In this document: positions 1 through 64,000 of the stretch, piece after piece
Position numbering within the stretch: the stretch's first letter is position 1
Layout: each line of letters opens with the position of its first letter
DNA from: Bacteroidia bacterium
GTDB taxonomy: Bacteria; Bacteroidota; Bacteroidia; J057; JAIXKT01
Direction: 5' to 3'
DNA: 64,000 nt
NCBI GenBank assembly: GCA_026932145.1
Contig: JAIXKT010000021.1
Span: forward strand, 62,001 to 126,000
Position numbers and translations under genes: made by a program
The notes under the pieces: model-generated
Databases searched by the model: none
What the model saw: the letters and a program-made list of their open reading frames with translations, nothing else
Told to the model about the DNA's origin: nothing

Positions 1-1
1 T

Positions 2-1132
2 ACGGAAAAATCTGTTAATGAACTAATTGCCAGTTTAACCAAACAATGGATTACGGATTTTTTCAAAACAAAAAGTTTTATTACCGGCGATGAAATTGTA
101 GCATTTGCTTCCCATAAGCAAGTTAATCATTTCATTTTATTTCAGATATATCAAGATTGGAATACCTTTCAGAGTAAATTACAGCATCCTTTTTTTGATT
201 TTAAACATGAAGAAGTAAAAAAAGCGATGGTTGAGTTTCACAACGTTCTTTCCAGACACATTAAGGTTGAACGCAGCGAATTTCGTGGAATGGTTGAAAA
301 AGCTATATATAACAACTTGAAACTCATCATCAATCCGGCAGAGTGCTTTGCTAATTTCTTTTTTCAATCCAAAGAATCAATTCCCATTACTTTGTTTGAA
401 AAGTACGCCAATTATTTTGTGGACTTTGACTTTATTATTTCAAGTATTTTATCTTATCACAAAAAAAACAACCTACAAATAGTTGAGAAAAAAGTATTTT
501 TAGAAAAGATAGACCGCGTTGTGCAACTCTATGAAGAAAAACAAGGTCAAAACTTTACGGTTTACCGTAAGGCTATTTTTGCCCAACTTACCGGCTATTT
601 TTGGGAAGATTATATTAATAGCAACCAAGTAGTTGAAGCCCCCAAAATTACTATTCCCCAAAAAGAAAAAACAATATTGAAAGAAAATAAGCTAATTACC
701 CAATTTGGAGAAATTGACACTGAACTTGAAATTCCGGTTATTCAAAATTCTAAAATAGAAGATCAAGTAAATCAAGAAGTTAGTAAAAAACATAATATCC
801 TGAATTCGTTTATCCAGACAGAAAATAGCAGCAAGCCCCGCTTAATTGACCAATACAAACAATCACAACAGCCGAATAATCTAAGCCTCAACAAAAAAAA
901 TGTTACAGTTGAGCAAATCCCGTTGTATAAGCGGTTTCAGTTTTCCCAAAAAATGTTTCAAGGAAATTCCGAAGCCCTCAAAACCTGCATTGAAGACTTA
1001 AATGACTGTGAAACTGTATCTGATTTAGAATATGTGCTGAATAAGAAGTATTTGCAACCCAATAACTTAACCTTAGAAGATGAACTTGCGCTTGAGTTTT
1101 ATCAACTATTTAAACGGCGTTTTGAAAACTGA
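2..1132 (+). CDS. hypothetical protein, 5'-truncated by window edge
   Basis: The reading frame is open from base 2 to the TGA at 1130-1132, so the true start lies upstream of the window; the first in-frame ATG (227) is internal. The visible 376 residues are a helical, Lys/Glu/Asn-rich cytoplasmic-type protein with no signal peptide, membrane segment or catalytic motif I recognise. The first two thirds look folded. A low-complexity, charged linker (roughly 185-285 of the visible part) leads to a short C-terminal helical block. Its stop overlaps the ATG of the next gene by one base (TGATG), so the two are probably translated in sequence. I do not recognise the family. Confidence 0.75.
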   Translation, partial: TEKSVNELIASLTKQWITDFFKTKSFITGDEIVAFASHKQVNHFILFQIYQDWNTFQSKLQHPFFDFKHEEVKKAMVEFHNVLSRHIKVERSEFRGMVEKAIYNNLKLIINPAECFANFFFQSKESIPITLFEKYANYFVDFDFIISSILSYHKKNNLQIVEKKVFLEKIDRVVQLYEEKQGQNFTVYRKAIFAQLTGYFWEDYINSNQVVEAPKITIPQKEKTILKENKLITQFGEIDTELEIPVIQNSKIEDQVNQEVSKKHNILNSFIQTENSSKPRLIDQYKQSQQPNNLSLNKKNVTVEQIPLYKRFQFSQKMFQGNSEALKTCIEDLNDCETVSDLEYVLNKKYLQPNNLTLEDELALEFYQLFKRRFEN

Positions 1133-2316
1133 TGCTTGAATATTCGGCTCTCTGTGCTGCCTTTAAGGATAAAGCACTTCCATTGGCCTTTGTAGATATG
1201 GCCGCTTTTGAAAATAATATCAAAGCTATCGCGCAAAGAGCTTCTTCCAAAAAAGTCAGAATTGCCACAAAATCAATTCGTTGTGTGCATTTGACAAAGT
1301 ATATTTTGCAGTTTAATCCTGCCGTTTTTCAGGGATTAATGTGCTATCATCCCCAAGAAGCTGTCTTTTTAGCCCAGCAAGGTTTTGATGATATGCTTAT
1401 TGCTTATCCGTTTACCCAAAAACAAGCGATTGAAGCCGTTGCCAATGAAATCATAAACGGAAAAAAAATCATTGTAATGGCTGATTTAAAGCAGCATATA
1501 GATAATTATCAGCAAGTTGCGCAAGAAAAAAACTGCATTTTGCCGATCTGTCTTGATTTAGATTTATCAGTAACTTTCCCCGGACTTCATTTTGGGGTAC
1601 TACGCTCGGCAATTAAAACTTCCGAAAATGCCGTAGAATTAGCAAAGTATATTCAACAAAAAAAACATCTAAAACTTGTTGGGCTAATGGGTTATGAAGC
1701 ACAAATAGCCGGCGTAGGAGATAAAATGAATAATAACTATCTGAAAAACAAGATAGTCCAACTCTTAAAATCTATTTCGCTACCGAAAATAAAACAGCGC
1801 AGAACCCAAACCATTGAAGCTATTAAACAGCTTGGGATTGAATTAGACTTTGTAAATGGCGGCGGAACAGGCAGCTTAGAAACAACTTGTCAGGAAGACC
1901 TTGTAACAGAGGTTACTGCCGGTTCAGGGTTTTATCAATCACATTTATTTGATTATTATCAGTCATTTAGGCATGAGCCGGCTGCCGGTTTTGCCTTAGA
2001 GATCACCCGTAACCCGCAACAGAATATTTATACTTGTTTTGGCGGCGGTTACATCGCCTCCGGTAGTGCAGGTATAGAAAAACAACCCTTAGTTTGGTTG
2101 CCAAACGAAGCGGAACTGACTTCCTTAGAAGGCGCAGGCGAAGTTCAAACGCCGGTAAAATGCCCAAAACCATTGGAAGTCGGAGGAATGGTGTTTTTTC
2201 GCCATGCTAAAGCCGGCGAACTCTGTGAGCGGTTTACGCACCTGCACCTTATCCAAAACTATAAAATAACCCAAACTGTACCTACTTATCGTGGTCAAAA
2301 CCAATGCTTTCTATGA
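1132..2316 (+). CDS. PLP-dependent amino acid deaminase/aldolase-like protein (alanine racemase N-terminal fold)
   Basis: The 394-residue protein resembles the fold-type III PLP group that includes D-threonine aldolase and D-serine dehydratase. An early strand (PLAFVDM, about 17-23) is followed by IATKSIRC, whose Lys47 is the expected Schiff-base lysine. The phosphate-binding Gly cluster NGGGTGS lies near residue 242. The C-terminal region resembles the D-TA-like domain rather than a true alanine racemase C-domain. Substrate cannot be read from sequence; D-amino acids or beta-hydroxy amino acids are likely from the family. Its TGA overlaps the preferred dapF ATG (ATGA, 2313-2316) and its own start overlaps the upstream stop, so it sits in a tight three-gene operon. 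Confidence 0.8.
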   Translation: MLEYSALCAAFKDKALPLAFVDMAAFENNIKAIAQRASSKKVRIATKSIRCVHLTKYILQFNPAVFQGLMCYHPQEAVFLAQQGFDDMLIAYPFTQKQAIEAVANEIINGKKIIVMADLKQHIDNYQQVAQEKNCILPICLDLDLSVTFPGLHFGVLRSAIKTSENAVELAKYIQQKKHLKLVGLMGYEAQIAGVGDKMNNNYLKNKIVQLLKSISLPKIKQRRTQTIEAIKQLGIELDFVNGGGTGSLETTCQEDLVTEVTAGSGFYQSHLFDYYQSFRHEPAAGFALEITRNPQQNIYTCFGGGYIASGSAGIEKQPLVWLPNEAELTSLEGAGEVQTPVKCPKPLEVGGMVFFRHAKAGELCERFTHLHLIQNYKITQTVPTYRGQNQCFL

Positions 2317-3107
2317 TTCCTTTTATCAAATTTCATGGTACAGGAAATGATTTTGTGGTTTTTTCAAAGCCGGATCTTCCCGCAAACGGCTTCACACCGG
2401 AACAAATACGGCTCTTAACACATCGGAGGTTTGGAATTGGTGCTGACGGAGTTATTGTAATTCAGGCTGCCCTAAATGCAGACTTTGAAATGCTATATTA
2501 CAATGCTGATGGAAATTTAGGCTCTTTATGTGGCAATGGCTCCCGTTGTGCGGTCGTTGCAGCACAAAAATTCGGCCTATTCCCAGAAACAAAACAAGAT
2601 ATTCTGTTTTTGGCTTATGACGGGCATCATACTGCCCAAATGAACAACCAAAACCAAGTATCTATTAGCCTAAATCCTCCTAAATTTTTAAAACAAATCA
2701 ACGAAACTGACTTTGAAACAGATACAGGCTCTCCGCATTATATTCGCTTTGTTTCACAACCCCTTGATGAACAAACAGTTCTAAAACTTGGAAAAGAAAT
2801 CAGATACAATGAAACCTACCGTCAACAAGGTATTAACGTTAATTTTGTACAAATATTGAATGATAATGAGCTATTTGTCTGGACGTATGAGCGTGGTGTT
2901 GAGGCAGTTACATTAAGTTGCGGGACGGGGGCAATGGCTGCTGCGGCTGCTTTTCGTACCCTAAAACCAGCAAATAATACCACAATTCATACATTAGGCG
3001 GAGCTTTAATAGCTATAACTAACTTCCAAAGGGCACAATTTACATTACAAGGCCCTGTAGTATTGGTTTACGAAGGAAAAATTTCGCTAAATTCAACTAC
3101 TTGTTAG
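2313..3107 (+). CDS. dapF: diaminopimelate epimerase
   Basis: Converts LL- to meso-diaminopimelate for lysine and peptidoglycan synthesis, without a cofactor. The start chosen here (ATG 2313) gives MIPFIKFHGTGNDF, the usual family N-terminus, and an ATGA overlap with the upstream gene; an ATG nine bases earlier (2304) is also in frame. Both catalytic cysteines are visible: Cys73 in CGNGSRC and Cys203 in SCGTGA. The length of 264 residues is normal. The 3' end overlaps the convergent PolX-like gene by 11 bases, leaving no room for a separate terminator. Confidence 0.96.
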   Translation: MIPFIKFHGTGNDFVVFSKPDLPANGFTPEQIRLLTHRRFGIGADGVIVIQAALNADFEMLYYNADGNLGSLCGNGSRCAVVAAQKFGLFPETKQDILFLAYDGHHTAQMNNQNQVSISLNPPKFLKQINETDFETDTGSPHYIRFVSQPLDEQTVLKLGKEIRYNETYRQQGINVNFVQILNDNELFVWTYERGVEAVTLSCGTGAMAAAAAFRTLKPANNTTIHTLGGALIAITNFQRAQFTLQGPVVLVYEGKISLNSTTC

Positions 3108-4728
3108 TAAGCCAAATACGCACTTCTTCTGTATTCCAACAATTAACACACTGTTCGGCAGCCAGCATTCCTTTTCGGGCAACCTGAACTCCCCAATGAA
3201 TGTCTTGTATCCCTTTGAGGCTGTGTGCATCCGGTGATAAAACGCACAAAACATTTTTTTCAGCCATATAGGGAATCCAAGTCCAGTCAATATCTAAGCG
3301 ATATGGATTGCAATTTAACTCGATAGCAACATGATTAGCCGCACACGCGTCTATAATATATTGATGATGAATTGGGTAGCCGGATCTTATGAGCAGCAGC
3401 CTGCCTGTTGGATGGCCTAAAATTCGGGTATATGGATTTTCGATAGCTTTTATAAGCCGGCGCGTAGCCTCTTCAGCATTCATATTAAACGAACTATGAA
3501 TAGAAGCAATCACAAAATCAAAGGTCTTTAAAATCTCTTCAGGGTAATCTAACTCTCCAGAAGGCAAAATATCGGATTCGATACCGGAAAAAACGGTAAA
3601 ATCAGTTAATTTCTGGTTTATGGATCTAATCTCTTCTTGTTGAGCCGTTACTCTGCCAATAGATAGCCCGTTGGCATAAAAAGCAGATTGACTATGGTCA
3701 GAAATCCCTAAGTAATGATAACCATTTTTTTGGCAGGCATCTACCATTTCCGACAAAGAATTTGCACCATCTGACCAAGTTGTATGCGCATGGAAAATGC
3801 CGACAACATCCTTTTTATCAATCAAATGCGCTACTTTTTGTTCGGTATTTTCTAATTCTCCAATGCCTTCCCTACATTCCGGCGGAACAAAAGTAAAGCC
3901 GTTAGCTTGATAAATTTCCTCTTCTGATTGAAAGTTTAGTTCAGTTTCTTTCAGAACAGCCTCGATATGAATCTGGCTGCCGGTCAGCAAAAAATAAGAT
4001 TTGTAAAACGTTTCAGAACTTGATTTGTAAATACGAATATGATGCTGTTTGTCCAAAGAAAAAAAGTCAGCAAAATCATCATTTTGTACGTTTAAAATCC
4101 AGTTATCTAATTGAAAATCAATTGTTTGGTTAAGTTTTGTTAATCCTTCTATCTGTTGAATAGTTGGGCAGAAGCGCCTTAATTCTCCTACGGGAAACAC
4201 CGGATAGGGAAATTTTTGGGCAAAAGAATCCCAAAGTGCATAAGCCGTATGGAGGTGATAAAACCCTTGATTAGCTAAGTAAAATTCTAATGCACGTTGT
4301 ATGTTTTTTTGGGATTTTTCTCCAAAACCCTTGATATTCAGTAATTTATTTTCGTAGCAGGCCTGTAAAAGTTCTTTTGGGGAGGTGATTTGAGCTTGTA
4401 TCCAGAGTTGCTGGATTTTTTTGGGTCCGATTCCGGGTACGTTTAGGAGTTCAGGGAGTTCGGGAGGCAATATTTTCAAAACCTCTTGCATCGGCTGAAA
4501 TGTATTCTCTTTGAATAATTCAACGATTTCTTTCCAGATACCTGCACCCACGCCGGGAATATTTGGTTTTATGCCTTTGGTTACATAGGATTCGAGCGAT
4601 TCTGGAAAACTTGCAATATTTTGTGCCGCGATAGCAAAAGATTTAGCCCTAAAAGGATTTTCGCCCACTATTTCCAATAAAGCTGTTGTTTTCTGTAAAA
4701 TCTTAACAACTAATTCATTATCAATCAT
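3097..4728 (-). CDS. PolX-like protein: helix-hairpin-helix, degenerate polymerase X domain, intact PHP domain
   Basis: The 543-residue protein has the PolX layout. An N-terminal 8-kDa-like HhH region (about 1-150, hairpins IPGVGAGI and VPGIGPKK) is followed by a polymerase-like region (150-290) and a C-terminal PHP phosphoesterase (308-540). PHP metal ligands appear complete: HAH 313-315, His345 in SDH, Glu384, His411, His439 and Asp500/His502. In the polymerase part, the usual GS-x-RR followed by GDxD is reduced to VGELRR then IQQIEGL, so the catalytic aspartates are not visible. I infer a PHP nuclease or phosphatase guided by HhH DNA binding, not an active polymerase. Its start overlaps the stop of the upstream secreted PHP gene by 8 bases. 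Confidence 0.85.
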   Translation of the reverse strand: MIDNELVVKILQKTTALLEIVGENPFRAKSFAIAAQNIASFPESLESYVTKGIKPNIPGVGAGIWKEIVELFKENTFQPMQEVLKILPPELPELLNVPGIGPKKIQQLWIQAQITSPKELLQACYENKLLNIKGFGEKSQKNIQRALEFYLANQGFYHLHTAYALWDSFAQKFPYPVFPVGELRRFCPTIQQIEGLTKLNQTIDFQLDNWILNVQNDDFADFFSLDKQHHIRIYKSSSETFYKSYFLLTGSQIHIEAVLKETELNFQSEEEIYQANGFTFVPPECREGIGELENTEQKVAHLIDKKDVVGIFHAHTTWSDGANSLSEMVDACQKNGYHYLGISDHSQSAFYANGLSIGRVTAQQEEIRSINQKLTDFTVFSGIESDILPSGELDYPEEILKTFDFVIASIHSSFNMNAEEATRRLIKAIENPYTRILGHPTGRLLLIRSGYPIHHQYIIDACAANHVAIELNCNPYRLDIDWTWIPYMAEKNVLCVLSPDAHSLKGIQDIHWGVQVARKGMLAAEQCVNCWNTEEVRIWLTNK

Positions 4729-6823
4729 TTAATAAAATAACTTTTTGTGTGTATGGGAATGCTCCATCTTTTAAGAATTGAACAAAGTAAATTCCGGAAG
4801 CAATTGATTTATATTCCCATGAGTAGAAGCCTTCTGAAAGCATTATTTGATATTCAACGCTATTTTTTAAATGTTTTTCCCAAACAACCTGCCCCATCGA
4901 ATTACAGATGTGAATGGTTAGTGATTTTTGGAAATCACCCGGGTACAATTCTAACGTTCCTTGATTGGGTTTAACAATCACACGTGGCTGTTCTTCAAAA
5001 GTACTTATCGTGCAATGCTGTGCAATTTGGTTCGTAACAGTATGAAAAACAATGGGATTACTCAATAAGATGCATCGATTACTGATGTCATAAACTTCTA
5101 TTCTAATGAAACAAGGGTTTTGTAAATCAAGGCAGATTTTGGAGTATGGGTTAATTTGGTCTTTGAATAAGAGATAGTTTACATTGGTTCCGGGAGAATT
5201 TATAAGTCCTTGATAAACATATACTTTTGAGCCTACCGGAAGTGGGTCAAAGGATAGACTTAAGGTGTCATAAATTTGGTTACTGGTTGTTCTATCTCCC
5301 ATTTGGGCACTTCCAACCCAAAAGTTGAAACGTCCGTTATAGCGAAAAGGGCTTCCAAAGTAAATACGTCCGTTTTTTAACCCGTCAATTAAACTTTCTG
5401 GGGAGTCGTCATCAGCCCAAACCCACGTACTCATGGAGTTGGGTGCCATCATGTCATACCAAGCTCCTCCGTGAGAATCAAAACTGCCGTTTCCATAGAG
5501 ATATAATTTGTTTGCTGTAAGAATATCCCACAAACGAGTGTGCCTACTTAAATCCGTTCCCCCTCGAGAATAGGACCCAATTTCTATAATATTACAGCCA
5601 AATACCTGATTTTGAAGTAGTTTTAATGCAACGTTATTGCAATTACTATCTTGAACAATATCCGGATCTAATAAATAGGAACTTGTTCCAAAGGGGTGGT
5701 TAAAGGAAACTACGCCGCCTGCATTTTGGATATTTCGGGCAAAAGAATCTGGATAAATCCGCATCATAGAATCTCCATACAAAACGCTATCCCGAATGTT
5801 TATGCTTGGAACAAAGCCATTTAGGTGGTATTCTCTGCTGTTAGGCCCGGTGGCAAATTCTATTCCTACGATTTCTTTGTGTCCATATCTTGCGCCGTAT
5901 CGGTTTCCGAAAAACCCCATTTGATTTATTTGATTTTGGGGCTGCGGAGCATTGCTATACAATTCAAAATAGTACAACGTCATTTTTGCCGTTTGCCCAT
6001 TTTTAGCAAGCAACTGAATGTGAATATCTGTAATTGTATTATCGTCTCCGTCTAATAATAAAGAAGCATCGGTTAGTAAATTTAACAGAATAGTATCCCG
6101 AGTTGTTTTGCAAGGAACATAAATATAAGCTAAGCTATCTCCTTGATTAATAGGATTTAATGAAACAGAATCAGGAACTAATGTGTAAATAATTTTATGC
6201 AATACTGGTTTTTGCTGAAAATGCCAAGAAAGTTCAACGATAATTTGGTGTTTGGTATTAGCGTTAAAATTAAAAGGTTCAACAACCAATTTAAGCATTG
6301 CTTGGCTTGAAATGGGTCTTGGCATACGGAATTGCATTAGTTTGCCAAAAGTTCCTCTTGGGACATAGCCAAAGCTATCCCATTTTGCAGTTGTGCCTGT
6401 TAGTTGCCACGTTAGGATTTTATTTTGCACAGAAGCAGCAAATTGCCCGCCGCTCATAACTGCTTCCAAGCGGATAGGGCGATCAATAGCTCCATTCATA
6501 TTGACTACATTTCCCAGTGAATCAACGTTAGTCGTAGATGAAAAGTTATAGTTTAAAATACGGTTGAGGTTAAGCACTTCATCATGGTCAGTCCACCATA
6601 AAACATTTTGGTTGAATTGGTTAGCATAATGTGCGTGCCATTGCATAGAGGCTGGTTTATCGGCACCGTTGTGGTGAGAATGTGCGTGCAAGTGCATCTG
6701 AACGCTATAAGCCTGTTTCCCCTGCGGGAATAATTGGCCGTAGCTATGAAAAAACGTAAAAAAATAACCCGCTAAACATAGCCAAACTGAACAACAAATC
6801 CTAAGAAGTAATCGTAAATTCAT
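4721..6823 (-). CDS. secreted PHP-like phosphoesterase with T9SS C-terminal sorting domain
   Basis: The start at 6823 gives MNLRLLLR followed by a hydrophobic core ending SYGQ, a plausible signal peptide. An in-frame ATG 39 bases upstream would bury it. PHP-type metal motifs follow: HLHAHSHH near residue 44, TDHDE at 79, and later FNHPFG and FDSHGG. The middle has no obvious domain by eye and may be beta-sandwich. The last 80 or so residues look like a type A type IX secretion sorting domain (Gly-Ile-Tyr-Phe-Val-Gln near the end, then a short basic tail), which predicts export across the outer membrane and surface attachment. Substrate is unknown. It is co-transcribed with the cytoplasmic PolX-like PHP gene downstream. 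Confidence 0.78.
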   Translation of the reverse strand: MNLRLLLRICCSVWLCLAGYFFTFFHSYGQLFPQGKQAYSVQMHLHAHSHHNGADKPASMQWHAHYANQFNQNVLWWTDHDEVLNLNRILNYNFSSTTNVDSLGNVVNMNGAIDRPIRLEAVMSGGQFAASVQNKILTWQLTGTTAKWDSFGYVPRGTFGKLMQFRMPRPISSQAMLKLVVEPFNFNANTKHQIIVELSWHFQQKPVLHKIIYTLVPDSVSLNPINQGDSLAYIYVPCKTTRDTILLNLLTDASLLLDGDDNTITDIHIQLLAKNGQTAKMTLYYFELYSNAPQPQNQINQMGFFGNRYGARYGHKEIVGIEFATGPNSREYHLNGFVPSINIRDSVLYGDSMMRIYPDSFARNIQNAGGVVSFNHPFGTSSYLLDPDIVQDSNCNNVALKLLQNQVFGCNIIEIGSYSRGGTDLSRHTRLWDILTANKLYLYGNGSFDSHGGAWYDMMAPNSMSTWVWADDDSPESLIDGLKNGRIYFGSPFRYNGRFNFWVGSAQMGDRTTSNQIYDTLSLSFDPLPVGSKVYVYQGLINSPGTNVNYLLFKDQINPYSKICLDLQNPCFIRIEVYDISNRCILLSNPIVFHTVTNQIAQHCTISTFEEQPRVIVKPNQGTLELYPGDFQKSLTIHICNSMGQVVWEKHLKNSVEYQIMLSEGFYSWEYKSIASGIYFVQFLKDGAFPYTQKVILLND

Positions 6824-6864
6824 ATAAAAAATGCAGAGATAGCAGAAAAAGATCTCTTGCACAG

Positions 6865-6922
6865 TAGCTTAATAGTTTAATAAAACTAAATACAAAGAAA
6901 TAATGTATTCCAGATTAAGCTA
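6865..6922 (-). terminator. candidate weak stem-loop between the nitrilase and PHP genes
   Basis: A 9-bp inverted repeat (TAGCTTAAT at 6865-6873, ATTAAGCTA at 6914-6922) encloses a small AGTTT/AAACT hairpin. It lies downstream of the nitrilase stop on the minus strand and upstream of the PHP gene. The stem is AT-rich and the loop long, so function is uncertain. Confidence 0.3.
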
Positions 6923-6958
6923 TTATTTAATGGATACGCTGCGAAATGTGCTGCTTTA

Positions 6959-7825
6959 TTAGGGTTGCACGAGAGGTGCATACATATCTGGTCGGCGGTC
7001 TCTGAAAAACTGCCATACAGAGCGCACTTCATCAATCATATCGAGGTCAAATTCTGCGACTAAAAGTTCGTCATTATTTTCGGATGCGCAGGCGAATATT
7101 TGGCCGCGTGGATCTACAAAGTAGGAGTTTCCGTAGAATTTACCTACGTTCCAAGGCTGTTCGATGCCTACCCTGTTGATGCAGCCCATAAAATAGCCGT
7201 TGGCGGCTGCATGGGCAGGCTGCTCTAACTTCCATAGATATTGGGAAAGTCCGGCAACGGTTGCCGAAGGATTATAGACGATTTCGGCTCCATTTAACCC
7301 TAATGCACGAGCACCTTCGGGGAAATGCCGGTCATAGCAAATATAAACCCCAACTTTGGCATATTTTGTCTCAAAAACAGGGTAGCCTAAATTTCCCGGA
7401 CGGAAAAAGAACTTTTCCCAAAAGCCTGATGTGTGCGGTATATGTGTTTTGCGGTATTTTCCCAGATAGGTTCCGTCAGCATCCAATACTGCGGCTGTGT
7501 TGTATAAAAAGCCGGCCTGCTCTTTTTCATAGATAGGTACAATCAGTACCATATTATATTTTTTAGCATATTCGGCAAGCCGTTCTGTGGTAGGCCCGGG
7601 AACAGGCTCAGCAGAGGCATACCAACTTGCATTTTGGCCGGGGCAAAAGTAAGGCGTATTAAAAATCTCCTGTAAACACAGTATCTGAACTCCTTGTTTG
7701 CCCGCAGATTCAATGTATGGAATATGCTTCTGAAACATCGCTTCGATAATTTCAGGGATGCTTCCTTGCCCCTCCGTCATGGGAAGGCTCATTTGGATTA
7801 ACCCAGATTTAATACGCCTTGGCAT
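6959..7825 (-). CDS. nitrilase-superfamily carbon-nitrogen hydrolase (beta-ureidopropionase / N-carbamoyl-amine amidohydrolase type)
   Basis: At 288 residues it is normal for the family. The Glu-Lys-Cys triad is visible: Glu53 in LCLQEIF, Lys126 in KYRKTHIP and Cys163 in YICYDRHFPE. The ICYDRHFPE environment and the C-terminal RDRRPDMY are typical of the beta-ureidopropionase / N-carbamoylputrescine amidase branch. The exact substrate, a ureido or carbamoyl compound from pyrimidine or polyamine breakdown, cannot be fixed by eye. It starts 20 bases after the cyclophilin gene on the same strand and is probably co-transcribed with it. Confidence 0.88.
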   Translation of the reverse strand: MPRRIKSGLIQMSLPMTEGQGSIPEIIEAMFQKHIPYIESAGKQGVQILCLQEIFNTPYFCPGQNASWYASAEPVPGPTTERLAEYAKKYNMVLIVPIYEKEQAGFLYNTAAVLDADGTYLGKYRKTHIPHTSGFWEKFFFRPGNLGYPVFETKYAKVGVYICYDRHFPEGARALGLNGAEIVYNPSATVAGLSQYLWKLEQPAHAAANGYFMGCINRVGIEQPWNVGKFYGNSYFVDPRGQIFACASENNDELLVAEFDLDMIDEVRSVWQFFRDRRPDMYAPLVQP

Positions 7826-7845
7826 AATTTTAAATATTAATTTTA

Positions 7846-8298
7846 TTATTCATGAATGATAATTTGCTGTATATCATCACCTTGCTTGATTAAGTCGAGG
7901 GTGTCTAATCCTTGAACTACTTTTCCGAAGCAGGTGTGATTTCCGTCTAAATGGGCTGTTTGCGCTCTGGAGAGTACAACAAAGAACTGGGATCCTCCTG
8001 TATTTCTGCCGGCATGAGCCATAGACAAAACGCCTCTGTCATGGTATTGATTACCGCCGGTAAGTTCGCATGGGATACTATATCCAGGGCCTCCTGTTCC
8101 GGGATGTCCCGTTGCACCTGCTCGGCTGTTTGGGCAGCCACCTTGGATTACAAATTGCGGGATTACCCGATGCCATTTTAAACCATCATAAAACTTAGCC
8201 TTCGCCAACTTAACAAAGTTTGCAACGGTCTTAGGAGCATCTTGCTCATAAAACTCTACCAGTAACGTACCTCGGTTTGTGATTATTTCAGCCGTCAT
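7846..8298 (-). CDS. peptidyl-prolyl cis-trans isomerase, cyclophilin type
   Basis: This is a single-domain cyclophilin of 150 residues. Typical motifs are seen: FYDGLKWHRVIPQFVIQGG near residue 40, SMAHAGRNTGGSQFFV near 95, and the HLDGNHTCFGKV segment. The start at 8298 (MTAEIITNRG) matches the family; the reading frame extends 13 codons further upstream with an untypical sequence. With no signal peptide from this start it should be a cytoplasmic folding helper. A TAnnTTTG-type element at 8322-8329 lies just upstream. Confidence 0.92.
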   Translation of the reverse strand: MTAEIITNRGTLLVEFYEQDAPKTVANFVKLAKAKFYDGLKWHRVIPQFVIQGGCPNSRAGATGHPGTGGPGYSIPCELTGGNQYHDRGVLSMAHAGRNTGGSQFFVVLSRAQTAHLDGNHTCFGKVVQGLDTLDLIKQGDDIQQIIIHE

Positions 8299-8321
8299 AT
8301 TTTTTATGCTACAAATAAACA

Positions 8322-8329
8322 CAAATTTA
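8322..8329 (-). promoter_or_regulatory. candidate -7 element for the cyclophilin operon
   Basis: Read on the minus strand this is TAAATTTG, fitting the Bacteroidota TAnnTTTG consensus, 23 bases before the ATG. No clear -33 TTTG is seen. Confidence 0.4.
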
Positions 8330-8457
8330 AGTTTCATGCTCCAGCTAACTTAAAAATTAGATTATCATTCAGGAAGTAGCACATAAAAAGAGTAGCAGAG
8401 AGCAAAAAACTTCATAAACCAAGTCTTTACCTTCATGGGTTTCAATAAATTTAATTC

Positions 8458-8465
8458 TATCTTTG
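8458..8465 (+). promoter_or_regulatory. candidate -7 element for the exonuclease gene
   Basis: TATCTTTG fits TAnnTTTG and ends 20 bases before the ATG at 8486. No convincing -33 box is visible. Confidence 0.45.
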
Positions 8466-8485
8466 AACCGTAGCAGGACGCTTAG

Positions 8486-9850
8486 ATGGAGGATACTAAA
8501 TATGCCATTATTGATGTTGAAACGACTGGCAGCGTTAGCCAAGCCGGGAAAATTATTGAAATAGCAATTATTATCACAGATGGAAAAGCCATATTTTCAG
8601 AATTTTCCAGTTTAGTAAATCCGGAACGGAGTATTCCGTATTTTATCACACAACTTACCGGCATAACCTATGAGATGGTGCAAAATGCCCCAAAGTTTTC
8701 GGAAATAGCCCGACAAATAGTTGAAATAACCCAAAACTGTGTCTTTGTTGCTCATAATGTTAGTTTTGATTATGGGTTTGTTCGCCATGAATTTCGGGAT
8801 TTAGGCTATGTTTATACCCGTCCTATTTTGTGCACCGTTCAGCTTAGCCGAAAGATATTTGTGGGCTTAACTTCCTACAAACTCGGTAAAATTTGCCAAC
8901 AATTAGATATTAACCACCAGAGCCAGCATCGTGCCTTAGGTGATGCCCGCGCTACGACAGAGCTATTTCAAAAAATCTTCAAACAAGGGATACCTTCCTT
9001 AATTCAACCGCAGCATACCTTAAAAGCTGCCCAAATTCCCCCACTTTTGAATGAAGATACCCTCAACAATCTACCGGAGGAAGCCGGAATTTATTATTTC
9101 TATGACCCAGAAGGCGATGTGATTTATGTTGGCAAAAGCACCAATATCAAAAAAAGAGTATTTTCACATTTTTCAGATACCAAAAAGCCGTTAGACTTTA
9201 AGCAGAAAATAGCTGATATTAGCTATGAATTAACCGGCAGTGAACTGGTAGCCTTACTTTGGGAGGCTGACGAAATTAAGCGGCTAAAACCGTTATACAA
9301 CCGTTCTCAGCGAAAAAGTTACTTTAACTACGGTATCTTTTCTTTTGAAGATTCACGTGGATACAATAATCTATATATCGAAAGGTTAAATCACCCTAAA
9401 AAGCCGCTTATTTCGTTTTCAAACAAGCAAGAAGCTAAAAATTATTTAGCTGAAAAAGTTAAAGAGCACCAACTTTGCCAGAAACTGACGGGGTTATACC
9501 ATACTTCAGGGTCTTGCTTTCAGTATCAAGTGCATCAATGTTTGGGTGCTTGTATTCAAAAAGAGCCGCCAAAATCGTATAATCTGAGGCTTGCTAATGC
9601 AATTCAATCCTTAATTTTTGAAACACCGAATTTTTATTTGGTGGATATAGGGAGGAATATAGAAGAGCGCGCCATCGTTTTGGTACAAAATGGAAAATAC
9701 GTCGGGTTTGGCTTTATAGACATTCAACTGCAAGGCCAAAACATAGATATTTGGCGGGATAGCATTCGGGAATACCCAGAAACAAAAGATATTCTACAGA
9801 TTATACATCAATTTATCCGAAAAAAAGCAGTAAAAATGATTCCATTTTGA
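8486..9850 (+). CDS. DnaQ-type 3'-5' exonuclease fused to a GIY-YIG (UvrC N-terminal-like) nuclease domain
   Basis: Residues 1-165 form a DEDDh exonuclease: Asp10 and Glu12 in IIDVETTG, Asp95 in SFDYG, and His148/Asp153 in HRALGDARAT. Residues 195-275 form a GIY-YIG domain: GIYYF at 201, VIYVGKS at 212 and Arg224. The remaining 180 residues are the usual Cys-containing C-terminal region of this architecture, with HQCLGACI near residue 350. Fusions of proofreading exonuclease and UvrC/Cho-like domains are known in Bacteroidota and Actinobacteria and are thought to act in DNA repair. The complete length of 454 residues argues against frameshift. Confidence 0.9.
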   Translation: MEDTKYAIIDVETTGSVSQAGKIIEIAIIITDGKAIFSEFSSLVNPERSIPYFITQLTGITYEMVQNAPKFSEIARQIVEITQNCVFVAHNVSFDYGFVRHEFRDLGYVYTRPILCTVQLSRKIFVGLTSYKLGKICQQLDINHQSQHRALGDARATTELFQKIFKQGIPSLIQPQHTLKAAQIPPLLNEDTLNNLPEEAGIYYFYDPEGDVIYVGKSTNIKKRVFSHFSDTKKPLDFKQKIADISYELTGSELVALLWEADEIKRLKPLYNRSQRKSYFNYGIFSFEDSRGYNNLYIERLNHPKKPLISFSNKQEAKNYLAEKVKEHQLCQKLTGLYHTSGSCFQYQVHQCLGACIQKEPPKSYNLRLANAIQSLIFETPNFYLVDIGRNIEERAIVLVQNGKYVGFGFIDIQLQGQNIDIWRDSIREYPETKDILQIIHQFIRKKAVKMIPF

Positions 9851-9890
9851 AAGGCTGTTGGAGGATGTCGTATTTTTGCTGCTTAAACGT

Positions 9891-10358
9891 ATGCCTGAAA
9901 TTCTTACAGAGCGAGAGCTAAACAGTGATATTATCAAAGAGCAAGTGATGCTTTTGGAGACCTCTTTTGCCCATTGGTTTTTGGAGTCATTAATACCTTA
10001 TTCTGATGCTTATGATTTATCTTTAAAATTATATCATGCTCCATTTTTGTATTTTTCTATTAATGAAGCAGATGAGCCGGTTTATAGTTATATGAATCTT
10101 CGCGCCCAAAATCGGTTTGAGACATCTTGGGATGATGTTCCTCAATTAACGTTGCGAGAAACTACTGTTCCGGAGTCCACTGCGGCAGTTTTTCTGTTTA
10201 CAGAGGGAGTTAAGCAGCGAGGTAAGTTTATGAATTATTCTGGAACTCGTATGAGCCGCAAGGGTAGGGTTTTCAGAATCCAAAACACTTATGTATGGGC
10301 AATATTTGACGCTGCTCAAAATTATCGCGGACAAGGTTACTTAGAACCACTCTTTTAA
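9891..10358 (+). CDS. small hypothetical protein
   Basis: I do not recognise this protein of 155 residues from ATG 9891. A TTG at 9858, eight bases after the upstream stop and preceded by AAAGG, would add 11 residues (to 166). It is soluble-looking, acidic in the N-terminal half and aromatic-rich, with no signal peptide. The C-terminal part (TRMSRKGRVFRIQNTYVWAIFD) is basic. It follows the exonuclease gene closely in another frame, so co-transcription is likely. I compared its sequence with the end of the exonuclease and see no sign that it is a frameshifted continuation. Confidence 0.6.
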   Translation: MPEILTERELNSDIIKEQVMLLETSFAHWFLESLIPYSDAYDLSLKLYHAPFLYFSINEADEPVYSYMNLRAQNRFETSWDDVPQLTLRETTVPESTAAVFLFTEGVKQRGKFMNYSGTRMSRKGRVFRIQNTYVWAIFDAAQNYRGQGYLEPLF

Positions 10359-10468
10359 GATATAACTTTAACCTTATACCTCAAAAAGCCAATTTTAAGC
10401 CAATTTTATAGCCTTTTGCCGAAAAAAAATAATAGAGATTAGTATCAAAACGATATTTGTATCTGTAA

Positions 10469-11776
10469 ATGGCTGCGAAAAATAACCCAAAATATAGGCT
10501 TTATGGGATCATTTTATTACTTGTTTTGATTGGGGCAAGTATATGGTTCTGGTTAGTGCATAAAAATAAGGATATAGAAGTTGAAACAAGTGTTGTAGCT
10601 ACGCGAACCATCATAGAGCGCATCACCGAATCCGGCATTATACAACCTAATATCGAACTGCCGATTGCGCCAGAAGTATCCGGCGAAATCGTAGCTTTAT
10701 ACGTTCAAGAAGGAGATTATGTGAAAGTAGGGGATAAACTATTTGATATTAAGCCGGATAACTATCAAGCTGCCTTAGAGCAAGCAACGGCAAGTTTAAA
10801 CGGTGCTCGTTCTGATTATGCAAACACCCAAGCAGCCATAGCCCAAGCCGAAGCCAATGTAATTCAAGATTCTTTAAACCTTGCCAGAAATACAAAGCTG
10901 TTTGAGCAAAAAGTGATTTCTCAAGTAGATTTAGAAAACTTTCAGCTAAAATATCGTATTTCTTTGGCTCAATATGAAGTTTCTAAACAAGCTGCTAAGG
11001 CCGCTTTTTACCGCATTCAAAGTGCAGAGGCAGTGTTAAAACAAGCTAAAGAAAATCTAAGCCGAACAAGCATTCGTGCAACTTTAAATGGAACTATCAC
11101 TAAGCTAACCGCAGAATTAGGCCAGCGGGTAGTGGGCACAGGCCAATTTCAAGGTACAGAAATCTTAAAAATAGCTGACCTTAGAGATATGGAGCTAAAA
11201 GCTGATATAAATGAAAATGACATTGTTAAGGTTACCTTAGGTGATACTGCCGAAATTGAAGTAGATGCCTACCCCAACCGCATCTTTAAAGGAGTAGTAC
11301 GAGAAATAGCTTATTCCGCTAATATGACCGCTGCCGGAACCACAGATCAAGTAACTAACTTTCCCGTTAAGGTAGCCATAATCCCGGACTCTTACCGCAA
11401 TGACACAGCCTTTATGCGTGGCTTAGCCGCCTATCAAAGCCCATTCAGACCCGGAATGTCAGCCGTAGTGAATATATTCACAAATACTAAATCTAACGTA
11501 ATCGCCATTCCTATTCAAGCAGTTACATTAGAAAAAAAATCAGAAGTTGATTCAAAAACACCTGCCAATACTGATTCCCCCAAAGAAATAGTTTATCTAT
11601 TTAACAACGGCAATACCAAAATGACTTCGGTAACTACCGGTATCAGTGATGACCAGTTTATTGAAATCAAATCCGGACTCAAAGTAGGGGAAATCATAAT
11701 CTCCGGCCCTTATACAGTCATATCTAAGGAGCTAAGAGAGAACCAAAAAGTGGTACTCAAAAAAGATAAACAATAG
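10469..11776 (+). CDS. MacA/HlyD-type periplasmic adaptor (membrane fusion) protein
   Basis: The N-terminal membrane anchor (about 10-31) is followed by a biotinyl-lipoyl-like half (PEVSGEIVALYVQEGDYVKVGD). A long alpha-hairpin of about 100 residues rich in Ala/Gln follows, then the second lipoyl half, beta-barrel and membrane-proximal domain (435 residues). The sequence fits the adaptors of MacAB-type ABC exporters. The partner permease and ATPase are not next to it: the next gene is a convergent ArsR-type regulator. Its export partner must therefore be encoded elsewhere. Confidence 0.85.
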   Translation: MAAKNNPKYRLYGIILLLVLIGASIWFWLVHKNKDIEVETSVVATRTIIERITESGIIQPNIELPIAPEVSGEIVALYVQEGDYVKVGDKLFDIKPDNYQAALEQATASLNGARSDYANTQAAIAQAEANVIQDSLNLARNTKLFEQKVISQVDLENFQLKYRISLAQYEVSKQAAKAAFYRIQSAEAVLKQAKENLSRTSIRATLNGTITKLTAELGQRVVGTGQFQGTEILKIADLRDMELKADINENDIVKVTLGDTAEIEVDAYPNRIFKGVVREIAYSANMTAAGTTDQVTNFPVKVAIIPDSYRNDTAFMRGLAAYQSPFRPGMSAVVNIFTNTKSNVIAIPIQAVTLEKKSEVDSKTPANTDSPKEIVYLFNNGNTKMTSVTTGISDDQFIEIKSGLKVGEIIISGPYTVISKELRENQKVVLKKDKQ

Positions 11777-11825
11777 AACTTAGGTAGAAATTGTTCCTAA
11801 GAGTTTCGTTGGGTTAAATTCAGTA

Positions 11826-12143
11826 TCAAAGATTATCCAGAATTTCCTTATGATTTTTGAAGTTTTCTATCAACACTTCACGGATTAAAAAACAGGCTTC
11901 TGCAACTTTGGGGGAGCTTAGCCTATAATAGTTCGTCAAACCGTCCTTGCGTATTCGTAAGATTCCTTTTTGAGTCATGTTAGATAAATGCTGGGAAAGG
12001 TTTGATTTGGGGCAGTCGGTGATTTCTGCAAGTTTTGTAAAACTCAACTCATCATTCTGAAGTGCTTCTATAATTTCTATTCGAAGTGGATGCGCTAATG
12101 CTTTACAGACTTCAGCATGTAAATTATAAATCCTTTTACTCAT
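11826..12143 (-). CDS. ArsR-family winged-helix transcriptional regulator
   Basis: This 105-residue protein begins with a helical segment ending KALAHPLRIEIIEAL, a hallmark of ArsR repressors. The recognition helix region follows (LAEITDCPKSNLSQHLSNM), then the wing (GILRIRKDGLTNYYRLSS). The classic ELCVC metal site of ArsR/SmtB is absent. Cysteines are found at about 13, 44 and 83, and Cys44 starts the recognition helix, so thiol or redox sensing is possible but unproven. Its own upstream region carries three copies of a partly palindromic motif (12163-12221), suggesting autoregulation. Confidence 0.88.
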   Translation of the reverse strand: MSKRIYNLHAEVCKALAHPLRIEIIEALQNDELSFTKLAEITDCPKSNLSQHLSNMTQKGILRIRKDGLTNYYRLSSPKVAEACFLIREVLIENFKNHKEILDNL

Positions 12144-12162
12144 ATTTATTGTTATGTTAAAA

Positions 12163-12221
12163 ACTTATTATTATAGGTAACTTATTGGTTATAAAATTAT
12201 TATAACTTATTGATTATAAGT
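12163..12221 (-). promoter_or_regulatory. three operator-like repeats upstream of the ArsR gene
   Basis: Copies on the plus strand begin at 12163, 12180 and 12205 and share ACTTATTnnTTATAr. The third extends to a perfect inverted repeat, ACTTAT-5 nt-ATAAGT (12205-12221). They start 20 bases upstream of the ArsR ATG. This is the expected position and symmetry for a dimeric winged-helix repressor acting on its own promoter. Confidence 0.6.
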
Positions 12222-12489
12222 CAATAAAAGGTGTTCGTATTATTCTGCAAGTTTATGAAAAAAGAAAGTAAAAAAAAGGTTTTTTTGATGATTTTAGAAA
12301 AAATAATTGGCGTAGATAAAATATTACTACGTATTAATAGGTAGATTTTTTTAGTATAAAAATGTCCAATCAATCTATATTAAGCAGAAAATAGCTAAGT
12401 ACTTATGGTTTAGAACAAAAATTCAGGAAGGATTTAAAATGTCTATTCAATAAGATATAATTTATTAAAAAGATAGATGTTTATATTAG
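12222..12489. other. AT-rich intergenic region between the ArsR operators and the insertion sequence
   Basis: No convincing coding sequence is seen. A small CGTAG/CTACG inverted repeat (12311-12331) is present. An ATG at 12477 becomes joined in frame to the permease gene if the insertion sequence is removed. The last five bases (ATTAG, 12485-12489) are repeated after the element. Confidence 0.6.
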
Positions 12490-13870
12490 GAGCGTGTTGC
12501 ATAACCTCTAAATTTTTAAAAACCCCCAAATTTTCTCCCGTTCAAAATAAATTTTGATTTTTTGGGGAGTTTTTTTTACATTTTACGTCTTTTTTTGTGG
12601 GTGTGGGGTTTCATTTTTTATGTTTTTGCCCCTTTTTCGCCTCATTTTTACCAATTGGGCGTATTTTGGGCCTACAGGCTTAAAATAGCTGCATTTGAGG
12701 TGGTGCCGTTTTTGGTGTTAACATATTGTTTACTAATAGCTTAGGTAACCTATACAGGTTGTATGCAATTGCTTCCAGGGCGTGCTGGGCGTGGGTTTTG
12801 GCGATGCCCACATAGCGGGCGGTGCCGCCGCCGAACCAGCTTTTGGTGCCGGCAAAGGTGCGCTCTATTTTGTAGCGGTGTTTGCCGCAGAGTTGGTTGA
12901 ATTTGAGTTGTAATTTTGTTAAGGGTTTGTTTTTCACTGCTTTATAACACACTCTATCTTTAAGTCCCTTCGCTTTGAGGTAGGTGGTATGGGCTTTGGA
13001 TTTGTAGGCTTTGTCGGCATAGATGGCGACTTTTGGGGGAACTTGTGCCTTGGTTATCAATGTGTTAAAGTGGTTATGGTCATGGACGTTGGCGGGTGTG
13101 GTCTCCAGGGCAAGGACCAATCCGTTGCCGTCGGTAATAACGTGTTTTTTGTAGCCAAAGCGGGTTTCTTTGCCTTTTTTGAGCCAGCGGGCTTCGTCGT
13201 CCACGCCAGGTTGATTTACTTTAACAAGCTTTAATTCAGCCGTTTGTGTTTGTATAGCTTCTTCCGTTTGTTCGTTTTCTTTTCTGTCTTCGGCAATTTC
13301 GTAGGTGGGTTTTCCGGTGGGTTTGCGGGGGCTGTCGGTAATGGAGGCATCTATTATGCAGCCGGATTTTACCGTAATAGCATGTTTATCAAGCTGTTGG
13401 TTAAGTTCTTGCAACAGCAAGTCGTAGGCATTGCTTCCTGCCAGTTCGTTGCGGAAGCGGCACAGGGTGCTGTGGTCGGGTACTTCGTCTTCAAGACTCA
13501 GCCCAACGAAGGTCATCCAGCTTAAATCGGTGTTGGTCCTGTCTTCTATGTCTCTGTCGCTCAGGCTTTTATACCAAACGCCGAGCAGTAGCATTTTGAA
13601 AAGAATAATGGGGTTGTAGGCGGGTCTGCCGTCCGGTCTAAGCCCTTTTGGGTAGTGTTTTTGAAGTATTTTTACGATTGATTCCCAATCAATTACCTCA
13701 TTTATTTGCTTTAGAAACGCGTTTTTAGAACTGCGTTTAGAAACGTAGGGCTGGCTAAAACTCATCTGTATTTGGGCGTGCTTTATCACACCACAAAAAT
13801 AATAAATTATTTAATTAATTCAAAATCAAATAGTTAAATATTTTTATTCTTTTTGTCGTGCAACAGGCTC
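12490..13870 (-). mobile_element. IS5-family insertion sequence, apparently intact (1,381 bp)
   Basis: The ends are inverted repeats. The left end is GAGCGTGTTGCATAAC (12490-12505); the right end read inward is GAGCCTGTTGCACGAC (13855-13870), so 13 of 16 positions match. A direct repeat ATTAG flanks the element at 12485-12489 and 13871-13875, consistent with target duplication; the inner TTAG fits the YTAR target of IS5 relatives. One full-length transposase gene occupies the minus strand. About 170 bases between the left repeat and the transposase stop are non-coding and T-rich. Confidence 0.88.
12680..13765 (-). CDS. IS5-family DDE transposase
   Basis: It has an N-terminal DUF772-like domain (PAYNPIILFKMLLLGVWY, then DIEDRTNTDLSWMTFVGL, VPDHSTLCRFR). 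The DDE catalytic core follows: the first Asp in CIIDASITDSP, the second in IYADKAYKS, and Glu in the YKIERTFAG segment. It is uninterrupted, so the element may be active. ATG 13765 gives MSFSQPYVSKR; a GTG at 13789 adds eight residues. A TATTTTTG element (13794-13801, minus strand) leaves a 28-base gap to the ATG, favouring this start. The C-terminal tail is hydrophobic and not conserved to my eye. Confidence 0.92.
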   Translation of the reverse strand: MSFSQPYVSKRSSKNAFLKQINEVIDWESIVKILQKHYPKGLRPDGRPAYNPIILFKMLLLGVWYKSLSDRDIEDRTNTDLSWMTFVGLSLEDEVPDHSTLCRFRNELAGSNAYDLLLQELNQQLDKHAITVKSGCIIDASITDSPRKPTGKPTYEIAEDRKENEQTEEAIQTQTAELKLVKVNQPGVDDEARWLKKGKETRFGYKKHVITDGNGLVLALETTPANVHDHNHFNTLITKAQVPPKVAIYADKAYKSKAHTTYLKAKGLKDRVCYKAVKNKPLTKLQLKFNQLCGKHRYKIERTFAGTKSWFGGGTARYVGIAKTHAQHALEAIAYNLYRLPKLLVNNMLTPKTAPPQMQLF

Positions 13871-13907
13871 ATTAGTTCTAAGGATAAGTTTCGTTTTTAG
13901 GTTATGT

Positions 13908-15296
13908 TTGGTTAAATTTCAGGAATTAATTTTTGGGTGTTTAGTAATAATAAAAAAATATGTAGGTTTGCCGCAAAAAGGGCAGGTGTCGTTAGCAAGG
14001 GGTCAGGTAGGTTTTCGAACCGCTGCGGCGTTAGTAGTAGCCAATATTATCGGGACGGGTATTTTTACGACAACCGGTTTTTTATCGAGTGATGTACCTT
14101 CACCTATTGGGATTTTGATAGCGTGGGCATTGGGAGGTGTGTTAGCTTTGTGTGGGGCGTTATCTTATGGAGAGTTAGCTGCTGCGATGCCCCAATCCGG
14201 CGGAGAATATCATTATTTATCCAAGATTTACCATCCTGCATTGGGGTTTTTATCCGGCTTTGTTTCATTATTTGCGGGTTTTGCTGCCCCCATAGCCGCT
14301 TCGGCTACTGCCTTTGCAAAGCATTTTCACATTGTAGCACCGATGATTCCTGAGCCTGTTGCGGCTTTATTAATCATTATTTTGATGACTTTTTTGCATA
14401 CTTGGGATTTACACATAGGGAGCCGTACCCAAAATGTCTTTACCGTAGCTAAGATAACGTTAATTATAGGTTTCATTATTTGTGGTTTTGTGTTTGGGAA
14501 AGCATCGGCTGGTTTTTCACTATCTTTTCGGGGGGATGAATTTTCGATGCTCACGTCCGGGAAGTTTGCCGTTGGGTTGATTTATATTTCGTTTGCGTAT
14601 TCCGGCTGGAATGCGGCTGCTTATATCGCCGGAGAAGTGCAAAACCCAGAGCGTAATGTGCCTAAATCATTGATTTTGGGAACCGGAACAGTAATGGTGT
14701 TGTATCTACTGCTGAATTTAGTGTTTGTTTATATCCTAACTATCCCAGAAATGCAAGGCCAATTAGCTATCGGCGACCTAACAGCAAGGGCTATCTTTGG
14801 AGATGTAGGCGGCTCTATAGTTTCTACATTAATAGCTTTGGCATTAGTATCTTCGGTCAGTTCTATGGTTATGGCAGGCCCTAGGATTACGGCAGCTATG
14901 GGCAAAGATACACAGGGGCTACAATGGTTAGGTAAAAATAATAAGCGTGGCCTTCCCTTAAACGCTTTCTTGATCCAGTTAGTTATTGCAATTACCTATG
15001 TATTAACAGCTTCATTTGAAGATACATTGCGGTATATTGGCTTCACTTTAAGCTTGTTTGCTTTTTTAACGGTTTTAGGGGTCTTTGTATATCGAGTTAA
15101 ACATCCGGAATGGATACCCAAATATAAGACTCCCGGCTATCCGGTAGTTCCCGCACTCTTCTTGGTTCTCAGCGCGTGGATTGTGATTTATACAATTATA
15201 GAAAACTATAAAACAGCAATAGCCGGCTTTGGAACAATAGCCTTGGGGCTTGTTATTTACATGGCCACCAATCAACACAAAAACAAAACAACCTGA
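13908..15296 (+). CDS. APC-family amino acid permease (start disturbed by upstream IS)
   Basis: A polytopic membrane protein with about 12 hydrophobic segments. The first contains the family motif ANIIGTGIF, and later segments include YAYSGWNAAAYIAGEVQNPERNVPKS-like sequence typical of APC transporters (here FAYSGWNAAAYIAGE). It probably imports or exchanges amino acids across the inner membrane. No ATG precedes TM1: the candidates are TTG 13908, TTG 13968 and GTG 13986. The IS ends only 37 bases before TTG 13908. Without it, an ATG at 12477 would read in frame into this gene. The N-terminus is therefore uncertain and expression may depend on the element. Confidence 0.82.
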   Translation: MVKFQELIFGCLVIIKKYVGLPQKGQVSLARGQVGFRTAAALVVANIIGTGIFTTTGFLSSDVPSPIGILIAWALGGVLALCGALSYGELAAAMPQSGGEYHYLSKIYHPALGFLSGFVSLFAGFAAPIAASATAFAKHFHIVAPMIPEPVAALLIIILMTFLHTWDLHIGSRTQNVFTVAKITLIIGFIICGFVFGKASAGFSLSFRGDEFSMLTSGKFAVGLIYISFAYSGWNAAAYIAGEVQNPERNVPKSLILGTGTVMVLYLLLNLVFVYILTIPEMQGQLAIGDLTARAIFGDVGGSIVSTLIALALVSSVSSMVMAGPRITAAMGKDTQGLQWLGKNNKRGLPLNAFLIQLVIAITYVLTASFEDTLRYIGFTLSLFAFLTVLGVFVYRVKHPEWIPKYKTPGYPVVPALFLVLSAWIVIYTIIENYKTAIAGFGTIALGLVIYMATNQHKNKTT

Positions 15297-15311
15297 TATT
15301 ACAAAACATTC

Positions 15312-16523
15312 ATGAAACGATTATTATTTTTAGGAGCTATCGCTATCTTTTGGGTAGGATGCACTCCCGATAACCCTAATTCTAAAAACACTCAACCCCA
15401 AGATAGCACACAAGCATCTTTAGCGGATACAACCCAAAAAGCGAAAACGCCTAATATTCCCACCAACCGGTATTGGAATGACTTAGCTTTATACTTAGGC
15501 GGATTACCACCTACGCCAGAAAGTACTTTGGATAGCATTGATTACCGCGCCGAAGCCTTAGAACACCAAGAATATTTCGAAAAAGCTTGGAAGAAAAAAG
15601 AAATAACCCACCTGTCAAAATTAGCAAGTTGGGCACAACAAGAAATAAGCCCATTACCCGGCACCGATGCCCGTGTCTTTTACCCTTTTAGTGGAGCAGA
15701 CTTCATGACAATCAACACTATTTATCCCAATGCAGATTCTTACCTATTATTTGGCTTAGAACCCGAAGGACATCTACCGGAACTAACTAAGATAAAAAAA
15801 GAACGACTGAGAAATAATCTTGCTAACCTCGAAAAATCCTTAGCATCCATCATGGAGCATACCTTTTTCAAAACAATAAATATGGCAACGGACTTTCGAA
15901 GTGCTGAATTAGATGGAACCTTACCGGCATTATTAGCATTCATAGCCCGAAAAGGAAATAAAATCCTGAATGTAGAAGCCGTTAAAATAACCCCAGAAGG
16001 CGACGTAGTAGCTTATACCGAAAAAATCCCACAAAACCCACAAGACAGCATCATTACCGGCGTAAAAGTCTATTTCCAAAAAGGAGAAACCGGAAAACTC
16101 CAAACAATGACTTATTTCAGCGTTGATATTGGTGATAACTCCCTGAAAAAGAAAGAAAACTTTCTGAAACTACTGCAAAGCCAAAAACCAACCCATACCT
16201 ATGTAAAATCCGCATCCTACTTAATGCACAAAGACTATTTCTCTACCATTAGAAATACAATCTTAGACATTAGCCAAATTTATATACAAGACGACTCCGG
16301 CATTCCATTAAAATACTTTGATAGAAAACAATGGGATTTAACCTTTTATGGGGTTTATACCGGCACAATCCCAATGTTTAATAAATGGAAACAAAAAGAT
16401 TTAGAAGAAGCCTATAAAGACTCTACTAATACGATCAAAAAGTTGGATTTTGGTATTGGTTACAAGTACGGTAATAGCCAATCTAACCTAATGCTCGCCG
16501 TAAAAAAGAACTTGAAACAATAA
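15312..16523 (+). CDS. putative lipoprotein of unknown function
   Basis: MKRLLFLGAIAIFWVGC is a short signal peptide with a lipobox ending at Cys17, so the 403-residue protein should be lipid-anchored in the envelope. A Thr/Asp/Gln-rich linker (to about 48) precedes a globular domain. Recognisable stretches are WAQQEISPLPGTDARVFYPFSGADF and YLLFGLEPEG; I have an impression of similar blocks in other uncharacterised Bacteroidota proteins, but no function is known to me. It begins 15 bases after the permease stop and is likely co-transcribed with it. Confidence 0.7.
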   Translation: MKRLLFLGAIAIFWVGCTPDNPNSKNTQPQDSTQASLADTTQKAKTPNIPTNRYWNDLALYLGGLPPTPESTLDSIDYRAEALEHQEYFEKAWKKKEITHLSKLASWAQQEISPLPGTDARVFYPFSGADFMTINTIYPNADSYLLFGLEPEGHLPELTKIKKERLRNNLANLEKSLASIMEHTFFKTINMATDFRSAELDGTLPALLAFIARKGNKILNVEAVKITPEGDVVAYTEKIPQNPQDSIITGVKVYFQKGETGKLQTMTYFSVDIGDNSLKKKENFLKLLQSQKPTHTYVKSASYLMHKDYFSTIRNTILDISQIYIQDDSGIPLKYFDRKQWDLTFYGVYTGTIPMFNKWKQKDLEEAYKDSTNTIKKLDFGIGYKYGNSQSNLMLAVKKNLKQ

Positions 16524-16528
16524 TAGAG

Positions 16529-16622
16529 AATAGACATTAAAGGCAGAAATCTTTTTTAACAAAAGATATATTGATAACTAAATAGTTAGAAAGATAAACT
16601 ATTTTTGTCTTTAATGTCTATT
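16529..16622. repeat. nested inverted repeat between the lipoprotein gene and pdxH
   Basis: A perfect 14-bp inverted repeat (AATAGACATTAAAG 16529-16542; CTTTAATGTCTATT 16609-16622) encloses an 8-bp hairpin (AAATAGTT 16580-16587; AACTATTT 16597-16604). It follows the lipoprotein stop by a few bases. It could be a terminator, a structured RNA or a small palindromic repeat element. Confidence 0.6.
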
Positions 16623-16639
16623 TAAAATAAAGATATTTT

Positions 16640-16671
16640 TTTGGGAAAACACTCAATTTTGTATAACTTTG
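16640..16671 (+). promoter_or_regulatory. candidate promoter of pdxH
   Basis: TTTG (16640-16643) and TAACTTTG (16664-16671) are separated by 20 bases, a good match to the Bacteroidota -33/-7 pair. The -7 element ends only three bases before the ATG at 16675, so the transcript would start at or next to the start codon. Confidence 0.6.
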
Positions 16672-16674
16672 GTC

Positions 16675-17334
16675 ATGGATTCTGAACTCAATAGCCAAAT
16701 ACAAAGTAAACGAGATGATTTTCGTTCAAATGTGTTGGACGACCATACCGCTGGCGATAACCCCGTAGAGCTATTTATGCGTTGGTTCAAGGAGGCCATT
16801 GCATCAGAAGAAAAAGAGCCTAATGCAATCACGTTAGCTACGTTTAACCCACAAACACAGCTCCCAAATGTACGTATTGTATATGTTCGAGAGATTTTGG
16901 AATCAGGTGAATGGTGTTTTTACACAAATTACAATAGCTGTAAGGGAAAAGAATTATTACATCACCCTTTTGCAAGCGGCTTATTTTTTTGGCCACTCTT
17001 AGAGCGCCAAGTGCGTGTTCAAGGTAGCGTTAAAAAAGTGGACCCCGCTATTTCAGATACTTATTTTCGCACTCGACCAAGAGAAAGTCAGGTTGGCGCA
17101 TGGGTCTCAAAGCAAAGTGAAAAAATTATAGACATAGAAGACCTCTATATGGGCGTTTATGCCCTCGCACAGCAATTTGAAGACCAAGAAGTTCCAAGAC
17201 CACCTCATTGGGGAGGCTACCTCCTAATACCGGAATACTACGAATTTTGGCAAGGAAGACCAGCTCGGCTTCATGATAGAATTATCTTTGAAAAAACACC
17301 ATCCGGCTGGTCTCGCTCCCGCCTAATGCCATAA
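16675..17334 (+). CDS. pdxH: pyridoxamine 5'-phosphate oxidase
   Basis: FMN-dependent oxidation of pyridoxamine- or pyridoxine-phosphate to PLP. Family signatures are visible: NAITLATF, PNVRIVYVRE, FYTNYNSCKGKEL, FFWPLLERQVRVQG, RPRESQVGAWVSKQS, and C-terminal PPHWGGYLLIP...FWQGRPARLHDR, with the substrate-binding R-x-H near the end. From ATG 16675 it has 219 residues, normal length. Start choice is supported by the usual 30-35 residues before the NPVELF segment. It is flanked by its own promoter and is not obviously in an operon with its neighbours. Confidence 0.95.
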   Translation: MDSELNSQIQSKRDDFRSNVLDDHTAGDNPVELFMRWFKEAIASEEKEPNAITLATFNPQTQLPNVRIVYVREILESGEWCFYTNYNSCKGKELLHHPFASGLFFWPLLERQVRVQGSVKKVDPAISDTYFRTRPRESQVGAWVSKQSEKIIDIEDLYMGVYALAQQFEDQEVPRPPHWGGYLLIPEYYEFWQGRPARLHDRIIFEKTPSGWSRSRLMP

Positions 17335-17378
17335 TCAACTGCACCCTAAAATTGCTCTATATGATGCTCAATTAACTT

Positions 17379-17386
17379 TATGTTTG
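17379..17386 (+). promoter_or_regulatory. candidate -7 element for the TonB-dependent receptor gene
   Basis: TATGTTTG fits TAnnTTTG and ends six bases before the GTG start at 17393, again leaving almost no leader. Confidence 0.45.
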
Positions 17387-17392
17387 TAAGCC

Positions 17393-19525
17393 GTGCGGAA
17401 GTATATTCAATTTATTTTGCTTTGGATTGTATCACCCATAAATAGCTATCTTGTTTATGGCCAAGTAGATTCAACAGATATTTATGAAGCAAATATGGAT
17501 TCACTATCTAAAATAACGATTAGTAATTCATTCACCCATAGTCAAGAAATAACTGGAGTTCCTGCCGTAGCTATCATTTATACATCAGAACAAATCCAAG
17601 AGTTAGGTGCCCGATCTTTGTATGACTTAATCCGAATAACCCCGGGCTTTGTTGAGGTTGGAGACTTAAATGAACGTAATTACGCCTTTCGCGGCCTTTC
17701 TAAGGACACCCCCAATGGGTTTTTGATATTGATTAACGGGCATCGTACAAATGACTTGATTTCCAATACATCTAATTTAGATAGATTTTCCTTAGAATAT
17801 ATTGATAGAGTCGAAATTATCAAAGGCGCAGCTACTTCTAAGTTTGGCTTTAATGCAGAATACGGCGTAATCAACATTGTTACAAAAGTTGGTAATCAAT
17901 CTAATCGAGGGTTGATTTCTGCCCGATACGGAAATGGGAATACGATATTAGCGAATGCTCAAATAGGACGTAAGTTTTCAGACGCTGAAAATATCTATTT
18001 TTCACTCAACTATAAGCAGTCAGACGGTTTACCTGTTTTGCAAGACAGCCTGAGAGATTTATCCGTAACCCATAATGAAGCATATCGCCCTTCAATGGGA
18101 GGAACTGAGTTCGTTAACAAGTATTATCCGAGTTTTGAGTTTTATACTTGTTATCAGCGATACCGCTTTTCGGTTATGGCTAATTTAGAACGAAATGACT
18201 GGGGGGTTCAACGAACTCGCTCCGATTACAACCTAATTATTAAAGATCAAGAGGCATTTAAACGCTCCCATAGAGCTGATACCCGAGCTACGGTAGAGAT
18301 GAACTTCAAAGTATTTTACAATAAGCCAAATTATGACTGGGTATTAAGAGCGTCTTTTGATAATTTCGGTTTAGACCAAGATATGTTATATCATTCTAAA
18401 TTTCCTTACAAAAACTATGGAAGTGTTTATAGACTAAGTGGGAGTAGCCAACGTGGCACTATTGAGTCTATTTTTAAAACTACACGTTGGGGCATTGGTA
18501 AACAACGTGAAACAACTATTGGGATACAAGGGAATATTTCTGGGCAGGCTTATCGGCTTGAAGTACCGCAGTTAGCAAATGGTATTTATTTAGGAACATA
18601 CACGCCGGACAAAGGAAATCGCCCCTTTGCAGGAGAATTAGAGTCTAATATTTCCGGCTTTATATCCCATGAAAGTTGGTTTTGGCCTAAACGAATGGCA
18701 TTAACGGTGCATGCGCGGGCGGATTATCACAATTATTTTTCTTGGCTGCCAAGCTCCCGTGCCGCATTAACGGTGCGATTTGCAAATATATTTCGGATTA
18801 AACTAATGGCATCTACAGCGGCCTTGCCTACTTTTCCTTGGTATCGGCAAGGTATTCCAGCTATGGATGTAACGGGTTCAAGGCAGGCAGGCCCAGAACA
18901 ATTAAAAAGCCTTGAACTGGCTATCGTAGGAAACACAAAGGAATTATTTAGTTACCAACTTATTGCTTTTCATAACCAAACTAAACAGGTAATAATGCCG
19001 CAGGTAGATTCTACAGAAAAAAGATTTTATAGGGAAGTATCCAACATAAGTACACGCGGCGCAGAACTGCTGCTTAGAGTTAATACAGATATTATAGGTG
19101 TCTTTGCTAGTGCTGCCTACACCATGAGTTTTACGGCAGATTCCATTAGCATAGCAGGTAGTAATCTCCTAAACTGGCCAAAATGGACAGGGAGTTCCGG
19201 CATAACCATAAGACCAATTCAAGGACTTTCCTTAACTGCCTATGCCACTTCGTGGGCACCAATAGATTTTATCATTCACCCTAACGTTCAAAACAGAAGC
19301 CCAAATCCAGATTATCAAACGGCTATTTACACAATACCAATGCAGTTTTCCCTTAACTCTTCCGTCCGGTTCAGCTATAAGCAGTTTGGTATTGGTCTTT
19401 CGGGCTATAATTTACTAAACCGACCAGAACTACTGGCCGGATATACACCAATTCCCCAAACTGGGCAACCTATATCTTTTTTGGTAAGTTGCTGGTTTAT
19501 TCCCGCACCCACTCCTAAACAATAG
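17393..19525 (+). CDS. TonB-dependent outer-membrane receptor
   Basis: The GTG start gives a signal peptide ending near LVYGQ (residue 24). The plug domain (about 50-165) shows VPAVAIIYTSEQIQELGARSLYDLIRITPGF, FRGLSKDTPNGFLILINGHR and YIDRVEIIKGAATSKFG, all classic for TonB receptors. A beta-barrel of about 520 residues follows. The protein lacks the N-terminal carboxypeptidase-like domain of SusC-type receptors, so a siderophore, cobalamin or metal substrate is more likely than glycans, though none can be named. Its length of 710 residues is normal. The RmlD-like gene starts 14 bases after its stop. Confidence 0.88.
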   Translation: MRKYIQFILLWIVSPINSYLVYGQVDSTDIYEANMDSLSKITISNSFTHSQEITGVPAVAIIYTSEQIQELGARSLYDLIRITPGFVEVGDLNERNYAFRGLSKDTPNGFLILINGHRTNDLISNTSNLDRFSLEYIDRVEIIKGAATSKFGFNAEYGVINIVTKVGNQSNRGLISARYGNGNTILANAQIGRKFSDAENIYFSLNYKQSDGLPVLQDSLRDLSVTHNEAYRPSMGGTEFVNKYYPSFEFYTCYQRYRFSVMANLERNDWGVQRTRSDYNLIIKDQEAFKRSHRADTRATVEMNFKVFYNKPNYDWVLRASFDNFGLDQDMLYHSKFPYKNYGSVYRLSGSSQRGTIESIFKTTRWGIGKQRETTIGIQGNISGQAYRLEVPQLANGIYLGTYTPDKGNRPFAGELESNISGFISHESWFWPKRMALTVHARADYHNYFSWLPSSRAALTVRFANIFRIKLMASTAALPTFPWYRQGIPAMDVTGSRQAGPEQLKSLELAIVGNTKELFSYQLIAFHNQTKQVIMPQVDSTEKRFYREVSNISTRGAELLLRVNTDIIGVFASAAYTMSFTADSISIAGSNLLNWPKWTGSSGITIRPIQGLSLTAYATSWAPIDFIIHPNVQNRSPNPDYQTAIYTIPMQFSLNSSVRFSYKQFGIGLSGYNLLNRPELLAGYTPIPQTGQPISFLVSCWFIPAPTPKQ

Positions 19526-19539
19526 ATACAATCAGTTTT

Positions 19540-20448
19540 ATGCAGAAAATTTTATTAACCGGTAGCAACGGCTTATTAGGCCAAAAGATAACCAATATAT
19601 TAGCTGATAATCAGGATTTTAAGTTAATAGCTACTTCGATTGCTAACAATAGAAACCCTCAAACGAATGGTTATGAATATGTTTCTTTGGATATAACGAA
19701 CAAGCAAGAATTAACGGAGTGTTTAGAATCTCATAAACCGGATTACATAATAAACTCGGCAGCAATGACCAACGTAGATGCCTGTGAATCAAATGTTGAA
19801 TTCTGCTACAAGATTAATACAGAGGCTGTTCAGAATTTGGTTGATTATTGTAAAAAGAGTAACTGCCGGCTGGTGCATATATCAACAGACTTTATTTTTG
19901 ACGGTTTAGATGGCCCTTATCGGGAGGAAGGTAAACCAAATCCACTTTCTACGTATGGAAATTCTAAGTTTAAGGCTGAAAAAATAATCATAGAAAGTGG
20001 AATACCGGCAGCTATCGCCCGAACTATCATTTTGTACGGTGTAGTTCTGGGGTCGGGTAGGATGAATATTGTTTCATGGATTAAAGAATCCTTAGAGAAA
20101 GGTACGCCTATTAAAGTTGTGCATGACCAATATCGCTCTCCAACATTGGCTGAAGACTTAGCTGCGGGAATTGTTGAATTAATTACACGCCAAAAAACAG
20201 GAATCTATCATCTTACTGGCCCGGAGATTATGTCTATTTACGACTTGGCTTGTAGAGTAGCCCGCTTCTGGAAATTAGATGAATCCCTAATTACAGCAAT
20301 TGATACAAAGTCTTTTGTTCAGCCGGCTAAAAGACCGTTAAAAACAGGGTTTATCATCTTGAAAGCTATGCAAGATATTGATTACAAACCAAAATCACTT
20401 GAAGACGGATTAGCTATAATGGATAAACAGCTAAAAAACCTGAGTTAG
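19540..20448 (+). CDS. RmlD-like SDR family NAD(P)-dependent sugar reductase
   Basis: The extended-SDR Rossmann motif GSNGLLG sits at residue 8. The catalytic YGNSK (Tyr-x3-Lys) follows HISTDFIFDG, and NSAAMTNVDACE is a hallmark of the dTDP-4-dehydrorhamnose reductase group. Length is 302 residues. By similarity it reduces a nucleotide-linked keto-sugar, but the related methionine adenosyltransferase regulatory (MAT2B-like) type cannot be excluded. No other rhamnose genes (rmlA, B or C) are near, which weakens a firm rmlD call. It is probably co-transcribed with the receptor gene upstream. Confidence 0.82.
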   Translation: MQKILLTGSNGLLGQKITNILADNQDFKLIATSIANNRNPQTNGYEYVSLDITNKQELTECLESHKPDYIINSAAMTNVDACESNVEFCYKINTEAVQNLVDYCKKSNCRLVHISTDFIFDGLDGPYREEGKPNPLSTYGNSKFKAEKIIIESGIPAAIARTIILYGVVLGSGRMNIVSWIKESLEKGTPIKVVHDQYRSPTLAEDLAAGIVELITRQKTGIYHLTGPEIMSIYDLACRVARFWKLDESLITAIDTKSFVQPAKRPLKTGFIILKAMQDIDYKPKSLEDGLAIMDKQLKNLS

Positions 20449-20598
20449 AGTAATTTACAAGATTAGAAACTTCCGTGAAGGAGAAAAATACTTTGCTAAA
20501 TTTTCTCATAAAGATTTTAACAAATATCACAATAGTGTCAATGCTATGAATACTCAAATTGGGTAGAATATCAACCCTGCGTTAAATGAAGAATCCAT

Positions 20599-20606
20599 TA
20601 CTTTTG
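20599..20606 (+). promoter_or_regulatory. candidate -7 element for the MoxR gene
   Basis: TACTTTTG fits TAnnTTTG and lies 19 bases before the ATG at 20626. The rest of the 177-base gap upstream holds nothing I can recognise. Confidence 0.4.
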
Positions 20607-20625
20607 TGGGTTTAAAGGTAAATAA

Positions 20626-21609
20626 ATGGAAAAAACTGTTTTGGAAAAGCAGGCTCAACAAACCGCATATTTAATAACGGAATGCCGGAAACAGTTTGCA
20701 AAAGTAATCGTTGGTCAGAGTGCGATGATAGATGCCATTTTAATGGCATTGATCAATGAAGGGCATTTACTCATTGAAGGATTGCCAGGCTTAGCTAAAA
20801 CATTGTCTATCATTACATTATCTAAAATAACAGGTTTATCTTTTCGGAGAATCCAGTTTACGCCGGATTTATTACCGGCAGATATTATCGGAACGAGCAT
20901 CTTTAACCCCAAAACAACTCTATTTGAAGTACGAAAAGGTCCTATTTTTAGCCAAGTTATTTTAGCTGATGAAATTAACCGCGCTCCGGCAAAAGTACAA
21001 AGTGCGTTGTTAGAGGCTATGCAAGAACGTCAGGTAACAATTGGAGACGAAACTCACCGCTTACCTCGTCCATTTATCGTATTAGGAACACAAAATCCCT
21101 TAGAACAAGAAGGCACATATCCGCTACCGGAAGCACAAATAGACAGATTTTTAGCCCGAATATTCATCACCTATCCGAATCGTTCAGAAGAACTCATGAT
21201 TATGAGGCAATTATCGAATCATACAGAGTTGCCGCAAGTTCAGACAATCATTGGGTCAGAAGAAATCCAGGCGATTCAGAAGCAAGTAAATAGCATAGCA
21301 GTTAATGAACGTTTAGAAGAATATATGGTAGATATAGTTAGAGCAACCAGAGAACCCGCTGAATATCAGCTCTCTAAATGGAAAAACTATATTCGATATG
21401 GAGCTTCACCTCGGGCAACCATTGCCCTAAACCGTTTAAGCCGCACCCAAGCGTTATTTTCCGGCCGTACCTACACAACTCCAGATGACGTAAAAGCCGT
21501 TGCCGGCTGGGTACTTAACCATAGAATTGGCCTAAGCTTTGAAGCTCTTGCAGAGGGAGTTACCGTAGATACGTTTTTGAAAGAACTACTGCTAACTTTA
21601 CCCATATAA
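20626..21609 (+). CDS. MoxR-family AAA+ ATPase
   Basis: At 327 residues the sequence shows MoxR features: Walker A GLPGLAKT near residue 48, RIQFTPDLLPADIIG, Walker B ILADEINRAPAKVQSALLEAMQE, sensor TQNPLEQEGTYPLPEAQIDRF, and the C-terminal lid with YGASPRA. MoxR ATPases are chaperone-like and usually act with a DUF58/vWA partner encoded next door. Here the next gene, two bases downstream, is a SpoIID-domain protein and no DUF58 or vWA gene is seen, so the partner is elsewhere or unusual. Confidence 0.9.
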   Translation: MEKTVLEKQAQQTAYLITECRKQFAKVIVGQSAMIDAILMALINEGHLLIEGLPGLAKTLSIITLSKITGLSFRRIQFTPDLLPADIIGTSIFNPKTTLFEVRKGPIFSQVILADEINRAPAKVQSALLEAMQERQVTIGDETHRLPRPFIVLGTQNPLEQEGTYPLPEAQIDRFLARIFITYPNRSEELMIMRQLSNHTELPQVQTIIGSEEIQAIQKQVNSIAVNERLEEYMVDIVRATREPAEYQLSKWKNYIRYGASPRATIALNRLSRTQALFSGRTYTTPDDVKAVAGWVLNHRIGLSFEALAEGVTVDTFLKELLLTLPI

Positions 21610-21611
21610 AA

Positions 21612-22766
21612 GTGCTTAAAATTTTATACTTTCTTTTTTGGATTGGGCTTGGAAGTTTAACAGGGGTTTTTAGCCAGACTATAACCGTAAAAATAGCCCC
21701 GGCAACTAATATTCATTACTTAGAATTTACGGCCTTGATGCCCAATACAATCATAGCGCAAGGAAATGGCTTTCCCGAAGCTTTTTACCGTTTAAAGTTA
21801 GATGAAACAATAAGAATTTCGATATATGGAGACCTCGTATTACTAACCTCCAATGATTCTGTGATTGGATACTTTGATAAAATTACCTTTTTTTCGCCGG
21901 ATTCCGGCGGAATATTCAAAATGAAAATTCAAGGACAAAGTTACACCTATCCAGATGAGCTTATGGTGCTCAGTAATGGCTCAGAATTAATACTTTACAA
22001 TCGTGTTTTTATAGAAAATTACCTGCCGGGAGTTATTGCGGCAGAAGCTGGCCTATACATGAACCCAAACTTTCAGCAGGTACAGGCCGTTTGTAGCCGC
22101 ACTTATCTATACAAAAACCTATACAAACATGCCGAAGAAGGCTTTGATGTTTGTGATAAAACCCATTGCCAAGTGTACCGAGATATAACCTACAAACATA
22201 AACAGTACACAGAAGCAGTCCAAAAAACCCAAAATCTTATTATCATGGATAGCCGAGGCCGCCTGATAGATGCCGTTTTCTGTGCTAATTGTGGCGGAAA
22301 AACAGCTAACTCAGAAGACGTTTGGGCTAATGAAATATCTTATCTCAGAAGCGTTGATGACCTAACGAACTGTAACGGAACTAATAACGCAGAATGGTCA
22401 AAAGTAATTAACAAAAAAAAATTTTATACCAGCCTATCAAATTATTACAACATAACTATCAGTAAATTCTCCACCGTTAAAGATATAAGTGGCAGAGTTA
22501 AAATGCTATTAATGAATCAAGATGATAAATTAGTAATCACCGGAGAACAATTGAGAAAAATGTTCTCCCTGAAAAGCTCTAAAATGACAATCAATGTAGA
22601 TGAACAATTTGTTCATTTCCAAGGAAAAGGATTTGGGCACGGAGTAGGAATGTGCCAAGACGGAGCACTAACACTCGGAAAAAAAGGATGGGACTTTAAG
22701 CGAATTATTAAATTTTACTATCAAAATGTAGATATATCTTCCGTTGATTTAGAAAAAATAAAATAG
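21612..22766 (+). CDS. secreted SpoIID/LytB-domain protein (putative peptidoglycan lytic enzyme)
   Basis: The GTG start gives a signal peptide ending near GVFSQ (residue 22). The SpoIID core is clear: YLPGVIAAEAGLYMNPNFQQVQAV with the conserved glutamate, CSRTYLYKNL, and C-terminal GFGHGVGMCQDGALTLGKKGWDFKRIIKFYY. In sporulators SpoIID is a lytic transglycosylase acting on denuded glycan; homologues in non-sporulating Bacteroidota are probably cell-wall remodelling enzymes. Several extra cysteines (CDKTHC, FCANCGG) might form disulfides in the periplasm. It starts two bases after the MoxR stop, so the two are very likely co-expressed. Confidence 0.85.
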   Translation: MLKILYFLFWIGLGSLTGVFSQTITVKIAPATNIHYLEFTALMPNTIIAQGNGFPEAFYRLKLDETIRISIYGDLVLLTSNDSVIGYFDKITFFSPDSGGIFKMKIQGQSYTYPDELMVLSNGSELILYNRVFIENYLPGVIAAEAGLYMNPNFQQVQAVCSRTYLYKNLYKHAEEGFDVCDKTHCQVYRDITYKHKQYTEAVQKTQNLIIMDSRGRLIDAVFCANCGGKTANSEDVWANEISYLRSVDDLTNCNGTNNAEWSKVINKKKFYTSLSNYYNITISKFSTVKDISGRVKMLLMNQDDKLVITGEQLRKMFSLKSSKMTINVDEQFVHFQGKGFGHGVGMCQDGALTLGKKGWDFKRIIKFYYQNVDISSVDLEKIK

Positions 22767-22890
22767 CTGTGATTTTAAAACAAAAAGTAAAGTATTATTA
22801 TTTTTAATTTATTGATAATTATATTTTTAGAATAATTTTTCGGTTAGTTTCTGGAGCTAAACAAACTTAATGAGTTATAAAATAAACGTG

Positions 22891-22898
22891 TATTTTTG
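22891..22898 (+). promoter_or_regulatory. candidate -7 element for the TolC-like gene
   Basis: TATTTTTG fits TAnnTTTG and ends four bases before ATG 22903. This supports 22903 rather than the earlier in-frame ATG at 22870, which lies upstream of the element. Confidence 0.45.
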
Positions 22899-22902
22899 CT
22901 TT

Positions 22903-24462
22903 ATGGGATTTTGGGTAAAAGTGTACTATAAAATACGATGGTTTTTTTGCCTTTTCTTGTTATTTTGGGGGCGAGTGGAGGTCTGTGAAGGCCAAGATTT
23001 GACTTTTTTTTTAGAACAAACAATTCGTTACAATTTCTCTACACGCATTGCGCACCTACGAGTGTCGCAACAACAAGGATTACTTCAGCAGCAACGTTCA
23101 CTTTTTAACTGGGTAGGAGGCCTCTCTGCCGGAATCTCTTCCGCACAAATACCGCTATCAGCATACGATAAAGAGGTTTTATCACTACATCAAGATTTAT
23201 TTAGAGCAGACGGCCTATACTATCAAATTACAGGAAAAAAAACTTTTTCTGCTGGGCAAGAACTCTTAATGTCCGTAGGAGTTCAGTATCAATCATTTTC
23301 GTATTTACCGGGTAATGGCTATCGGGGAGATATTCGCTTTACACTGATTCAACCATTATTGCAAGGAGCCGGAAAAAAAGGCCTTTATGCAGGAACAATC
23401 ATTCAACAATCCCTTTTAAAATCCGAAGAAAATAAGTTTAAAGCAGAAGTATCTTTTCAGATTTACCGTACTGCCGAAAGTTATATCCGCTGGGCAACTC
23501 TACGTTCCCAAATTAATGCAATGTTAGAAGCAGAAACTCGTTATGAGCAGCTTTTCTCTAATATTCAAGAACTTGCAGATGCCGGAAAGTTAAAACAATC
23601 CGATACAATTCCCATAAAAGCCAGCTTATCTAACCAAAAAAGAAAACGCTTAGAAACCGAAATCAAGTTGAATGAAATAGCTGCCCAGCTGATCCTGAAT
23701 ACCGGAACGAATCAAGCCGAAATCCGCCCAACACCGGATATAGAAAGAATAACCCTCGTACCAATAAACAAAATAACGAATAGAAAACAATACCTACAAT
23801 TTGCCGAGCAAAATCGCTTTGATTTAAAAACTACTGAGTACCAAGCTATTGCATATACTAAACTCTTAGAACAATCTAAGCAGCTAAGTTTACCTAAGTT
23901 AGACTTAACCGGAAGCATTGGCCTAACAGGCCAAAGTTTCCGCTATCAAGATGAACCTTTTGCCGGAAAATATTTAATTCAGCCATTATATGCTTCCCCA
24001 ATCGGCCCCAGCTTTGTAGCCGGAATTTCACTATCCTTCCCACCACAAAAAGATTTAGCCAAAGGCAAACAGTTAGAAGCCCAAAGTCTCTTAGAACAAA
24101 CCCGCCTCAGAAATGATTATCTGAAAAACAGCCTTGAAATCAATATCTCTTTACAGCTAAAAAATATAGAACTATCTTATCAAGGCTGGGAAAAAGCCGC
24201 AGAAACCGTTTCTTCATATCAAAAAATAATCGAAAATGAGCAAATTAAACTTGAATTAGGAAAATCAACAATATTGGACTTGTTATATGCACACAACATT
24301 CTTATGGAGGCATCAATAGATAAAATTCAAGCAAAAATGAATTATCTGCTATCTACGCTGGCTCTAAGAGCTGAATGTGGTATGCTTGTTTATTTTGTGA
24401 ATGATGAGGCAGTATTGTATCCAAAATTATTAACAGGATTACCAGAATTACCCAATGAGTAA
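22903..24462 (+). CDS. TolC-family outer-membrane efflux protein
   Basis: From ATG 22903 the N-terminus is a signal peptide with a long aromatic hydrophobic core ending near CEGQ. The mature part starts DLTFFLEQTIRYNF and continues with the two repeated coiled-coil halves typical of TolC channels (PLLQGAGKKGLYAGTII, and a second half with NRFDLKTTEYQAIAYTKLLEQSKQLSLPKLDLTGSIG). Length is about 519 residues. Its last bases overlap the start of the HlyD-type adaptor by eight bases, so the two proteins probably form one export channel. Confidence 0.85.
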   Translation: MGFWVKVYYKIRWFFCLFLLFWGRVEVCEGQDLTFFLEQTIRYNFSTRIAHLRVSQQQGLLQQQRSLFNWVGGLSAGISSAQIPLSAYDKEVLSLHQDLFRADGLYYQITGKKTFSAGQELLMSVGVQYQSFSYLPGNGYRGDIRFTLIQPLLQGAGKKGLYAGTIIQQSLLKSEENKFKAEVSFQIYRTAESYIRWATLRSQINAMLEAETRYEQLFSNIQELADAGKLKQSDTIPIKASLSNQKRKRLETEIKLNEIAAQLILNTGTNQAEIRPTPDIERITLVPINKITNRKQYLQFAEQNRFDLKTTEYQAIAYTKLLEQSKQLSLPKLDLTGSIGLTGQSFRYQDEPFAGKYLIQPLYASPIGPSFVAGISLSFPPQKDLAKGKQLEAQSLLEQTRLRNDYLKNSLEINISLQLKNIELSYQGWEKAAETVSSYQKIIENEQIKLELGKSTILDLLYAHNILMEASIDKIQAKMNYLLSTLALRAECGMLVYFVNDEAVLYPKLLTGLPELPNE

Positions 24463-25690
24463 GCCCATCTTTAGAGAAAAGCCGTTAGAAAAACTCGCTT
24501 CGCCTGAGCAATTAGACGAGATGATGCGTCTTACGAGCTCAAGGCCGTGGTTCGCGCTGATAGCCATGATACTAATACTGCTTGTGTTGCTTAGCTGGTC
24601 TTTTTTTGGCACAGTAACGACCAAAGTAAGCGGGCGAGGAGTGTTGATAAAACCGGAAAGCGTATCCAAAGTAGCCGCCCTCGGAACCGGAAAAGTGATG
24701 GACATCAAAACAAAAAGCGGACAACGAGTTTCGGTAGGAGACACACTGGCAATCGTTTCACAACCAGAACTCGCCGTACAGTTCTCAAACGCGAAACAAG
24801 AACTTGACTTCTACGAAAAACAATTACTTAATAGCCAAAACTTAGAAAAAAGAGACATTAATGCCCAAAAAGACTTCTTAGAAAAAAAACGAAAAGATAT
24901 TAATAATGTCGCTAAGGTTTTAAAAGAAAGAATTATTACCCTGCAAAATCGCATCGAAGCAGAAGAAAAACTGTTAGATAAAGGATTGATAGCCAAACAG
25001 GATTTGGAAAACACGAAGCAAAGCTACACAAACACCCAGCATGAAATAGAGGCAAACCAGATTCGACTCAAGCAATTAGACATAGATTTACAAAATATTA
25101 TTGAACAGAAATCCCATTACAACGACGGAATATTAGCCCAAAGAAACCAAGCCTTACATAAACTGCGTCTGTTAGAAGCACAGTTAAATGTTCAATCCAT
25201 TATTACAAGCCCATTTTCCGGCGTAATCTTAGAAATAGTTGCCAAAGAAGGGGATTTAATTCCGGCAGGAGCGACCATTTTAAGCATAGAACAAACAACA
25301 GATACCAAAGACTTAATCGCATTAGTATATGTTCCGGCGGTTGACGGGAAAAAAATAAAGGTTGGCATGGAATCCCACGTAGCACCGTCTATCGTTAGGG
25401 TTGAAGAGCATGGTTATGTTAAAGGAACAGTTATCTCTGTATCTGGATTTCCGGCTACCAAACAGGCAATGGAAAATGAAATTGGAAACACTCAATTAGT
25501 GCAATCACTTTTGAATGAGCAAGATGCACTCATAGCAGTACAAATTAAACTGAAAAAAGACCTGAGTACCAAAAGCCAATATGAATGGACAGCCTCCCAT
25601 GGCCCGGACGTTCAGATACAAACCGGTACTTTATGTAATGCACAAATAACAACCGAAAAAAGAAAACCCGTTCAACTGCTGTTTCATTAG
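24455..25690 (+). CDS. HlyD-family adaptor resembling NHLP/NHLM bacteriocin-system secretion proteins
   Basis: A 411-residue membrane fusion protein with one TM helix (about 33-53), a lipoyl half (VAALGTGKVMDIKTKSGQRVSVGD), a long coiled coil (about 105-250) and the second lipoyl half (SPFSGVILEIVAKEGDLI). The N-terminus, FREKPLEKLASPEQLDEMM, matches my memory of the TIGR03794-type adaptors of nitrile-hydratase-leader peptide systems, which begin with an Ala/Pro-Leu-Glu-x-Leu-x-Ser-Pro-Glu-Gln-Leu-Asp pattern. Those systems pair it with peptidase-ABC transporters; none is encoded nearby. The subfamily call is from memory and needs a profile search. Confidence 0.78.
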   Translation: MSKPIFREKPLEKLASPEQLDEMMRLTSSRPWFALIAMILILLVLLSWSFFGTVTTKVSGRGVLIKPESVSKVAALGTGKVMDIKTKSGQRVSVGDTLAIVSQPELAVQFSNAKQELDFYEKQLLNSQNLEKRDINAQKDFLEKKRKDINNVAKVLKERIITLQNRIEAEEKLLDKGLIAKQDLENTKQSYTNTQHEIEANQIRLKQLDIDLQNIIEQKSHYNDGILAQRNQALHKLRLLEAQLNVQSIITSPFSGVILEIVAKEGDLIPAGATILSIEQTTDTKDLIALVYVPAVDGKKIKVGMESHVAPSIVRVEEHGYVKGTVISVSGFPATKQAMENEIGNTQLVQSLLNEQDALIAVQIKLKKDLSTKSQYEWTASHGPDVQIQTGTLCNAQITTEKRKPVQLLFH

Positions 25691-25795
25691 TTTTAGAGGT
25701 ATAAGTATCGTTGTTTTAAAAGGTAATTACGAAAATCTCTCAGCGTGATTTTGAGTAGTCAAAAATAATTCCGTTATTTGGGCTTGAAATCACGT

Positions 25796-26188
25796 ATGGT
25801 GCGAGCAATTATTATTGTAGCCGTATTGGGAGTTTTGTTTAGCTGTAACAAAAAGACAGAACTTCCTAATAACCAGCTAAATATACCTGTTAAGGATACA
25901 ACAGCCACTGGAAATGTAGGAAATTTAGAACTTACAGTATTTCATCCGGTTTTTGGAACGGGGCCGGGGTTTTTCATAAAAACCTATCGTTCTCGCTTAG
26001 ATCTGGAAAGAAATAACTACTTCAAGACTACAAATACCAATAAAGAAGGAATTGCTACAATATCTTCTTTACCTATGGGAATGGTTTATTTTTCCTGCTA
26101 TTATCCTCAGGATCCGGCACTTACAGCCTTGGATTCTATCTATATTTTACCCAATTATACCAACAAAGACAGTTTATTCCTTCAATGA
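25796..26188 (+). CDS. small putative lipoprotein
   Basis: ATG 25796 gives MVRAIIIVAVLGVLFSC, a signal peptide with a lipobox ending at Cys17. Earlier in-frame TTG codons (25778, 25784) would bury this. The mature part (about 113 residues) has a Thr/Asn-rich linker and then a sequence reminiscent of small beta-sandwich folds (LELTVFHP...GIATISSLPMGMVYFSCYYP). No family is recognised. Its stop overlaps the trxB start in an ATGA arrangement (26185-26188), so it is translationally coupled to thioredoxin reductase. Confidence 0.65.
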   Translation: MVRAIIIVAVLGVLFSCNKKTELPNNQLNIPVKDTTATGNVGNLELTVFHPVFGTGPGFFIKTYRSRLDLERNNYFKTTNTNKEGIATISSLPMGMVYFSCYYPQDPALTALDSIYILPNYTNKDSLFLQ

Positions 26189-27129
26189 GCGAAAAACAGA
26201 TTGAACATACCCATTGCCTAATTATAGGTTCTGGGCCTGCGGGTTATACGGCGGCTATTTATGCAGCTCGTGCAAGCCTGAACCCGGTCTTGTACACAGG
26301 AATCCAAATTGGCGGCCAATTAACAACGACCACAGACGTTGAGAATTTCCCCGGCTACCCAAACGGCATTACCGGACCAGAAATGATGGAAGAGTTTAGA
26401 AAACAAGCAGAACGCTTTGGCACAGACATTCGATACGCTTATGTAACTTCTATAGACTTACAGTCAAATCCCAAACGTGCCATTATAGATGACGGCCAAG
26501 AGATTACTGCGGATGCCGTCATTATCGCATCAGGAGCGTCAGCAAAATGGTTAGGGTTACCGGCTGAAAAAAAACTTAACGGAGCAGGTGTAAGTGCCTG
26601 CGCTGTATGTGATGGATTTTTCTTCCGTAACCAAGACGTAGCCGTTGTAGGCGGCGGAGATACTGCCTGCGAAGAAGCCGCATATCTATCCAAACTTTGC
26701 AAAAAAGTATATCTTATCGTCCGCCGAAATGAACTGCGCGCCTCCAAAGTAATGCAAGAACGTATCCAGAAAATCCCGAACATCGAAATATTGTGGGGCT
26801 ACGTTACCCAAGACATTATCGGAGAAACCAGTGTAACCGGAGCTATCCTAAAAAACCTGAATGATAATACCGAAAAACAGCTATCCATAACTGGTTTCTT
26901 TGTAGCTATCGGCCACCAACCGAATACCGGATTTTTGGCAGGCCAGCTAAACTTAGATGCAAATGGATATATCATAACTCAAGGAAAAAGTACCCATACA
27001 AATATAGAAGGTGTTTTTGCCTGTGGCGATATTCAAGATGCTACTTACCGTCAAGCAGTTACGGCTGCGGGGAGTGGCTGTATGGCTGCCTTAGATGCTG
27101 AAAGATGGTTAGCAGCGCGGGAACTATAA
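26185..27129 (+). CDS. trxB: thioredoxin reductase
   Basis: NADPH-dependent FAD enzyme that reduces thioredoxin. It shows the FAD-binding GSGPAGYTAAIYAARA, the redox-active CAVCDG motif, the NADPH-binding GGGDTACEEA and the C-terminal GVFACGDIQDATYRQAVTAAGSGCMAALDAE. Length of 314 residues is standard. It overlaps the upstream lipoprotein gene by four bases and the downstream FAD oxidoreductase gene by 25 bases. Confidence 0.96.
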   Translation: MSEKQIEHTHCLIIGSGPAGYTAAIYAARASLNPVLYTGIQIGGQLTTTTDVENFPGYPNGITGPEMMEEFRKQAERFGTDIRYAYVTSIDLQSNPKRAIIDDGQEITADAVIIASGASAKWLGLPAEKKLNGAGVSACAVCDGFFFRNQDVAVVGGGDTACEEAAYLSKLCKKVYLIVRRNELRASKVMQERIQKIPNIEILWGYVTQDIIGETSVTGAILKNLNDNTEKQLSITGFFVAIGHQPNTGFLAGQLNLDANGYIITQGKSTHTNIEGVFACGDIQDATYRQAVTAAGSGCMAALDAERWLAAREL

Positions 27130-28217
27130 AGCCCCCTCCAATACTCATAGTCGGTGGCGGGCTATCCGGATTGTGGCTCGCTATCAACTTGATAGAACGT
27201 GGAGAATACGTTGTTTTATTTGATGCCCCAAAACCCAATGCCGCTTCCAGAATAGGTGCAGGTGTTATTAACCCAATAACCGGAAAAAGAGCCGCTAAAA
27301 CATGGGAAGTAGATACTTTCTTACAATATCTAATCCAAAGGTTTGAATCCCCGTATCTAAATTCCTTAAAATATCTTTTGCAGCCGCTACAGCTTTACCG
27401 ACCTTTTAAAACTGCCTTTGAAGCTAATGAATGGGCAGGAAAAAGTGCCGACCCAAACTTCGCCCCCTTTGTTCACTATCAGTTTGGAACTAAGGGAGTT
27501 CCAGAATTGATAGACCCATTTGGCGGAATTAACATACAAGGATATAGATTACAAGTAAATTCTTTTATAGAAAAAGTCATTCCGATTTTAAGCCAAACTG
27601 GCCGCTTTCAGTTTCTGAATAAACCACTATTAAAAAGCCAACTATTCTTAGATTCAGGAGAATTTGAGCTTGACGGAAAGAGAGAATCCTACCGTTTTGT
27701 AGTAAATTGTACGGGAACTGATATTTTGCAGGATTCAGACTGGCCGGCAAAATGTGTCGTTCCCCTAAAAGGCCAGTTAGGCTTCTGCACCTTTGAGCCG
27801 CCTACCAATGTGGATTTTGGGTTATCCAGAGCTGTTTTTGTGCTAAACGAAGGAAGTTGTTTTTTAATAGGCTCTACCTACGAATTAGACTTTGAAGATG
27901 AATCAGTTACGGACGTATCAACACAACAACTGCAAGATAAAGCCCAAGAACTTTTAGCAATCCGAAATATTCACTGGCTTAACCAGCAAGCCGGCCTTCG
28001 GCCAACAACTTTCGACCGAAAACCGCTTATCGGAAAGCATTTTCGATATGATAATTACTTTATGTTGAACGGGCTCGGCACTAAAGGTGTGTTAATTGCA
28101 CCTTTAACAGCCAACATATTAGCAGACAATATGTTGAAAAATATTCCTATTCCAAAAGAGCTGAACTGGAATCGGTTGTTGGATAAGAAACGGGCATCCA
28201 TTCTACCTGAATCTTAA
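27105..28217 (+). CDS. FAD-dependent amino-acid-oxidase-like (DAO family) oxidoreductase
   Basis: The dinucleotide-binding motif ILIVGGGLSGLWLAINLIERG lies at residues 13-33, here only slightly preceded by other residues. RIGAGVINPITGKR follows, and the C-terminal block LNGLGTKGVLIAPLTANILAD is typical of D-amino-acid-oxidase/glycine-oxidase-like proteins. Substrate is unknown. The only ATG before the FAD motif is at 27105, inside trxB, giving a 25-base overlap. The 3' end overlaps the convergent tilS gene by 71 bases, so the last 23 or so codons of each are read from opposite strands. Confidence 0.83.
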   Translation: MVSSAGTIKPPPILIVGGGLSGLWLAINLIERGEYVVLFDAPKPNAASRIGAGVINPITGKRAAKTWEVDTFLQYLIQRFESPYLNSLKYLLQPLQLYRPFKTAFEANEWAGKSADPNFAPFVHYQFGTKGVPELIDPFGGINIQGYRLQVNSFIEKVIPILSQTGRFQFLNKPLLKSQLFLDSGEFELDGKRESYRFVVNCTGTDILQDSDWPAKCVVPLKGQLGFCTFEPPTNVDFGLSRAVFVLNEGSCFLIGSTYELDFEDESVTDVSTQQLQDKAQELLAIRNIHWLNQQAGLRPTTFDRKPLIGKHFRYDNYFMLNGLGTKGVLIAPLTANILADNMLKNIPIPKELNWNRLLDKKRASILPES

Positions 28218-29478
28218 TCAGATGCTTTTTGCTGTACCAAAGGCTATCAAGGGCTATTATTTCTCCTGATTCAGTTGTAATTACAAAACAATTCTTTTTT
28301 TGCCTTGCCGGAATTGATTTATTGGTCAAAAAATCACTGATTAGAATCGAGTTGGGGGCTTTTACGGATATTTTTAGCCTATCTCCGGCTTTCCAGTATC
28401 TCAGAAAGTACTTTTCGGTGGCTAAAGTTTCTACATAGATTTTTCGGTTCGCTAATTGAATCGTGCAATGATTTTGTAATGGAATCTCTGTGTCCAAGGC
28501 CGCATAAGCAGGATAACCAATACTGATTCCGCTTCGTTCTCTCCAGATTTCATATTGGTTCAGTAATATTTTTTTCCCCACTTGTGTTTGCCTCAACGCA
28601 AGAATTTCCGCTATTTGCTTAAATGAAAACCTAAGCCTACTTAACCACCATATTTCAAATAACTTAGCTGCTTGCGAAGTTTCATTTTGAGCTAATTTCT
28701 GGAAATTTAATGTAACAAAGCCGTCCGGTTCTGCTGTTTCATAAAGAGCAATTTTGGGGCGAAATACCTCCTCGATAAAAGCAATTTGTTGAGTATATAA
28801 CCCTATTTTTTGCTGTAAAGAAGAATGAAGCCCGGGGTTAACTAATAACGCATCTTTTATTAAGTGATTACGAATGAAATTTCGTTGATATTTATTAGAA
28901 GAATTGCTTACATCCTCACACCACGTATAGTTTTCTGATTCTAAAAATTGCTGCAAGTCTTTTTTCTTACAAAAGTTTAACAGAGGGCGAACAATTAGGG
29001 TTCTTTTTTCAGGTATTCCAAAGATAACTGCAAATTCAGACGATCTAAGAACAGAGGCAAAGATGGTTTCTATTTGGTCGTCTAAGTGATGAGCTGTTAG
29101 TAAATAATCATAGTGAAACTGATTTATGAGTTCATTAAACCAATGATAACGTAAGATTCTGGCCGCTTCTTGAATAGAAATTTTATGTTGATTAGCATAT
29201 TCTTGGCAAGAAACCTGTTTGATATGAGCAAAAGTTTTCCACTGTTCAGCTAATTTCTGGACAAAAATTTCTTCTTCTTCGGCCTCTTTACGAAGATTGA
29301 AATTCATATAGGCTAAGGAAAAACGGTAGTTATTCTTGAATAACAGCAAGCCAAGAGCCACCGAGTCTGCCCCGCCACTACAAGCTAAAAGTAAATTTTG
29401 ATGCTTGTTTATCAATTGGTTAGCTTCTAAATACGTAGAAAATTGCTTATCTAAGGAAGGTTGGTTTTTGTTAGGCAC
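28147..29478 (-). CDS. tilS: tRNA(Ile)-lysidine synthase
   Basis: Modifies the wobble C of the minor tRNA-Ile (CAU) to lysidine so that it reads AUA. The PP-loop SGGADSVALG lies at about residue 34. Further family blocks are LTAHHLDDQIETI, the RPLL segment and NSSNKYQRNFIRNHLI. A TilS C-terminal region (FLRYWKAGDRLKI, LTNKSIPARQKKNCFVI) completes the 443 residues. The start is GTG 29478. A strong promoter lies just upstream and is divergent from the polysaccharide export gene. The 3' end overlaps the FAD oxidoreductase gene. Confidence 0.94.
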   Translation of the reverse strand: MPNKNQPSLDKQFSTYLEANQLINKHQNLLLACSGGADSVALGLLLFKNNYRFSLAYMNFNLRKEAEEEEIFVQKLAEQWKTFAHIKQVSCQEYANQHKISIQEAARILRYHWFNELINQFHYDYLLTAHHLDDQIETIFASVLRSSEFAVIFGIPEKRTLIVRPLLNFCKKKDLQQFLESENYTWCEDVSNSSNKYQRNFIRNHLIKDALLVNPGLHSSLQQKIGLYTQQIAFIEEVFRPKIALYETAEPDGFVTLNFQKLAQNETSQAAKLFEIWWLSRLRFSFKQIAEILALRQTQVGKKILLNQYEIWRERSGISIGYPAYAALDTEIPLQNHCTIQLANRKIYVETLATEKYFLRYWKAGDRLKISVKAPNSILISDFLTNKSIPARQKKNCFVITTESGEIIALDSLWYSKKHLIKIQVEWMPVSYPTTDSSSALLE

Positions 29479-29490
29479 AGTTTTAGCCTA

Positions 29491-29521
29491 CAAAATTATG
29501 GTTAATAACCTCTAATACAAA
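29491..29521 (-). promoter_or_regulatory. promoter of tilS
   Basis: On the minus strand TTTG (29521-29518) and TAATTTTG (29498-29491) are separated by 19 bases, an excellent match to the Bacteroidota housekeeping consensus. The GTG start follows after 12 bases. Confidence 0.65.
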
Positions 29522-29566
29522 CTGTATTGTTTACCCAAAATAAATCGCCAATAAAGTTTTAATCTA

Positions 29567-29600
29567 TTTGCCGGATTAACGATAAAAGCGTTTAATTTTG
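29567..29600 (+). promoter_or_regulatory. candidate promoter of the polysaccharide export operon
   Basis: TTTG (29567-29570) and TAATTTTG (29593-29600) are separated by 22 bases, slightly long. The -7 element ends seven bases before the GTG start at 29608. Confidence 0.5.
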
Positions 29601-29607
29601 CGACGAA

Positions 29608-30384
29608 GTGTTTTCTCGTATATTTTTTTACTGCATAGCACTAACTGCTTTTTTGGCGACTACCGGATGCGGCTATAAGCATCAGCAGGTTTTGTTTAAA
29701 ACAGCTAATCCCGTTGATATGCGCCATGAAACGGTCGTGCGTGTGTCTGGCCAAGAAAGTTCCGTACCAATAATTCCCATTTTGTCTGTTGGAGATAGGT
29801 TAGATGTACGTGTTTCGAATGCCGTAGAGTTGGCATCAGCTATCCCTAAAACAAATCAATCAGATACACCCCCTAGCTATCTGATTGGTATAGACAGTTT
29901 AGTCGCTTTACCCGTAATTGGTAGGGTAAACTTAGTAGGCTTAACTCGTGTACAGGCAGTATTGAAGTTAGAAGAACTCTATAAAAAATACCTTAATGAT
30001 CCTATCGTAAGCGTTGAAATACTGAATCTTACCTTCAGTATTTTAGGGGAAGTTCAAAAACCGGGTATCTATCCCTTAGCTCAGGAACGATTACATTTGG
30101 CTCAAGCCATCTCACAGGCCGGAGGCTTTACGGTTTATGCCAAAAAAAGAAATATTAAGATAATTCGTGGGGATTTTAAAAATCCTGAAGTGCTTTTGAT
30201 TAATCTAACAAACATCCAAACAATTGAAACCGAAGAATTAATTATTCGGAACAAAGATATTGTTTACATTGAGCCTCGAAGTGGCCGGTTGGTAAACGAA
30301 GTGTTAGGCCCTATTTTGCCGTTTGTTACTATTATCACCTCGATTGCCAGCACGATTATTTTAGGGTTTCGTTTTCTACGATAA
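29608..30384 (+). CDS. polysaccharide biosynthesis/export lipoprotein (Wza-like)
   Basis: A 258-residue outer-membrane polysaccharide export protein of the short Bacteroidota type. It has a signal peptide with lipobox TTGC (Cys21), a poly-export domain (about 50-140, with LSVGDRLDVRV and YLIGIDSLVALPVIGRVNLVGLT), an SLBB domain (FSILGEVQKPGIYPL...LAQAISQAGGFT) and a C-terminal hydrophobic segment. It starts at GTG 29608. The Wzc-like kinase gene follows after three bases, so the pair should form the trans-envelope export complex. Confidence 0.88.
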   Translation: MFSRIFFYCIALTAFLATTGCGYKHQQVLFKTANPVDMRHETVVRVSGQESSVPIIPILSVGDRLDVRVSNAVELASAIPKTNQSDTPPSYLIGIDSLVALPVIGRVNLVGLTRVQAVLKLEELYKKYLNDPIVSVEILNLTFSILGEVQKPGIYPLAQERLHLAQAISQAGGFTVYAKKRNIKIIRGDFKNPEVLLINLTNIQTIETEELIIRNKDIVYIEPRSGRLVNEVLGPILPFVTIITSIASTIILGFRFLR

Positions 30385-30387
30385 TTT

Positions 30388-32814
30388 ATGCAAACAAGTC
30401 CAGCGGATTCTAACCAACAGGCCGAAGCGATTGATTTACGGAAATTTTTATTTACCATACTCAAAAAATGGCAGTGGATTTTGTTGGGGACTTTATTGGG
30501 GGTTACCGTAGCCTTTTTGTTTTTAAGATATACCCCTGCTCTTTTTCAAGCTACTGCTACTGTGCGGGTAGAAGATGATAACTTGGGATTGTATGGTGAT
30601 TTTGCTGATTTAACGGGCACTACTCTCAAAGATAAATTACTCACCGAAGTAGAAATTTTAAAATCCAGAAGTTTAATAGAGGCTTCTATAGAAAAGTTGC
30701 CTCTTCGAGTAAGCTATTTTTCTGCAGGGAGATTTGTTGATAGAGAAATGTACAACAAAGCTCCTTTTCGGGTAGAATATACCCGCCGAGATAGCTTACC
30801 TTTTGAAGGCTATTTTTCGGTAAAAATAGACCCTAACCAATCAAACAAATTTTTATTAGCTGCAAAAGGCACGGATTTAGAGGCCGTTTTTAAGCCCCAA
30901 ACAGTTCAGTTCGGAGAATGGGTCAGTTTTCCCCCAATTAAATTTAGACTCGTAAGAATAGACTCAATACCACTTGAATTTGAAAAATATCGTTTTAATT
31001 TCAATAAGACGGTTGATATAATTGAGAGAATTCGGGAAAATCTTTCTATAAAGCAGCCGGTTAAGGAGGTCTCTCTGGTTGAAATTTCAATCAAAGACGT
31101 TGTTCCGGAACTTACGGCAGATTTTGTTAATACGCTATCACAGGTGTATATAGATCAAGACATACTCATTAAAGCTCAAGCAGCCAGCCAAACCTTAGCT
31201 TTTATAGATAATTTGCTATCCGAACTCTCCTTAAAGGTTCAAGAATCCGGATTACAATTAGAAAAATTTAAACGTGATAACCACATTGTAGATGTAGAAT
31301 TAAATACCAAACTTGGCTTAGAGCGTGTATCTAACCAAGAAGTTCAGCAAAATATGCTGGAAATCCAAAAAATAGCTATCCTCAATTTAGAAAAGCAAAT
31401 TGCTGATAATCAGGAAGTTTCAAATTTAAGTTTTAACCTTGAAGGAAATATTGACCCTGTGTTGATAGAGTTGATAGGAATACTGAACCAATTAAATGCA
31501 GAAAGAAAATCTCGATTACAGGTTTACACACCGGAAAGCCCCTATGTTTTGGAAATAGACCAGAAAATTGCAGAAACAAAACGTGCTATCCAGCAAAATA
31601 TCAAAGTTGCTAAGAAAAGAATAGAGGAGCAGATTCAGTTATTAAGCAGGTTTATTCGAGATTCAAAGGGAAGTTTAACAACAATTCCGGAAACGGAACG
31701 TGTGTTTATCAACTTACTGCGTAGCTATGAAATAAACCAAAAAGTATATGATCTTTTGATGGAAAAGCGCTTAGAGCAATCTATTGCGCGTGCTTCTGTA
31801 GTTTCTTCAGCCCGAGTTGTAGATAAAGGAATAGTGCCAGAAGATCCTGTTTCTCCGTCCAAAAAATTAGTGTATTTATTGGGCTTCATAATGGGCGGCG
31901 GCGGCGCAGTATTTGTCATTTTACTTATTGATTTCTTTAATAATCGCATTTATTTACCTACGGAAGTAGAACACCTTACGGGAATACCGGTAGTTGGGGT
32001 TATTAGGAGCATTGAAAATAAAGGAGCACCACAAAGTCCAATACAAGTTATTGCAAATCAGCGTTCTGCAATAACAGAATCGCTACGGGCGTTACGAACA
32101 AACGTTCAATTTATTCGTAATAATAGCAAAAAGACCCCTATTATTAGCGTTACATCTTCGGTTAGCGGAGAAGGTAAGTCCTTTATTATCTCAAATTTAG
32201 CAGCGATGTTTTCATTGCTCGATAAAAAGATAATTATTTTGGAACTCGATCTAAGAAAACCAAAATTGCACCAAAGACTTAATCTTCCAAATGATGTTGG
32301 AATAAGCAGCTGTTTAGCTGGTTTAGCTGATATTCAATCTGTTATCAAAAATACAGGACTTCAAAATTTAGATATTGTCTTAGCAGGCCCAATTCCTCCA
32401 AATCCTGCAGAATTAATTATGGGAGAGCAGTTTGGTAAAATTATTGAAGAGTTGAGCCAAAGCTATGATTTTATTTTTATTGACACACCCCCGGTAGGGC
32501 TTGTTTCAGATGCAATCCCAATTACAAAATTAAGTGATGTTTGTTTGTATGTATTTAGATACAATTATTCTCTAAGGCAGTTTGCACAAATTCCGAAACG
32601 AATAAAAGAAGAGCACAAATTGCAGAACTTATATTGTGTTTTAAATGGTTTTTCAGAGCAATCTGGAAGCTATGGTTATTATGACGGAGGTGGCTATTAT
32701 GGAGGCTATTATGGGCAGTATAATGACGGCTACTTTGAAGATGAAAACCCTAAAACGCTTTGGCAAAAGATAAAAAAACGGCTAAAACCTGCACGCCAAA
32801 AGTCAAAAAAGTAG
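30388..32814 (+). CDS. polysaccharide co-polymerase / tyrosine autokinase (Wzc-like)
   Basis: The 808-residue protein has an N-terminal Wzz domain with TM1 near 33-50, a long coiled-coil periplasmic region, TM2 near 500-520, and a C-terminal BY-kinase. Kinase motifs seen are Walker A SVSGEGKS (about 592-599), Walker A' ILELDLRKPKL and Walker B FIFIDTPPVG. The tail is a tyrosine-rich cluster (residues about 760-790, roughly nine Tyr among Gly), the expected autophosphorylation site controlling chain length and export. No glycosyltransferase, flippase or polymerase gene is adjacent. The 3' end overlaps the convergent metallophosphoesterase gene by 12 bases. Confidence 0.92.
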   Translation: MQTSPADSNQQAEAIDLRKFLFTILKKWQWILLGTLLGVTVAFLFLRYTPALFQATATVRVEDDNLGLYGDFADLTGTTLKDKLLTEVEILKSRSLIEASIEKLPLRVSYFSAGRFVDREMYNKAPFRVEYTRRDSLPFEGYFSVKIDPNQSNKFLLAAKGTDLEAVFKPQTVQFGEWVSFPPIKFRLVRIDSIPLEFEKYRFNFNKTVDIIERIRENLSIKQPVKEVSLVEISIKDVVPELTADFVNTLSQVYIDQDILIKAQAASQTLAFIDNLLSELSLKVQESGLQLEKFKRDNHIVDVELNTKLGLERVSNQEVQQNMLEIQKIAILNLEKQIADNQEVSNLSFNLEGNIDPVLIELIGILNQLNAERKSRLQVYTPESPYVLEIDQKIAETKRAIQQNIKVAKKRIEEQIQLLSRFIRDSKGSLTTIPETERVFINLLRSYEINQKVYDLLMEKRLEQSIARASVVSSARVVDKGIVPEDPVSPSKKLVYLLGFIMGGGGAVFVILLIDFFNNRIYLPTEVEHLTGIPVVGVIRSIENKGAPQSPIQVIANQRSAITESLRALRTNVQFIRNNSKKTPIISVTSSVSGEGKSFIISNLAAMFSLLDKKIIILELDLRKPKLHQRLNLPNDVGISSCLAGLADIQSVIKNTGLQNLDIVLAGPIPPNPAELIMGEQFGKIIEELSQSYDFIFIDTPPVGLVSDAIPITKLSDVCLYVFRYNYSLRQFAQIPKRIKEEHKLQNLYCVLNGFSEQSGSYGYYDGGGYYGGYYGQYNDGYFEDENPKTLWQKIKKRLKPARQKSKK

Positions 32815-33963
32815 CCTACGAAATAAAATACATTCGTTTTCAGCATCATAAATAGTCATAAAAAACGTATCGGCTATTACAGAAATTACGGCAAAACCGC
32901 GTCTCTGCGCAGTAAACAAAGCGTGATTCCTTTTTCCTACATAAGAACTTTTGCTCCCTGAGCCACTAACGGTATGCGAAAATGGGTGTTGTATATCAAA
33001 ATTTTTGGGCAATAGATGATGAAATTGCAGATTATGGTCATGCCCAGAAACGTAGTGTATGTTGGGAAATGTTCCAATCAGATGAATCATTTTTTTGCTA
33101 AACTCTCGATAGCGGGCGTTAGATAAATCAGTGTTGTGCCCAATCCATTTTCGGGTTAAGCACATAATTGTTCCAATAACAGGTAGTGGAATGAATCCAT
33201 AAGGAGTAATTTGCCGAATGGGAAAAATGTGGTCTAACCAATGATAATACCCACCATGATGCCCGTTGCTGATGAGCGGGTGATGACCAATTAGAATAAT
33301 AGGTTTATTTTGATAGGTTTGCAGCGTATCCGCTAAGTTTTTCCAAAAAATACTATCGCTTTGTTTACAGGTATTTATATTGGATTTTTGGTTTTGTAAA
33401 AACCATTGCGAGTCTATGATAATAACAGAAAAGTTTTTTGCTTTGATAGGAACAACGGGCCCCGGGCAGTTATTAGCCGGAAGAAATTCAATCGTTGAAT
33501 CTTGAGAAAAAATATAATCGGCTTCGTCTTGTGGGTCATTATACCATTCGTGATTTCCGGGTATAAAAATCCTTTTTCCGAAGCATTTTTTAGCAACTTC
33601 TAAGGACGGTTTTAGGGCGTTTTCGGCTTCATTACGTTTTTCATGCGTAGGTTTGGGCATCCCCTTGGGATACACGTTGTCTCCTAAGAAGATAAGTGCG
33701 CAGCTTTTGGGGGGATTTATAGACTTATCTGGAATGAGCTTGCCTAAATAGTTTATGGCAGTTCCTCCCTTAGTTTTTTCGGCAGCTCCGGCATCCCCTA
33801 TCAAAAATAAATTAAAATCCGGCGTTTTTTGTAAATCTAAGGAGTCTATTTTGGCCTGTTTATTGGCATAGTATGGACGGTTTGTTTGGCAAGAAAAAAA
33901 ACAAACTGCTATTAGGCAGAAGGTAACAATACAATTTGTTTTATGATTAAAATATTGATACAC
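32803..33963 (-). CDS. lipoprotein metallophosphoesterase
   Basis: The GTG start gives a hydrophobic signal with lipobox CFFSC (Cys25). Calcineurin-like metal motifs are visible: FLIGDAGA, FLGDNVYPKG, FIPGNHEW, ILIGHHPL and YVSGHDHNLQ. Length is 386 residues. It should be an envelope-anchored phosphoesterase, possibly a phosphatase or nucleotidase, with unknown substrate. It starts six bases after the RlpA stop and is probably co-transcribed with rlpA. Confidence 0.86.
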   Translation of the reverse strand: MYQYFNHKTNCIVTFCLIAVCFFSCQTNRPYYANKQAKIDSLDLQKTPDFNLFLIGDAGAAEKTKGGTAINYLGKLIPDKSINPPKSCALIFLGDNVYPKGMPKPTHEKRNEAENALKPSLEVAKKCFGKRIFIPGNHEWYNDPQDEADYIFSQDSTIEFLPANNCPGPVVPIKAKNFSVIIIDSQWFLQNQKSNINTCKQSDSIFWKNLADTLQTYQNKPIILIGHHPLISNGHHGGYYHWLDHIFPIRQITPYGFIPLPVIGTIMCLTRKWIGHNTDLSNARYREFSKKMIHLIGTFPNIHYVSGHDHNLQFHHLLPKNFDIQHPFSHTVSGSGSKSSYVGKRNHALFTAQRRGFAVISVIADTFFMTIYDAENECILFRRLLF

Positions 33964-33969
33964 TGTATT

Positions 33970-34920
33970 TTAGTTAGGGTATTCAATTGGGGATCCGCTT
34001 AATCCTTTGGTGTTAATTTCGGTTATATTTTTCTTAGCGGTAGCTTTATCGTTATAGATTCCCAAGGTAATTTTGTATAATGTACTGTTCTTTTTGGCTA
34101 TTGCCCAGATAAAAACGCGGGAATATCCTTTTTGCTTAGCGGTTTCTGCTATGCGCAAGGCATTTTCAAGATCTCGAAAAGCCCCAAGTTGTATTCCCCA
34201 GCCTGTTACCGTTGCTTTGCTTCCGTCAAGGTTGTAGATGCCACTTTTTTTGAAAATAGTTATGTCTATCGGTTGTTTTTTCACTTCTTGCGGTGGGGGA
34301 GTGTTTTCCGGTTGCTTAGGTGTTTCTTTTTCCGGTTGAGGTGGTTTTATTTCGATTATTTTCTCCGGCTGTTTTGAGGTTTCTATGGGTGGGTTTTGCT
34401 CTTTTGTAGTTGTTGTTTCCGTTTTTTCTATGTTGTTATGAATTTCTGGATTTTTTCCATTTAGCCCAATAACCTCTATTTTTACGTTTCCGGTTCCGCT
34501 TGCTAAAATCCCCAATTCTTTGGCTGCGTTATACGAAACATCTATAATTCTGCCGGGTGAGTGTGGCCCTCGATCATTGATTCGAACTGTTACTGTTTTG
34601 CCGTTGCTGATATTTGTAACCTTTACAATACTTTGAAATGCGATTGTTTTATGGGCTGCTGTAAGCTGATTTCTGTCATAACGCTCTCCGCTGGCAGTAA
34701 ATCGCCCGTGAAATTTATCCGCATAATAAGAGGCTGCTCCTTTTTGTGTGTATCCTAACTGTGCAAAAAGGGAATTATGCAGCATAATAAGAAATCCCAA
34801 TATAGCAATACTAAAAACAAAATGGGAATAATTCCCTAAAAATAAAATATTTATGTATTTTCCCCAACTGTTTTTTTGGCGAGATAACAGACCTCTGATG
34901 CTATTTGTGTATTTCTCCAT
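33970..34920 (-). CDS. RlpA-like septal ring lytic transglycosylase with SPOR domain
   Basis: A membrane or signal segment (about 34-50) follows 30 cytoplasmic-type residues. It is followed by the RlpA double-psi beta-barrel (GAASYYADKFHGRFTASGERYD, RINDRGPHSPGRIIDVS), a Pro/Glu/Lys-rich linker (about 165-225) and a C-terminal SPOR domain (WGIQLGAFRDLENA) that binds denuded septal peptidoglycan. ATG 34920 is the likely start; a TTG two codons earlier is less likely. A -7 element ends three bases before the ATG. Confidence 0.87.
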   Translation of the reverse strand: MEKYTNSIRGLLSRQKNSWGKYINILFLGNYSHFVFSIAILGFLIMLHNSLFAQLGYTQKGAASYYADKFHGRFTASGERYDRNQLTAAHKTIAFQSIVKVTNISNGKTVTVRINDRGPHSPGRIIDVSYNAAKELGILASGTGNVKIEVIGLNGKNPEIHNNIEKTETTTTKEQNPPIETSKQPEKIIEIKPPQPEKETPKQPENTPPPQEVKKQPIDITIFKKSGIYNLDGSKATVTGWGIQLGAFRDLENALRIAETAKQKGYSRVFIWAIAKKNSTLYKITLGIYNDKATAKKNITEINTKGLSGSPIEYPN

Positions 34921-34923
34921 ACA

Positions 34924-34931
34924 CAAAACTA
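34924..34931 (-). promoter_or_regulatory. candidate -7 element of the rlpA-phosphoesterase operon
   Basis: TAGTTTTG on the minus strand, three bases before ATG 34920. It is one of several cases in this window of a -7 element that nearly touches the start codon. Confidence 0.45.
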
Positions 34932-34991
34932 ATAATTTTTCACAGACAAAGGCTTGGCTTAAAAGTTGGTTGGGTTATGGTAGTTGTTTTT

Positions 34992-36101
34992 TTACTCTGG
35001 TGATGAGTACGTGTTTTGCAACCAAGATGGCGGAACTGTTTCAAAGGCAACGCTATGCAATAATGTTTGCGAACCTATTGAAACCATTAGTTCCTGAGCT
35101 GCCGCAGTATTTAAGGCTTCCGAAACAGTACAAACAGCTTCTGCCGGAACTTTCTCTTGAATTAATAATTTTATTAAAATATCTCTATCTTCTTTACCAA
35201 TAGCCTCTTGTAATATTGGGATTAATATTTTTCGGTTTTTAACTCGCTCAAGATTTGTTTTAAAGAGTTCATTTTCTCCTACATGAGAGATTTTTAAAGT
35301 ACGGCAAAGTGCCAGAAACTGTTTATCATTGCCTACGGCGAGGCATAAAGGTTTGTGGTTTTGGTCATAAAATACTGTTCCGTAAGGTACAATACTTGGG
35401 TGCTCTGAGCCGCTGGGTTGGGGTTCTGATTTTGCCCAGAGAAAGGCTGATGCTTGGTTTGCCAAAGCAGTGATTCCGGATGCAAACAAGCTGGTTTGCA
35501 GGTAAACTCCTTCGCCTGTTTTTTCGCGGTTATATAAAGCTGTTAGGATACCTTCTTTAAGCTGGTGTGCCGCTAAAATGTCAATCATAGCGACAGGTAT
35601 TTTTTGAGGTGCTGCGTCCGGCATACGATTTAGGTGCATAAAACCGCAAGCTGCTTGCAATAAGGCATCATATCCGGGGCGGCTATCTGCTAAGCCGTAG
35701 CTTGTTAAGGCCGCGTAAATAAGTCTTTTGTTGATTTTAGATAGATGCTCATAGGTACAACCTAACTTTTCGGCATCACCCGGCTTGAAGTTTACAATTA
35801 AAATATCTGCATTCCGTACAAGATCTTCAAATAACGTTTTTTCTGCTGCTGACCGTAGGTCTATTTTACGAAACTGTTTCCCGTAATTAACTCCGGCAAA
35901 GTATGCTGATAACTTTTCAGTATGAAGTTCTGCCGCAATTTTCCAACTTCGGGTAACATCATGATTATGAGGTGATTCTATTTTGATAACCGTAGCTCCC
36001 AGTTCAGCAAAAAAAAGCCCTACACTAGGCCCGGCTAAAACCGTTGCTATTTCTAATACCATTAAGCCTTGAAAAGGCGGCTTATTAGATAAAGTATTCA
36101 T
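34992..36101 (-). CDS. class III CoA-transferase (CaiB/BaiF family)
   Basis: Family III features at 369 residues: the N-terminal LMVLEIATVLAGPSVGLFFAELGATVIKIESP, FKPGDAEKLGCTYEHLSKINKRLIYAALTSYG and RPGYDALLQAACGFM, whose Asp is the expected acyl-carrying residue. Substrate acids vary widely and cannot be assigned. It overlaps the upstream repeat-protein stop by one base (TAATG), so translation is probably coupled although the two functions look unrelated. Confidence 0.86.
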   Translation of the reverse strand: MNTLSNKPPFQGLMVLEIATVLAGPSVGLFFAELGATVIKIESPHNHDVTRSWKIAAELHTEKLSAYFAGVNYGKQFRKIDLRSAAEKTLFEDLVRNADILIVNFKPGDAEKLGCTYEHLSKINKRLIYAALTSYGLADSRPGYDALLQAACGFMHLNRMPDAAPQKIPVAMIDILAAHQLKEGILTALYNREKTGEGVYLQTSLFASGITALANQASAFLWAKSEPQPSGSEHPSIVPYGTVFYDQNHKPLCLAVGNDKQFLALCRTLKISHVGENELFKTNLERVKNRKILIPILQEAIGKEDRDILIKLLIQEKVPAEAVCTVSEALNTAAAQELMVSIGSQTLLHSVAFETVPPSWLQNTYSSPE

Positions 36102-38170
36102 TATTCCGTTGAAGGTACGGGAGAATCAGGCTTGGGGGCACGAACACCGCGTTGCAAAGGTTTCCAATTATACTTCTTCTTTAAAACCTCTAAGTTCATA
36201 CGCTCTTCTGGATACATCTGAACCAACCAATTTACCTTATCTCGAATCAGTAAATTCTGAATCATAATCTCTTTGGTTTCATTAACGGTTAAGCGTACTT
36301 TTTTGAAATTAGGTATTCCGTTTGGCTTACGCATTCCTCCTTTTTTAGGTACCCAAACGACAATGTTTCGAACAGAAGGTATCGGCTTATGCACAATATG
36401 GCCATTAAGAGAATCGCCGTCTGTGTAACGTACAAACCGAAGTCGCTTCTTTCGAACGATATAATCTGCTACGACTACTTTTTTCCACACTTTTGTTTCT
36501 ACAATAGACCCAACAGAAACGCCAGAGTGAATTGCTTGAAGTTTGCAATGCTTACGGTGATTGGTAAATAGGTATTTTACTTCTTTGCCAATTCTTTCCA
36601 TATTGGTTGTGGGAGATAAGATATTGGGGTCGCACGCAACTTTATATGATCCAAAAGGACGATGCGCTATTTGGGGCATTCCGCAGGTGAATTGATTAAA
36701 ATCTTTGTGCCTAATTTGCAGCTTAGGATAGCACGGAAACTTATTAAAATCAGTACGTTGATAACGAATCTTTGGCTGATAACATACTTGCGACAAGTCT
36801 TTATGCCGTATCCGCAACTTAGGTAAGCACACTTGGGATAAATCTTGATGCCTGATTTGCAGCTTAGGGTAGCAAGCTACGCGGTTAAAGTCAAAACGAC
36901 GGTATCTTATTTTCGGTTGATAACATACTGAACCTAAATTTTGATGCTGAATCCGCAATTTAGGATAGCACATATTTTCAAATGACTTATGAGGTATGCG
37001 CAATTTAGGATAGCAATTGTTATGTACCCAACTGTGTTTAATCAGTAACTTTGGAGCACAAAACTGTGGTACAGGTTGATGAGCTATACGCAACTTAGGA
37101 TAACAATTTGATTGTAAGTTTCTATGTAATACCTGTAGCCGAATTTGAGGATACCCATGTAGGCTCTTATGTAAAATCTGTAGTCGAGGTTGTGTATATC
37201 GTTGAAAATCTCTTCGGGCTAATGCCAATCTTGGATAGCCAAATTTTTCAAAATTTCGATGCCCAATAATGATTCGGTAAGAATTATATCTTTGGTAATT
37301 CCGGTTATGCCCAACAATTAAGCGGGGGGAAGAAACACCTTGTAGATTGTTTCTTCGGATAGCTAAACGAGGATAGGAAAACTGCTGAAAATCACGGCGT
37401 TTTAGACCATAAGTAGGGCTGGAATATCGCTGATGGCCATTTTGGTGCCGCATAAAAAAACGCGGACTGTTGTAATTCTGAAAACCATTTCTATGCCCTA
37501 CCCGATAACTACCTTGTGTAAACTTTTGATAATCATTGCGATGCGATATGTATGTGCGCGTAGGAAGAGCCACTTTGCTGTCGTTTCGGTGAAAAATCTG
37601 CAATCGTGGTTGGGAAACATTTCCTAAACTTGGGTGAGATATTCTGTTGTAACGCTGCCCGGCACGTGTTAATGCTCTATGGTTCAACTGATTGGGGCGA
37701 AACCGAACATACTGCCGATTTTTGTGTAAGATATTGATACCCCCAAGCGGGCGAGCATTGTAGTAATTTGTCCGATGTGTTTGGCGATATACTCGATAGT
37801 TAGAGTTGCGTAACCATGTAGAGTTAAGCCGCTTTTGCCCTTTCAAAGTGTAGGGTTTATATTGAACATAACGGCGATGCTCTTGCATCTTTAATGCATA
37901 AGGGCGAATATTTACCGGCTGATGTGAAGGCTTTTTGACTACATAAGGTTTGGTTTGAACCGGAATATTTTTTTGTTTATAGGGCTTCGGGGCATAAGAT
38001 GAAATAAACAAAAAACGTTTATACCGTTTGTATCTTGCATTAGGATCACAGTTCGGACCTTTACAGGGCTTACCGTCCGGGCGTGTCCGCAATTGCGAAA
38101 CACCGGAAAAAGGCATACCTATCAATAAGATAATAACCCAAACCCCTAATAAATAGCTTAATCGAAGCAA
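36101..38170 (-). CDS. secreted, very basic protein with about 21 tandem 15-residue repeats
   Basis: I recognise no family. The TTG start gives a signal peptide (1-25, ending SGVSQ). Then come a Cys pair (CKGPNC, 36-41) and a Lys/Arg/Tyr-rich region. From about 186 to 510 there are tandem repeats of period 15 (occasionally 17) with consensus CYPKLRIRHKDLSQV: a Pro-basic-Leu-x-Ile-x-His core, then a short polar turn. The last eleven units carry Cys at the first position (356, 371, 386, 401, 416, 433, 448, 463, 480, 496, 513), while earlier units have Ser, Gly, Thr or Gln there. Residues 520-689 are a non-repeated basic domain. No T9SS tail is evident. A surface or polyanion-binding structural role is my inference. 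Confidence 0.75.
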   Translation of the reverse strand: MLRLSYLLGVWVIILLIGMPFSGVSQLRTRPDGKPCKGPNCDPNARYKRYKRFLFISSYAPKPYKQKNIPVQTKPYVVKKPSHQPVNIRPYALKMQEHRRYVQYKPYTLKGQKRLNSTWLRNSNYRVYRQTHRTNYYNARPLGGINILHKNRQYVRFRPNQLNHRALTRAGQRYNRISHPSLGNVSQPRLQIFHRNDSKVALPTRTYISHRNDYQKFTQGSYRVGHRNGFQNYNSPRFFMRHQNGHQRYSSPTYGLKRRDFQQFSYPRLAIRRNNLQGVSSPRLIVGHNRNYQRYNSYRIIIGHRNFEKFGYPRLALARRDFQRYTQPRLQILHKSLHGYPQIRLQVLHRNLQSNCYPKLRIAHQPVPQFCAPKLLIKHSWVHNNCYPKLRIPHKSFENMCYPKLRIQHQNLGSVCYQPKIRYRRFDFNRVACYPKLQIRHQDLSQVCLPKLRIRHKDLSQVCYQPKIRYQRTDFNKFPCYPKLQIRHKDFNQFTCGMPQIAHRPFGSYKVACDPNILSPTTNMERIGKEVKYLFTNHRKHCKLQAIHSGVSVGSIVETKVWKKVVVADYIVRKKRLRFVRYTDGDSLNGHIVHKPIPSVRNIVVWVPKKGGMRKPNGIPNFKKVRLTVNETKEIMIQNLLIRDKVNWLVQMYPEERMNLEVLKKKYNWKPLQRGVRAPKPDSPVPSTE
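36641..37615 (-). repeat. 45-bp tandem coding repeats with a 141-bp higher-order duplication
   Basis: DNA encoding residues 186-510 of the repeat protein. The unit is 45 bp. Near its 3' part, two blocks 141 bp apart (47 codons: 15+15+17) are more alike than neighbouring units; for example the matching ATTTGCAGCTTAGG stretches at about 36716 and 36857 on the plus strand. This suggests a recent duplication of a three-unit block. Confidence 0.7.
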
Positions 38171-38200
38171 ACCCCGATTCTTTTAATAGATAAAACTTTG

Positions 38201-38208
38201 CAAAACTA
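38201..38208 (-). promoter_or_regulatory. candidate -7 element for the repeat-protein gene
   Basis: TAGTTTTG on the minus strand, 30 bases before the TTG start at 38170. No -33 box is seen. Confidence 0.35.
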
Positions 38209-38270
38209 CGTTTTTTTAACTGAAAAATATCTTACACTATAGCCCTTGTGGAAAAAAGCAACACTATTGT

Positions 38271-38313
38271 ATAAAAACAACGTACTATTGTAGAAATAGT
38301 ACGTTGTTTTTAT
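38271..38313 (-). terminator. intrinsic terminator of the rpoBC operon
   Basis: A perfect 18-bp stem (38271-38288 with 38296-38313) with a 7-base loop begins 11 bases after the rpoC stop. Both arms end in an A/T run, giving a U-rich 3' arm in the minus-strand RNA. Confidence 0.85.
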
Positions 38314-38324
38314 AGGTTTATTTA

Positions 38325-41300
38325 TTATTGCTCTAAGAAAACGGAGGTAAATTGATTATTGTGGGAAGACTTATGGGTTTCGTATGGAAATGTATTGGTA
38401 TCTCGTGTTGCTTCAAGATGTTCATAGGCACGTATGCCTGTTCCTGCTGGAACCAAGTGCCCAACAATAACATTTTCTTTTAAGCCCAGCAATTCATCTA
38501 CTTTACCGGAGATGGCAGCATCACTCAAAACTTTGGTAGTTTCTTGGAATGATGCGGCAGACATAAAGCTTTTTGTTCCCAAAGATGCACGGGTAATCCC
38601 TTGTAGTGTTAGGTTACCAACAGCCGGCTTTGCGTCCCGAAACTTAACCAATGCTTTATCTTTTCGCTTTAGCATCGAGTTCTCATCACGAACTACCCGA
38701 TAAGAAACGATAGAACCAGCCTTTAATGTGGTGGAATCTCCGGCATCCTCTATAAACTTCTTATCCCAGATCCAGTCATTTTCCTCTTGAAAGTCAAGCC
38801 TATCTACAATTTCTTTTTCAAGGAAAAGAGTATCTCCTGGGTCTTCTATTTGTGTTTTTTGCATCATTTGGCGGACAATTACTTCAATATGCTTGTCATT
38901 AATTTTTACCCCTTGTAAGCGATATACTTCTTGTATTTCGTTTACGATGTAAGACTGCACTGCGCCTGCGCCTTTAATATGTAAAATATCTGAGGGGGTG
39001 ATGGCACCGTCTGACAATGGGTCGCCTGCTCGCACAAAGTCATTTTCTTGTACCAAAAGATGTTTACTTAACTGAACAAGATATTTTCTGGTTTCGCTTC
39101 CGTCTTTGGAGGTGATTGTGATTTCACGGTTACCTCGTTTGATAGAACCCATAGAAACGGTTCCGTCTATTTCGGTTACTACTGCCGGATTTGATGGGTT
39201 TCTGGCTTCAAAAAGTTCTGTTACGCGGGGTAAACCTCCGGTAATGTCTGCACTCTTTGAGGCAATTCGTGGAATCTTAGCAAAAATATCCCCGGCTACA
39301 ATCTTATCTCCTTCATCAACAATGATGTGCGCCCCCACGGGTAGCACTTGTCTAAACAAGGGATCTTGTGTATCTGCATCTAAGATAAAAATCTCTGGGT
39401 TTATGGTTTTATCGCGACTTTCGATAACCACTTTTTGGCTACCTTGAGTTTGCTCATCAACCTCTTCGCGGAAAGTTTGGCCGGAGATAACTCCTTCAAA
39501 ATGAACAACTCCCGTAATTTCTGAGAGCATCACAGAGTTATAGGGATCCCATTCGCTTATTTTAGTATCTTTTTCAACAATATCGCCGTCATTGATATAC
39601 AGGGTAGATCCGTATTGAACATTGTTGAAATGTTGAAGAACGTTATCAGGCTTTTTCTCGTCAATAATACGGATTTCACCGCTACGGGAAACGACAATTT
39701 TTTTGTTATCTTTTTCTACGTATTTAATATCTGTGAAATAAGCTTTCCCTGCATATTTTGCTTTTAGCTGGTTTTCGGAAGATATACGTTGGGCAGCTCC
39801 CCCTACGTGGAATGTACGTAGTGTTAGCTGTGTACCCGGTTCACCGATAGATTGTGCGGCGATAACGCCTACGGCTTCTCCTATCTGAACCATTTTACCG
39901 CTTGCCAAGTTACGTCCATAACATTTTATGCAGCAGCCTCTTTTGGATTCGCAGGTAAGTACGGATCGAATTTCGACAGTATCTATTTCTGCTGCTTCAA
40001 TGGCTGCGGAGATTGTCTCTGTAATTTCCTGTCCGGCAGCTATGATTAGTTCTCCGGTAGCGGGGTCGTACATATCATCCACAACGGTTCTTCCCAGGAT
40101 ACGGTCTTGAAGATGTTCTGCTACTTCGTCATTTTCGCGGAGTGCAGCTACCGGTATTCCGCGTAATGTGCCGCAATCATGCTCCGTAACGATAACGTCC
40201 TGCGCTACGTCCACAAGTCTTCGGGTTAAGTAGCCGGCATCTGCCGTTTTAAGAGCTGTATCAGCTAAACCTTTACGTGCTCCGTGTGTAGAAATAAAGT
40301 ATTCTATCACCGTAAGCCCTTCTTTAAAGTTAGATAGGATTGGGTTTTCAATAATTTCCCCAACAGATCCCTTCAAAGATTTTTGAGGTTTAGCCATCAA
40401 ACCGCGCATACCGCCCAACTGGCGAATTTGCTCCTTAGAACCCCGTGCACCGGAATCTAACATCATATAAACAGAGTTAAACCCGTCATTATCAGTTATT
40501 AATTGCTTGATAAGGGCCTCTTGTATTTTAGAATTTGCCCTAGTCCAAATATCAATAATTTGATTATAGCGTTCATTTTCAGTGATTAAGCCCATTTCGT
40601 AGCTATCCTGAACTTCTCCTACTTTACCATAGGCATTTGAGATTTCTTGGTCTTTAGCTGCCGGAACAAGAACGTCTGACAAACTGAATGATAGTCCTCC
40701 GCGAAACGCCCAACGGAAACCTAAACCTTTTAAATCATCCAAAAACTGAGCAGTACGAGCCATCCCTGATTCGGTAAAAATCTGATTAATAACAGTTTTT
40801 ATCTGGCTTTTGGTCAGTACTCGGTTAATAAACCCGACTTCTTTAGGAACGATTTCGTTAAAAATAATTTTCCCTAAACTTGTTTCAAGTATTTCGGTAT
40901 GAGTTTCTCCGGTTTTAGGATTTATCTTGTAGTCTTTGGTTGAGGGGTCATATATTGGGGTTTTTACTTTTACCATAGCATGGGTAGCTACGCGCCCTTC
41001 ATTATGGGCAATAATAGCTTCTTCTGCGGAGTAAAAAGTAAGACCTTCACCTCGTTGATTGGGGCGGCCCTTGGTTAGATAATAGATTCCCAGAACCATA
41101 TCTTGTGAGGGTAAGGTTATAGGGGTTCCGTTTGCCGGGTGTAAAATATTGTGGCTGGCTAACATGAGTAGCATAGCCTCTAAGCAAGCGTCATTAGATA
41201 GAGGTACGTGTACCGCCATTTGGTCGCCGTCAAAGTCTGCATTAAATCCGGTACAAACCAATGGGTGTAGTTGAATGGCTTTTCCCTCTATTAATCGTGG

Positions 41301-42680
41301 TTGAAAAGCCTGAATCCCTAATCTATGCAATGTAGGAGCACGGTTCAGTAATATGGGGTGCCCTTTCATGACGTTTTCTAAGATTTCCCAGATAACAGCA
41401 TCTTTTCTATCCACAATTTTTTTAGCACTCTTTACCGTTTTTACGATACCTCGTTCAATTAACTTGCGAATAATAAATGGTTTGAATAATTCGGCTGCCA
41501 TATCTTTGGGGAGGCCGCACTCGTGGAGTTGAAGTTCTGGGCCAACCACAATAACTGAACGTCCGGAATAATCTACCCGTTTTCCAAGCAGATTTTGGCG
41601 GAATCGGCCTTGTTTTCCCTTGAGCATATCACTCAAAGACTTTAAGGCACGGTTAGAGTCGGTACGTACCGCATTCACTTTTCGGGAGTTATCAAAAAGT
41701 GAATCTACGGCCTCTTGGAGCATTCTCTTTTCATTACGTAAAATAACTTCGGGAGCTTTTATTTCCACAAGGCGTTTTAAGCGGTTATTTCGGATAATTA
41801 CCCTGCGATAAAGGTCATTTAGGTCAGAGGTAGCAAAACGCCCGCCTTCTAACGGCACTAATGGGCGAAGTTCCGGTGGAATAACTGGAATCATACGGAT
41901 TGTCATCCATTCCGGCCTGTTGTCAATTCTTTTTTGGGCTGCCCGAAAAGATTCAACAACTTTCAGTCTTTTTAGTGCTTCTGTTTTACGCTGTTGTGAA
42001 GTTTCATTATAGGCTTTTAGGCGAAGTTCGGCGGATAAGTGGTCTAAGTTAAGTAATTGAAGTAATGCTTCAATTGCTTCTGCGCCCATTTTAGCGATAA
42101 ATTTATTGGGGTCAGTATCCTCTAAGTAGTAGTTTTCTTTGGGGAGGCGTTCTACATAAGCCAAGTATTCGTCTTCGGTTAAGAAGTCATATTTAGCTAA
42201 TGGAGTTGCGCCGCTTTCGGCTGTTGCAAAAGGCCCTGGATTAACGACTATATAGCGTTCATAATAAACAATTTGGTCTAACTTTTTAGTGGAAAGTCCT
42301 AATAATAAGCCAATTTTATTGGGAGCAGTTTTGAAGTACCAAATATGGGCAACTGGAACTACTAAGTCTATGTGCCCCATTCGGTCTCTACGAACCTTTT
42401 TTTCGGTAACTTCTACGCCGCATCTATCGCAGATAATACCTTTATATCGAATGCGCTTGTATTTCCCGCAATGGCACTCATAATCTTTGATTGGGCCAAA
42501 AATGCGTTCACAAAATAGCCCACCCATTTCCGGTTTGTAGCTACGATAATTAATTGTTTCTGGTTTTAGCACTTCTCCGTTAGAGCGGCTCAGTATAGCC
42601 TCGGGGGAGGCTAAACTGATTGTTATTTTGGAGAATTGGCTTGCAGATTTTGAGTCTTTTTTATTGGTTATTAAAGACAT
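38325..42680 (-). CDS. rpoC: DNA-directed RNA polymerase subunit beta'
   Basis: The 1451-residue large catalytic subunit. It carries the N-terminal zinc site ([20 protein letters not shown]), the catalytic [12 protein letters not shown] with three Asp, the bridge-helix and trigger-loop regions ([25 protein letters not shown]) and the second zinc cluster ([14 protein letters not shown]). It starts 27 bases after rpoB and ends before a strong terminator. Length and sequence are ordinary for Bacteroidota. Confidence 0.98.
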
Positions 42681-42707
42681 AGCCTGTTTTCTTTTTGAAG
42701 TTTTTGG

Positions 42708-45700
42708 TTATTCGAGTGTTATTTCTAATGCGAGACCACGTAGCTCATGGAGGAGTACGTTAAAAGATTCTGGGATACCGGGTGTTGGGGGCGGATCTCC
42801 TTTTACAATAGCTTCATAGGTTTTTGCCCGACCAATAACATCATCGGATTTAACCGTAAGGAGTTCTCGTAAAATATGGGATGCTCCGAAGGCTTCCAAT
42901 GCCCACACTTCCATTTCTCCGAAACGTTGCCCTCCGAATTGAGCTTTTCCGCCCAGAGGTTGCTGTGTAATCAGAGAATAGGGGCCAATAGAGCGGGCGT
43001 GCATTTTATCATCCACGAGGTGGGCTAATTTTAGCATATAGATAATGCCTACGGTTGCCTGTTGGTCAAATGGGTCTCCGGTACGTCCGTCATAGAGTTG
43101 GGTTTTTCCGTATTCAGGAAGGCCGGCCTGCTGAAGTTGCATATTTATATCGTCTAAACTTGGCCCGTCAAATACTGGGGTTGCAAATTTGACGCCCAAC
43201 TTTTTGGCTGCCCATCCAAGAATGGTTTCATAGATTTGGCCTAAGTTCATCCTAGAAGGTACACCTAATGGGTTTAGGACAATATCAACGGGTGTGCCGT
43301 CTGCGAGATAGGGCATATTTTCGCGTTTTTCGATTCGTGAAACGATCCCTTTATTGCCGTGCCGGCCGGCCATTTTGTCGCCTACCTTGAGCTTTCTTTT
43401 ATTAGCTACATAAACCTTAGCCATTTTTAAAATACCGGTGGGCAATTCGTCTCCCACGCTGATTTGATACTTAATACGTTTATATTTTGCATCAATATCA
43501 TTATATTTTTCTCGATAGTTTTGGAACAAGCTACTTACTAACTGGTTTGTTTCTGCGTCCTTTGTCCAGTTTTGGTAAGTAACTTCCATATAATTAATGG
43601 TGTCCGGTGCGAGGGCTTTATCAGTAAATTTCTTGCCTTCGGGAATTACGTCTTTTCCGTGTTGGTCTTTTACGCCGGCAGATTTATGCTCACCGAGTAT
43701 TATTAACAGTTTTTCTGTCATTTTGCGGTGAAGTTCTAAGTTTTCGATATTCAGGATGTTATCAAGCTCTTCTATTTTTGTTTTGTCTTTATTTTTAGAG
43801 CGAGCGTCTTTTTTTTCCTTACTAAATAACTTATTATCAATAATAACGCCTTTGGCAGAAGGGGGTGCTTTTAAGGAAGCGTCTTTAACATCTCCGGCTT
43901 TATCTCCAAAGATAGCTCTAAGCAGTTTTTCTTCGGGAGTTGGGTCGGTTTCTCCTTTTGGGGTGATTTTTCCGATGAGAATGTCTCCCTCTGATATTTC
44001 TGTTCCAATTTTAACCAATCCATTTTCGTCAAGGTTACGTGTAGCGTCATCACTTACGTTGGGGATTTCGTTGGTTAGTTCTTCTTGGCCAAGTTTTGTA
44101 TCTCTAACTTGCAGTTCATATTCTTCTATGTGGATAGAGGTAAAAACATCTTCCGAAACGACTCTTTCTGAAATTACGATTGCGTCTTCAAAGTTGTATC
44201 CTTGCCAAGGCATGAAAGCTACGAGTAGATTTTTCCCGATAGCTAATTCTCCTTGGTTTGTAGAATAACCTTCTACCAAGATGTCTCCTTTTTTAACGCT
44301 ATCACCGGTTTTGATGATTGGGCGTAAATTAACGCAGGTATTTTGGTTTGTTCTGCTAAATTTGGTGATATGATACTCAGTAACTTCACCATTAAAATTC
44401 AGTAGTTTTTGTTTTTCGTTTTGTGTATATCGTATTTTGATAATTTTACCATCTACGTATTCTGCAATGCCGTCTCCTTCAGCTACGATAAGTGCTCGGG
44501 AGTCAAGGGCGGCTATTTTTTCTAAACCTGTGCCTACAAGCGGTGCATCTGCGCGAAGAAGTGGTACAGCTTGACGTTGCATATTAGAACCCATCAAAGC
44601 TCGATTGGCATCATCGTGCTCTAAAAAGGGAATTAATGATGCTGCAAGGCTCACAATTTGGTTTGAAGAAACATCTAAGTAATGAACTTCTGCGGGGTCA
44701 ACTTCTGGAAAATCACCTTCTTTTCTGCATTTTACTCGTTCTGAAGTAATTTCTCCTGCTGCATTGGTTTGAGTGTCTGACTGGCCAATAACTTTTCCTT
44801 CTTCTTCTTCTGCACTAAGATATTGGATTTTATTGATTAGTTTTCCTTCTTCTGCTTTCCAGTAAGGTGTTTCAATAAATCCAAGGTCATTTACCTTAGC
44901 GAACACACATAAAGAGGATATTAAACCGATGTTAGGTCCTTCTGGGGTTTCGATGGGGCATAGCCTTCCGTAGTGGGTGTAATGAACGTCTCGCACTTCA
45001 AAGCCTGCTCTTTCTCTGGATAAACCGCCCGGCCCTAATGCAGAAACACGTCTTTTATGGGTGATTTCTGCCAATGGGTTAGTTTGGTCCATAAATTGGC
45101 TAAGCTGGCTGGTACCAAAAAAAGAATTGATAACTCCGGATAGGGTTCGAGCATTGATAAGTTCCGAAGGCGTAAAGTCTTCTGTGTCCCGAATATTCAT
45201 ACGCTCCCGGATAGTTCGAGCCATACGGGCTAAGCCTACGCCAAATTGAGCATAAAGTTGTTCCCCAACAGTACGTACCCTCCGGTTACTTAGGTGGTCA
45301 ATATCATCGGTTGTAGCTTTATTATTAAGTAGTTCAACCATATACTTAATAATTTCGATAATATCGTGCTTCGTAAGTACGCGGCTTTGTTCGCTATTGC
45401 TAAGTCCTAAGCGTTTGTTTAGCCGATAACGACCTACTTCGCCTAAGTCATAACGTTTATCAGAGAAAAAGAGGTTATCAATACTTCTTCGGGCTGTTTC
45501 TTGGTCTGGAGCATCTGCATTCCTAAGCTGCCGGTATATCATACTAACGGCTTCACTTTCGGAGTTAGAGTTATCTTTTTGTAAGGTATTTAGAATGATG
45601 GAATATTCTTTAATCTGCTCATCATTTTTCAAAAAGAATACTGTTTTTTGTCCGGAGTCTATAATTAGCTCAATATCTTCTTCTCTTAGCTCATATTCTC

Positions 45701-46559
45701 TGTCAAATACAACATCGTTTCTGGTAACGATAACCATGTCTCCGGTATCTTCATCTACGAAATCCTCTGTCCATGTACGTAATACCCTAGCGGCAAATTT
45801 TCTGCCGACACATTTTTTGAGGTCTTTTTTGGTAACTTTTACTTCTTCAGAAAGCTCAAATAGATCGAGAATATCCTTATCTGAGGAAAATCCAATAGCT
45901 CGCAAAAGAGTTGTGATTGGAAATTTCTTTTTTAAATCAATGTAGGCATATAAGACATTGTGAACATCTGTGGAGAACTCTATCCATGATCCTTTGAATG
46001 GGATAACACGTGCGGAGTATAGTCGGGTTCCGTTTGGATGAATGCTCATACCGAAGAAAACGCCGGGAGATCGGTGTAACTGGCTAACAATAACGCGCTC
46101 AGCCCCATTGATGATAAAAGTACCACTGGGGGTCATATAGGGAATGTTAGCTAAATATACTTCGTTTTCTTTTGGTACAAAGTCTTCATTATCAGCATCT
46201 TTAGAGTAAAGATATAATTTTGCTTTTAGAGGAACAGCATACGTGAGGCCACGTTCTTTACATTCTTCGATGGTGTGTTTAGGAGGGTCAATATGGTAGC
46301 TTTTATACTCTAACACGAAGTTTTCACGTGCGTCTGTAATCGGAAAGTTATCATTAAATACCTTGTGAAGCCCTTCTTCAGCCCGTTTATCGGGGGGCGT
46401 TTCTAACTGCATAAACTCTTTAAAAGAGTCTATTTGGACTTCTAATAAATCTGGAATAGCTACATCACGGTCAAACTTAGAGAATGATATTCTTCCGGTA
46501 TTTCTCAATGAGGCTACTCTTTCTTTATCTGAATCGTTATAAATTATCGGATTTGCCAA
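42708..46559 (-). CDS. rpoB: DNA-directed RNA polymerase subunit beta
   Basis: The 1283-residue beta subunit. The rifampicin-binding region ([43 protein letters not shown]) carries the usual residues with no obvious resistance substitution at the Gln/Asp/His/Ser sites. The C-terminal [14 protein letters not shown] and [21 protein letters not shown] blocks are present. It is separated from rplL by a 126-base gap holding a long hairpin. Confidence 0.98.
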
Positions 46560-46610
46560 TTTGTATGTCTTTTAAAGGTTTTGAAAATATTTTTTCAAGT
46601 TTTAAATATA

Positions 46611-46659
46611 TAAAAACGATGTTAGGCGCAGTAAATTACTGCGTCTAACATCGTTTTTA
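46611..46659 (-). promoter_or_regulatory. long hairpin between rplL and rpoB (attenuator or processing site)
   Basis: A 24-bp, nearly perfect stem (46611-46634 pairing with 46636-46659, one G-U) with a minimal loop. The minus-strand 3' arm ends in a T-run like an intrinsic terminator. It lies inside the operon, 51 bases before the rpoB start. In E. coli this same junction holds an attenuator and an RNase III site, so partial termination that lowers rpoBC relative to ribosomal protein expression is likely. Confidence 0.75.
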
Positions 46660-46685
46660 TAAAGCTGGTTATCAGCTGAAACACG

Positions 46686-47066
46686 TTATTTAATTTCCAC
46701 TTCGGCACCAGCTTCGGCAAGTTGTGCTTTGATGCTTTCAGCTTCTTCTTTTTTGATTTTTTCTTTGATTGGCTTAGGAGCGGAATCAACCAATTCTTTA
46801 GCTTCTTTTAAGCCTAAGCCGGTGATATTTTTGACTACTTTAACAACTTCGAGTTTTTTATCCCCTACTTTGGCTAATATAGCATCGAACTCTGTTTTTT
46901 CGGGAGCTTTTTCTTCGGTAGCACCACCGGTACCACCCGCTACTACTACCGGAGCTGCTGCTGCCGGTGTAATGCCGTACTCATCTTTTAAAATTTGAGC
47001 AAGTTCGTTTACTTCTTTAACAGTCAAATTGACTAATTGTTCTGCAAATGTTTTAAGGTCTGCCAT
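46686..47066 (-). CDS. rplL: 50S ribosomal protein L7/L12
   Basis: At 126 residues it has the N-terminal dimerisation domain, the Ala/Gly/Val hinge ([11 protein letters not shown]) and a C-terminal factor-binding domain ([42 protein letters not shown]). It forms the ribosomal stalk with L10, encoded 30 bases upstream. Confidence 0.97.
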
Positions 47067-47096
47067 TGATTTTGTGTTTAATTGTTGTTTATTTTT

Positions 47097-47621
47097 TTAT
47101 TCGGAACGTTCAGAAAGAGTTTTAAGAATACCTGCGATATTGCTTCCGCCGGATTGAAGGGCACTGATAACATTTTGTGCCGGACTTTGTAGCATAGCAA
47201 TAACTTCACCGATAAGTTCTGATTTAGATTTTAGTGTGGATAAATCTTTTATAGATTCATCTCCTAAGAAAATAGCTGAGTCAATAAATGCGCCTTTCAG
47301 GGCTGGGCTTTTTGCTTTTCCCCGAAATTTTTGAAGCATCTTAGCTGGTTCGCTGATATTTTCATCAATAAACAGCACCGCAGAAGATTGTTTTAAAGCT
47401 GGAAATACACCAGAGTAATCTATATTTTGCCGTTCTAAGGCTTTTTTAATCAGTGTATTTTTAGCAACCCGTAGTTTTAATTTAGAGTTAAAACACAAAG
47501 CGCGGAATTTGTTGATTTTGGATACAGGCAATCCAGATGTATCTAAAACATAAAAGTTTGGGTTTTGGGCAAATACTTCCGTTAGTTCAGATAAGATTGC
47601 GTTTTTTTGTTCTTTTGTCAT
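47097..47621 (-). CDS. rplJ: 50S ribosomal protein L10
   Basis: A 174-residue stalk base protein. Typical features are the N-terminal KNAILSELTEVF, NTLIKKALE and a C-terminal helix that binds L7/L12 dimers. It starts two bases after the rplA stop. In other bacteria L10-L12 represses this operon through the rplJ leader; the two-base gap here leaves no room for such a leader, so any control must lie within rplA. Confidence 0.95.
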   Translation of the reverse strand: MTKEQKNAILSELTEVFAQNPNFYVLDTSGLPVSKINKFRALCFNSKLKLRVAKNTLIKKALERQNIDYSGVFPALKQSSAVLFIDENISEPAKMLQKFRGKAKSPALKGAFIDSAIFLGDESIKDLSTLKSKSELIGEVIAMLQSPAQNVISALQSGGSNIAGILKTLSERSE

Positions 47622-47623
47622 AA

Positions 47624-48322
47624 TTAAATGCCGTGAATTGTGGATTTATCAATTTTTACACTTGGGCTCATTGTAGAAGAAACATGAACACTTCTAAGAT
47701 AAGTGCCTTTTGCGCTACTTGGCTTTAGTTTATGGATTACGGAAATTAGCTCTGTGGCATTTTCCACAAGCTGTTGCGGGGTAAAAGTTACTTTTCCGAT
47801 AGAGGTATGGATAATCCCAAAACGATCTACCTTAAAGTCAATTTTACCTGCTTTTACTTCGGTTACAGCCTTTCCCACATCTGCGGTAACTGTACCGCTT
47901 TTGGGGTTTGGCATCAGACCTCTTGGTCCTAATATCCTACCGAGACGCCCTACTTTGGCCATAACATCTGGTGAGCAAATGATGACATCTACATCTGTCC
48001 AACCCTTTTCTATTTGTTGGATATAGTCATCAAGGCCTACGTGGTCTGCACCTGCTGCTTTAGCTTCGGCTTCTTTGTCTGAGGTAGTTAGCACTAACAC
48101 TCGAACAGTTTTTCCTAAGCCGTGCGGTAGCGTTGCTACGCCACGTACCATTTGATTTGGCTGTTTAGGGTCAACTCCCAATCGAACATCAATATCCACA
48201 GAGGCATTGAATTTCGTGAAGGTAATACTTTTAATTAGCTCAATTGCTTGAGTTAATGAGTAGTTCTTCGTTGCATCTAAGGCACGTTGAGCCTTTTGCT
48301 GGTTTTTCGTTAACTTTCCCAT
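47624..48322 (-). CDS. rplA: 50S ribosomal protein L1
   Basis: At 232 residues, it shows family blocks [37 protein letters not shown] and the signature [21 protein letters not shown]. It binds 23S rRNA at the L1 stalk and, in many bacteria, its own mRNA. It lies 20 bases downstream of rplK. Confidence 0.97.
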
Positions 48323-48342
48323 TGCCGTTTGTCTTAATTATG

Positions 48343-48783
48343 TTAGTTCCAGGGTGCTTTTCCTTCTACTGTAATTCCCATACTTCGAGCAGTACCTGCT
48401 ACCATACGCATAGCAGACTCGAGTACAAAGCAATTTAGGTCTGGCATTTTAATTTCTGCTATTTCTTTTACTTGATCCCAACTAACTTTACCTACTTTTT
48501 TACGGTTAGGTTCGGCTGATCCTTTTTCTATTTTAGCAGCTTTCATCAGTAGTATTGTTGCAGGAGGGGTCTTGATAACAAAATCAAAACTTTTGTCTGT
48601 ATAGACAGTAATAATTACCGGTAAAATTTGTCCAGCTTTATCTTGGGTTCTTGCGTTAAATTGCTTACAGAAGTCCATGATATTAACCCCCTTAGAGCCA
48701 AGAGCCGGCCCTATCGGTGGGGATGGGTTCGCAGCACCGCCTTTTACCTGTAGTTTAATGTAGGTAGCAATTTCTTTTGCCAT
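48343..48783 (-). CDS. rplK: 50S ribosomal protein L11
   Basis: At 146 residues it has the N-terminal [39 protein letters not shown] block with the Pro-Pro of the thiostrepton-binding domain and a C-terminal rRNA-binding domain ([25 protein letters not shown]). Normal length and order after nusG. Confidence 0.97.
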
Positions 48784-48801
48784 TTTATAAGTCTTATATT
48801 G

Positions 48802-49380
48802 TTAATTTATTTTTTCTACTTGAACAAAGTTAAGTTCTATTGGTTGATCTCTTCCGAAGAATTTAACCATTACTCGCAGTTTACGTTTGTCTTCTAATAC
48901 TTTTTCTACTATTCCGTCAAAGTCTTTAAAGGGTCCATCCATAACTTTTACTTGTTCTCCAACAGTATAGGGGTTTTCGGGGATTTCTTCTCGCCTAGAA
49001 AATTCTTCTACATGGCCTAGTAAAGCATCAATTTCAGATTTTCTGAGTGGTATAGGGGGATTTTGGTCGCTTCGTTTACCTCTTTTTTCGGAACCTAAGA
49101 ATCCGATTACACCGGGTATATCTTTAATCATTTGAAGTACTTCACCTTGTATATGTGCGCACATGATAATATAGCCCGGTAGATAGATACGTTCCCGAGA
49201 AATCTTTTTTCCGTTCCGAACTTCAAATACTTTTTCTATGGGTATTAGAATTTGCGGGATTTTATCCTGCCAGTTTAGACGGTCGCGCTCCAATTCGATA
49301 TGTTTTTTTACTTTTCTCTCTTGGCCGCTTACTGTTCTAATAACATACCACTGCTCACCTGCCGAAGGCTGAACTTCCAT
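48802..49380 (-). CDS. nusG: transcription termination/antitermination protein NusG
   Basis: At 192 residues it has the NGN domain (WYVIRTVSGQERKVKKHIE, YLPGYIIMCAHI, IPGVIGFLG) and a C-terminal KOW motif (GEQVKVMDGPFKDFDGIVEKV). It links RNA polymerase with Rho or the ribosome. It starts 9 bases after the secE stop. Confidence 0.97.
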   Translation of the reverse strand: MEVQPSAGEQWYVIRTVSGQERKVKKHIELERDRLNWQDKIPQILIPIEKVFEVRNGKKISRERIYLPGYIIMCAHIQGEVLQMIKDIPGVIGFLGSEKRGKRSDQNPPIPLRKSEIDALLGHVEEFSRREEIPENPYTVGEQVKVMDGPFKDFDGIVEKVLEDKRKLRVMVKFFGRDQPIELNFVQVEKIN

Positions 49381-49389
49381 GACTTTATA

Positions 49390-49581
49390 TCAAAACAAAT
49401 TGTAGATAAATCGAAGTCCTGTATTAAACACTGTGTCATACAAGGCTATTACGATAGCAACCAACAATGATGCAACCAAGACGGCAAGTGTGCTAGATTG
49501 CAACTCCTCGAAAGTTGGCCACTGTACTTTGTAGAGTAGCTCATCTGTGTAGAGTTTAAGGTAATTTTTTAACTTGTCCAT
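49390..49581 (-). CDS. secE: preprotein translocase subunit SecE
   Basis: A short, single-TM SecE of 63 residues: an amphipathic helix with KVQWPTFEEL followed by one TM segment (about 29-49). This is the usual minimal bacterial form lying between tRNA-Trp and nusG. Confidence 0.95.
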   Translation of the reverse strand: MDKLKNYLKLYTDELLYKVQWPTFEELQSSTLAVLVASLLVAIVIALYDTVFNTGLRFIYNLF

Positions 49582-49592
49582 TGGTTATATGC

Positions 49593-49668
49593 TGGCACGG
49601 GTGGTAGGAATCGAACCCACAACCAACGGTTTTGGAGACCGCTACTCTACCTATTGAGCTACACCCGT
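49593..49668 (-). tRNA. tRNA-Trp (CCA)
   Basis: 76-nt cloverleaf on the minus strand: 7-bp acceptor stem ACGGGTG/CACCCGT, anticodon loop CTCCAAA giving CCA, and encoded 3' CCA. It sits between tuf and secE. Confidence 0.95.
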
Positions 49669-49678
49669 TTTTTATGTG

Positions 49679-50866
49679 TTAAACAAGAATTTCAGTTACT
49701 TGTCCTGCGCCGATTGTCCGCCCACCTTCACGAATAGCAAAACGTAAGCCGGGTTCCATCGCTATAGGATAAATAAGTTCTACAAAAATAGTTACGTTAT
49801 CACCAGGCATAACTACTTCTACGTTTTCTGGCAATGTGATTGTACCAGTAACGTCCGTTGTACGGAAATAGAATTGTGGACGATAGTTTGTTTTAAACGT
49901 TGTATGACGGCCACCTTCTTCTTTCTTTAAGACGTAGATTTCAGCTTTGAATTTTTGATGTGGCTTAACGGAGTTTGGTGCACAAATAACCATACCGCGT
50001 GTGATTTCATCTTTATCAACACCACGAAGTAGCAGCCCTACGTTATCACCAGCTTCACCGCGATTCAATGTTTTACGGAACATTTCAACACCTGTAACAA
50101 CAGATTTTAGGTTTTCGGCATTTAATCCGATAATATCTACTCCATCACCAGAGTTAATTACGCCACGCTCAATACGGCCGGTTGCTACTGTGCCACGACC
50201 GGTAATAGACAACACGTCTTCAACCGGCATTAAAAATGGCTTATCAATAGTACGTACTGGAATTGGGATGTAGGTATCTACAGCCTCCATCAATTCAAGG
50301 ATTGTTTTCTCCCATTGTGTTTCGCCATTTAAAGCACCTAATGCTGAACCGCGAATGATAGGGGTATTGTCTCCGTCAAAATCATAAAAACTTAATAGTT
50401 CCCGAACTTCCATTTCTACAAGGTCTATTAGTTCTGGGTCATCAACCATATCCACTTTATTTAGGAATACTACTATTCTGGGTACTCCAACCTGACGAGC
50501 TAATAGGATGTGTTCGCGGGTTTGTGGCATCGGGCCGTCTGTAGAGGCTACTACGAGTATTGCACCATCCATTTGGGCAGCACCGGTAACCATATTCTTA
50601 ACATAGTCAGCGTGTCCAGGGCAGTCCACGTGAGCATAGTGACGGTTAGCAGTAGAATATTCTACGTGCGATGTGTTGATAGTGATACCACGTTCGCGCT
50701 CTTCTGGAGCGTTATCTATAGATGCGAAATCGCGAAATGCTGTTAAACCTTCTTTGGCTAATACTTTGGTAATAGCTGCAGTTAAGGTCGTTTTTCCGTG
50801 GTCAACGTGACCGATCGTACCAATGTTTACGTGAGGTTTGGAACGATCAAATACTTCTTTTGCCAT
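49679..50866 (-). CDS. tuf: elongation factor Tu
   Basis: A 395-residue GTPase delivering aminoacyl-tRNA. Walker [17 protein letters not shown] (G3) and NKVDM (G4) are intact, and the effector-region sequence ERERGIT is present. The start at 50866 ([14 protein letters not shown]) is the family norm; the frame runs 26 codons upstream but would cover part of tRNA-Thr and is rejected. It is embedded between tRNA-Thr(GGT) and tRNA-Trp. Confidence 0.98.
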
Positions 50867-50902
50867 AATAATGTATGTGCTTTGTAGTGCAATTTTAGGT
50901 TG

Positions 50903-50975
50903 AGCCAATGACCAGAATCGAACTGGTGACCTCATCCCTACCAAGGATGTGCTCTACCTACTGAGCTACATTGGC
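50903..50975 (-). tRNA. tRNA-Thr (GGT)
   Basis: 73 nt on the minus strand; acceptor GCCAATG/CATTGGC, anticodon loop TTGGTAG giving GGT; CCA is not encoded. It lies 36 bases upstream of tuf. Confidence 0.94.
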
Positions 50976-50985
50976 TTATAGATAG

Positions 50986-51058
50986 AGCGGGAGACGAGGC
51001 TCGAACCCGCGACCCTCAGCTTGGAAGGCTGATGCTCTACCAACTGAGCTACTCCCGC
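50986..51058 (-). tRNA. tRNA-Gly (TCC)
   Basis: 73 nt; acceptor GCGGGAG/CTCCCGC, anticodon loop CTTCCAA giving TCC; CCA not encoded. Confidence 0.95.
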
Positions 51059-51063
51059 TTATC

Positions 51064-51148
51064 TGGTGGGGGAAGGTGGATTCGAACCACCGAAGACATA
51101 GTCAACAGATTTACAGTCTGTCCCAGTTGGCCGCTTTGGTATTCCCCC
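51064..51148 (-). tRNA. tRNA-Tyr (GTA)
   Basis: 85 nt with a long variable arm; acceptor begins GGGGGAA, anticodon loop CTGTAAA giving GTA; CCA is encoded at the 3' end. Confidence 0.94.
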
Positions 51149-51177
51149 AAATTTCTTTTCTCTTTTAAGACCTATCG

Positions 51178-51250
51178 AGCCTCCTGACGGACTTGAACCG
51201 CCGACCTACTGATTACAAATCAGTAGCTCTACCAACTGAGCTAAGGAGGC
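51178..51250 (-). tRNA. tRNA-Thr (TGT)
   Basis: 73 nt; acceptor GCCTCCT/AGGAGGC, anticodon loop TTTGTAA giving TGT; CCA not encoded. It is the first gene of the tRNA-tuf-rpo operon. Confidence 0.95.
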
Positions 51251-51265
51251 TTTTAAATCGAGTTG

Positions 51266-51296
51266 CAAAGTTCTGACTTTTGGTAATACAATCCAA
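51266..51296 (-). promoter_or_regulatory. candidate promoter of the tRNA-tuf operon
   Basis: On the minus strand TTGG (51296-51293), a 19-base gap, then GAACTTTG (51273-51266), ending 15 bases before tRNA-Thr(TGT). Spacing is ideal but the -7 box has GA in place of TA. Confidence 0.45.
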
Positions 51297-51384
51297 TTAT
51301 TTTATAGATTAATTTTAAAAAAATATTACAATATACTGATTATTAGTGATAAAAAATCTATTTTATGCTTTCAAGAATACTTTT

Positions 51385-51392
51385 TACCTTTG
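51385..51392 (+). promoter_or_regulatory. candidate -7 element for the DUF3098-GTPase operon
   Basis: TACCTTTG fits TAnnTTTG, 43 bases before the ATG at 51436, divergent from the tRNA-tuf operon promoter. Confidence 0.45.
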
Positions 51393-51435
51393 CAAATTAT
51401 ATTCTGGCATAAGATTATTCTAAATTTTAGCATAC

Positions 51436-51684
51436 ATGAAAAAAAATTCAGCACAATTAAAAGATACTTCTAAGGACACTTTGTACGAACTTCCTTTAAC
51501 AAAAACCAATTATCTCTTGATACTTGGCGGGATTGCTGTTATTGTACTTGGGTTATTTATTTTGTCAATAGATGACTTTGTTGATGCGCAGCATTTTTCT
51601 ACTTCATTATACGTTGCGCCCTTGGTTATTATGGCGGGATTCGTGGCGATTATCTTTGCAATTATGTTTCGCCCTAAGGCGTAA
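51436..51684 (+). CDS. DUF3098 family small inner-membrane protein
   Basis: At 82 residues with two hydrophobic segments (about 27-45 and 57-77) joined by a short acidic loop and a polar N-terminus, it matches the Bacteroidota DUF3098 pattern. Members are often near ftsX in other genomes; here it is next to a zinc-ribbon GTPase instead, 19 bases upstream of it. Function unknown. Confidence 0.8.
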   Translation: MKKNSAQLKDTSKDTLYELPLTKTNYLLILGGIAVIVLGLFILSIDDFVDAQHFSTSLYVAPLVIMAGFVAIIFAIMFRPKA

Positions 51685-51703
51685 ATAACTTCCTTTAAAT
51701 GAA

Positions 51704-52708
51704 ATGAGTCTTCGATGCCCTTATTGCCTAACAGACTTAGGTGTATCTGCTGTGAATAGCTCAGGAAGTTATCAATGTAGTAATTGTCAATCAATAATCC
51801 CCAGAACCTACATAGAGCATCGAGATACACCCAAATCTATGGTTGGGGTAGTAGGTTTTTCTGGACATGGTAAAACCTTGTATCTCACATCATTGTTTTC
51901 TACATTATCTAAATTCTCTCAGTATTGGCCTAGCTTTTATTATAGAAGTTTAGATGACTACACCCACAAGATTTTATATGAGCAAGTACCTTTGTTTGAA
52001 GAGGGAAAACTTCCGGAAAGTACACCAGTAAACTTTCCTAATCCGGCATTAATTCATTATCACGAAATTCCCAGCTTTAGAAACTGTTATATTGGTTTTT
52101 ATGATACTGCCGGGGAGGTCTTTACGGATGCATCTCAGATATACAGAACCGGTTATTTTGTTGCCCATTCTGACACTATATTGTTTATTATTAGCTTATT
52201 AGATTGTAATCAAAACCGCTTAGACGAAGAGATGACAGGGTTATTGGATACTTATATTCGCGCTGTGGCTGATAATCTATCGGTTGATTTAAAAACGAGG
52301 CAGCGCATTGTTGTTATCTTCACCAAAGCTGATTTACTTAATGGGGTGATACCCGCAGAACTTTCCAATTCTCTTAAACTTGGTCTAAATAGCTGGTACT
52401 TAAATAGTTTATCTGAACGTGTTTTAGAACTAATGGATTTAAGCAATGCCATTGAAGAATGGTTATTACAAGAAAAGCAGTGTAATCGTTTTGTGAATAT
52501 GCTTCGCGACCAGTTTTTGGAAGTTCGATTTACCTTAGTAGCTTCTATTACAGAGAAAAATGAACAAGGAATTTTTGATTCTTACCGGGTGTTAGACCCT
52601 TTTCTGTGGCTATGTAGCTTTACGAAAAATGATTTTTCTTTCAATAGCCAAAATACGGATAACCAGAAAAAATCTTGGTGGCAGCGTATCAAAGAAATTT
52701 GGCAGTAA
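51704..52708 (+). CDS. zinc-ribbon P-loop GTPase of unknown function
   Basis: Residues 1-35 form a zinc ribbon with CPYC (5, 8) and CSNC (25, 28). A Ras-like P-loop domain follows: G1 GFSGHGKT (51-58), G3 DTAGE (134-138), G4 TKAD (207-210). No TM segment is seen. The C-terminus ends in a basic/aromatic stretch (WWQRIKEIW), perhaps amphipathic. The protein resembles TRAFAC-type GTPases with an N-terminal Zn ribbon, some of which occur in bacterial conflict or membrane-remodelling operons; that link is inference. The stop lies four bases from the convergent RqcH stop. Confidence 0.75.
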   Translation: MSLRCPYCLTDLGVSAVNSSGSYQCSNCQSIIPRTYIEHRDTPKSMVGVVGFSGHGKTLYLTSLFSTLSKFSQYWPSFYYRSLDDYTHKILYEQVPLFEEGKLPESTPVNFPNPALIHYHEIPSFRNCYIGFYDTAGEVFTDASQIYRTGYFVAHSDTILFIISLLDCNQNRLDEEMTGLLDTYIRAVADNLSVDLKTRQRIVVIFTKADLLNGVIPAELSNSLKLGLNSWYLNSLSERVLELMDLSNAIEEWLLQEKQCNRFVNMLRDQFLEVRFTLVASITEKNEQGIFDSYRVLDPFLWLCSFTKNDFSFNSQNTDNQKKSWWQRIKEIWQ

Positions 52709-52712
52709 TGAT

Positions 52713-54242
52713 TTATAGCATTTCTTTTTCGGGGCGTAACGGAGGTACTAAAATAACTTCTTCTCTATCTAAGGTTACTTGTCCGGGAAGATGCCGTTTG
52801 TGTTTTCGGACGTATTTTTTGGGCGTAAAAGACACCGAAACTAAGGTTGCATTTTTAGCTTTGGAAAAATAGGCCGCTAAACCTGCTGCGTATTCTATTA
52901 CAAAATCCGGAAATTGACTGCCAGATTTTTTCTTAATGATTGTATGTGAGCCGCTTACATCGCGGGCGTGTAGCCATAAGTCATCTTTACGGGCATATTG
53001 AACAGTCATTTTATCGTTTGCAGCTGCGTTTTTACCCACCCAAATCGTATAGCCGGCATATTCATATTTTCGATAGGGTAGAATTTCTGTGTCTTCAACC
53101 TGTTTTTTTTCCCGAAACAGGTTCTGAAAACGCTCTCGATAATCCTTGAGTAAGGATAAAGTTGTACAACTGTTTAACTCGCTCAACGCAGCATCTACTT
53201 CGCATAAACGACCAAAATATTTATCTATTTGCTGGTTAATGTACTCTAACTGAATACGTTGTCGTTTATTTTTTTGGAAATAGCGTTGCGCATTTGCAAC
53301 AGCAGCTAATTCCGGTTTAAGGGAAATTTCCACCTCCTGTGTGTGCTCAAAGTTCCAAACACACAAAGACTTCTGCTTAGGCTGAATCCCCGGTAAGTGT
53401 GCCAAAATTAAGTTTCCAAATAATTCATAAGAGCAATCACTCATCAGTTGTTCCTGATTTTCAGAATCTTGTATTTTATGTTCAAGCCACTTTTTTTCAC
53501 CAATTAAAGTCGAATTTGTTTGGGTAAATAGTGTTGAAAAACGCCTTAGCCGATAGTTTTCCCGAACAAAAGCTATAAGCCCGGTCTGAAAGTCTGTAAA
53601 CTCCCGTATTTCCCCTGAAACCGAAGTTGGTTTCACAAGCCAAAACTGAATACCGCCGGATTGCTTTACTAAACATACAGAACCATTTAAACAACTGTTT
53701 ATCAGGTAATTATTAACTTCTTCCGGTAACTTTCCCTGAGAAATAAGGAAAGTGGCTTCTTGTTTAAGTTGTTTATCATAAATCACAGTAGGAGAGGGGC
53801 GGCTATCCGGTAATTGTGATTCCCAGTCAGACGATAGCTTTTTCCTAAAACAATCTATAACTTGGCCGGCTTCAAACAATAGTATATTTGAACGGTTTCC
53901 GTACATTTTTATTTGCAAAACAACTTGATTACCAAACAAAAACAAGATACATCTATCGTTATTGGGTACGATTACTTCTTGTATCGGTTGCTGCAAAATA
54001 TCTTCAAATAAGGTTATTGAATTCTGGTGGGCTCTTTTTAAGCCCTTTTCAGGTACAATATATTGAAATTCAGGTGAGCAGCTAATTCGCCAATAAAAAG
54101 CGATATTGGCTATGTTAAATTCTAAAACGAGTTCGTCTTTATTTTGTGAGTAGCAATCACTTAGGGTTATTTTTTCGGATGCAATATTTTTCTGCAATTC
54201 ATCGCAGAGCCGTTTTAAGCAAAAGTAGGATATATGCTGCAT
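52713..54242 (-). CDS. NFACT-family Rqc2/RqcH-like ribosome quality-control protein
   Basis: The N-terminal NFACT-N domain contains NNDRCILF with Asp96-Arg97, the DR motif that in RqcH recruits alanyl-tRNA to stalled 50S subunits. A coiled-coil middle (about 300-375) leads to the NFACT-R domain (YTIWVGKNAAANDKMTVQYARKDDLWLHARDVSGSHTII), ending near residue 509. By homology it tags stalled nascent chains with alanine. Its start overlaps the upstream amidohydrolase gene by 28 bases, so it is the last gene of a tight minus-strand operon. Confidence 0.9.
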   Translation of the reverse strand: MQHISYFCLKRLCDELQKNIASEKITLSDCYSQNKDELVLEFNIANIAFYWRISCSPEFQYIVPEKGLKRAHQNSITLFEDILQQPIQEVIVPNNDRCILFLFGNQVVLQIKMYGNRSNILLFEAGQVIDCFRKKLSSDWESQLPDSRPSPTVIYDKQLKQEATFLISQGKLPEEVNNYLINSCLNGSVCLVKQSGGIQFWLVKPTSVSGEIREFTDFQTGLIAFVRENYRLRRFSTLFTQTNSTLIGEKKWLEHKIQDSENQEQLMSDCSYELFGNLILAHLPGIQPKQKSLCVWNFEHTQEVEISLKPELAAVANAQRYFQKNKRQRIQLEYINQQIDKYFGRLCEVDAALSELNSCTTLSLLKDYRERFQNLFREKKQVEDTEILPYRKYEYAGYTIWVGKNAAANDKMTVQYARKDDLWLHARDVSGSHTIIKKKSGSQFPDFVIEYAAGLAAYFSKAKNATLVSVSFTPKKYVRKHKRHLPGQVTLDREEVILVPPLRPEKEML

Positions 54243-55393
54243 CGGCTGGCAATTGGTTGAACGCTTGTTTCGGAAAGTAATCTTGGTGTATCTGCCTGAA
54301 TAGGAAATAGTTGGTTAATTCCTGGAGATTTTCCTATTTCAATATTTCCTATTTCGTTTTCCCAACCAAGTGCTTTGGCGGGATTCAAAGTGAGTATATT
54401 TAAGATGTCTTTCATCTCAAAGAACGAAGATTCCATCAAGATTTTAGCATCAGCAAGTAAGTCAAGTGAGGTTGTGCCCGCTAAACTATCAGTACCTAAA
54501 CAAAGTCTTGTTTTTACGTTTAGAAAATTAGAAAAATCAGGTAACCTATTGTTGATAAATAAATTAGCACGTGGGCAAAGACAAAAATAACTTTTGGGAA
54601 ATAGTTGTATTAAAGCCTCAATTTGCTTATTGGTTAGCCATACATTATGAACCCACAGAATAGCAGCATTTTGGGGCATTCCGGCAGAGATATGTTGAAT
54701 AGGATTTTGACGGTAAAATTCGGCGGCTATGGGGATTCCCCAACGGGAAAATAAATCCCACAATGCACCTTTTTGCTGGTCATACAACTGCATTTCTTCC
54801 TCAGACTCAAATAGATGAACGGAGTAAACTTTTTCCAATCGTTCTTGGGTATAAGCTAATAACTTAGTAGCAACCGAGTAAGGCGCATGAGGCGTAACGC
54901 TGGCTGTCGAAAATTGAGTAGTTAGGAAATTTATTGTATCTATTTGATTCTGAGCGGACTTATCTGTTAATCCAAAGACTTCTAAGAAATTATGAAACTG
55001 TATTTCAGGGAATAATGATTTTGTAGAAATAGTATCTGCGGAATTACATATATCAGCGACTCCCACGACTCCCCTTTTTTTTAACTGCTGAATAGCAGCT
55101 ATTTGGGATTTATTTTTTTGCTCAGTTGTGGCGATGTTTCGTTTTTGTTGCAATGTTTCAACAAAGCCAGCCATTCCGGTATGCATCGGAATCTGCTCAT
55201 GTAAGTGGCTGAGTTCTAAATGACAATGTGCATTAATAAAACCCGGAGTAATTAGACCTTCTACAATTCTATCATCGGATTGTGGCTCTTGGTTCAGCTC
55301 AATATGAGTAATAACAGCTTGTTCATCAAGCGAAATACGAACCGAAGGCTGAAACGTACCGGAAATCCACGCTAACTCACACCAGATTGTCAT
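54215..55393 (-). CDS. amidohydrolase-superfamily deaminase-like protein
   Basis: The 392-residue protein has the metal-dependent hydrolase layout: INAHCHLELSHL (metal His pair), VTPHAPYS, VHLFESEEE, WVHNVWL and CLGTDSLAGTTSLDLLADA (metal Asp). The FEFxEV-like LEVFGL and the HxE segments fit aminodeoxyfutalosine or S-adenosylhomocysteine deaminase relatives, but no menaquinone genes lie beside it, so substrate is uncertain. It overlaps the AhpD-like gene by 17 bases upstream and the RqcH gene by 28 bases downstream. Confidence 0.83.
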   Translation of the reverse strand: MTIWCELAWISGTFQPSVRISLDEQAVITHIELNQEPQSDDRIVEGLITPGFINAHCHLELSHLHEQIPMHTGMAGFVETLQQKRNIATTEQKNKSQIAAIQQLKKRGVVGVADICNSADTISTKSLFPEIQFHNFLEVFGLTDKSAQNQIDTINFLTTQFSTASVTPHAPYSVATKLLAYTQERLEKVYSVHLFESEEEMQLYDQQKGALWDLFSRWGIPIAAEFYRQNPIQHISAGMPQNAAILWVHNVWLTNKQIEALIQLFPKSYFCLCPRANLFINNRLPDFSNFLNVKTRLCLGTDSLAGTTSLDLLADAKILMESSFFEMKDILNILTLNPAKALGWENEIGNIEIGKSPGINQLFPIQADTPRLLSETSVQPIASRCSIYPTFA

Positions 55394-55727
55394 GCGGGAG
55401 GCAATTATCTAAGTATTCATAGGCGCGGCGCAAATGAGGTATCACAATAGAACCGCCTACTAATAAACCTATTTCAAAAGTTTCTGTAATCTCGGCTGGG
55501 CTTGCCTGAGCGCGTAAACTTTCTTCTATATGATAACGCACACAATCATCGCAACGCAATACTAATGAAGCAACTAAACCTAATAATTCTTTGGTTTTTT
55601 GATCTAAATGCTTAGCTTCATACGTCTGTGCGTCTAAGTGAAAAAAACGTTTTAAAACCAAAGAATCTTCGGATAAAATTCGTTCATTCATTTTTTTTCG
55701 GTAAGCTGAAAACTCGGTTGGGTTCAT
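55377..55727 (-). CDS. carboxymuconolactone decarboxylase (AhpD-like) family protein
   Basis: At 116 residues it is an all-helical small protein with the CDDCVRYHI motif (Cys-x-x-Cys then His), the redox site of AhpD-like proteins. It probably acts as an alkylhydroperoxidase-type antioxidant or a related oxidoreductase. It starts six bases after the DHH phosphoesterase stop and overlaps the amidohydrolase start. Confidence 0.85.
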   Translation of the reverse strand: MNPTEFSAYRKKMNERILSEDSLVLKRFFHLDAQTYEAKHLDQKTKELLGLVASLVLRCDDCVRYHIEESLRAQASPAEITETFEIGLLVGGSIVIPHLRRAYEYLDNCLPHDNLV

Positions 55728-55733
55728 ATTGTA

Positions 55734-56738
55734 TTAGTAATTAAGTTGTTCACGATAATCAGGTAAAATGGAGAGGAATTTTTGAACAGTTTGTTCTAAG
55801 GAAAGAGAACTTTTGCCGCCTGCGGCATTAAAGTGCCCGCCGCCGTCAAAGTGCAAGGCAAACTGCTGGGCACTGAACTTACCCACACTCCGAAAAGATA
55901 TTTTCACCAACTCTTTTCTATCAATAATTAAAGAAGCAAAATTAATTCCCTGAATACCAAGAGCATAATTCACCAGCCCTTCGGTGTCGCCGGTTTTAAT
56001 GTCAAACTCGCGTAACTCATCGGTTGAAATGGCCATATAAGCTGTTTTAAAATCCGGCAAAACCACTAACTTATTGTAGAGGCAATATCCCAAAAATTGA
56101 GTACGGTTAAGCGGATAATTACAGTAAATTTCATTAAAAACTTGCTGAATATCAGCTCCTTTTTCAAGAAGGTCTGCAATAGCTCGGTGCACAAACGGCG
56201 TAGTTGATTTGTACTGAAAAGATCCCGTATCTGTTAAAATACCGGTATAAAGACAGTTTGCTATTTCGGGAGTTATTAAATGAGCAGAGTCTCTTTCTAA
56301 GATAAACCTATAAACGAGTTCGGCAGTAGAACTCGCTTTGGGGTCATAAAAACTATAATGATGAAACCCTTCAGGAAATAGGTGGTGGTCTATCATAAAA
56401 GTAGGCTTAGGGTTATTTTTTAAAATAGACTCAATTGCATAGGTTCTTTCTAACCGGTTGAAATCAAGACAAATTAATAAATCAGCTTGCTGTAAGATTT
56501 TTTCCGCTTGCTCAATATTGTTTGAACCATCTAAAATTAAATGAGTTCCATATAAAAAATCTAAAAATGATGGAAAATCGGAGGGGCTTAAAAAATTAAT
56601 ATGATGCCCCAAACTTCCAAGATAATGGCCTAAACCAAGCATTGAACCGAGTGCGTCCCCGTCAGGTTTGTGATGTGTGGTAAGAACTAATCGTTTGGGG
56701 GTTTCAAGAAATTGATTCAGTGCTGTTAAATTTTCCAT
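55734..56738 (-). CDS. DHH-family phosphoesterase (NrnA-like oligoribonuclease / pAp phosphatase)
   Basis: From ATG 56738 it has 334 residues. DHH-domain motifs are HHKPDGDALGS, CLDFNRLER and MIDHH; the DHHA1 substrate-binding motif GGGHFNAAGG is near the end. By homology it degrades nanoRNA and dephosphorylates pAp. A longer frame to 56786 is rejected because its N-terminus (basic, aromatic) is untypical. A -7 element lies 10 bases upstream. Confidence 0.9.
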   Translation of the reverse strand: MENLTALNQFLETPKRLVLTTHHKPDGDALGSMLGLGHYLGSLGHHINFLSPSDFPSFLDFLYGTHLILDGSNNIEQAEKILQQADLLICLDFNRLERTYAIESILKNNPKPTFMIDHHLFPEGFHHYSFYDPKASSTAELVYRFILERDSAHLITPEIANCLYTGILTDTGSFQYKSTTPFVHRAIADLLEKGADIQQVFNEIYCNYPLNRTQFLGYCLYNKLVVLPDFKTAYMAISTDELREFDIKTGDTEGLVNYALGIQGINFASLIIDRKELVKISFRSVGKFSAQQFALHFDGGGHFNAAGGKSSLSLEQTVQKFLSILPDYREQLNY

Positions 56739-56748
56739 TTTACGTAGG

Positions 56749-56756
56749 CAAAAATA
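56749..56756 (-). promoter_or_regulatory. candidate -7 element of the DHH-AhpD-amidohydrolase-RqcH operon
   Basis: TATTTTTG on the minus strand, 10 bases before ATG 56738. Confidence 0.45.
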
Positions 56757-56834
56757 CTTTTTTTTCCTAACAACAATAATGCACAAAAAGTTAGTATGAA
56801 CCCATAAATACAGTTAAAAATTAGGGAAATGAAT

Positions 56835-57491
56835 TTATTTATATAAACCGATATTTTCGGATTCTACTATTACGCAACCTTCTTTTTTTGTTAAGGCCAA
56901 GATGTACAGGCACTTAGCGACTTGTTTGGCATGAATGGCGCGTAAACGTCTTAATTTTCCTACCATAAGGCAATGCAGTTTGGGTAATAACCATTGGAAT
57001 ATCAGTTCAGTACTTCTACGTTTGGGCCTTTTTCCCAGCAAAAGCGAGGGTCGCACAATTCCCAAAGAATTAAAGCGGCATGAGATAAGGGCTTGTTCTA
57101 AGCGGGCTTTGGTTCTGTTGTAAAAAAAAGCTGAATGTAGAGATGCGCCGGTAGCCGTTATAACCCAAAATCCGGTTGCGCCCTGTTGCAGAACATTTTG
57201 AGCAACAAGCATAGGATATTCATAATCAATAGTTTCAAATGCACTTTGGCTGCCGGCATCTGCTAATGTTGTGCCTATGCAGCAAAAAACATCAGTGCAA
57301 TAAACCTCCGGAAAAGCCTCTTTTAAAGTAGGGAAATCCGTAATAATCTCTCTTATCTTGGAATTATTGATTCCGAAAGGTTTCCTATTAAACAAAATAA
57401 CTTCATCAAAATCAGTACTTTGTAGTAGAAAATCTACTAAAAAACTACCTATTAATCCACTGCCTCCGATGATCAAAGCTTTTCGGTACAT
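56835..57491 (-). CDS. atypical SDR / TIP30 (HTATIP2)-like NAD(P)-binding protein
   Basis: At 218 residues it begins with a Rossmann motif (ALIIGGSGLIGSFLVD) and continues with FCCIGTT, VITATGASLHSAFFYNRTKARLEQAL and GIVRPSLLLGKR, the pattern of the HTATIP2-like atypical SDR group. The Tyr-x3-Lys catalytic pair is replaced by YNRTK (Tyr-Asn-Arg-Thr-Lys), which preserves spacing. Function is not known in bacteria. Confidence 0.82.
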   Translation of the reverse strand: MYRKALIIGGSGLIGSFLVDFLLQSTDFDEVILFNRKPFGINNSKIREIITDFPTLKEAFPEVYCTDVFCCIGTTLADAGSQSAFETIDYEYPMLVAQNVLQQGATGFWVITATGASLHSAFFYNRTKARLEQALISCRFNSLGIVRPSLLLGKRPKRRSTELIFQWLLPKLHCLMVGKLRRLRAIHAKQVAKCLYILALTKKEGCVIVESENIGLYK

Positions 57492-57727
57492 TTTTCTATG
57501 TCTAAGAAAAATTAAGATTAGATGTTGGTAAAAATACCTGCGTTGAATATTTTTTTAGAAATGGTATTTTGCAAACATTCAGATTATCAATATATTGCAG
57601 AATACTCAGTTTGATTTGGTTTTGATGTTTTTTGAAAAGAGAGAGATTTTGCATGATATTTTTTGGGGAAATAATGAGAAACGATTTTTTAATAAATATT
57701 TGGCAGAGAAAAGCAGGATTATTTTTT

Positions 57728-57735
57728 TAGTTTTG
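57728..57735 (+). promoter_or_regulatory. -7 element of tRNA-Ser
   Basis: TAGTTTTG ends eight bases before the tRNA 5' end, ideal spacing for transcription starting at or near the mature end. The rest of the 252-base gap upstream is AT-rich with nothing else recognised. Confidence 0.55.
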
Positions 57736-57743
57736 CGGCTGAA

Positions 57744-57830
57744 AGAGAGTTGTCAGAGTGGTTGAATGAGCGCGACTCGAAATCGCGTGTACGTGAGAAC
57801 GTATCGAGGGTTCGAATCCCTCACTCTCTG
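57744..57830 (+). tRNA. tRNA-Ser (CGA)
   Basis: 87 nt; acceptor AGAGAGT/ACTCTCT, anticodon stem CGCGA/TCGCG with loop CTCGAAA giving CGA, and a long variable arm. CCA not encoded. Its last 10 bases overlap the 3' end of lolD on the opposite strand. Confidence 0.93.
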
Positions 57831-58495
57831 CTCAGTGTTGGTTCAGCCACAAATCTGCCATCTTGAATAAACAATTTACGGTGGGCCATATTGGCAAGTG
57901 TTGGGTTATGGGTAGCAATCAGCAAAGATGTTTGCTGATTATCAGCTAATTCTCTGAATAATTGAAACAGTAATTCACTATTTTTAGAATCTAAATTTCC
58001 GGTGGGTTCATCAGCCAGAATCAGTTTTGGTCTGTTCATCAAGGCTCTTGCTACTGCAACCCGTTGCTGCTCACCTCCGGAAAGTTCATTAGGCTTATGG
58101 TCTTTTCTACCCTCCAAACCTAAAATGGCCAAAAGCTCTTCTGCCCGCTGCCGAGTTTCTGATAACAGTTTTCCGCTAATCAAGGCCGGAATCGTAACAT
58201 TCTCACAAGCAGTAAGTTCCGGTATTAATTGATGAAATTGAAAAATAAACCCTAACTGCTGATTTCGGAAAATAGCCTGCTGTTTAGCGGACATTTTTAA
58301 GATGTCAATTTGGTTAAAGAAAATTTCCCCGGAATCAGGTGTATCTAACGTACCTAATAGTTGTAACAAGGTGCTTTTACCGGCTCCGGAAGTTCCCAAA
58401 AGAGATACCATTTCACCGGATTGAATTTCCAATGAAACACCTTGTAAAACACACAAGCTACCGTATTTTTTAGTTAAATTATTGGCTAATAGCAT
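57821..58495 (-). CDS. LolD-type ABC transporter ATP-binding protein
   Basis: A 224-residue ATPase with Walker [11 protein letters not shown] (34-41), Q-loop region [18 protein letters not shown], signature [15 protein letters not shown] and Walker [14 protein letters not shown]. The [12 protein letters not shown] pattern is the LolD/MacB-like class that drives lipoprotein release or efflux. The gene order after ccmB raises the possibility that it partners that protein, but the sequence is not CcmA-like. The stop codon (57821-57823) falls inside the tRNA-Ser sequence. Confidence 0.87.
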
Positions 58496-58516
58496 TTTAA
58501 AAAAATAAATATAAAG

Positions 58517-59176
58517 CTAATCTACCCAAAGCAGCGGAAACAACAAAACCGATAGACTTGCAAAAACACCTGTGATTCCAATAAGAATCTGTATTTCAGA
58601 GGCTTGCCAATGCGCAATTCCTTCGATAGATTTTCGGGTTAAGCTAACATTATTGGCTAAAACGGGCAGTAAAATAGGGAAACTTAGCACCGCTAACAAC
58701 GTTCCTTGTCGTGTGGCTTTGGCGGCTATTGCTGACAGTAAGGTGCTGCTAATAGCCACACACCAACTACCCGCCACAATGGCTAACCAAAACCATAACG
58801 GCTGCTCTATATCCGGGCCAGATAATACCCAAAATAAAAAAGTAGTTACCAAACTTAGAAAACCCAACAAAATGGCATTATAAATCATTTTGGCTATTAT
58901 TACCGCCATAGGCGAAACTAAATTATACCAATATAACTGCTGTTCTGCTGGCTCTGCCAAAAAACTCTTTGCATTAGCATTAATACTCATAAAAACAATT
59001 ACTAACCAAGTAATTAAGTTCCATGTAGCCGGTTGGATGCTATCCTGAACCTGCATAGCAACCATAAAGACCATGCACATTCCGTATAAAACAAGCCCAT
59101 TAATAGCGTATCGCTGCCGCCACTCTACTAATATCTCTTTGCGTAATAAACTACCTATTTGTTGTGCTAACTTCAT
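58517..59176 (-). CDS. ccmB: heme exporter protein CcmB
   Basis: At 219 residues with about six TM segments. The N-terminal LLRKEILVEWRQRYAINGLVLYG matches the CcmB family of cytochrome c maturation. The usual partners CcmA and CcmC are not seen here: a LolD-type ATPase gene follows after 21 bases and asnB ends 13 bases upstream. Confidence 0.83.
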   Translation of the reverse strand: MKLAQQIGSLLRKEILVEWRQRYAINGLVLYGMCMVFMVAMQVQDSIQPATWNLITWLVIVFMSINANAKSFLAEPAEQQLYWYNLVSPMAVIIAKMIYNAILLGFLSLVTTFLFWVLSGPDIEQPLWFWLAIVAGSWCVAISSTLLSAIAAKATRQGTLLAVLSFPILLPVLANNVSLTRKSIEGIAHWQASEIQILIGITGVFASLSVLLFPLLWVD

Positions 59177-59189
59177 AGTAATAAAGTTA

Positions 59190-61031
59190 TTATAGTTTTT
59201 CCTTTGCCCATTGATGTAAGATAAACAGGTTCCAGACTTGGTTAAATTTATTCAAATTTCCATGCTGAAATTGATGTAGCACTTCGGTAACTTTTGCTGC
59301 TTTTAGCCAACCATAACGATTTACAACTGCAGGTGAAAGAGTTTCTTCTAATAAACTGCGAAGTTCTTGGCGTAGAAATCTCCGTAACATATCCACAGGG
59401 AGCGCAAAACCATACTTAGGATGATTTAGCAAAGAATAAGGAACGTACTGATAAAGAACCTTTTTACTTAAATATTTGCTGATAGAACCACGTATTTTAA
59501 GTTTTGGGCTAATATTTAAAGCAACTTTAAGAACCTCTAAATCCAAAAAAGGAACCCTGCCTTCTAAGGAAAACTGCATAGTACACCGGTCGGCTTTAGT
59601 CAAGAGCAAGTCCGGAAGGTAATAATGAAGATCAAAAAAAGCCTGTTCTTCAGCAGCCGTTAGACTTCGGGCAAGTTGCCAATGCTCTTGTAAAGGTGAA
59701 AACGTTATAGAACTACAAAATAGTTCTTGAATCTCTTTTTGCCTAAATTGATAATTTTCTTGAGAAAATAAATTAGTTTTAAATCGCTTACTATCAATTT
59801 TTTCATCAAAAAAGCCAATAAATCTTCCAAAGTTTGGATTATACTTAGTAAGTAGCGGAAGTAGTGTCTTGATTCCGGCCCTGATAATCGGATTTTGCAA
59901 TTTCTCTGCCCAGAGGTAAGACCCATAGCCCAGCATAATCTCATCTCCACCTTCGCCACTCAAAACAACCGAAACATACTTCCGAGCTAAGTGAGAAACT
60001 AAACGCATTGGAAACGTAGAAGTATCCCCAAAAGGCTCATCGTATGTATTTATGTACTCCGGAAAATGATCTAAAACCTCCCGAGAATCTAATATAAACT
60101 CATGATGCTCTGTACCAAGATGTTTAGCTATTTTTTGTGCATATTCGGATTCGTTGTGAATGGAATCTTTAAACCCAATAGTAAATGTATTGATTGTTTT
60201 TGAACTGACGGATTTAGCCAAAGAAGCGAGTAAGGTAGAATCTGTTCCGGCACTAAAAAAAACACCCACCGGAACATCGCTAATTAATTGCCGCTTAACA
60301 GCATTTTTTAACACTTCATGGTATTGATTTATAGCTACTTCCTCTTCTGTAATAACTGTTTTCTGAATAAAATCAGATAATTGGAAAAATGTATCCTGCT
60401 TGATTCCTGATGCTGAAATTTTCCAAAATTGCCCTTGTGGAAAACGTTGAATTTCTCGGTAAATAGTATTCCTCCCGGGAATAAACCCTAAATATAAAAA
60501 ATTGGCAATGGATTCAAGATTAACATCTGAGGTATTAAAAACAGCTTTAATAGATTTAATTTCAGATGCAAAAAATAATTTTTTCTGATACGATGCCCAA
60601 AAGAGCGGCTTTATGCCAACGGGGTCGCGTGCCAACCATAAACATTTTTCGTGAGTGTCCCAAATAGCTAAGGCAAACATTCCGTTTAGCTGCGAAAAAA
60701 AAGAATGCCCAAAATGAGCAAAACCCTCTAAAATAACCTCTGTATCGGATTGAGTCCGTAATGGATAAGGAATTTTTGACGCAAGTTCTTGATAATTATA
60801 AACTTCACCATTATAAACTATCACAAACCGTTTATCTCTTGACCAAAAAGGCTGATTGGCACTTTCGGATAAGTCTATAATACTTAACCGTTTATGACCA
60901 AGTCCAACATTTAAGTCTGTATAAGTTCCTGTTGCGTCCGGCCCTCGGTGAGCTATCGGAGCAATCATTTTTTGAACTATTTCAAGGCTGGCATTTTCGG
61001 AAAAATCTACGTAACCCGCAATTCCACACAT
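59190..61031 (-). CDS. asnB: asparagine synthase (glutamine-hydrolysing)
   Basis: At 613 residues the N-terminal nucleophile Cys2 (MCGIAGYVDF) begins the glutaminase domain, with GHKRLSIIDLS and YNGEVYNYQEL. The synthetase domain follows with VPVGVFFSAGTDSTLLA, ANDEPFGD-like NTYDEPFGDTS and VVLSGEGGDEIMLGYG. The PP-loop reads SAGTDS rather than the more common SGGxDS. Whether it makes free asparagine or modifies another compound cannot be told from sequence. It starts four bases after the nadC stop. Confidence 0.88.
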   Translation of the reverse strand: MCGIAGYVDFSENASLEIVQKMIAPIAHRGPDATGTYTDLNVGLGHKRLSIIDLSESANQPFWSRDKRFVIVYNGEVYNYQELASKIPYPLRTQSDTEVILEGFAHFGHSFFSQLNGMFALAIWDTHEKCLWLARDPVGIKPLFWASYQKKLFFASEIKSIKAVFNTSDVNLESIANFLYLGFIPGRNTIYREIQRFPQGQFWKISASGIKQDTFFQLSDFIQKTVITEEEVAINQYHEVLKNAVKRQLISDVPVGVFFSAGTDSTLLASLAKSVSSKTINTFTIGFKDSIHNESEYAQKIAKHLGTEHHEFILDSREVLDHFPEYINTYDEPFGDTSTFPMRLVSHLARKYVSVVLSGEGGDEIMLGYGSYLWAEKLQNPIIRAGIKTLLPLLTKYNPNFGRFIGFFDEKIDSKRFKTNLFSQENYQFRQKEIQELFCSSITFSPLQEHWQLARSLTAAEEQAFFDLHYYLPDLLLTKADRCTMQFSLEGRVPFLDLEVLKVALNISPKLKIRGSISKYLSKKVLYQYVPYSLLNHPKYGFALPVDMLRRFLRQELRSLLEETLSPAVVNRYGWLKAAKVTEVLHQFQHGNLNKFNQVWNLFILHQWAKEKL

Positions 61032-61035
61032 GGCC

Positions 61036-61890
61036 TTAAAAGGCTTTTAGGCTAATATCTAAACTTTTTACAGAATGGGTAAGTGCTCCCATAGAAATAA
61101 AATCAACGCCGGGAAGAGCTTTAGAAGCTAAGTTTTCTAAGGTAATATTACCGGAAACTTCTACTAAATAACGGCCATTTATTATCGAAACGGCTTCCGC
61201 TATCATGGTAGGCGGCATATTATCCAGTAAAATAATATCCATTCCGCCGGTTGCAATGGCTTCTTGAACTTCCGTTAGATTTCTACATTCGATTTCGATA
61301 CGTAGTTTTTGTTGATTTTTTTGGCAAAACGTAACAGCTTGACGCAAAGCTGCAGCTATACCACCGGCATAGTCAATATGGTTATCTTTGATAAGTATCA
61401 TATCATACAAGCCAAAACGGTGGTTTTCACCTCCGCCAATTACTACTGCCCATTTTTCTAAATGCCGGATAAGTGGTGTAGTTTTACGGGTATCTAATAC
61501 TTTACACTTTGTACCTTTTAGTATTTGCACCGCAGTGGCAGCCATAGCAGCTATCCCGCTCATACGTTGTAAAGAATTGAGTACTAACCTCTCAGCAGAT
61601 AGTATAGAGCGAGCAGAACCCGAGATTTCAAAGACAATATCACCGACTTTTACGGCTGAACCGTCTGAAATAATGGGTTTAAAGTGTAATGTGTTGTCTA
61701 TTTTTCTGAACACCTGTTCGGCAAACTGGACACCTGCAATAACGCCGTTTTCTTTTATTAGGCAGCGAGCACGTCTCATACTTTCAAGCGGAATTGTAGC
61801 CAATGAAGTAACATCCCCCGCTCCAATGTCTTCTATTAATGCTTGATTAATAATACGTTCTATTTCTGGGTGGTGCAAAAAGTCAATCAT
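61036..61890 (-). CDS. nadC: nicotinate-nucleotide pyrophosphorylase (carboxylating)
   Basis: Converts quinolinate and PRPP to nicotinate mononucleotide in NAD synthesis. ATG 61890 gives 284 residues. Motifs are DIGAGDVTS, LIKENGVIAGVQFAEQVF, LQRMSGIAA, LDTRKTTPLIRHLEKWAV, GGGENHRFGLYDMILIKDNHI, IEIECRN and DFISMGALTHSV. A 21-codon upstream extension is rejected because it would run through the -7 element and terminator. It starts just after its own promoter. Confidence 0.95.
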   Translation of the reverse strand: MIDFLHHPEIERIINQALIEDIGAGDVTSLATIPLESMRRARCLIKENGVIAGVQFAEQVFRKIDNTLHFKPIISDGSAVKVGDIVFEISGSARSILSAERLVLNSLQRMSGIAAMAATAVQILKGTKCKVLDTRKTTPLIRHLEKWAVVIGGGENHRFGLYDMILIKDNHIDYAGGIAAALRQAVTFCQKNQQKLRIEIECRNLTEVQEAIATGGMDIILLDNMPPTMIAEAVSIINGRYLVEVSGNITLENLASKALPGVDFISMGALTHSVKSLDISLKAF

Positions 61891-61899
61891 ACGTGGGGG

Positions 61900-61907
61900 C
61901 AAAGGTA
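61900..61907 (-). promoter_or_regulatory. -7 element of nadC
   Basis: TACCTTTG on the minus strand ends nine bases before ATG 61890 and directly follows the upstream terminator. Confidence 0.55.
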
Positions 61908-61942
61908 AAAAAAAAACGGTCTCAGCTAACCCGCCAAGACCG
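61908..61942 (-). terminator. intrinsic terminator of the DUF4783 gene
   Basis: On the minus strand CGGTCT (61942-61937), a 14-base loop and AGACCG (61922-61917) are followed by a T-run (61916-61908). It ends where the nadC -7 element begins. Confidence 0.8.
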
Positions 61943-61964
61943 CATACACACACAACACAATGTT

Positions 61965-62378
61965 TTACCTGTCCATTTCAAAGCGTATTTGCTCTATCAG
62001 AAATGAACCGCCATTACGTTTTAAAAAAATATTCGTATCATAATTGCCTCGCGCACTTTGATACGTACCTACGGCATAGTATGTGTCCCCTGAACTCCCT
62101 TTGTGTACAATAGCAAAGGAACGTACCGGGTTGTTGGCAAAAAAATCCCGTATTACAAACTGTGCCTGAGCCTTTGCATAATCTTGATCGGTTTTGCCTA
62201 CCGTTATCTCAACGTTGTTGTTGAAATACGCCGATAAAGCTACTGCATCGCCCGTCCGGATACATTGTTCTATTTTATTAAAAACATCATCCTGAGCGTA
62301 GCTTGTTGAAAACAAGCTAAGTAGTAGAACCAACCAAGAAAAAGATGCGGCTCTCATAGGTTTATAATTCACGTTCAT
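61965..62378 (-). CDS. DUF4783 family secreted protein
   Basis: About 137 residues from ATG 62378. A signal peptide ends near SYAQ. The mature part resembles a small SnoaL/NTF2-like fold (FNKIEQCIRTGDAVALSAYFNNNVEITVG, QAQFVIRDFFANNPVRSFAIVHKG). DUF4783 proteins are common in Bacteroidota and, as I recall, often sit beside nadC as here, but have no assigned function. A TTG at 62390 and an ATG at 62357 are alternative starts. Confidence 0.78.
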   Translation of the reverse strand: MNVNYKPMRAASFSWLVLLLSLFSTSYAQDDVFNKIEQCIRTGDAVALSAYFNNNVEITVGKTDQDYAKAQAQFVIRDFFANNPVRSFAIVHKGSSGDTYYAVGTYQSARGNYDTNIFLKRNGGSFLIEQIRFEMDR

Positions 62379-62461
62379 AAATCGTGCCAAAGTTTTAAAA
62401 TTTGTGAAAAATGTGTGTATGCGATTGTTTTCTGACTTTCTAAGGGTAAAGTATCGTAAAA

Positions 62462-64000
62462 TTACGTTTTTATTTGATTTGAAAAACCAACAGTTGGTAA
62501 TGTGTTAAGTGTGTGTTGTAAATTTCTAAGGCAGGTATCTTTTCCCAATAATTCGGAAATCTCAAAGAGTGCAGGCCCCGAAGCACTCCCCGTAAGTGCT
62601 AAACGAAATATTTGTAATACCTTTCCTATTTGAACGCCCTGTTTTTCAGCTACTTCTTGCGCTACTTTGTGTAGCGTCTCGCTATGCCAGTCTGAAACAT
62701 CTTTCCAAGCAGTGATTATATTTTCGATAAATAATCGGGATTCCGGATTCCATTTTTTGGAGATAACCTGAGCATCATAATTTTGTATGGGTTTGAAAAA
62801 ATAATCCCCTATGGTTGCAAATTCAGGGATTTTGGTAACCCTTTCTTTGAGCAAGTTTAGAATTTTGATTAAGGTAAAGTCATCCGGTAGAGAATAATTA
62901 TGTTCCAATAAAATAGGTTTTACATTTTGCAATAGATTTTCATCAGATAAAGCTCTTAAATAAGTTTGGTTAAACCAAGCGGCTTTGTGCTGGTCAAATT
63001 TAGTTCCGGATTTTCCTACGCGCTCTAATGAAAAAAGTTCAATTAGTTTTTCTTTACTCATAACTTCATGGTCATTACCGGGGTTCCAACCTAATAAAGC
63101 TAAGAAGTTAATAAAGGCTTCGGGAAGGTATCCGGCTTCTTTATATCCTGAAGATATTTCTCCGGTTTCTGGATCTTTCCATGTAAGCGGGAATACGGGA
63201 AATCCTAATCTATCGCCATCTCGTTTGCTTAGTTTCCCATTGCCGTCCGGCTTTAATAAAAGTGGTAAATGCGCAAACTTAGGCATTGTTTCTTCCCAAC
63301 CAAAAGCGCGATACAGTAAAATGTGGAGTGGGGTAGAGGGCAACCATTCTTCCCCGCGTATTACGTGGGTGATGTGCATGAGGTGGTCATCTACCACATT
63401 GGCTAAGTGATAAGTAGGCATTCCGTCGCTTTTAAGTAGTACTTTATCGTCTATTTGTGAGCTATGAACAACTACCCAACCTCGAATTTCATCATGAAAA
63501 CGAATTTCTTCTTTTCTGGGAACTTTCAGTCTGATAACGTAAGGTTCTTGATTTTCGATTCGTTGTTTTACTTCACCGGCGGGTAAGGTGAGACTGTTTT
63601 TCATAGAACTACGCACAACAGCATTGTATTGTGGAGATTTAACTCCGGCAGCTTCTAATTTTTGGCGCATAATTTCTAAATCAGCTTCTGTATCAAAAGC
63701 ATAATAGGCAGTTCCATTGGTTACAAGTTGTTCTGCATATTGACGGTAAATAGCTTTCCGTTCACTTTGGCGGTAGGGAGCATCTGGGCCACCTAAATGC
63801 GGACCATAATCAAACTCAATACCGCACCAAGCCAAAGATTTAATAATATACTCTTCCGCACCGGGAACATAGCGGTTCTGGTCGGTGTCTTCTATCCGAA
63901 GTAAAAAATCCCCATGATGTTTTTTAGCAAATAAATAGTTAAATAAAGCAGTCCGAACACCGCCAATATGTAACGGCCCCGTAGGGCTGGGAGCAAAGCG
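62462..64000 (-). CDS. gltX: glutamyl-tRNA synthetase, 5' end beyond the window
   Basis: The minus-strand frame is open to the window end and begins RFAPSPTGPLHIGGVRTALFN, so only the first few codons are missing. It has the class I HIGH-like motif HIGG, the RIEDTDQNRY block, LPLLLKPDGNGKLSKRDGD (KMSKS-like KLSKR) and an anticodon-binding C-terminal region. The visible part is 512 residues. Its ATG at 63835 is internal and is not the start. Confidence 0.94.
   Translation of the reverse strand, partial: RFAPSPTGPLHIGGVRTALFNYLFAKKHHGDFLLRIEDTDQNRYVPGAEEYIIKSLAWCGIEFDYGPHLGGPDAPYRQSERKAIYRQYAEQLVTNGTAYYAFDTEADLEIMRQKLEAAGVKSPQYNAVVRSSMKNSLTLPAGEVKQRIENQEPYVIRLKVPRKEEIRFHDEIRGWVVVHSSQIDDKVLLKSDGMPTYHLANVVDDHLMHITHVIRGEEWLPSTPLHILLYRAFGWEETMPKFAHLPLLLKPDGNGKLSKRDGDRLGFPVFPLTWKDPETGEISSGYKEAGYLPEAFINFLALLGWNPGNDHEVMSKEKLIELFSLERVGKSGTKFDQHKAAWFNQTYLRALSDENLLQNVKPILLEHNYSLPDDFTLIKILNLLKERVTKIPEFATIGDYFFKPIQNYDAQVISKKWNPESRLFIENIITAWKDVSDWHSETLHKVAQEVAEKQGVQIGKVLQIFRLALTGSASGPALFEISELLGKDTCLRNLQHTLNTLPTVGFSNQIKT

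What the first reader, a model, noticed from the sequence alone, without database searches (positions are those of the whole stretch)
22903..25690. NHLP-type adaptor and TolC pair without the ABC transporter or peptide genes
The HlyD-like protein starts with a Leu-Glu-x-Leu-x-Ser-Pro-Glu-Gln-Leu-Asp pattern that I associate with nitrile-hydratase-leader peptide export systems. Those normally include peptidase-ABC transporters and a precursor peptide. Here only the outer-membrane channel and adaptor are present, followed by an unrelated lipoprotein and trxB. Either the rest is elsewhere or the pair has been adopted by another exporter.
Basis: partly seen in the sequence, partly recalled or inferred. 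Interest (0 to 1): 0.5.

Follow-up and report, generated by a model that had tools for sequence, protein, structure and literature searches.

The report
Scattered parts of a peptide exporter
The two genes are the outer half of a known type of bacterial peptide-export machine; its inner pumps and its likely cargo peptide are present too, but in this genome they lie at separate places instead of in one gene cluster.

Summary
The gene at 24455-25690 is an NHLP-family adaptor: 323 bits against TIGR03794 (cut-off 156) versus 71 against generic HlyD (cut-off 209). A TolC-type gene precedes and overlaps it. No NHLP ABC or peptide gene adjoins the pair.

The genome holds one NHLP peptidase-ABC over the cut-off (C66, 1012 bits), one NHLP second ABC (C44, 858 bits) and one NHLP-like precursor, below its family cut-off (C43). 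All are well inside contigs; composition fits one genome and the catalytic residues checked are intact.

The layout is unusual. In 50 of 52 related loci and 28 of 29 other genomes of a phylum sample, an NHLP ABC gene lies within 6 kb of the adaptor; in the three exceptions the DNA ends just downstream. Trees put adaptor and both ABC proteins outside the Bacteroidia operon clade, on long branches; the AU test is weakly against grouping for one of three.

Most likely a complete, diverged, dispersed NHLP export system; that its parts cooperate is inferred. Known kind, odd layout, modest interest.

The parts
22870..24462 (+). TolC-type outer-membrane channel gene (start at 22870 or 22903)
   Evidence: TolC directly upstream of the adaptor is also the order in the Bacteroidia NHLP operons seen; 24, 21 and 23% identity to three operon TolCs
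24455..25690 (+). NHLP-family HlyD-like periplasmic adaptor gene (TIGR03794)
   Evidence: 323.3 bits, cut-off 156.2; the only match above the cut-off in the genome; lacks about 11 C-terminal residues that three operon adaptors have, and the frame after its stop shows no such tail

Best explanation
The pair is the periplasmic and outer-membrane half of an NHLP-type (nitrile-hydratase-leader) peptide export system whose genes are dispersed in this genome. SHOWN: one adaptor with TolC (window), one peptidase-ABC over its family cut-off (C66:24397-26559), one second NHLP ABC over its cut-off (C44:82498-85305) and one NHLP-like precursor (C43:42096-42386) exist in the assembly on different contigs; the catalytic residues checked in the two ABC proteins are intact. 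INFERRED: the precursor METTK...SICGG|AGFTTTAVKRKLCFTLQ is bound through its leader by the peptidase-ABC, cut after Gly-Gly by the C39 domain, and moved by the two NHLP ABC proteins through the adaptor and the TolC channel to the outside, giving a 17-residue peptide. ALSO INFERRED: rearrangement broke up an ancestral operon of the order TolC-adaptor-ABC1-ABC2, leaving the first two genes in the window.
For: Adaptor family membership. Peptidase-ABC: 1011.6 bits, cut-off 853.3, 0 of 14 control genomes over the cut-off; its C39 domain is the only Pfam C39 match in the genome at E 0.001. Second ABC: 857.7 bits, cut-off 709.4, 0 of 14 controls over the cut-off. Precursor: one hit in the genome with TIGR03793 (E 3.4e-9; 41.7 bits as a protein), one with itself, one with a 13-row leader alignment that includes it (77 bits, E 2.3e-21); by phmmer among 11,541 small ORFs it resembles leader peptides beside compact operons (best E 8.9e-8). 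Catalytic Q/C/H/D of C39 and the ABC motif residues of ABC1, and the ABC motif residues of ABC2, are as in relatives. 4-mer correlation of the C66, C43 and C44 stretches with the window is 0.971-0.989, against 0.97-0.98 inside the window and 0.41-0.72 for three order mates; an IS of the window is found at 99.8% on C66 beside ABC1. Elsewhere these families are clustered: 50 of 52 loci and 28 of 29 genomes, and 6 of 6 other class genomes with a strong ABC1 match have the adaptor beside it (four of the six had been seen in earlier calls). Trees put the three proteins at similar deep positions outside the Bacteroidia operon clade with end branches of 2.2-2.4.
Against: No linkage, so nothing ties the parts physically or in regulation. 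The precursor is below the TIGR03793 cut-off of 50.9, and 5 of 14 control genomes also ring with that family at E up to 1, none over the cut-off. No modification enzyme was seen around the peptide, ABC1 or ABC2 (by eye; Pfam on 19 ORFs); the whole genome was not searched for one. A TIGR03896-like protein lies upstream of TolC in L025 (148.6 bits, below its cut-off) and by eye in L024 and L026, but the own genome gives no match. The TolC is very diverged and unplaced in a quick tree. The trees do not agree firmly on a sister group: AU test against grouping with the Bacteroidia clade p = 0.171 (adaptor), 0.0243 (ABC1), 0.239 (ABC2), with long-branch warnings, so a common origin of the three is compatible, not proven. 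The shared IS ties only C66 to the window, not C43 or C44. A transposase gene ends 71 bases upstream of the peptide gene.
Confidence: 0.77

Rival explanations
1. The adaptor and TolC pair has been taken over by another, non-NHLP ABC exporter of the genome (for example one of the exporter-type ABC proteins on C28, C41, C51 or C3) and no longer serves NHLP export.
For: The pair is not beside its ABC genes; the genome holds four further exporter-type ABC proteins with frames of 598-612 aa that match TIGR03796 below its cut-off.
Against: Both NHLP ABC proteins and an NHLP-like precursor are kept with the checked catalytic residues intact in the ABC proteins, and no second TIGR03794 adaptor over the cut-off is there to serve them; no second C39 domain was found.
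Confidence: 0.12
2. The separation is an artefact: contigs of different organisms were binned together, or one operon was misassembled.
For: The assembly is in 66 contigs with an estimated contamination of 3.01%; IS copies lie near ABC1 and a transposase gene lies near the peptide gene.
Against: All four loci are well inside contigs: C66 of 59,426 and C43 of 93,440 bases, C44 of 124,059, C21 of at least 126,000. They sit among ordinary chromosomal genes and match the window in 4-mer usage; a 99.8% IS is shared by C21 and C66.
Confidence: 0.04
3. The system is a decaying relic: the operon was broken up and its parts are drifting without function.
For: Dispersal was seen in no other genome of the samples; long branches; adaptor C-terminus shorter than in three relatives; a transposase gene upstream of the peptide gene; no TIGR03896 match.
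Against: Adaptor, ABC1 and ABC2 match their profiles over nearly the full length, and the catalytic residues checked are conserved in both ABC proteins; erosion of at least one would be expected.
Confidence: 0.06

Closest known systems
NHLP export system TIGR03794 / TIGR03796 / TIGR03797 (Haft, Basu and Mitchell 2010, PMC2887384; abstract, outline and sections 5, 6 and 9 read)
   Same: Same three transport families, each over its curated cut-off, plus an NHLP-like precursor with a Gly-Gly site.
   Different: The paper describes a three-gene transport cluster; here the three genes and the precursor are at four separate loci, and the precursor is below the family cut-off. The paper notes modification genes far from the precursor in Microscilla marina; in its Table 2 the M. 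marina 'Trans' gene has a gi number about 1,800 away from the other two, which may mean a partial split there (my inference from the numbers).
Compact Bacteroidia NHLP operons: CNMP-type protein, TolC, adaptor, ABC1, ABC2, DUF7005-type gene (L025 and L026; L024 with ABC1 in two frames)
   Same: Same families; TolC directly precedes the adaptor as in the window.
   Different: Genes in one cluster, in many related loci with precursor genes close by. The window's adaptor is 30-33% identical to these three and falls outside the Bacteroidia clade in the tree (grouping with it not rejected, p 0.171).
Peptidase-containing peptide ABC transporter of PDB 4ry2 (known as PCAT1, name recalled)
   Same: Best-scoring solved chain by sequence for the genome's peptidase-ABC, and covering its C39 part (349 bits, residues 9-716); model for cut-and-export.
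   Different: From a Gram-positive (recalled), so no adaptor or TolC; the window adaptor itself has no PDB match at E 0.01.

Membership tests
NHLP bacteriocin system secretion protein (TIGR03794) | Whole-protein score over the curated cut-off, full length | tested here: met
   323.3 bits, cut-off 156.2, profile 1-416 of 421
NHLP bacteriocin system secretion protein (TIGR03794) | Better match than generic HlyD or EmrA families | tested here: met
   next best TIGR01843 71.4 bits, TIGR00998 53.2 bits, both below their cut-offs; no CvaA family was among the listed matches
NHLP export system | Peptidase-ABC (TIGR03796) in the genome | tested here: met
   1011.6 bits, cut-off 853.3, C66; C39 domain 122.8 bits
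NHLP export system | Second ABC without peptidase (TIGR03797) in the genome | tested here: met
   857.7 bits, cut-off 709.4, C44
NHLP export system | The three transport genes form one cluster | tested here: not met
   C21, C66 and C44, each well inside its contig; linked in 50 of 52 loci and 28 of 29 genomes elsewhere
NHLP export system | NHLP leader precursor (TIGR03793) with Gly-Gly site | tested here: inconclusive
   97-aa ORF with ...SICGG and a 17-residue tail; 41.7 bits, below the cut-off of 50.9; E 2.3e-21 with a leader alignment that includes it; best phmmer match to a relative's leader E 8.9e-8
NHLP export system | Peptide is cut and exported by these proteins | not testable with these tools
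   needs experiment
NHLP-type RiPP pathway | Modification enzyme (cyclodehydratase, LanM or radical SAM) | not tested

The most novel reading that the evidence does not exclude
A complete NHLP export machine that has been taken apart into separately placed, separately regulated genes and kept for one short, perhaps unmodified, peptide. It would then act less like a bacteriocin cassette that moves as a unit and more like a fixed cell function such as peptide signalling.
Probability: 0.2. Interest if true: 0.5.

Novelty: new member of a known kind. Interest (0 to 1): 0.27.

Why it matters
Genome mining for exported peptides looks for clusters. A genome in which adaptor, two ABC proteins and precursor are present but all apart could be read as having none. 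If the parts do work together, it shows that NHLP export does not need linkage, and it offers a simple one-adaptor, one-peptidase, one-peptide case in which to test which ABC protein does what.

Tried and rejected
Generic HlyD or EmrA assignment: rejected on scores. Absence of NHLP transporters from the genome: rejected. Close relatives with the same dispersal: none found; the order holds 22 genomes, 4 with the adaptor, and the other three have adaptor and ABC genes in one cluster. No other genome of the window's own family was listed among the relatives and order searches. The phylum and class samples were 395 genomes each, drawn from larger groups, and only 4 or 2 candidates a genome were scored in the rows shown, so their counts are lower bounds; G016, whose ABC1 is in two frames, does not ring.

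A clear sister group for the genome's NHLP proteins: not obtained. Quick trees hinted at cyanobacteria for adaptor and ABC1 (83, 84) and left ABC2 open; careful trees kept this only for ABC1 (96/93), with long-branch warnings. The rows of the careful trees were a hand-chosen subset of the loci held: L024 and several close copies were left out, and L064 has no ABC1. L024's ABC1 was left out of the quick tree because it lies in two frames. A quick tree left the window's TolC unplaced; a careful TolC tree was not built.

More precursor peptides in the genome: none found with TIGR03793, with the peptide itself or with a leader alignment. Solved-structure match for the adaptor: none at E 0.01. PHROGs for the precursor and the lipoprotein: nothing useful. 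No structure was predicted.

Papers: among the titles and abstract starts listed (15 of 57; 4 of 4; 3 of 3) I saw none on a dispersed NHLP system; one search returned none. Of PMC6959600 I saw passages only: NHLP-type transporters in Legionella with two ABC proteins at one locus.

Full report
What is at the place. The window at 22870-25690 encodes a TolC-type channel and a HlyD-type adaptor, overlapping by 8 bases and so probably co-translated. Upstream are a MoxR-type ATPase and a SpoIID-domain protein; downstream, after 87 bases, a 136-aa putative lipoprotein without family match and then trxB, named by eye. The adaptor belongs to TIGR03794 by a wide margin (323 bits, cut-off 156), while generic HlyD gives 71 bits against a cut-off of 209.

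The rest of the system. The window is bases 62001-126000 of contig C21 of a 3.48-Mb, 66-contig genome rated 100% complete with 3.01% contamination. That genome has one protein over the cut-off for each NHLP transport family: adaptor on C21, peptidase-ABC on C66 at 1011.6 bits, second ABC on C44 at 857.7 bits; of 14 control genomes none reaches any of the three cut-offs. The peptidase-ABC holds the only C39 domain found. A single ORF resembles NHLP leaders: 97 aa on C43, TIGR03793 41.7 bits (below the 50.9 cut-off), and 77 bits with a 13-row leader alignment that includes the peptide itself. With TIGR03793, 5 of 14 control genomes also ring at E up to 1, none over the cut-off; the own match has E 3.4e-9. 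The peptide ends in SICGG followed by 17 residues, and its gene lies 6 bases before an M23-peptidase gene. Its best match among small ORFs of other loci is a leader peptide beside a compact operon (E 8.9e-8).

Are the four loci one genome? Each is well inside its contig. 4-mer usage of the three other stretches correlates 0.971-0.989 with the window, as within the window (0.97-0.98), against 0.41-0.72 for loci of three order mates. An insertion sequence in the window (12559-13871) matches at 99.8% one beside the peptidase-ABC on C66, which has a second copy next to it; the C43 and C44 stretches do not carry it.

How unusual is the layout? In genome contigs, 52 loci with an adaptor relative were found; 50 of 52 have an NHLP ABC gene within 6 kb on the same strand, 47 of 52 with the peptidase-ABC within 300 bases. 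In the two exceptions the adaptor ORF ends 2 and 72 bases from the downstream end of the contig; the upstream DNA held (10.0 and 3.2 kb) shows no such gene. In a phylum sample 30 of 395 genomes have a match; of the 29 other than the own genome, 28 are linked and one has adaptor fragments at the edge of a contig. In a class sample 7 of 395 have a strong peptidase-ABC match, and the six other than the own genome have the adaptor beside it. In the order, 4 of 22 genomes have the adaptor.

Evolution. Careful trees with 40 or 41 rows, a hand-chosen subset, place adaptor, ABC1 and ABC2 of this genome outside the well-supported Bacteroidia operon clade, on long end branches of 2.36, 2.22 and 2.29. 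Forcing them to group with that clade is not rejected for adaptor (p 0.171) and ABC2 (p 0.239) and weakly rejected for ABC1 (p 0.0243). This fits one old, diverged NHLP lineage, but a firm common origin is not shown. The gene order TolC then adaptor equals that of Bacteroidia operons, which suggests that the break came after the adaptor; IS copies near ABC1 and a transposase gene near the peptide gene are possible agents.

How it most likely works. The C39 catalytic residues and ABC motif residues checked in ABC1, and the ABC motif residues in ABC2, are intact. By analogy with the solved peptidase-containing transporter of PDB 4ry2 (PCAT1, name recalled) and with the NHLP systems of PMC2887384 (sections 5, 6 and 9 read), the precursor would be bound by its leader, cut after Gly-Gly and exported through adaptor and channel. 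Presence and integrity of the parts are shown; their cooperation is inferred.

What speaks against. No linkage; precursor below cut-off; no modification enzyme seen nearby; no TIGR03896 match in the genome; TolC hardly related to operon TolCs and unplaced; and other ABC exporters available to the pair.

Verdict. A real, ordinary kind of machine in an unusual, dispersed layout.

Noticed in passing
window 12559-13871: Insertion sequence (transposase ORF 12680-13789, - strand) 99.8% identical to one beside the peptidase-ABC gene on C66, which has a second copy next to it (L022:12701-15456).
   Followed up: partly
L025:15454-16620, L026:15308-16441, L024:575-1741: A gene of the DUF7005 type (Pfam match tested on L025 only) follows ABC2 in Bacteroidia NHLP operons: 19 of the 21 Bacteroidota loci where DNA continues past ABC2 (my count). 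By eye it holds an HExxH motif (HESAH, HEAVH, HECAH), so it may be a metal-dependent enzyme acting on the peptide. Not searched for in the window's genome.
   Followed up: partly
L023:8128-9387, - strand: The single NHLP-like precursor gene lies 6 bases before an M23-peptidase gene, with an IS4/5-type transposase gene 71 bases upstream. Whether peptide and peptidase belong together is open.
   Followed up: no
L025:16757-18280: A radical SAM/SPASM protein (best match TIGR04463, 174.7 bits, below the cut-off of 525) close to the NHLP operon of G009: possible peptide maturase.
   Followed up: no
L024:4660-6887: In G016 the peptidase-ABC gene lies in two overlapping frames, so it is broken or misread there.
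   Followed up: no
window 25778-26188: A 136-aa putative lipoprotein directly downstream of the adaptor, no match in NCBIfam or Pfam at E 0.1 and only a chance-level PHROG.
   Followed up: partly
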